In this document: positions 1 through 20,786 of the stretch, piece after piece | How positions within the stretch are numbered: the first letter of the stretch is position 1 | Layout: each line of letters begins with the position of its first letter | Virus record (IMG/VR): IMGVR_UViG_3300024520_000582 | Coordinates: 1 to 20,786 of that record | Reading direction: 5' to 3' (one strand) | Source: a virus | Length of the DNA: 20,786 nucleotides | The notes under the pieces: generated by a model | The model's input: only the letters and a program-made list of their open reading frames with translations | What the model was told of the DNA's origin: nothing | The model's database searches: none | Position numbers and translations under genes: made by a program

Positions 1-135
1 GATGATTGCCGCGATGCCGATCCAAAGAAGGTATTCGACTTTCTTATACTGGTACTCGCAGAAGTTGCGTAGCGTTGAATTGTTGTTATCCTTTACGATG
101 GAGCACTGGATGAAGCGCGTTGAATTGTTGCTCAT
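1..135 (-). CDS. Partial small membrane protein (N-terminal 45 residues)
   Basis: The frame opens with ATG at 135 and stays open to the window edge, so the C-terminus is missing. An AGGAG ribosome binding site (AGGAGAAATAAA then ATG) lies directly upstream at 136-148, which makes the start convincing. The visible protein begins with a polar stretch containing two NNST motifs, then a basic/aromatic segment (EYQYKKVEYLLW). It ends in a hydrophobic run (LLWIGIAAII) that looks like the start of a membrane helix. It is transcribed away from the rightward early operon and shares the 136-389 control region with it. I do not recognise the family. A small phage membrane protein, such as one for lysis control or superinfection exclusion, is only a guess. 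Confidence 0.65.
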   Translation of the reverse strand, partial: MSNNSTRFIQCSIVKDNNNSTLRNFCEYQYKKVEYLLWIGIAAII

Positions 136-244
136 TTTATTTCTCCTGGTTATTAAAAAGTAGCTCAGCCGAGGCGAGGTTAAATATATAAAAAGAAATC
201 GTAAGATTTAGTTTTCCTCGAAAGATCAACGGCGAGCGTGGTTT

Positions 245-273
245 ATAATAAGCTTTCAAAATATTTATAACAA
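245..273 (-). promoter_or_regulatory. Candidate leftward sigma70-type promoter
   Basis: On the minus strand a TTGTTA -35 box (plus 268-273) is separated by 17 bases from a TATTAT -10 box (plus 245-250). It lies in the divergent intergenic region and would give a leader of about 100 bases before the ATG at 135. The spacing is ideal, but the region is very AT-rich, so a chance match is possible. Confidence 0.4.
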
Positions 274-332
274 GTCTTTTAGTGTAGAAATACAATAATT
301 AGTTTTTTAATGACTTTCTTTTATTTTAGGCT

Positions 333-360
333 TTGATTTACTAATGACTTGAGTTATGAT
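333..360 (+). promoter_or_regulatory. Candidate rightward early promoter
   Basis: TTGATT (333-338) and TATGAT (355-360) are separated by 16 bases, a good match to a sigma70-type promoter. Transcription would start near 367, about 23 bases before the TTG start of the first early gene. Two copies of TAATGACTT occur here, at 308-316 and 342-350. The second lies in the promoter spacer, a suitable place for an operator. It would drive the rightward operon from 390. Confidence 0.5.
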
Positions 361-389
361 ATAGGACGACATAAACCAAGGAGTCGAAA

Positions 390-539
390 TTGAAAGAGCG
401 TAAGAAGATTAAAAAAACACCTATTAAATTCACTAGTGTAATGGTGAAGCAAAAAACAAAATCAAAGCTTATCTGTCTTCAAGATGAATTAGAGTTAGAT
501 AGCCAAGATCAAGTAATTAACTATTTATTAAACAAGTAA
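390..539 (+). CDS. Small ribbon-helix-helix-like protein, TTG start
   Basis: This 49-codon frame starts with TTG six bases after an AAGGAG ribosome binding site (378-383) and ends at TAA 537-539. The first ten residues are strongly basic (KERKKIKKT). They are followed by a beta-strand-like segment (FTSVMVKQ) and two predicted helices (KTKSKLICLQDELEL, then SQDQVINYLLNK). The pattern of a short strand, then TK..L..L..EL....SQD.VI.YLL, resembles ribbon-helix-helix DNA-binding proteins of phages and plasmids. As first gene after the divergent promoters it could be a transcriptional regulator, possibly acting on the repeats at 308-350. The TTG start and small size make it easy to miss. The family assignment rests on pattern only. 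Confidence 0.6.
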   Translation: MKERKKIKKTPIKFTSVMVKQKTKSKLICLQDELELDSQDQVINYLLNK

Positions 540-554
540 AAAACTGGAGATAGC

Positions 555-815
555 ATGAAAATAATTATAAACGAACGATTCAAAGTAGAATGCAAAGACG
601 GATCAAACTACAACCTAATAGAGACGTCAATGACTCAGCCTAAAGGTGGCAAAGAAGGAAAGCTGACCGATAAGGTGCTAGGACATTTCGGCAGCACGTT
701 TGGAGCTCTAAAAGCTTATGTTGATCGCAGGCTCGATGATTGCGGGAAAGTTGAGGAAGTTAAGAATCACATTGATTCAGTTGTTGAAGAACTGAAATTA
801 ATTTTAAGCAAGTAA
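555..815 (+). CDS. Small phage protein of unknown function
   Basis: This 86-residue protein starts at ATG 555 with GGAG at 546-549 and lies 15 bases after the preceding stop. It begins with a beta-like segment (MKIIINERFKVE). A glycine/lysine-rich middle follows, then a helix with LGHFGSTFGALKAYVDRRL and an acidic/hydrophobic C-terminal helix. I recall similar small proteins next to phage recombination genes, with a pattern of short N-terminal strands and a G-Y/F-x-S...AL helix. I cannot assign a family firmly. Its position just before the annealing protein gene suggests an accessory early function. No membrane segment or catalytic motif is visible. Confidence 0.7.
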   Translation: MKIIINERFKVECKDGSNYNLIETSMTQPKGGKEGKLTDKVLGHFGSTFGALKAYVDRRLDDCGKVEEVKNHIDSVVEELKLILSK

Positions 816-838
816 AAAAAAACAGGAGATAAGAGAAG

Positions 839-1453
839 ATGGAAAACTTAGTAAAGGCAATAAATAAAGCCGCTTTAGAATTACCGCTAATCGGTAAAAA
901 TGCAGATGTGGGTTTTGGTCGCAACACCTACAAAGGAACAACTTGGATGGACGTTGCAGGCGCATTTAATCCGATCCTACACAAGAATGGGCTCGCCATG
1001 ATTCCGATTGACTACGATGTAAAAACTACCATGACTGATTATGTAAATCAAAGCGGAAAGCCTGCTCTGCGTGTTTTTGTTGAAGTCAAAGGCAAGTATA
1101 AACTAATGCACTCAAGCGGTGAATTCATCGAGGTTGTAGGCTTAGGTCATGCGGTAGATAATCAAGACAAAGGAGCGGGTAAGGCTTGTACTTACTCGAT
1201 TAAAAACGCGCTTCTTTATGCGTTCACAGTCGCCGCAGGAATGGAAGACACTGAAGCAACTCATAGCGATGACTACGACCATGCACCGCAGAAAGTCACC
1301 CAAGCACAAGCACAAGAGCTCTTAGCGATATGCCAAACAAAGCCCTCACAAGCGGTTCAAGCCTGCCTAAATCACTTCGGCGCAAAGTCAACCGCTGAAG
1401 TGACCGCGGTTAATTACCAAGTCGTTAAAGATAGCTTGATAGGGCTTCAATAA
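839..1453 (+). CDS. erf: ERF-family single-strand annealing recombinase
   Basis: This is a 204-residue single-strand annealing protein, which pairs complementary ssDNA during phage recombination and replication. The diagnostic ERF region is at about residues 101-147: GLGHAVDNQDKGAGKACTYS, continuing into a helix (IKNALLYAF) and an acidic stretch (GMEDTEATHSDDYD). The N-terminal part has the expected strands and a WMDVAGAFNPILHKNGLAM segment. After about residue 150 a glutamine/alanine-rich linker leads to a small helical C-terminal region, as is common in ERF proteins. The start at ATG 839 has AGGAG at 824-828. The stop overlaps the next start as TAATG (1451-1455), so translation is coupled to the exonuclease. 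Length is typical of the family. Confidence 0.9.
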   Translation: MENLVKAINKAALELPLIGKNADVGFGRNTYKGTTWMDVAGAFNPILHKNGLAMIPIDYDVKTTMTDYVNQSGKPALRVFVEVKGKYKLMHSSGEFIEVVGLGHAVDNQDKGAGKACTYSIKNALLYAFTVAAGMEDTEATHSDDYDHAPQKVTQAQAQELLAICQTKPSQAVQACLNHFGAKSTAEVTAVNYQVVKDSLIGLQ

Positions 1454-2262
1454 TGGAACAGTTCAAAATACGTTGCTCTGCCATGTCTGAAATCATGGGA
1501 GCTCTCAAAGGTGGCTTGACTGAAACCCAGGCGAAGAACCTCGCAACGCTTGAAGCTAAAGAGAAGCGCACTGCTAAACAGGACGAGACTTGGCGCGATC
1601 TTCTTATTAAGCGCGATATGCCGAAAGAGTTGCCCAAGACTTGCGTTACTTACCTTGAGAAATGGGTGAAGGAAAAACATTTCAACTGGCGTAAAGATAT
1701 TGGACATATCGCCGCGGTAAAGAAAGGAAACATCTGCGAAGATGAAGCGATCTCGATGTTAATTGAAAATTATGGCTTGAGCTATAACGAGAAGAATGAA
1801 AAATTCTTTGAGAACGACTATATTTGTGGAACTCCCGACTTAATTTATCCCGACCGCGTTTATGATACAAAGTGCTCTGAGTCGCCCGACACGTTCCCAA
1901 TGTTTGAAGACTCGCCAATGAAGAGCTATAATTTTAATTACTGGTGCCAGGGGCAGGCATATATGGCGCTTACTGGAATACATTATTATTCTGTAGTCTA
2001 TGCCATGTGCAACACACCGGAAGAGCTTCTATCTAAGCAGATTTATAACGACTGTTTCACCCTCTCGCAAGAAGATAGAGAAGTCAAAGAGCTTGAGATA
2101 AGGATTAACCATAACTTCGATCATGTGCCTTTGCAGGATCGTTTAAAGCGGTTCGACTTCGCTTTTGAGCCAAAGTATATGGAGCACGTTTACGAACGCG
2201 TAAGGCTTTGCAGAAAATATATTGAATCAAACCTAATACCAAAACTAACAACGGAGAAGTAA
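1453..2262 (+). CDS. YqaJ/RecE-type phage recombination exonuclease (PD-(D/E)XK)
   Basis: This 269-residue nuclease probably resects DNA ends to give ssDNA for the adjacent ERF protein. Visible catalytic motifs are E96 in the helix with CEDEAI, D129 in CGTPDLI, D138-T-K140 in VYDTKC (the D/E-x-K motif), and Q166/Q168 in YWCQGQAYM. The order and spacing fit the YqaJ/lambda-exonuclease branch of the PD-(D/E)XK superfamily. The first residues (IRCSAMSEIMG) match the usual start, where the family recognises DNA ends. The start overlaps the ERF stop by one base. An insertion rich in K/E between about residues 25 and 75 is typical of phage members. A Cas4-type nuclease is less likely because no iron-sulphur cysteine cluster pattern is seen. 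Confidence 0.88.
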   Translation: MEQFKIRCSAMSEIMGALKGGLTETQAKNLATLEAKEKRTAKQDETWRDLLIKRDMPKELPKTCVTYLEKWVKEKHFNWRKDIGHIAAVKKGNICEDEAISMLIENYGLSYNEKNEKFFENDYICGTPDLIYPDRVYDTKCSESPDTFPMFEDSPMKSYNFNYWCQGQAYMALTGIHYYSVVYAMCNTPEELLSKQIYNDCFTLSQEDREVKELEIRINHNFDHVPLQDRLKRFDFAFEPKYMEHVYERVRLCRKYIESNLIPKLTTEK

Positions 2263-2265
2263 AAA

Positions 2266-2457
2266 ATGAAAGAATTAAAAGAAATCAACGCAATATCTAA
2301 AGGCATTGCATCAGATCACACTAAATTAAATGAACTCGAAAAAATCATGCTCGTTCTTTATCTTGGTGTTGAAATGGGAATGGAACTTGAAGGCGAATTA
2401 AACATAATGAAAGGTCAGTATCTACTGGCCTTAGAAGAAGAAAAGGAGAATAAGTAA
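2266..2457 (+). CDS. Small acidic helical protein, unknown
   Basis: This 63-residue protein starts at ATG 2266, three bases after the exonuclease stop, with GGAG at 2253-2256 inside the end of that gene. It is predicted to be almost all helix, with a hydrophobic middle (IMLVLYLGVEMGMEL) and a glutamate/lysine-rich end. The middle is probably an amphipathic helix rather than a membrane segment because acidic residues interrupt it. I do not recognise the family. Its place inside the recombination operon, between the exonuclease and the possible ssDNA-binding protein, suggests a small accessory role. Confidence 0.65.
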   Translation: MKELKEINAISKGIASDHTKLNELEKIMLVLYLGVEMGMELEGELNIMKGQYLLALEEEKENK

Positions 2458-2458
2458 T

Positions 2459-2812
2459 ATGTCACAAGAAAAAATCTATGTAGGCGGAGCAAAGGAAAAA
2501 ACTGGTAACTTCGGCGTTTTCCATAGCATCAGCTTTTCAGCCCAAGACGTAGCAACCCTTCAAGCGAATCTAAACGCTAAAGGATATGTAAATCTCAACA
2601 TGAATCAGAGACAAAGCCCAAGCCAGTACGGGCAAACGCATAGCCTTGTGATCGACACTTGGCAGCCAACTCCTCAAGGTCAAGCCACACAACAACCGCA
2701 ACAGTTCCAACAAGCGCCACAACAGTTCCAACAGGGCGCGCCGATTCCTCAAGAGTTTCAGCAGGTAGCCCAACAACCGCAACAGTTCCAACAACCCTAT
2801 CAGCAGAACTAA
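2459..2812 (+). CDS. Possible ssDNA-binding-like protein with glutamine-rich tail
   Basis: This 117-residue protein has two parts. Residues 1-70 look like a small beta-rich domain (KIYVGGAKEKTGNFGVFHSI, then KGYVNLNMNQR and YGQTHSLVID). Similar small proteins occur in phage replication/recombination operons, with the pattern ...YG...(V/I)S...L...KGYVNL....R..P..YG.TH. An OB-fold-like ssDNA-binding role is plausible but unproven. Residues from about 75 to the end are low-complexity Q/P/A/F repeats (QQFQQAPQQF and similar). That tail is longer and more repetitive than a normal SSB linker, and it lacks the acidic DDDIPF-like tip of bacterial SSB. GGAG precedes the ATG, and a terminator follows at 2828-2873. 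Confidence 0.7.
   Translation: MSQEKIYVGGAKEKTGNFGVFHSISFSAQDVATLQANLNAKGYVNLNMNQRQSPSQYGQTHSLVIDTWQPTPQGQATQQPQQFQQAPQQFQQGAPIPQEFQQVAQQPQQFQQPYQQN
2690..2794 (+). repeat. Direct repeats coding for the Q-rich tail
   Basis: A 24-base unit (core CAACCGCAACAGTTCCAACA) occurs perfectly at 2690-2713 and 2771-2794. A shorter third copy, CAACAGTTCCAACA, lies at 2720-2733. The units encode QQPQQFQQ-type peptides. Perfect identity at the DNA level suggests recent duplication or recombination and allows slippage that would change tail length. Confidence 0.8.
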
Positions 2813-2827
2813 CCCTCAACCAAAGAG

Positions 2828-2873
2828 CCCCCGCACAATAGCTGAGTCAAGTGACTCGCGGCGGGTTTCTTTT
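2828..2873 (+). terminator. Candidate rightward terminator after the Q-rich gene
   Basis: An outer CCCGC (2830-2834) pairs with GCGGG (2861-2865). Inside is a second hairpin, GAGTC (2844-2848) with GACTC (2853-2857) and loop AAGT. TTTCTTTT follows at 2866-2873. The nested stem plus T-rich tail fits an intrinsic terminator 15 bases after the stop at 2812. The gene at 2908 would then depend on readthrough or its own weak promoter. Confidence 0.6.
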
Positions 2874-2907
2874 AGCTAATTTTAAATAATAATGGAGATA
2901 TAAAACG

Positions 2908-3111
2908 ATGAGTAAAGAAACCGAAATGGAATATGTAAAATCAAAAATAGATAAAGAAGGTATGTGGTATTGCTTTGATGGATACTCAGATTTTAGAGAT
3001 ATTGAAGATAGCCGATTCCATGAACTTAGAATAGCTTTCTGTGAAGCGGGCGAAGCATTAACTGATTATGTAGAAGAGGATAGGGCAAAAAAAGCACTCA
3101 GTTTTAAGTGA
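2908..3111 (+). CDS. Small conserved-looking phage protein, unknown
   Basis: This 67-residue protein starts at ATG 2908 after a GGAGATAT ribosome binding site. Its middle (KIDKEGMWYCFDGYSDFRDI, then a helix with FHELRIAF and ALTDYVEE) is strongly patterned. It resembles short acidic phage proteins with a YCFDGYSDF-type core, but I know no function for them. It is the last gene of the rightward operon, separated from it by the terminator at 2828-2873. Its last codons (KALSFK and the stop) are also the stem, loop and T-run of the leftward late terminator at 3087-3117, so coding and termination signals constrain each other there. Confidence 0.72.
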   Translation: MSKETEMEYVKSKIDKEGMWYCFDGYSDFRDIEDSRFHELRIAFCEAGEALTDYVEEDRAKKALSFK

Positions 3112-3117
3112 GTGCTT
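3087..3117 (-). terminator. Intrinsic terminator of the leftward late operon
   Basis: On the minus strand AAGCACTCA (plus 3109-3117) and TGAGTGCTT (plus 3092-3100) form a perfect 9-bp stem around an 8-base loop. A run of seven T's follows (plus 3087-3093), whose last two also pair in the stem. This is a textbook rho-independent terminator for leftward transcription, lying 77 bases past the last late gene stop (3194). It lies within the 3' end of the convergent gene 2908-3111. The plus-strand reading has the same stem but no T-run. Confidence 0.85.
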
Positions 3118-3193
3118 CCAAAACGACTTATTAGGAGATAAGAAGAGGCTGAATAGCCAGTGTGTTTTGTTTACTTTAATACGTGACTAGTCT

Positions 3194-3415
3194 TTAGTCA
3201 AATAACCTCTGAAGAAACGTTTTAAACCGCCCTAATTCGGGATTGAGTTTGAAGCGTTTTTTTGATTTCCGCATAATTTTATAAAACTCGTTTGAAGTTA
3301 AGCCTATATCAAACTCTTCGCCGTTGGGAAACTCAACGGAAAAACAAATGTATTTATCTGCCTCATTCCATCTAGGGAGATGATTCTTTATTAACTGCGG
3401 TTTTCCGTGACTCAT
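3194..3415 (-). CDS. Small basic protein at the end of the late operon, unknown
   Basis: This 73-residue protein starts at ATG 3415, one base after the stop of the lipoprotein gene (TAAtATG), with a weak AAAGG ribosome binding site. It has a beta-like core (YICFSVEFPNGEEFDIGL) and a basic C-terminal helix (KIMRKSKKRFKL, then FKTFLQRLF). No family is recognised. It is the last gene before the late terminator at 3087-3117. Confidence 0.65.
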   Translation of the reverse strand: MSHGKPQLIKNHLPRWNEADKYICFSVEFPNGEEFDIGLTSNEFYKIMRKSKKRFKLNPELGRFKTFLQRLFD

Positions 3416-3416
3416 A

Positions 3417-3887
3417 TTATTTACCTTTCTTTTTAGCGTCCCAAATCATCCATAACTGTGCAACCTGGTAAAGTCCTAAACCTACCGCTGAAACTATTGC
3501 TATTTCCTTGCCGTAGTATCCGCTTGCGAAACCTACTGAGCCAAGAAACAACCCTGCCGTAGAATGGTTATGACCTGGCGCATAGATACCAATAAGAATA
3601 ATTGCCAAGCCTAAGCCAAAGCAAATCTTAGGCGCGTGGGACTCGATCCAGTTAGGTTTATTTTCAAGCTTGTTCAATCGCTCATTAATAGCCTTAAAAT
3701 CGTCCTTAACAGAATCTTTTAAGACTATTATCTTATCTGCTCTTGGCTTCGCTGCGGGGAACTCTTCGCCTATTGCCTTAGCCTCAAATCCGATTCCCGC
3801 TAGTTTATCGCCTGTGCCTTTGTCATCGGGCGCGGTGCTAGTTGATCCACACCCGACAAGTAAGGATATTAAAAGAAGGAGTTTCAT
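3417..3887 (-). CDS. Lipoprotein with coiled coil and C-terminal membrane segments
   Basis: The 156-residue product starts MKLLLLISLLVGCGSTS, a clear lipoprotein signal peptide with lipobox LVGC and acylated Cys13. A charged, coiled-coil-like region follows at about residues 45-75 (KDSVKDDFKAINERLNKLEN). Two to three hydrophobic segments come next, at about 86-101, 109-124 and 129-149, then a basic end (KKKGK). I choose ATG 3887 because it overlaps the upstream stop as ATGA. A GTG at 3896 would add three residues and spoil the signal peptide. A lipid anchor plus C-terminal membrane helices recalls unimolecular spanins, which have one helix, but here there are more. A lysis or envelope role is an inference. 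Confidence 0.78.
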   Translation of the reverse strand: MKLLLLISLLVGCGSTSTAPDDKGTGDKLAGIGFEAKAIGEEFPAAKPRADKIIVLKDSVKDDFKAINERLNKLENKPNWIESHAPKICFGLGLAIILIGIYAPGHNHSTAGLFLGSVGFASGYYGKEIAIVSAVGLGLYQVAQLWMIWDAKKKGK

Positions 3888-4645
3888 GCTTCGCACTCGA
3901 TGTGAGCTGATCCTGTGAATGCAATATCAGTAGGCGTTATAGTGTTAATGCCTGTCTGATCTGTGAACTCTTGACCTATGAATCCTGCATGGTTGTACTG
4001 TGGAGAAGCCAGTATGCAGTCGTCTTTCATGTCTTGGGTATACAGTTCGTAGCATTTAGATACTAGACCATTGAGTAGAAGTTTTTCATCTGTAGTTAAT
4101 ATTCTGTCAAATATTTCAACTTTGAACAAATCCCCGTTGAAGGGGATGGGTTCAGAGCTAGCCGTGCCCGTTGCCCCTACAAGCAGTCTAGAGCCACTAA
4201 CCGACCCCGTAGAACTTGGAATGCCCGTTGTGGCGTTCAATTTCTGTACTCTATTTATTTCCATATTAATAAAAGTGCTAGCTGAATATTCCATCAGTAT
4301 ATGATAATCAGTGTCAATTTCAATAGATCCTGCGGTAGTATACTTATCCCCGCTACCTGTCACCTGTGCCCTCATTGAGCCATCTGTATTTACATATATG
4401 TTAACGACTGAACCTGTCCCAACCAACGCCTCTGATACCACCGCTACTTGTGACAAGGTGGATAGGTTGAATCTAGCCGAGATGGTTAGTGCTGTTCTAT
4501 TGGATAATAGTGTACCATTTGTAACTTCTGCGTGAGATGTTGAACCATTAAAGTTCGCCACGTTAGCGGGAAAGATTTCAGTTCCCCCGCCCCATAAAGA
4601 CGCATTATATTTATTAAATCCTAATCCTGTTCCAAATCTGCTCAT
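3884..4645 (-). CDS. LamG-like (concanavalin-fold) tail or receptor-binding protein
   Basis: This 253-residue protein has a LamG/concanavalin-like jelly-roll pattern at about residues 28-190. FNGSTSHAEV is followed by strands TALTISARFNL, GSVVNIYV, YHILMEYSAS, INMEINRVQK, GSRLLVGA and PFNGDLFKVEIFDRIL, with the closing TTDEKLLLNG that marks such domains in phage proteins. These folds often bind carbohydrate. A C-terminal part of about 60 residues (CYELYTQD to the end) is unassigned. The glycine-rich N-terminus (FGTGLGFNKYNASLWGGG) may attach it to the tail. It follows other fibre-type genes and ends in an ATGA overlap with the lipoprotein gene. A receptor-binding or accessory fibre role is inferred. 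Confidence 0.72.
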   Translation of the reverse strand: MSRFGTGLGFNKYNASLWGGGTEIFPANVANFNGSTSHAEVTNGTLLSNRTALTISARFNLSTLSQVAVVSEALVGTGSVVNIYVNTDGSMRAQVTGSGDKYTTAGSIEIDTDYHILMEYSASTFINMEINRVQKLNATTGIPSSTGSVSGSRLLVGATGTASSEPIPFNGDLFKVEIFDRILTTDEKLLLNGLVSKCYELYTQDMKDDCILASPQYNHAGFIGQEFTDQTGINTITPTDIAFTGSAHIECEA

Positions 4646-4668
4646 TTTATGTCCTTTTTATTTATTTG

Positions 4669-5955
4669 TTATCTAGGATTCACTATAAAATATGAACCAA
4701 TCTCAGCAGTTACGTTTGTTGTGTCTGTTTCGTTTGCGACTTCCCAGAAGATATAATCATCTTGATCTAAATTAATATTTTTAACTATATTAAAAAATGC
4801 GACATCCCGAGAACCAACAAGCGCGTTTATTTGTCTTCGTTGAGTAAAAATATCTACATTTGAAGCGGCGGATGAATCATACTTTACGAGTTTTAAATCT
4901 ATTACGTCGTTTTGACCGCCGTCAATTATGAAGTCAGCTATAACAGTAAACTCTCTTGGATTGCTCCCCAAGTGCCTCAATTGACCTTCTGCGGGTGAAT
5001 CAAAGTGAGTCAATGATGATTCTGTATAAGTTCCATTCAAAGACTCAAAAACCCCTTGAGTATTAATAGCTGTCAATATCTCAGTTGTTAGCGTAGCCTC
5101 ACCACCTACAAATGTGTTCTTCATTCCGTTATTATCAGCCCAAGCGCAAGATAAATCAGATTCTGATATATTCGGCGTATAATTTGAATCGTCCGCATCA
5201 AAAGCGCCGTCTCTCGTCACTATGCAACCTTGCAATTGTAATGTGCTTGGGTTGGGAAAATTAACAGGCGCGAAATCCAATAACGACGCCAGGGTTGGAA
5301 GGTCTACATTTATGTCAGTTAAAAATCTGCTATTCATCTGAAATAAAGTTCCCGCCTTAAATAGTGGCTCAGTCATCGTTCCCGCTAAACTTCTTACGAT
5401 TGAAGTCGTGATCCTATAACCGCCAACCCATAAGCCATGCAAGGTCAAAGAGGGCGAACCGCCAAATCTACCTGTTCCCGTTTCTAATCCTTGGCGATAA
5501 TCATAAATATCTCCCAAGCTTGTGCAATCGTTATAATTAACCCGTATAAATTCAAAGGCATTAAATCCAGTTGCGTCATATAATTCATATACTTTAGAAG
5601 CCGCTCCAGTTACAGATATATGATAATCAGCGCCTAAGACATTTCCCGATCCTATTGCAATAGACTCAGATACAAACATCGTATAATTGTCTTCACTAGA
5701 AATTAAACCACTTACGTCGAATGAGTATCCTATTATAGTTATGCCACCGACAGGAACAACTATCTGAGTAGCGCCCATGTCAATAATACCATCAATAACG
5801 TAAACTTTCGTCGAATCAATAACGCCAAAGTCAGAAGCTTGTTTAACAATTATAGTTGTCTCGCTTAATTCCGCATTTATCGCGCTTATTGGCGTAAGGT
5901 CGGCAATTTGCTTTCCGCCGTTCATCACTCCATTTTGCAGGTCTCTTGTTATCAT
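4669..5955 (-). CDS. Tail fibre/spike-like protein, beta-rich
   Basis: This 428-residue protein begins at ATG 5955, three bases after the stop of the preceding gene. Residues 1-280 are beta-strand rich with short repeated turns (TKVYVIDGIIDMG, TQIVVPVGGITIIGYS), resembling the start of a parallel beta-helix spike. The last 140 residues (from about GGEATLTTEI) look like a compact jelly-roll head, with FTVIADFIIDGG, DVIDLKLVKYD, VAFFNIVKNINL, YIFWEVAN and a final strand SYFIVNPR. This matches the shape of phage receptor-binding tips, but I see no catalytic residues for a depolymerase. Its place between the modular fibre and the LamG-like protein supports a host-recognition role. Confidence is high for a tail appendage and low for its exact activity. 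Confidence 0.68.
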   Translation of the reverse strand: MITRDLQNGVMNGGKQIADLTPISAINAELSETTIIVKQASDFGVIDSTKVYVIDGIIDMGATQIVVPVGGITIIGYSFDVSGLISSEDNYTMFVSESIAIGSGNVLGADYHISVTGAASKVYELYDATGFNAFEFIRVNYNDCTSLGDIYDYRQGLETGTGRFGGSPSLTLHGLWVGGYRITTSIVRSLAGTMTEPLFKAGTLFQMNSRFLTDINVDLPTLASLLDFAPVNFPNPSTLQLQGCIVTRDGAFDADDSNYTPNISESDLSCAWADNNGMKNTFVGGEATLTTEILTAINTQGVFESLNGTYTESSLTHFDSPAEGQLRHLGSNPREFTVIADFIIDGGQNDVIDLKLVKYDSSAASNVDIFTQRRQINALVGSRDVAFFNIVKNINLDQDDYIFWEVANETDTTNVTAEIGSYFIVNPR

Positions 5956-5958
5956 TTT

Positions 5959-6297
5959 TTATGCCTCATCTTCACTTGGTAAATCATGGTCAATAGTACT
6001 TACGCTCTCGTAACTATCAGCGATTGCTTGCAACGGTTCACTAAGTGCAGGGTCTAAATTAAAATTAGACGATGACTTTATCCAATAAGCTTGGAGTCCT
6101 TCATCCCATCTAACTAATTGCCTGTAGTCCGTCCTCGTCATGTCAGGCATATCATTTCCATTACCATCTTGTGCAACAAGTTTATCATCAATAAAAGACC
6201 TTCCAATACTTTCATAATATCCCTTGCCTGCCATGAATACTTGAAGTTCTAAATCTATTAATTCCTGCTCAATTAAGCTTATATTTAATTTAATCAT
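5959..6297 (-). CDS. Small acidic protein in the fibre cluster, possible fibre chaperone
   Basis: This 112-residue protein lies between two fibre genes. It contains a mainly helical start (LIEQELIDLELQVFMAG), a middle with DYRQLVRWDEGLQAYWIKSS, and an acidic tail (LPSEDEA). Small proteins between fibre genes are often assembly chaperones or attachment adaptors, but nothing here proves that. No membrane segment or signal peptide is seen. Confidence 0.6.
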   Translation of the reverse strand: MIKLNISLIEQELIDLELQVFMAGKGYYESIGRSFIDDKLVAQDGNGNDMPDMTRTDYRQLVRWDEGLQAYWIKSSSNFNLDPALSEPLQAIADSYESVSTIDHDLPSEDEA

Positions 6298-6306
6298 GAT
6301 TTATCC

Positions 6307-8136
6307 TTAAGGGTTAATAGCAGAAGAGTAGACATCAAATCTAGCTAAGTCTGAGGTTATACTTAAAGCCGATTGTCCTAGATTTACCCAATGCCCAAAA
6401 GTGCCAGTTAATGAAAGTATTGTGCTTTTTAGCACTCCGTTCTCATAAAGCCTAGCCTCTGAGCCTTCCTTGACTAATCGGAGCGTTTTCATTCCTCCAG
6501 TCATCGAGTACCCTGTGAAATCGTTGTTATTTCCCTCTGCTGATGTCATTCTAAACTCATTACTACTCTTCTTTAAGAACTGCCTACCTGTAGTTCCAGA
6601 AAGAAGTCTAGCTCCAACACCTAACGCGTTAGTCATGTCAATTTCCCACTCATAGGTAAAATCCCCCGATTGTGGTTCGACTCCCGCATAATAATCATCC
6701 GAACCAAAACGAATAACGTTAGATGATCCTGCAATGACTGAGGCTTGATTAGACGGATTAGACTGAGTTAAATTAACTCCGCTTGTGCCGTGGTCTATCA
6801 TGTCCGACACTAGAGGGTCAACACCATAAGCCACATCGACACCACCAGTAGTGGAAGTTATTTTAAATGATTGTGTAGGTAACGCCATATGCTCTACTGT
6901 AATTTGTAAGGTATCCTCAACGCTCTCCCCCACATCAATAGAACTAACAACGCATTTTATGTCAGCGAATGAGTCGGGATCACCTATATTTCCAGCATAA
7001 TCAACCGTCACAGTGCTACTCGTTGCGCTTCCGTTTATAGTCGCGTCAGTCGTTCCCGTTACCGTCCATGAATAAGTTAAGTCGGGCGCGTTTGAATCAA
7101 CCGTGGCGGTGTATACCTCGGAATCTGTAATATTTACAGGAGTTTGACCGCTAACAACTACGGAGTTTAAAAAGCCGAAACTAGAAACAAAAAACATTTT
7201 TGTTATGGGCTTAGAAACTAAAGCGTCATATTCTGCGCGCGTTCCCAACCATCCAAAATCAATCTCGTTTGGACTGGCAGGATCTGAGAAAATAGCGTCG
7301 TCGTTTATCGTCGCAATATCAGCGGCGTTTGTTGATATTCCGCTTAAATCTTGGTCGCCTGTATTTGTTCCACTCGTGTTTGAAAGCCTCGTTTCATCCG
7401 CTAAAGGATAAGATCTCTTATCGGTATTTAAAGAGATAGCCGCATTTTGAGTGATCTGCTCGCCCTCAATCAATATTACTGCCGTCTCTAAGTCAGATAT
7501 ATCTGTCTCGATTCCGCTTAAATCTTGATCGCCTGTATTTACTCCGCTTTGATTATCAATGACGATAATTTGTGAAGCGGTGACAAACTTGTTTACCGTT
7601 GCTGAGTCGTCTAAGTCATCTGGATTAATTATAACCGCGCCAGTTTTGGTATTGACTGAATCAACCGTATTTACTTGTGCGCCCGCTTCAATTCCTGCAA
7701 GCTTGCTTATGTCGCCCGCCGTAGTGTACTTATTTAATTGTGTTGAATCATCAATATCATCGGTATCTAAAACGACTATTCCCGTTTGCCCATTTACGGA
7801 GTCTACGTCTGCGCTAACAATTTCCCAACCTGCATCTTTACGCGCGTATTGGCTTCCATCTTCGGGAGCTTCGGGGAAAGTGACCTTATCCGTATTCAGT
7901 GCAATGGCTGAATCTTGCGCATCTTGCTGATTCTTTAAATCTATTTGGTCGGAAAGTGTTCCTGTAATTGTTCCCCAAGTTCCACCGCTTCCCGCAGGAC
8001 CTGTCGCGCCACGGATGCCAACGCCCTCAATAGTTATCGTTTCAATCGTCTCGACCGTGATTACTTCAGTCGCTACATTGTCAATGGTTATAACTTTAGG
8101 CTCGATATTATCAATCGTGATTATTTGAGAAGACAT
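6307..8136 (-). CDS. Modular tail fibre protein
   Basis: This 609-residue fibre is built of modules. Residues 1-37 repeat a strand motif (IITIDN, VITIDN, VITVET, ITIEG). About 39-52 are collagen-like (GIRGATGPAGSGG). About 55-290 hold repeated fibre units: SVNGQTG/SVNTKTG with DDLDDS, NTGDQDLSGI twice, and SLNTDK twice with short coiled-coil heptads. Around 300-325, GTRAEYDAL...MFFV is a motif common in phage fibres. About 335-420 resemble an Ig/PKD-like domain (LTYSWTVTG). The C-terminal part of about 150 residues is a LamG-like head (DFTYEWEIDM, RLYENGVLKS). The repeats suggest a trimeric shaft with a receptor-binding tip. It starts one base after the preceding gene's stop. Confidence 0.85.
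   Translation of the reverse strand: MSSQIITIDNIEPKVITIDNVATEVITVETIETITIEGVGIRGATGPAGSGGTWGTITGTLSDQIDLKNQQDAQDSAIALNTDKVTFPEAPEDGSQYARKDAGWEIVSADVDSVNGQTGIVVLDTDDIDDSTQLNKYTTAGDISKLAGIEAGAQVNTVDSVNTKTGAVIINPDDLDDSATVNKFVTASQIIVIDNQSGVNTGDQDLSGIETDISDLETAVILIEGEQITQNAAISLNTDKRSYPLADETRLSNTSGTNTGDQDLSGISTNAADIATINDDAIFSDPASPNEIDFGWLGTRAEYDALVSKPITKMFFVSSFGFLNSVVVSGQTPVNITDSEVYTATVDSNAPDLTYSWTVTGTTDATINGSATSSTVTVDYAGNIGDPDSFADIKCVVSSIDVGESVEDTLQITVEHMALPTQSFKITSTTGGVDVAYGVDPLVSDMIDHGTSGVNLTQSNPSNQASVIAGSSNVIRFGSDDYYAGVEPQSGDFTYEWEIDMTNALGVGARLLSGTTGRQFLKKSSNEFRMTSAEGNNNDFTGYSMTGGMKTLRLVKEGSEARLYENGVLKSTILSLTGTFGHWVNLGQSALSITSDLARFDVYSSAINP
7337..7540 (-). repeat. Repeat pair coding for NTGDQDLSGI in the fibre shaft
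   Basis: Positions 7337-7366 and 7511-7540 are 30 bases long and identical except for one base (G versus A). Each encodes the end of an S-G-x-NTGDQDLSGI fibre unit. Near identity at the DNA level, against a more diverged surrounding shaft, suggests recent duplication or exchange of fibre units. Confidence 0.75.
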
Positions 8137-8137
8137 C

Positions 8138-8533
8138 TTAAGAGCTCGCGCTTAGTTTAAATTCGATCTTTCCCTGCAAAAATACTTCTGTTTTTGAATC
8201 AGCGTCTGTGAATCTAATATCATAAGAGCCAAGATTATCAGCGGTTAATACTCCGCTTGTAGTCGCTTCTATAACTAGCTGAAATTGACCGTTTACCGCG
8301 TCACTGACATAAAAGCCCGTTGTTTCATTATCACCAACTTCGGCAAGGGAAACTAATGAAGTCCCGTCAGCTTTTAAGATCGTCCCCGTGATAGTGATAT
8401 TAGTTAAGTCTATAGGCGTTTTTACATTCGCGGTACAAGACTCAACCGTGATCGCTTTGACCCAATAAGAATCAATATTAACTTGTGTTCCCTTATTGCT
8501 TGATGTAAAATTAAATTCTCTTGGATCGCTCAT
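8138..8533 (-). CDS. Baseplate-upper-protein-like beta domain protein
   Basis: This 131-residue, all-beta protein has the pattern of small Ig-like or BppU N-terminal domains found beside fibre genes. An opening strand is followed by CTANVKTPIDLTNITITGTI, LKADGTSLVSL, GQFQLVIEAT, LGSYDIRFTDADSKTEVFLQ and GKIEFKL. Such domains attach receptor-binding proteins to the tail tip. It overlaps the upstream gene by ATGA (8530-8533) and is followed after one base by the fibre gene, which agrees with an attachment role. A distinct Ig-like decoration protein remains possible. Confidence 0.62.
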   Translation of the reverse strand: MSDPREFNFTSSNKGTQVNIDSYWVKAITVESCTANVKTPIDLTNITITGTILKADGTSLVSLAEVGDNETTGFYVSDAVNGQFQLVIEATTSGVLTADNLGSYDIRFTDADSKTEVFLQGKIEFKLSASS

Positions 8534-8913
8534 TTTTTAGCCTCTTTAAGTTCTTTTAATAAAACAAGCATGTAGTCAGTTTTTGCACTCTCTCGCACGT
8601 TGTTTTTTTCTTGTTCGTGAATCATCTCAGAATGGTCTTTAATTAGCTCGGATAACTCTTCAATTATTTTAGTTTGCCCAGAATTAAGGCGGTAAGTTAA
8701 TTGATCGCTATTGTAAACCTTTTTGTCTATCTTTTCGTTAGTTTTTTTTAGTTCATTTTCTTGGAGTATGTTTACCGCTTCGTTTCTTTCTATTCGATGA
8801 CTTAACGCACCCCATGCACTGGCACAAGAAAATACTGAGAGGATAACAAACCCTACATTTTTAACCGTGAAAACTTTTTTATCTGTTAGTGGCGTATCTG
8901 AAGGATTTGGCAT
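8530..8913 (-). CDS. Membrane-anchored coiled-coil protein (holin or spanin candidate)
   Basis: This 127-residue protein has one hydrophobic segment at about residues 18-36 (VGFVILSVFSCASAWGAL). It follows a short basic stretch, so the N-terminus is probably cytoplasmic. About 90 residues of charged, coiled-coil-like sequence follow (RIERNEAVNILQENELKKTN, IIEELSELIKDHSEMIHEQE), ending in KELKEAKK. One N-terminal helix plus a long coiled coil is the layout of inner-membrane spanins and of some small phage membrane proteins. No endolysin lies beside it, so the lysis link is only an inference. The ribosome binding site is weak. Confidence 0.65.
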   Translation of the reverse strand: MPNPSDTPLTDKKVFTVKNVGFVILSVFSCASAWGALSHRIERNEAVNILQENELKKTNEKIDKKVYNSDQLTYRLNSGQTKIIEELSELIKDHSEMIHEQEKNNVRESAKTDYMLVLLKELKEAKK

Positions 8914-8970
8914 TTTTGTTAGTTCCGTTAGTTTTCTTTTAAGTTAAGTTAATTTTGGCACTTTTGCAAG

Positions 8971-10035
8971 TTAAGGAGTGTAATACTCTGACACCGCAGG
9001 AAGTCCCGTATCTATATATAACGTGTTTGATATTCCTAATATTGTTTCTTCTCCTGTCGCGTATCCAGTTATCGCTTTTGGGTGAGCCTCTGAAAACACA
9101 ACCACATCAACGCCATTGTTATCAATTAAGAATAGTTCATCATAATCATAAGAAGGAAATCCGAATCCTGTAGATGTAAGTCTTGAGCTAATTGATTTTG
9201 CTCCTGCATCACCTAATGAAACTAAATTACCTAAAGAATCGTTAATTCCTTTTGAGCCCGCAAGTATTTGACTTCTTAAAACTAAATTATCTTGCTCTAC
9301 GGAATAGGTTGCGGAGTCTTTAACCTCAAATCCCGCATTAATAAACCTCACTCCCGTTAAATCTTGTGTGTTTACAGTGTCGTTTATATAATTAGTTTCG
9401 GCTAAAGCTAAAGAGGTTGAAGAGCTACCATTCCACCCGTTCCTTAATCCACTTACAACAAAACGCGTGGGATTGACGTTATATACGTAACTTTGATCTA
9501 GACCTGTTTTTAGCACCCACCCAACACAAAATAAATCAGTTAATTCCAATAAAACTAAATGAATTGTATCAAGTTCTTCTAAGCCTATTCTATGCCCTGT
9601 TATAGGATTTCTAATAAATCCTAAATCTTTTCCTGTTGCAACCTCTAAAGCCCCTAAAGCGTCACTATTCCAACAGGGAACACCACCGTAAGGAAGTGAA
9701 GTGTTCACTGTGTCACCCAAAAAACTAGTGGTATTATCCAGCCAACCTATCCATTGATGAGTCCCCCCACCATCCATGATAGCTTTAAAATTAGAGTAGT
9801 CGCTTCTTAGCCATTCGTGAAGAGTGTTTATTATCTCAAATAATTTCTCTTGATCGCGTAAAGAATATCTAATATCCCAAACGCCCATCGTCGATGACAA
9901 GATAGGAGCTCTATGAAACTTAAATAAAGCCTCTTTTTCTTTGAACGCTAAATAAAGCTCATCAATTACCCACGACGTACGATAATTTTGAATGTTATTC
10001 CAATCAATACCACTATCAACCCAACGCGAAGCCAT
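8971..10035 (-). CDS. Unrecognised distal tail protein candidate
   Basis: This 354-residue protein starts at ATG 10035, overlapping the previous stop as TGATG. The N-terminal third is rich in tryptophan and aromatics (WVDSGIDWNNIQ, WVIDELYLAFKEKE, LHEWLRSDYSNF, HQWIGWLDNT). The C-terminal half is beta-rich with many short glycine/aspartate turns, ending in LYIDTGLPAVSEYYTP. I do not recognise the family. Its position after the tape measure, and before the fibre genes, suggests a tail-tip or hub structural protein. No peptidase motif is seen. Confidence 0.7.
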   Translation of the reverse strand: MASRWVDSGIDWNNIQNYRTSWVIDELYLAFKEKEALFKFHRAPILSSTMGVWDIRYSLRDQEKLFEIINTLHEWLRSDYSNFKAIMDGGGTHQWIGWLDNTTSFLGDTVNTSLPYGGVPCWNSDALGALEVATGKDLGFIRNPITGHRIGLEELDTIHLVLLELTDLFCVGWVLKTGLDQSYVYNVNPTRFVVSGLRNGWNGSSSTSLALAETNYINDTVNTQDLTGVRFINAGFEVKDSATYSVEQDNLVLRSQILAGSKGINDSLGNLVSLGDAGAKSISSRLTSTGFGFPSYDYDELFLIDNNGVDVVVFSEAHPKAITGYATGEETILGISNTLYIDTGLPAVSEYYTP

Positions 10036-10619
10036 CAGCCTACACCAATCCCCGCTAAGTAAGCATCAGCAAGATAATCTGAGCCCTCTGCATCTGCATA
10101 AATAATCTCATTTATATAAAACTTAGCTGAAGCAAATTTCTTTTGGCGCACGTTTACATCTACGGTTAAAACTGTTCCAGCGTTGTCGATTATGTCGCAA
10201 AGGAAAATAACACCGCTTGCACTCGTTGCCGTTGCCTTTACTTTGAGCCTTACTTTAGTATCACCGCCACCGCCTGCGGGTTTGATGGCTAGCCAAACAG
10301 TGTCACCGCTTGTATTGGTCAAACCTTCAGCCGTGAGTATATCACCGACAGCACCAGCCACACCTGTGACGATTAGCGGCGTTGTAGTGTCCCAAATTTC
10401 AGCATCTGCGGGAACGACAAAAGCTGAACCATCCCAAACGACCTCAGAGGCGTTCCATTCTCCAGGAGTCACAGTTTCCGCTCCAAGTACTACCTTGAAA
10501 TCATTGTCGCCAAATTGCCTCTGACCCGCCGCTTGGCTTTGAGTTATATTCTCAACGTATGCCACTGTGTTAGCAATCTTTTTAACACTGCGGTCATCAA
10601 ATGTATTTATATCATTCAT
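10035..10619 (-). CDS. Unrecognised tail-associated protein
   Basis: This 194-residue protein starts at ATG 10619, where the upstream stop gives a TAATG overlap, matching other junctions here. A TTG at 10649 would add ten residues but overlap the previous gene by 31 bases. After a short helix (DINTFDDRSVKKIANTVAYV) the protein is beta-rich, with TTTPLIVTGVAG, DILTAEGL, VWLAIKP and TKVRLKVKATATSASGVIFL. No family is recognised. Likely a structural tail-tip component from its context. Confidence 0.68.
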   Translation of the reverse strand: MNDINTFDDRSVKKIANTVAYVENITQSQAAGQRQFGDNDFKVVLGAETVTPGEWNASEVVWDGSAFVVPADAEIWDTTTPLIVTGVAGAVGDILTAEGLTNTSGDTVWLAIKPAGGGGDTKVRLKVKATATSASGVIFLCDIIDNAGTVLTVDVNVRQKKFASAKFYINEIIYADAEGSDYLADAYLAGIGVG

Positions 10620-11497
10620 TAGTAAGGCCAAGTCGTATCTAAGCCCCAAGAGCCGAAGTCGGCGCGCTCATGGATTAGGCGTTCATAATAAACCGAGGCC
10701 GAAGCCGTTGCCAGTACTGCTCCAGCACCGTCTAATCTTACAGGCTCAACGGGTAAAGTCTTAGTTTTATTGCTTCTTATCGGAGTCGAAACACCCGCCA
10801 CAAGTTTATTATAGCCAGCGTCTAATATTTCAAGCTTAAAGCCTATAACCGTACCCGAAACATTCTCTTTAAAATTAGTCTTAAAAGCATAAGTCACATC
10901 ATATTCAACGTTTCCGAGGTCATCATAGACAACATCGAATCTATACTCTGAAAGCATTGCGCAATTTGCAGGTATTGAGATTCCAACAAGTGTAAAGGCT
11001 GAAGTATTAACTTTGCCTTTGTCTTTTGTTCGCGTTAAATCAAAACTTGATTGTCTTTTTACAATTACAATTTCATCATGTGGAATCTGAATTGACGGCA
11101 ATGGATTTGGCGCGTCTTTTGCAGAGTTGGCAACCGCTAAAGTTGGCGTGATCGTGTCGAACTCAGCGACCCTTGTGGTATACCATGTATTAAAAAATAC
11201 TTTTGTTTGAGGTGTTGCCCCGCCTTCAGTTCTCGAAGTGTTTCTAGGCACATAATCGAGATTAATTTTATATTGAGTTGGGCTTATTGCCTCTATTTCA
11301 AAATTGTCTAAAATTGATTGAGAATTAACTGGATGAGCTGAACCTGTTGTATAGGCTGCTATTGTCTCAACTTCTGAAAAGCTAGCTGGCGCTACATCAA
11401 GTATTAACATTACTTCTTCCGATATTGTAACGCCTTCATAGGCTCGCTCATAAGAAACGGGCAAAAGCCTTGAGAATCTGTCTACTTCCACGCTCAT
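10619..11497 (-). CDS. Unrecognised protein directly after the tape measure
   Basis: This 292-residue protein overlaps the end of the tape measure gene by four bases (ATGA). It is beta-rich with no obvious helix bundle (EVMLILDVAPASF, TQYKINLDYVPR, EIVIVKRQSSFDLTRTKDKG, YRFDVVYDDLGNVEYDVTYA). Genes at this place usually encode a distal tail protein, but I do not see the typical Dit/gpM sequence features. A tail-tip structural role is inferred from position only. Confidence 0.7.
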   Translation of the reverse strand: MSVEVDRFSRLLPVSYERAYEGVTISEEVMLILDVAPASFSEVETIAAYTTGSAHPVNSQSILDNFEIEAISPTQYKINLDYVPRNTSRTEGGATPQTKVFFNTWYTTRVAEFDTITPTLAVANSAKDAPNPLPSIQIPHDEIVIVKRQSSFDLTRTKDKGKVNTSAFTLVGISIPANCAMLSEYRFDVVYDDLGNVEYDVTYAFKTNFKENVSGTVIGFKLEILDAGYNKLVAGVSTPIRSNKTKTLPVEPVRLDGAGAVLATASASVYYERLIHERADFGSWGLDTTWPY

Positions 11498-12801
11498 AAT
11501 TGATTTACCTTAATTAATTGACTAGATCTATTTTCTTTCTTCATAAGTTGCAACATTTTATCTAATGTATTGGCTGACTTAATCTCATACTGATTCGCCT
11601 TGCCTGCTCCAATACTAGCCTCTGAAACACTGCCACGTTCTAAGACTCCGCTAGTTTGATAAGCGCCCGAAGCTGAGTTGAGTTGCTTTTGTTGTGCTGC
11701 TCGCTTGTCTTCTTCTTCCCATGTCTTAAAAAGTGAATCTTGAGCATCATTCTTTGTTTTGGCTTCTTCCTCTAATCGTTTCTGAATGTCACCCCTCAAA
11801 TCTGAAGCTTCTTTTTCCTTCGCTCCATGTCTCGAATCTGATTCAAAAGCGATTTGAGCGATAGTTTTTTCACCTGCGATTCTGTCAAGTATAAGTGTCT
11901 CGGCTTCTTTTTGCTGAGCTATAAAAGGATCTATTTTTTGAATACTTATAAGCGCCTCTTCCAGCTTCTTGATTGATTCTACTTGATCCTTGTAAGGGTC
12001 TTTATCTAAGTGAGTGCCGAGTTTATTAAACCAATCAAGTAGGTCGGCAGTTTTCTCTGAAGCTAAGCCCAAAGCAGGAGCCCAAAAAGTAGCTACATTA
12101 TCAGCTGAGTTTTTAAATGAGTTTGAAAGCCTGTTTTGAGCGTCGCCAAATTCTTTCAATTTCTTTACGTCTAAGCCTGCTCCTAGTGCTTTTTGCGCTA
12201 GTATCATAGCTTCGATTTCTTCACGACCCTTGCCAATAATATTGCCGAGCTTAAAAAATTCTTCCCCGCCTAATTCCATTTCTAGCCTAGTCCGCTCGCC
12301 TTCGTCCTCGACCTTACTGAGCGCATCAGATAACTCTAAAAACTGATCTATCGTGTCTAACTGCTTTATTTTCTCTAAGTCTAAACCAAGCATTTTTATA
12401 GCTTCAAACGATGCACCACCTTGAGTTAAGAAAGCTTCGCCTAACTTTTCTTTCATATTCTTCAAGCCTTCGTTGATGTCTTCAGTATCAACGCCAAACG
12501 ACCTAGCGACACCTTGAAGGGCTAAAAGCTCCTTTGTTGCAATACCTAACCGTTCCGCATACTTCTCAGTTTCTACGACACCTTTTGCTACTTCAGCGGT
12601 CAATATAGCTATTGCCGTAGTCGCTCCACCTATTAAAGCAGTCGCCGCACCTATCGCGCCGCCCCAATTATCTACTAGGGTACTGCTCCCCTTTACTTCA
12701 CGCGCAAACTCATTGACATCGTGAGTAGATTTTTCCATACTCTTTTCAAAGTCAGTTGAATCAAGCTTTAGCTTTACATATACATCTTCAGTTACTGCCA
12801 T
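11494..12801 (-). CDS. Tail tape measure protein (short)
   Basis: This 435-residue protein has tape measure features. The opening (YVKLKLDSTDFEKSMEKS) is followed by a hydrophobic glycine/alanine-rich stretch at about residues 46-76 (GGAIGAATALIGGATTAIAI). Long, mostly helical, charged segments follow to the C-terminus. KYAERLGIATKELLALQG and the EELGL-like repeats match tape measure proteins that pack along the tail lumen. It is short for the family. At about 1.5 angstroms per residue it would suggest a tail near 65 nm, an inference only. It follows the G/GT chaperone genes and overlaps the GT extension by 14 bases. Confidence 0.82.
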   Translation of the reverse strand: MAVTEDVYVKLKLDSTDFEKSMEKSTHDVNEFAREVKGSSTLVDNWGGAIGAATALIGGATTAIAILTAEVAKGVVETEKYAERLGIATKELLALQGVARSFGVDTEDINEGLKNMKEKLGEAFLTQGGASFEAIKMLGLDLEKIKQLDTIDQFLELSDALSKVEDEGERTRLEMELGGEEFFKLGNIIGKGREEIEAMILAQKALGAGLDVKKLKEFGDAQNRLSNSFKNSADNVATFWAPALGLASEKTADLLDWFNKLGTHLDKDPYKDQVESIKKLEEALISIQKIDPFIAQQKEAETLILDRIAGEKTIAQIAFESDSRHGAKEKEASDLRGDIQKRLEEEAKTKNDAQDSLFKTWEEEDKRAAQQKQLNSASGAYQTSGVLERGSVSEASIGAGKANQYEIKSANTLDKMLQLMKKENRSSQLIKVNQL

Positions 12802-13150
12802 TTTCTTTACCTTGTTTTATAAATGCTTGAGCTTGTGCTATTAGTTCGGAATCATCTTCGGGTATTGGTTCAAAAGGATTATTAAAAGCTTCTCGGAAAG
12901 TCACCCGACCCTTTGATATTACATTTATTAACCGCGCCGTTTCTGACTCGCCTTTCATCCATCCAATCGGAACGACTAAGGATCTCGCTCGCCAGTAATC
13001 CAATTCTTCTTTTGTTAGTTTCATTATCTCAGAAACTGACTTGTGCAAGTGTTCCGCTAAATCAAATTTAAAAGCTAACTCTCGATCATTCCTTAACCTG
13101 CTAACTTTATCCGCTAAATAACCGTAGTTCTCTAATTCAAATTCAGATAG
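12788..13150 (-). CDS. Frameshift extension of the tail chaperone (T-like domain of GT)
   Basis: This frame has no convincing own start. It is open without a stop from the A9 run at 13151-13159 down to the TAA at 12788, in the -1 frame relative to the G gene. A -1 slip adds 120 residues beginning LSEFELENYGYLADK to the first 131 residues of G, giving about 251 residues, close to the size of lambda GT. The middle (EIMKLTKEELDYWRARSLVV, then PIGW) resembles minor tail protein T-like segments. A TTG at 13048 could start an 86-residue product but has no good ribosome binding site. The end overlaps the tape measure start by 14 bases. Confidence 0.82.
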   Translation of the reverse strand, partial: LSEFELENYGYLADKVSRLRNDRELAFKFDLAEHLHKSVSEIMKLTKEELDYWRARSLVVPIGWMKGESETARLINVISKGRVTFREAFNNPFEPIPEDDSELIAQAQAFIKQGKENGSN

Positions 13151-13542
13151 TTTTTTTTTGACTCTATGGATTCTTCGGTCAGAATAAAATCATTAGCTTC
13201 AAGCGCAAGCCTTGAAATCTCATTAACTATATAAGGATCAATCTCGCCATTTGCTAAACCTTCAAAGCGTTCCTTTGAATCAATGACCTGTGCGCCAGTA
13301 AAATCATTTACCCAACTAAAGCGGATTAAGTCAAAAACATAATTGCTGGCGTTTGCCTCTTCAATAGTCAGCTTTTGATTTAGTATTCCATGCGCAAGCT
13401 GAGTCTTCAAAGCGTCTATGATACGCCATTCCGAGCCCGTTAATTTACGAAAATAAAAAGACTTATCTAAAAGCTTAGATTCCTTTTCAATAATCTTATT
13501 AAAATCAACGTTTGCTTTTTTTAGCTCATCATAGACGCTCAT
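13132..13542 (-). CDS. Tail assembly chaperone (G-like)
   Basis: This 136-residue protein is helix-rich, with IIDALKTQLAHGILNQKL, VFDLIRFSWV and NEISRLALEANDFIL, and an acidic C-terminal end. It sits between the tube protein and the tape measure, where siphophages encode gpG-type chaperones that coat the tape measure while the tail is built. The last codons read ESKKNYLNLN and stop, and the K-K-N codons are the A9 run used for frameshifting. Length is like lambda gpG. The sequence family cannot be fixed by eye, so the call rests on position, size and the slippery site. Confidence 0.8.
   Translation of the reverse strand: MSVYDELKKANVDFNKIIEKESKLLDKSFYFRKLTGSEWRIIDALKTQLAHGILNQKLTIEEANASNYVFDLIRFSWVNDFTGAQVIDSKERFEGLANGEIDPYIVNEISRLALEANDFILTEESIESKKNYLNLN
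13150..13159 (-). other. Programmed -1 frameshift site (A9C) for G/GT
   Basis: The minus strand has nine consecutive A's followed by C. In the G frame they read TCA AAA AAA AAC, giving the slippery heptamer A AAA AAC. A -1 slip changes AAC to AAA and continues in CTA TCT GAA TTT. The zero frame stops 16 bases further on, at TAG 13132-13134, while the -1 frame stays open for 121 codons. Transcript slippage on the homopolymer is an alternative with the same result. Confidence 0.85.
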
Positions 13543-13545
13543 AAA

Positions 13546-13968
13546 TTAAGCGCCTTCTGGTACGTAAGTATAAGTTGCGTCGTTATTCCAAGTGAACTCA
13601 ACTGTGGAACTCATTAAAGTCTTAACCTGGCGACCTTTTGAATAACTAGTCAAAACCGCGTTTCCAGTCTCGCTCTCGGGTGTTGCATTAGGTGGTGCGG
13701 AGATTGGAGAAGTGATTGTGAGTACGCCCTTCTCTTTGAGTAGCTGGCGAACGTTTACTTCGGGATCATGTAATAAAGTCAATGAAACCGTGCCGTTATC
13801 AATTAATTCATTACCTATCTTTTCCATTTCTGTTGAGCTCATGCAGACCGCGTCTTCCATTGATACGGTTGCACCACCATCTTGCACATCAGTAATGCAA
13901 ACGCCAGCGATATTTCCACTTGCACTTACAAAAGTTACGGTTGTTCCTTGTCCTTGTTTCTTAGCCAT
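13546..13968 (-). CDS. Major tail tube protein
   Basis: This 140-residue beta-rich protein resembles tail tube proteins. The start GQGTTVTFVSASGN leads into AGVCITDVQDGGATVSMED, and the protein ends in a strand-rich part with STVEFTWNNDATYTYVPEG. The middle, SLTLLHDPE, then VRQLLKEKGVLTITSPI, fits the long loop and helix of gpV-like tubes. It sits just upstream (in transcription) of the tail chaperone and tape measure, the normal place. The start has a CAGGAAAATAAA leader. The length fits small tube proteins. Confidence 0.82.
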   Translation of the reverse strand: MAKKQGQGTTVTFVSASGNIAGVCITDVQDGGATVSMEDAVCMSSTEMEKIGNELIDNGTVSLTLLHDPEVNVRQLLKEKGVLTITSPISAPPNATPESETGNAVLTSYSKGRQVKTLMSSTVEFTWNNDATYTYVPEGA

Positions 13969-13987
13969 TTTATTTTCCTGTTTTTAT

Positions 13988-14227
13988 TTAATAGAATATT
14001 TGAGTAATAATAGCGGTCGTCGCGTCAATAGTGAAATCACCATAAAGCGGTAATTGCTCGCCTTGAACCGCGTTGAAAGTGACTGTTTCGCCGTTCTGAA
14101 CTATGACCACCGCCCCCGCTGCATCTGCTCGGATCCCAACTGCATTTGAGATAATATGCTCGGTCGTCGCTGCGTATTGCTTAGGGTGTTGGCTTGGTGC
14201 TAGTTGGCTTTGTCTCGGTGTAACCAT
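13988..14227 (-). CDS. Small beta-rich structural protein, possible spike or decoration subunit
   Basis: This 79-residue protein has AAGAVVIVQNGETVTFNAVQ followed by LPLYGDFTIDATT. The pattern of GE.VTF.AV..G..LPL......ATT occurs in small phage virion proteins near capsid and tail genes. Its exact place in the virion is not known from sequence. It starts at ATG 14227 after AAGGATAATAAA and lies between the tail terminator and tube genes. A tail-associated or decoration role is inferred from position. Confidence 0.62.
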   Translation of the reverse strand: MVTPRQSQLAPSQHPKQYAATTEHIISNAVGIRADAAGAVVIVQNGETVTFNAVQGEQLPLYGDFTIDATTAIITQIFY

Positions 14228-14231
14228 TTTA

Positions 14232-14648
14232 TTATCCTTGTGTTATTGGTCTTGAAGTTAAGGCGAAAAATTCAACCTGTAAAAATATTGCGTATTGCGT
14301 TTGCTCGGCTTCTAAAGGAACATCTTGCGGTATATCTCCAAAGGTTACATTCTCAATGATTGATTCCTCTAAGAAGTATTTTATTTCATCAACCGCGTCT
14401 CTAAGATACTTGTCACCTTGCCCGCGCTTCATGTATGCAGTTATTTCAACCGTTCCATCTTCTCTGTAATCGTAAGCGTTTCCACAAGTTGCAATCATTC
14501 TACGCCCGCCATCACGAATTACCGCAGTGCAAAACATCTCTTTCTTGGCTTCAGTTGGCGCGACATCCCAAATCAACTCTAATCCGCCGTGATCCTCGAC
14601 CGCCTTTGAAACTTGAACTCTTACTTTGTTTACTGTATCGGCGTTCAT
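14232..14648 (-). CDS. Tail terminator-like protein
   Basis: This 138-residue protein fits the tail terminator group (lambda gpU and DUF4128-like). A first helix is followed by a strand region with IRDGGRRMIATCGNAYDYRE, DGTVEITAYMKRGQGDKYLR and a helix (DAVDEIKYFLEESI). The closing strands are QTQYAIFLQVEFFALTSRP. Such proteins cap the tail tube and join the head connector. The start overlaps the upstream gene by ATGA (14645-14648). Position just before the tube gene supports the call. Confidence 0.75.
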   Translation of the reverse strand: MNADTVNKVRVQVSKAVEDHGGLELIWDVAPTEAKKEMFCTAVIRDGGRRMIATCGNAYDYREDGTVEITAYMKRGQGDKYLRDAVDEIKYFLEESIIENVTFGDIPQDVPLEAEQTQYAIFLQVEFFALTSRPITQG

Positions 14649-15043
14649 TTGCTTAAGTCCTTAGTTACTTTCTTAATAGCGTTATAAAGCATTTTATCTT
14701 TTTTCTCGTATTGCGCCGCATAACTTAAATTGTTTTGAATGTAAATAGTATCTGAAATTCTAATCTTCATCGCCTCGCGCTTACCTTTTGATATTGCACC
14801 GCGCCCGCTTTTATCGTATGTCTTACTTTTTTCTTTACTCTTATTCCTTAGATTTCTTGAAACCTGCCAGTTATTTCTCAATGCCCCTGTATCCACTCGC
14901 GTGTTTCTCACTACCTGGCTTAATATGTCTAAGGTTATTTTGTTAAGTATTACAGATTGCTTACCAAGATTCCTATCAGAAACTTTTTGAAGTATTTTTC
15001 CTAAGTCTCCGCTCACTTGCTCGATTGAGGCAAGATTAGCCAT
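14645..15043 (-). CDS. HK97-gp10-like tail completion/neck protein
   Basis: This 132-residue protein matches the HK97 gp10-like pattern. An N-terminal helix leads to ILSQVVRNTRVDTGALRNNW, where VDTGALRNNWQ is the hallmark. A variable basic loop follows, then IYIQNNLSYAAQYEKKDKML and a final helix. These proteins act at the neck or tail completion step between head closure and tail terminator, exactly where this gene lies. It is unusually lysine-rich in the loop (RNKSKEKSKTYDKSGRG). It overlaps the previous gene by one base (TAATG). Confidence 0.82.
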   Translation of the reverse strand: MANLASIEQVSGDLGKILQKVSDRNLGKQSVILNKITLDILSQVVRNTRVDTGALRNNWQVSRNLRNKSKEKSKTYDKSGRGAISKGKREAMKIRISDTIYIQNNLSYAAQYEKKDKMLYNAIKKVTKDLSK

Positions 15044-15432
15044 TACTCAAGATCCAATCTAATAAGTGCTATTTGATCGCCCGAATAAATAAGCGTATGA
15101 TTCAAGACTTTAAAATCCTTGCCGTCATACGTTGTAAATGAATCACAATTTTTAAGAGACTCAGAAGTGACACATAAATCAGTGCCAGCAATATCAAGCG
15201 GAGAAATGAAAGTAACTGCGCTAGTCTCGTTTGTTCCATCTCGTATTAAATCCTTTGCTATTCCAGGAGGAACGGCCTTGACGCTAAAAGTATCATCGCT
15301 CCAATCCTCGCGTGTTCCTGTTGCTGGATTGAAGGCAGCGGATGAATCGCGCAAAGTAATGCTTGCGGTCATTCCATACTTATCTAAAAGCTTCTTGCCT
15401 AGTGCGATAAATTTAGCGTCGAGTAAAGCCAT
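15043..15432 (-). CDS. Head closure/head-tail connector protein
   Basis: This 129-residue beta-rich protein resembles head-tail stopper proteins. It has a short helix (FIALGKKLLDKYGMTASITL), DPATG-like text (SAAFNPATGTREDW), and strands AVTFISPLDIAGTDLCV and DGKDFKVLNHTLIYSGDQIA. These usually close the portal channel after packaging. The position between the DnaT-like connector and the gp10-like protein fits. The sequence match is moderate, so the context carries much of the call. Confidence 0.75.
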   Translation of the reverse strand: MALLDAKFIALGKKLLDKYGMTASITLRDSSAAFNPATGTREDWSDDTFSVKAVPPGIAKDLIRDGTNETSAVTFISPLDIAGTDLCVTSESLKNCDSFTTYDGKDFKVLNHTLIYSGDQIALIRLDLE

Positions 15433-15434
15433 TA

Positions 15435-15962
15435 TTAACCCCTGTAAACCGTTCGGCCTGTTGTGCCACTGAGTAAAGGCTTAAGAACTAAGTCAGCGGA
15501 TTTGGAAGAATAAGAAGCGTCTTTACCGCCTATATAAGACTTGGACTCACTAAGAGCGCCCGAACCTAAACCCACCGCTTCAGAAGCAATACGCGCCCCG
15601 TTATCTTCATTCGCATAAACTCCGCCGTCGATGGACTCAACCGCTATAAATGAAGCGGCTCTAAGAATTTCGCTTGGTACTTCGTCGGATGGAATACTTT
15701 GGCCATTTGCTTTGTATGCGTTAAGTCTAGGCCATGAAAGCGACTGAGTATTATTTACAACGCAACCACTCCAGCGCCCCGCATATTCTGAATCAATAAA
15801 CATTGTAGAATTGCGCAACAGTCCTTCTTTTTCGGCATCAGTTAAGGCAAGCCAAGCAGTACTTGAGCGCCCCCATTGAATTAATAAGGCATCGCAATCT
15901 ACGACACTGATATAACTCTCAGCGTTTGCCAGTCCTGTTCCGTCTTCTACAATTAAGGCCAT
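15435..15962 (-). CDS. DnaT-like head-tail adaptor protein
   Basis: This 175-residue protein matches phage proteins often labelled DnaT-like ssDNA-binding. It has EDGTGLANAESYISVVDCDA with a DALLIQWG helix, EKEGLLRNSTMFIDSEYAGR and W, then LSWPRLNAY and IPSDEVPSEILRAASFIAVE. In virion clusters this fold is thought to be the head-tail adaptor that binds the portal, and the DnaT name comes from sequence similarity only. The C-terminal 45 residues are a flexible serine/glycine-rich tail. It lies directly before the head closure gene. Confidence 0.85.
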   Translation of the reverse strand: MALIVEDGTGLANAESYISVVDCDALLIQWGRSSTAWLALTDAEKEGLLRNSTMFIDSEYAGRWSGCVVNNTQSLSWPRLNAYKANGQSIPSDEVPSEILRAASFIAVESIDGGVYANEDNGARIASEAVGLGSGALSESKSYIGGKDASYSSKSADLVLKPLLSGTTGRTVYRG

Positions 15963-15966
15963 GTGA

Positions 15967-16302
15967 TTACTCTTCTATTTTAGTTGCGCGTTTCTTGCGT
16001 GGCTTCTTCTCGCCTTTCAAGTCAGCAATAAAAGCATCCCATTTATCAGTAATATCATTTTTTATATGATTTCTTTTCAGTTGGGCGTATTGGCTCACTA
16101 GTGGAGCAAGTGTTTTTTCTAAATTGATAAGCTCTTGACGTTTAACAAAGGCGATTTGATTAGCTATTTTTAACTCAGCATCGACTTTCTTTTGTGCTTC
16201 GGCTTGTTTCTCTGCCTCGTCTGCTTTTGCTTGGATGATCTTTTTTTCGTTTGCTAATAAATCAGCTTTGATTTGCTCTAATTCTTTAAGTGATTCGCTC
16301 AT
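15967..16302 (-). CDS. Coiled-coil protein downstream of the capsid gene, unknown
   Basis: This 111-residue protein is nearly all charged helix (ELEQIKADLLANEKKIIQAK, then EKQAEAQKKVDAELKIANQI). It ends in a very basic tail (KGEKKPRKKRATKIEE). It follows the capsid gene after a terminator and precedes the DnaT-like adaptor. A long coiled coil with a basic end could bind DNA or capsid, but no family is recognised. The ribosome binding site is a modest AAGG. Confidence 0.68.
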   Translation of the reverse strand: MSESLKELEQIKADLLANEKKIIQAKADEAEKQAEAQKKVDAELKIANQIAFVKRQELINLEKTLAPLVSQYAQLKRNHIKNDITDKWDAFIADLKGEKKPRKKRATKIEE

Positions 16303-16330
16303 AAATTAACCTTATTTTTTATTGGATTGA

Positions 16331-16357
16331 ATAAAGGGGGCTCAATTAAGAGCCCCC
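16331..16357 (-). terminator. Strong intrinsic terminator after the major capsid gene
   Basis: On the minus strand GGGGGCTC (plus 16350-16357) pairs perfectly with GAGCCCCC (plus 16336-16343) around a 6-base loop. TTTAT follows (plus 16331-16335). It lies 9 bases past the capsid stop. It probably reduces transcription of downstream genes or protects the capsid mRNA 3' end, so capsid is made in excess. The T-run is short, so termination may be partial. Confidence 0.82.
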
Positions 16358-16366
16358 GATAATTTG

Positions 16367-17380
16367 CTACGCGTTAGTCACAAGCGCGGCGAGTGATACG
16401 TTTTTACGGTCGTATACTCGATCCCATGAAGTAGCTGCCTCAAACTCTGCGTTTGTTGCAGTTGCACCAGCAGGAGTTCCAACGAAGGACATACCGTATG
16501 GATGGAAGATGAAGTCACGACGTGAAACTAAAGAGCTCTCACCTGCACCGTCACCGCTCAACTCTTCGCGCTGAACTGCTTCGGGAGTGTAATTAGCGGC
16601 AGGATTGAAACCCGCACCAAAAGCACCCGCACCGATAAGGTAAGAAGTGTATGCACTTGAGTTAGTACCAGCTACAACAGGCATGTCATCGTCAATGATG
16701 AGCATTAAACCTTGATAGCTATCAAAGCCAGTATTGGTCTGTGACTTCGGAATGAATGCGTTTGGCTCAAGCAATTCTAGCTGCTTCTTAACGAGTGAGT
16801 GCATCGCGATAGCTACAAGCTTATCGTTTTTGTCGCCCATCGTGTATTTAGCTTCAGTAATTGCCGCACCGCTGATCTTCATTGCGTCGGTAATTGAACC
16901 CGCAACAACGTCAGAATAGACGCTATAGCTCATATCACCAGCATCATTGGCAGTATTGTCAGCAAAGACACCCTTGAGTTGAGCAAGGATAACGCGTTGC
17001 ATATTGTACTGCCAAGACTCGGAAACTTCAGCACCAATTGAAGTCAATGCGTCATCACCTGCGAGAAGCGAGGCAAGATCCATGTCAGACCAGCCGATAG
17101 TACGGAAACAACGCGCGCCGATCATCTTGGCGGATGTAAGCTTGCCAGTGACGAGGTTTGAAGCGGAGTTATCAGAACCAACAGTGTCGGATTGGCGAGC
17201 TACGGATTTATTGAATGGAACGTTTACAGTATCGCCACCCATAGAAACGAATTGATCGAGACGCGGATCACGAACTGCCAAGCCGCTTTGAATAAGCGCG
17301 AGTGCTGAAATTGAAGGTTCAAAAGTGTAGTCTGTGAAGACTTCGGGGATAATTCTGTCTGAGATAGTTGTAGTACCCAT
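16367..17380 (-). CDS. Major capsid protein
   Basis: This 337-residue protein has the look of an HK97-fold coat protein of the group that starts DRIIPEVFTDYTFEPSISAL. It then has ALIQSGLAVRDPRLDQFVSM, GDTVNVPFNK, TGKLTSAKMIGARCFRTIGW (after a T-rich N-arm/E-loop-like part), a long spine-like helix with WQYNMQRVILAQLKGVFADN, and AIAMHSLVKKQLELLEPNAF. The C-terminal part has HPYGMSFVGTP. No cleavable delta domain is evident, which agrees with a separate scaffold gene. It is flanked by a hairpin leader (17381-17575) and a terminator. An AAAGG ribosome binding site precedes the start. Confidence 0.9.
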   Translation of the reverse strand: MGTTTISDRIIPEVFTDYTFEPSISALALIQSGLAVRDPRLDQFVSMGGDTVNVPFNKSVARQSDTVGSDNSASNLVTGKLTSAKMIGARCFRTIGWSDMDLASLLAGDDALTSIGAEVSESWQYNMQRVILAQLKGVFADNTANDAGDMSYSVYSDVVAGSITDAMKISGAAITEAKYTMGDKNDKLVAIAMHSLVKKQLELLEPNAFIPKSQTNTGFDSYQGLMLIIDDDMPVVAGTNSSAYTSYLIGAGAFGAGFNPAANYTPEAVQREELSGDGAGESSLVSRRDFIFHPYGMSFVGTPAGATATNAEFEAATSWDRVYDRKNVSLAALVTNA

Positions 17381-17476
17381 GTTTTCTGCCTTTGTTTTAT
17401 TTTTTATATGTATGCTTTTTAAAACTAGGCTACATGCCTAAGTCATTTTATTTGAGGAACACCCCCATTTTAATTA

Positions 17477-17505
17477 AATTTAAACACTTATAACACTTTT
17501 TACAA
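17477..17505 (-). promoter_or_regulatory. Weak candidate promoter before the capsid gene
   Basis: On the minus strand TTGTAA (plus 17500-17505) is 17 bases from TAAATT (plus 17477-17482), in the 195-base leader between the scaffold and capsid genes. It would give the capsid gene its own transcript after the hairpin at 17536-17566. The surrounding DNA is extremely AT-rich, so chance matches are likely. Confidence 0.25.
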
Positions 17506-17535
17506 ACTCATTTGATATTTTTATTAAAACTGACA

Positions 17536-17566
17536 AAAGTGACATTACGTTAACTAATGTCACTTT
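17536..17566 (-). terminator. 12-bp hairpin in the scaffold-capsid leader
   Basis: A perfect 12-bp stem (AAAGTGACATTA with TAATGTCACTTT) has a 7-base loop (17548-17554) containing most of GTTAAC. It begins 10 bases after the scaffold stop in the direction of transcription and is followed on the minus strand by TTTTGTCAGTTTT. It could be a partial terminator, an RNase processing site or an mRNA stabiliser for the capsid message. The stem is AT-rich, so full termination is doubtful. The rest of 17381-17575 shows no gene. Confidence 0.6.
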
Positions 17567-17575
17567 CGTATTTTA

Positions 17576-18361
17576 CTAGAACTTCGGCATACCGTTTTCT
17601 TTTGCGTACTTTGTTCTAGCATCAAGATTCATTCCAGCCCATTTTTCGGGACTCATTCCCGCGCTTGGTGCATTTGGTGAACCTTGACCACTTCCGCTTT
17701 TGGCATTAGACGAAAGCATGAAGCCAAAGCTTGCTAAATCATTGCTTGATATACCATCGAAAGAACCTTTAGACATAACCGCGCCAGTCACGCCTTCAAG
17801 CCATTCACCAGGAGACATTTGTTTCTCCCAAGCTCCCTGCTTGCTTGACATTCTCGCGCCTGTCTTGTCTTGATTCCATACAAAAGCGTTTCCTTCTGCA
17901 TCAGTGCCGATATACTTTGAAAGTACTTGCTTAGCAAAATCCGCTGAACCCTCTTGAAACTTAGAAGCGTTTGATGCGAAGATTGAGTTAATCGTATTTC
18001 TTTGATTGCCCTCTTTGATTTGGTTTTGGAGTTGTTCAATAGTTCCCTGTGAAGCCGTGAGTTTTTGCCCCATCTCATTTTTAAGCGACTCCAAAGCCTC
18101 GCTTGGTTTACCCGCTGACTGAGCTTTTATTTCAAGTTCTTTAATAGTTTCGGGTGTATACTCACCAAAACCTGTAAGCCTTTCCTTTCTGCTTGTGGCC
18201 TTTCCTTTTACCTCTTCAAGAGTTCGCTTTAATCCTGCGACATCTTCAAGGCCGAAACCATCAACGGATTCAACGCCTAAGACAAATTTACCATCTTCGC
18301 GACTGGTGTAATAATCTGTCATTCCTTCGGGTACTTCTTCAACAATAGCTTTGAGTAGCAT
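17576..18361 (-). CDS. Capsid scaffold protein
   Basis: The 261-residue product starts at ATG 18361, six bases after AGGAG (18368-18372). A TTG two codons earlier directly abuts the ribosome binding site and is less likely. The N-terminal part (IVEEVPEGMTDYYTSREDGK and FVLGVESVDGF) matches phage scaffold proteins that begin with a short structured domain. A coiled-coil-like centre follows (LKRTLEEVKGK, ALESLKNEMGQKLTASQGTI). The C-terminal tail is serine/glycine-rich and ends EKWAGMNLDARTKYAKENG. Position just before the major capsid gene is canonical. No protease domain is visible, so it appears to be a scaffold only. Confidence 0.83.
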   Translation of the reverse strand: MLLKAIVEEVPEGMTDYYTSREDGKFVLGVESVDGFGLEDVAGLKRTLEEVKGKATSRKERLTGFGEYTPETIKELEIKAQSAGKPSEALESLKNEMGQKLTASQGTIEQLQNQIKEGNQRNTINSIFASNASKFQEGSADFAKQVLSKYIGTDAEGNAFVWNQDKTGARMSSKQGAWEKQMSPGEWLEGVTGAVMSKGSFDGISSNDLASFGFMLSSNAKSGSGQGSPNAPSAGMSPEKWAGMNLDARTKYAKENGMPKF

Positions 18362-18425
18362 ACTCAACTCCTTTTTTTATATTTGGCGAACACCGCCGTT
18401 TTTGTTTATTTGCATCATGCAAAAA

Positions 18426-18674
18426 TTAATAAATCTCTTCTGTGGCTTCGTCTAATTCTTTTAGGTGAATTATGTAATCAAATTCAATAAAATCTAAATT
18501 AAGTAAGGTCATAACGTCATCTAATAAGTTTGTGACTTCGGGAAAATAATTAGCTTTTGTCGTTTCTATCCCGTCGTACTTCTTTATTTCAGATGATGTC
18601 TTTAATTCTCCTTTATTGTTTTCAATAAGTAGTATTGAGCCTTTTTCGGTTTCGATTGTCGCCAGTGTTTTCAT
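18426..18674 (-). CDS. Small acidic protein between minor head and scaffold genes, unknown
   Basis: This 82-residue protein starts at ATG 18674, overlapping the MuF-fusion stop by ATGA (18671-18674). It has an N-terminal beta meander (TIETEKGSILLIENNKGELK) and an acidic helical end (NLLDDVMTLLNLDFIEFDYI). No family is recognised. The tight coupling to the gene before it raises the possibility of a partner or inhibitor of its protease-like domain, but that is speculation. The 18375-18425 gap after it holds only a short palindrome and AT-rich sequence. Confidence 0.65.
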   Translation of the reverse strand: MKTLATIETEKGSILLIENNKGELKTSSEIKKYDGIETTKANYFPEVTNLLDDVMTLLNLDFIEFDYIIHLKELDEATEEIY

Positions 18675-20713
18675 CTTAAAGCATCCACTATAAATTCAAA
18701 ATAATCCGGATCGGCTTCTGCAAAGGCTTGCGCATCTTCTATAAATAGCTCCATGCCCATACTTATTGCCTCCGTTGAACCTCCTTTATATGTCTTACCC
18801 ATATACAGAGCACTTGCATTGTTCACCCAATCTGACTCATTTGGCCTAACTGCCTTTATCGCCTTGATAAAATTATCAGCGTTACCGTATTCGCCTTTCA
18901 TGCCGTATTTGGATAAACTTTCTTTGGGTGAGTTTTTAGTCCTTCTTTTTATAAACTCCTGCGCTTTTAATTGTAGGCCATCTTTTGTGTCCTCTATATG
19001 ATGTGCTACTTCGTGATAAATAGCGTCAACAGAGGCGCTTGAGTGTAAACCTAAATAAGCACCCGAGCCAGTAAATTTATTTTTTTCAGCATAAAAAGCC
19101 CTTTTACTTCTGTTTTGAAATAAACCTATATTTTCATCTATAGACCCAGCTGGTAATACTTTTGAATAGTCCGAAAGCACTTTATCTACATTTTTTTGTA
19201 AGTCCTTGGATATTTTCAAGCCCTTAGCAGTACCCGAGGCAGAAGTTCTTCTTTCTCCCGTCAAGCTAGTCGATTTAAAATCAAAGTTTGGTTTTTTCTT
19301 GTTTATATCTTGTCCTATCAGCATGCTAAAAGCCTCATCTGATCTTTTTTGAGGGTCTGTAGACATTTTCATTTTTTGAAAATCCTTAGTTATCTCTGCT
19401 GAAGTCTTAACCTTCTTTTTAGGTGGTGATTTTTTAACAGGCTTTTTCTTTTTGAGTTTAGCCGTCTCATCCTCAATCTTCTTTAATTCTGCTTTTTTGT
19501 CACTAACAATTTTCTGAGTAGCCTCAAGTTTCTTTTTGGCATCGGCCGTCTTTTTCTTTTGCTCTTCAAGCTTTTCTTTTAACCTGTCAGCCTTTGACCT
19601 TACGGGAGTCCTCTTTTTTGGCTTAGTTTCAGTAACCCCACCACCTCTACGCCTTCTTTTATCAAGATTCGCTTTCACTTGCTCGGCGGTTAATGGCTCA
19701 CCTATTCGATTAACAAAATCTTTCATATCTAAATTATTATCTCTGAATAGCTTGGCTTTGTCTTCTCCAAGTGCTTCATTTTGAACATTCTCAGATTGAC
19801 CTTTCAACCATTCGCCGTAGTCAGTCTTTGCGCTAATTGACTTCCCGTCCATATCTCGACGAGTTCCCGCGCTTAATTCGGGCGCGTCGATGCCTAACTC
19901 TTTCCAAGACTTCAATACAGGTACGATTGTACTCCTGCAATTTGGGTGGGCTGGCGGTTTTCTTCTCTTTGGATCGTCTAAATTATATATTTCACCGTCA
20001 AGACTTTTACAAATATCACTCGTGCGCGTGTCAAGAGTTGAAACCCATTCGTACGCTTTTACGACGTCTGAGTTTTCATAAAAAGTCGTTTCTCTCACTT
20101 CAGCACTCACCGCAGTTTGAACCGTTCGCGCTATTGTCTGAGCATTGACACCCTTTTTATTTATAACGCCTCTTACCCGCTGAGTTAATTCGCTTATCGT
20201 CTCGCCGTTATTTATTCCCATTCTTAATTGTTGGGTTACTTTACCATCAAAATCTGCAACAAAGTTTGTGACGGTTTCTTGAATTGTTGATCCATTTATG
20301 AGAGTGTTTCTTATTGTCTCGTTTATTGTAGCCTCATTGACTCCGCGAACTACAAAACCCAAGTCAAGAACTTCATCGGGGATTGCCTCATTCAAAGCAT
20401 CCACTTGCTGAGTCATTGAAATGAGGCCAGTTTGTTTAGCATTCTCAATAATTACATCATTAAATAAAAGATCTGTTTTTTGCGCAGCCAACTTATTCAA
20501 AAAATTCATCATTCCAGCTAACTGCCTTAGTTGCTGATCTCTTGGCAAGCCTTCAATCCTCGCGAGACTGTTATTTAAGCCTTCTATATAATCGGGTGCA
20601 AAGTCTTTACGCATGAATGCAATAACGTCTCGAACTTCCCGCGCCTTCATTCTCTCAAGAGTAACCGCGTCTTTTATTCCTTCGTCCAAAGCTCTTTCGT
20701 TTGCAGTAGCCAT
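18671..20713 (-). CDS. MuF-type minor head protein fused to a zinc-metallopeptidase-like domain
   Basis: This 680-residue protein starts at ATG 20713 after AGGGGAG. Residues about 130-275 carry the Mu gpF/SPP1 gp7-like region: ARTVQTAVSAEVRETTFYEN, WVSTLDTRTSDICKSLDGEI with C235, and PPAHPNCRSTIVPVL with H256 and C259. These minor head proteins bind the portal inside the capsid. A strongly basic, coiled-coil linker spans about 350-437 (KLKKKKPVKKSPPKKKVK). The C-terminal domain has HEVAH at 567-571 (zinc-binding HExxH) and a downstream STEAISMGMELF with E648 or E655 as candidate third ligand, a gluzincin layout. The MuF part matches the usual phage neighbours. The protease part is unusual and could act in head maturation, or be injected. 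Confidence 0.85.
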   Translation of the reverse strand: MATANERALDEGIKDAVTLERMKAREVRDVIAFMRKDFAPDYIEGLNNSLARIEGLPRDQQLRQLAGMMNFLNKLAAQKTDLLFNDVIIENAKQTGLISMTQQVDALNEAIPDEVLDLGFVVRGVNEATINETIRNTLINGSTIQETVTNFVADFDGKVTQQLRMGINNGETISELTQRVRGVINKKGVNAQTIARTVQTAVSAEVRETTFYENSDVVKAYEWVSTLDTRTSDICKSLDGEIYNLDDPKRRKPPAHPNCRSTIVPVLKSWKELGIDAPELSAGTRRDMDGKSISAKTDYGEWLKGQSENVQNEALGEDKAKLFRDNNLDMKDFVNRIGEPLTAEQVKANLDKRRRRGGGVTETKPKKRTPVRSKADRLKEKLEEQKKKTADAKKKLEATQKIVSDKKAELKKIEDETAKLKKKKPVKKSPPKKKVKTSAEITKDFQKMKMSTDPQKRSDEAFSMLIGQDINKKKPNFDFKSTSLTGERRTSASGTAKGLKISKDLQKNVDKVLSDYSKVLPAGSIDENIGLFQNRSKRAFYAEKNKFTGSGAYLGLHSSASVDAIYHEVAHHIEDTKDGLQLKAQEFIKRRTKNSPKESLSKYGMKGEYGNADNFIKAIKAVRPNESDWVNNASALYMGKTYKGGSTEAISMGMELFIEDAQAFAEADPDYFEFIVDALR

Positions 20714-20786
20714 TATCTGAAAATCTCCCCTTCTAAATCAAGCGCCATTTTTCTAAGCGCCATTATCAAAGCTTTTTTTTCTCGTG
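20713..20786 (-). CDS. C-terminal end of an upstream late gene (partial)
   Basis: The minus strand is open from the window edge to TAA at 20713-20715, encoding REKKALIMALRKMALDLEGE and IFR at the end. The stop overlaps the next ATG as TAATG, the same junction type used elsewhere in this operon. This supports a real gene. The gene before a MuF-type protein is usually the portal, but 23 residues are too few to assign it. The short repeat ALIMALRKMAL may be a helix. Confidence 0.55.
   Translation of the reverse strand, partial: REKKALIMALRKMALDLEGEIFR

Follow-up and report, generated by a model that had tools for sequence, protein, structure and literature searches.

MuF proteins are common. 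The locus described here resembles the MuF polymorphic toxins, among them Apk2 (with IapK/Aph1) and Bxa (with Bsi/BAH), in its N-terminal MuF domain, its variable C-terminal enzyme, a small open reading frame (ORF) directly 3′ and its place in the head module. The toxins characterised so far act as an alarmone synthetase and an ADP-ribosyltransferase, whereas the member in our window is a zincin; we know of no zincin of this kind that has been characterised. We read the cassette as a new member of this known MuF effector family, notable for near-isogenic natural pairs and for a family of candidate inhibitors. Small immunity proteins encoded beside Apk2 and Bxa neutralise these toxins, one kind by blocking the active site (PMC11699363, PMC12226406). 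A survey of predicted MuF toxins found a metallopeptidase domain in 20% and a following ORF of <150 aa in 89% (Jamet et al. 2017; PMC5576092). The same study tied MuF toxins to temperate phages, whereas pippi8-1, a Flavobacterium phage with a relative of our zincin, is described as lytic. The MuF relative gp7 of SPP1 is brought into the procapsid in a few copies by the portal, is dispensable for assembly and aids the start of infection (PMC6316719).

Two further systems are close to the locus. The zincin-like metallopeptidases (MPTases) of polyvalent proteins (Iyer et al. 2017), such as P1 DdrB and N4 vRNAP, are likewise HExxH zincins on phage proteins that are thought to be packaged and injected. 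The window domain differs in having no Pfam metallopeptidase match, a signature of its own and a conserved small partner gene, and it may be one of the 12 MPTase clades of Iyer et al. VgrG2b, whose C-terminal metallopeptidase is paired with the immunity protein PA0261, is a proven zinc-metallopeptidase effector/immunity pair in which the effector is fused to a structural delivery protein and the immunity gene is adjacent (PMC6899460). VgrG2b is a T6SS spike that acts in the periplasm, whereas the window zincin is part of a phage head protein; the likeness is one of architecture.

The window, the whole 20.8-kb stretch of DNA analysed here (20,786 nucleotides), is a virus record that is probably a fragment, and a search of cultured phages found no near relative of it. 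Between 18671 and 20713 the plus-strand translation is riddled with stops; the ORF is real on the minus strand and encodes a MuF–zincin protein (Table 1). The gene sits in a head module, with the scaffold and major capsid protein genes after it and the portal side beyond the window edge; a 451-aa ORF precedes it in L097, one of the sister contigs described below. On sequence grounds the MuF assignment of the N-terminal part is secure, with TIGR01641 (E 8.8e-24) matching alongside the Pfam family. The original prediction had read this gene as encoding a minor head protein of the MuF type whose C-terminal zincin looks complete, which was correct: C235 and H256-P-N-C259-R260 of the MuF region, a long lysine-rich linker (29% Lys over residues 357–480) and the C-terminal HEVAH and STEAISMGME motifs, with H567, E568, H571, E648 and E655, are all where it had placed them. 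Elsewhere in the window (6307–8136, minus strand), a tail-fibre-like protein carries repeated GTNTGDQDLSG-type motifs.

Table 1 Features of the MuF–zincin locus in the window.
Feature	Position	Strand	Basis or remark
MuF–zincin gene, 680 aa	18671..20713	minus	ATG at 20713, stop 18673–18671
MuF core, residues 1–356	19646..20713	minus	97% identical to sisters; complete short protein in L096/L097, partial in L098
Phage_Mu_F domain PF04233, residues 158–263	19925..20242	minus	Pfam E 1.3e-17; carries C235, H256-P-N-C259
Lys-rich linker, residues 357–469, start of variable cassette	19307..19645	minus	missing in sisters
Zincin domain, modelled region, residues 470–680	18674..19306	minus	alignment, AlphaFold2 model, VIA-align
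HEVAH, residues 567–571: predicted zinc ligands H567 and H571, predicted general base E568	19001..19015	minus	invariant in 66 sequences
E648, predicted third zinc ligand	18770..18772	minus	at least 90% conserved; N-terminus of C-terminal helix (model helix 180–198)
82-aa acidic ORF, C-terminus -EEIY, candidate inhibitor/immunity partner	18426..18674	minus	overlaps MuF–zincin stop by 4 bases; gained/lost with zincin
Variable cassette, ~1217 bp (linker, zincin and small ORF)	18429..19645	minus	homology with sisters resumes at small ORF stop
Scaffolding protein (context)	17576..18367	minus	phrog_206 E 2.7e-15; next gene in sisters as well
Major capsid protein (context)	16367..17380	minus	phrog_247 E 5.8e-82

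The last ~210 aa form a zincin whose family has no Pfam model. A Pfam scan of the last 240 aa returned no family and no metallopeptidase model, even at E 1; the region matched PHROGs 33618 (9.6e-15), 20397, 19443 and 2299. Using the C terminus as a tblastn query, we found relatives in six unrelated phage groups, including Planktothrix phage PaV-LD, Xanthomonas phage Rb1, Vibrio phages of the K471 group, Flavobacterium phage pippi8-1 and Lactococcus phages 62503/50902; others lie on P1-like phage-plasmids of Vibrionaceae. An alignment of eight sequences was too divergent for a pattern search, and a three-sequence subset gave a working pattern; the scan of viral contigs yielded 76 zincin loci. 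As a query by itself, the zincin found no match in a close-relative search of viral contigs, and it was matched in 3 of the 386 genomes of one bacterial phylum. Sequence searches of solved structures and of PADLOC gave chance matches only. The PHROG matches, the relatives in phages and viral contigs, and the conserved putative ligands place the HEVAH/STEAISMGME region beyond chance.

Across 66 aligned domains, H567, E568 and H571 are invariant, and R538, E574, Y637, G639, Y642, E648 and S651 are each at least 90% conserved, giving the signature HExxHxxE...Y.GK.Y...TE..SMG with a His–Glu spacing of 77 residues. Because one search pattern itself contained HExxH, we ran a control restricted to members found by tblastn, as flanking paralogues or by the second pattern alone. 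All 25 complete members of this set keep the HExxH and Tyr/Glu signature, the single exception being a member cut by a contig end, so the frequent loss of zinc-site residues in homologues that would have counted against the original prediction was not seen; on sequence, nothing speaks against a zinc site either. For the third zinc ligand, proposed as E648 or E655, the choice narrows: E648, within T-E, is the conserved candidate, and E655 is replaced by Q or T in several relatives.

An AlphaFold2 model of residues 470–680 (pLDDT 80.4, pTM 0.79) shows its elements in zincin order (H34–50, E61–64, E71–73, E84–87, H93–107 and H180–198), with a helix, a β-sheet, the HExxH helix and a C-terminal helix that bears the Glu. 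Foldseek returned nothing under E 0.1 from the PDB. In VIA-align, lethal-factor catalytic domains and PPEP-1/2/3 took ranks 1–34, with Z from 8.8 to about 7.5 (Z 8.8 over 140–153 residues); nearly all of the 50 matches listed were zincins, and the other zincins ranked below this group. We conclude that the domain is a zincin and that the M34 type is probably closest to it, in keeping with the likeness to lethal-factor-type gluzincins proposed earlier. M34-type zincins share the HExxH, the Tyr and the Glu in the C-terminal helix with the window domain, but at 9–14% identity there is no significant sequence match, the 77-residue His–Glu spacing sets the window domain apart and, if it is delivered, its carrier would be a phage capsid. 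With Foldseek E values above 0.1 as well, M34 membership is a candidate assignment and not a proven one.

Searching with the MuF core, we found sister contigs in which the MuF C terminus is different. Three of them (L096, L097 and L098) are 91–97% identical to the window in the flanks, and their MuF protein is short, at 356 aa, and ends ...VKANLERRRRR*. They lack precisely the stretch of linker, zincin and 82-aa ORF, and from exactly the TAA stop of that ORF onwards they are homologous to the window again; two other contigs, L095 and L099, end within MuF and are uninformative on the cassette. Since the sisters lack this whole stretch between near-identical flanks, the linker, the zincin and the small ORF make up a single optional unit, which, judged by these comparisons, is dispensable for the head. 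The co-travel of the 82-aa ORF with the zincin had been overlooked in the original prediction.

Exchange of the C terminus behind a constant MuF part recurs in two further, independent cases from isolated phages. Lactococcus Vedamuthuviruses agree over the initial ~314 residues of MuF and on the scaffold side; phages 62503/50902 then carry the zincin and a 72-aa ORF, phages 58502/P1045 a different C-terminal domain and a 73–75-aa ORF, and BM13 and Q33 short MuF forms. The alternative C terminus of 58502 (L104:1830-3733) has a weak DUF3626 match and a 73-aa ORF (phrog_21609), and BM13 retains what looks like a deletion remnant of this type of C terminus. The Flavobacterium phages pippi8-1 and lotta8-1 share a host strain, and the sequences that flank the swap on either side are 99% identical between them. 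Pippi8-1 has a zincin of the window family and an ORF of the partner family described below, lotta8-1 has at the same site an HExxH domain of another kind followed by a different small ORF, and homology resumes at the end of the pippi8-1 small ORF. The HExxH C terminus of lotta8-1 (L114:1669-3397) gives a weak lethal-factor-family (ATLF) match and is followed by a 66-aa ORF. Such near-identical isolated pairs (Lactococcus 62503 versus 62502/BM13; Flavobacterium pippi8-1 versus lotta8-1) make the role of a capsid-carried protease, and its neutralisation by the small gene, directly testable.

An iterated hidden Markov model (HMM) gathered one family of small proteins (70–105 aa) directly 3′ of 54 of the 105 zincin ORFs, duplicates included. 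These partners usually end in -[IVL]Y: Tyr is the last residue of 31 of 44 distinct partners, in most cases preceded by I, V or L, and [IVL]Y ends are found on 1.2% of longer ORFs in the same contigs. They accompany zincins with MuF (22/44) and without MuF alike, and partner distances track zincin distances after removal of the MuF component (partial r 0.41, permutation p 0.0005). Neither a Pfam scan of two members nor a PHROGs scan of five members found a family. The AlphaFold2 model of one partner (pLDDT 83, pTM 0.67) has strands, two helices and a strand, with the final ~11 residues devoid of secondary structure, and the search for a structural match gave none convincing (best Z 2.9). A partner-first scan of viral contigs recovered just four loci, all of them known before, and a partner search in genomes of one bacterial phylum found no match, with the positive control equally silent. 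In contig L026 (3-6447), three small partner ORFs lie between five tandem zincin ORFs, so that the zincin/partner module is naturally amplified.

The 82-aa ORF of the window resembles this family in position, size, the 4-base overlap, acidity and the -EEIY end. Against the partner HMM it was not significant (leave-one-out E 3.6), hhalign found nothing, and a search of phages and viral contigs returned no relative. Because of that E value, we put forward its membership as a suggestion drawn from position, co-inheritance and C terminus. Some phage-plasmids and large phages have a large protein, not a small one, as the next gene. We also observed a second partner-like group of ~97–102 aa with a GAFGHLI motif, found also as the N terminus of a larger next protein, which did not join the first family statistically. 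Its members in L084, L088, L092 and L003:4841 form the N terminus of the large protein after the zincin gene, that of L084 with a DdrA-like match and that of L003 with an SNF2-type neighbour; a partner may sometimes be carried along instead of left behind.

We think it fairly likely that the locus is a MuF-type effector cassette, a capsid-delivered zincin with a candidate inhibitor. Its presence or absence as one unit among near-identical phages argues for optional protease cargo with a candidate protective partner, and not for a part in head assembly; an effector protease with a cognate inhibitor is the most likely form because of the precedents of SPP1 gp7, Apk2/Bxa, the MuF-toxin survey and VgrG2b. 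The unit would be grafted onto the 3′ end of the minor-head gene. The MuF core would bind the portal and take a few copies of the zincin into the head, as studied MuF proteins suggest, and the zincin would then enter the next cell along with the DNA and cleave at least one bacterial protein there. Until the zincin is packaged, the small protein, whose translation begins at the overlapping start codon, would keep it inactive in the producing cell by binding to it, and we suspect that the flexible partner tail ending in -[IVL]Y fills the active-site cleft like a bound product. The activity, delivery, target and inhibition of the zincin are what we infer by analogy, and the reading as a capsid-delivered effector is supported but not proven.

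Pippi8-1 and its relatives are reported to be strictly lytic (PMC7077304), so protection of lysogens cannot by itself explain the cassette; this points rather to a part played inside the infected cell, in host takeover or counter-defence, or to the need for a quiet protease during assembly. More tentatively, the small downstream proteins could be a new, unnamed family of zincin inhibitors that insert their -[IVL]Y tail into the active site, within a module that is mobile across MuF, portal and polyvalent carriers, strictly lytic phages included, and that serves host infection, not competition by lysogens. A conserved small-protein family tied to one protease family would be a ready source of metalloprotease inhibitors for study.

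MuF is found on 27 of the 60 full-length zincin proteins. Other carriers are a Mu-type or other portal domain, ddrB-ParB and an ADP-ribosyltransferase-like region; the zincin is also found on phage-plasmid proteins and, in some relatives, beside SNF2/DarB-like genes. The ddrB-ParB carriers and SNF2/DarB-like neighbours, and the long basic linker ahead of the zincin, would suit an enzyme that frees a part of its own MuF polypeptide (by a cut in the Lys-rich linker, for instance) or of neighbouring cargo, either ahead of packaging or once injected, with the small ORF as regulator. Iyer et al. propose that metallopeptidases of polyvalent proteins, P1 DdrB among them, cleave themselves in this way, but N4 vRNAP and ArdC are carried unprocessed (PMC5512222). 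Here MuF is the sole other domain, the sisters use MuF without processing and only the zincin is obvious to release, and we regard self-processing as unlikely.

If the zincin is an effector, the small ORF might still be a passenger in the recombination unit, a chaperone or an unrelated moron, and not a dedicated inhibitor. That the window ORF has no significant relatives and that the small ORF of lotta8-1 looks unrelated to an inhibitor would fit this idea, but the conserved partner family that immediately follows zincins of differing N termini, its covariation with the zincin, the tandem zincin/partner arrays and the -EEIY end of the window ORF, set against the scarcity of such ends in the background, make it quite improbable.

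A prohead maturation protease acting on scaffold or capsid, one of the options first put forward, is strongly disfavoured. The gene does lie in the head module and, as had been noted, no other prohead protease gene is visible in the window. This lack is expected, because SPP1-type heads (portal, gp7/MuF, scaffold and major capsid protein) need no protease and assemble from gp6, gp11 and gp13 alone (PMC6316719). Against a maturation role, the sisters have near-identical MuF core, scaffold and capsid genes and no zincin, which thus varies within the head module of the group; in Lactococcus and Flavobacterium phages it is exchanged freely; and in pippi8-1 a ClpP-type protease is annotated as a gene of its own. 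The protein does match PHROG 595, whose name ‘head maturation protease’ might seem to support this role, but we rejected that argument because the match covers residues 118–487, the MuF part and linker, and not the zincin; the name is a misleading label for MuF proteins. A non-catalytic, zinc-stabilised extension of the minor head protein would suit the structural nature of MuF proteins, but is highly improbable when the general-base Glu and two Tyr, neither of which structure alone needs, are as conserved as the metal ligands.

Some carriers differ further from the window protein. In contig L043, a single chain of 1,191 aa joins portal, MuF and zincin (L043:2725-6294), and the zincin is also at the C terminus of a portal protein in L021:2842-6447 and L072:3196-6393; if so translated, such fusions would place about 12 copies at the portal vertex. 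In Planktothrix phage PaV-LD (L002, 3356-5601, and further places in HQ683709.1), several proteins have the N-terminal stretch CVKPTSYNCGAACINV in common and differ in their C termini, two of which are window-family zincins followed by a partner ORF; the common stretch resembles a tag in its own right, for capsid targeting or export.
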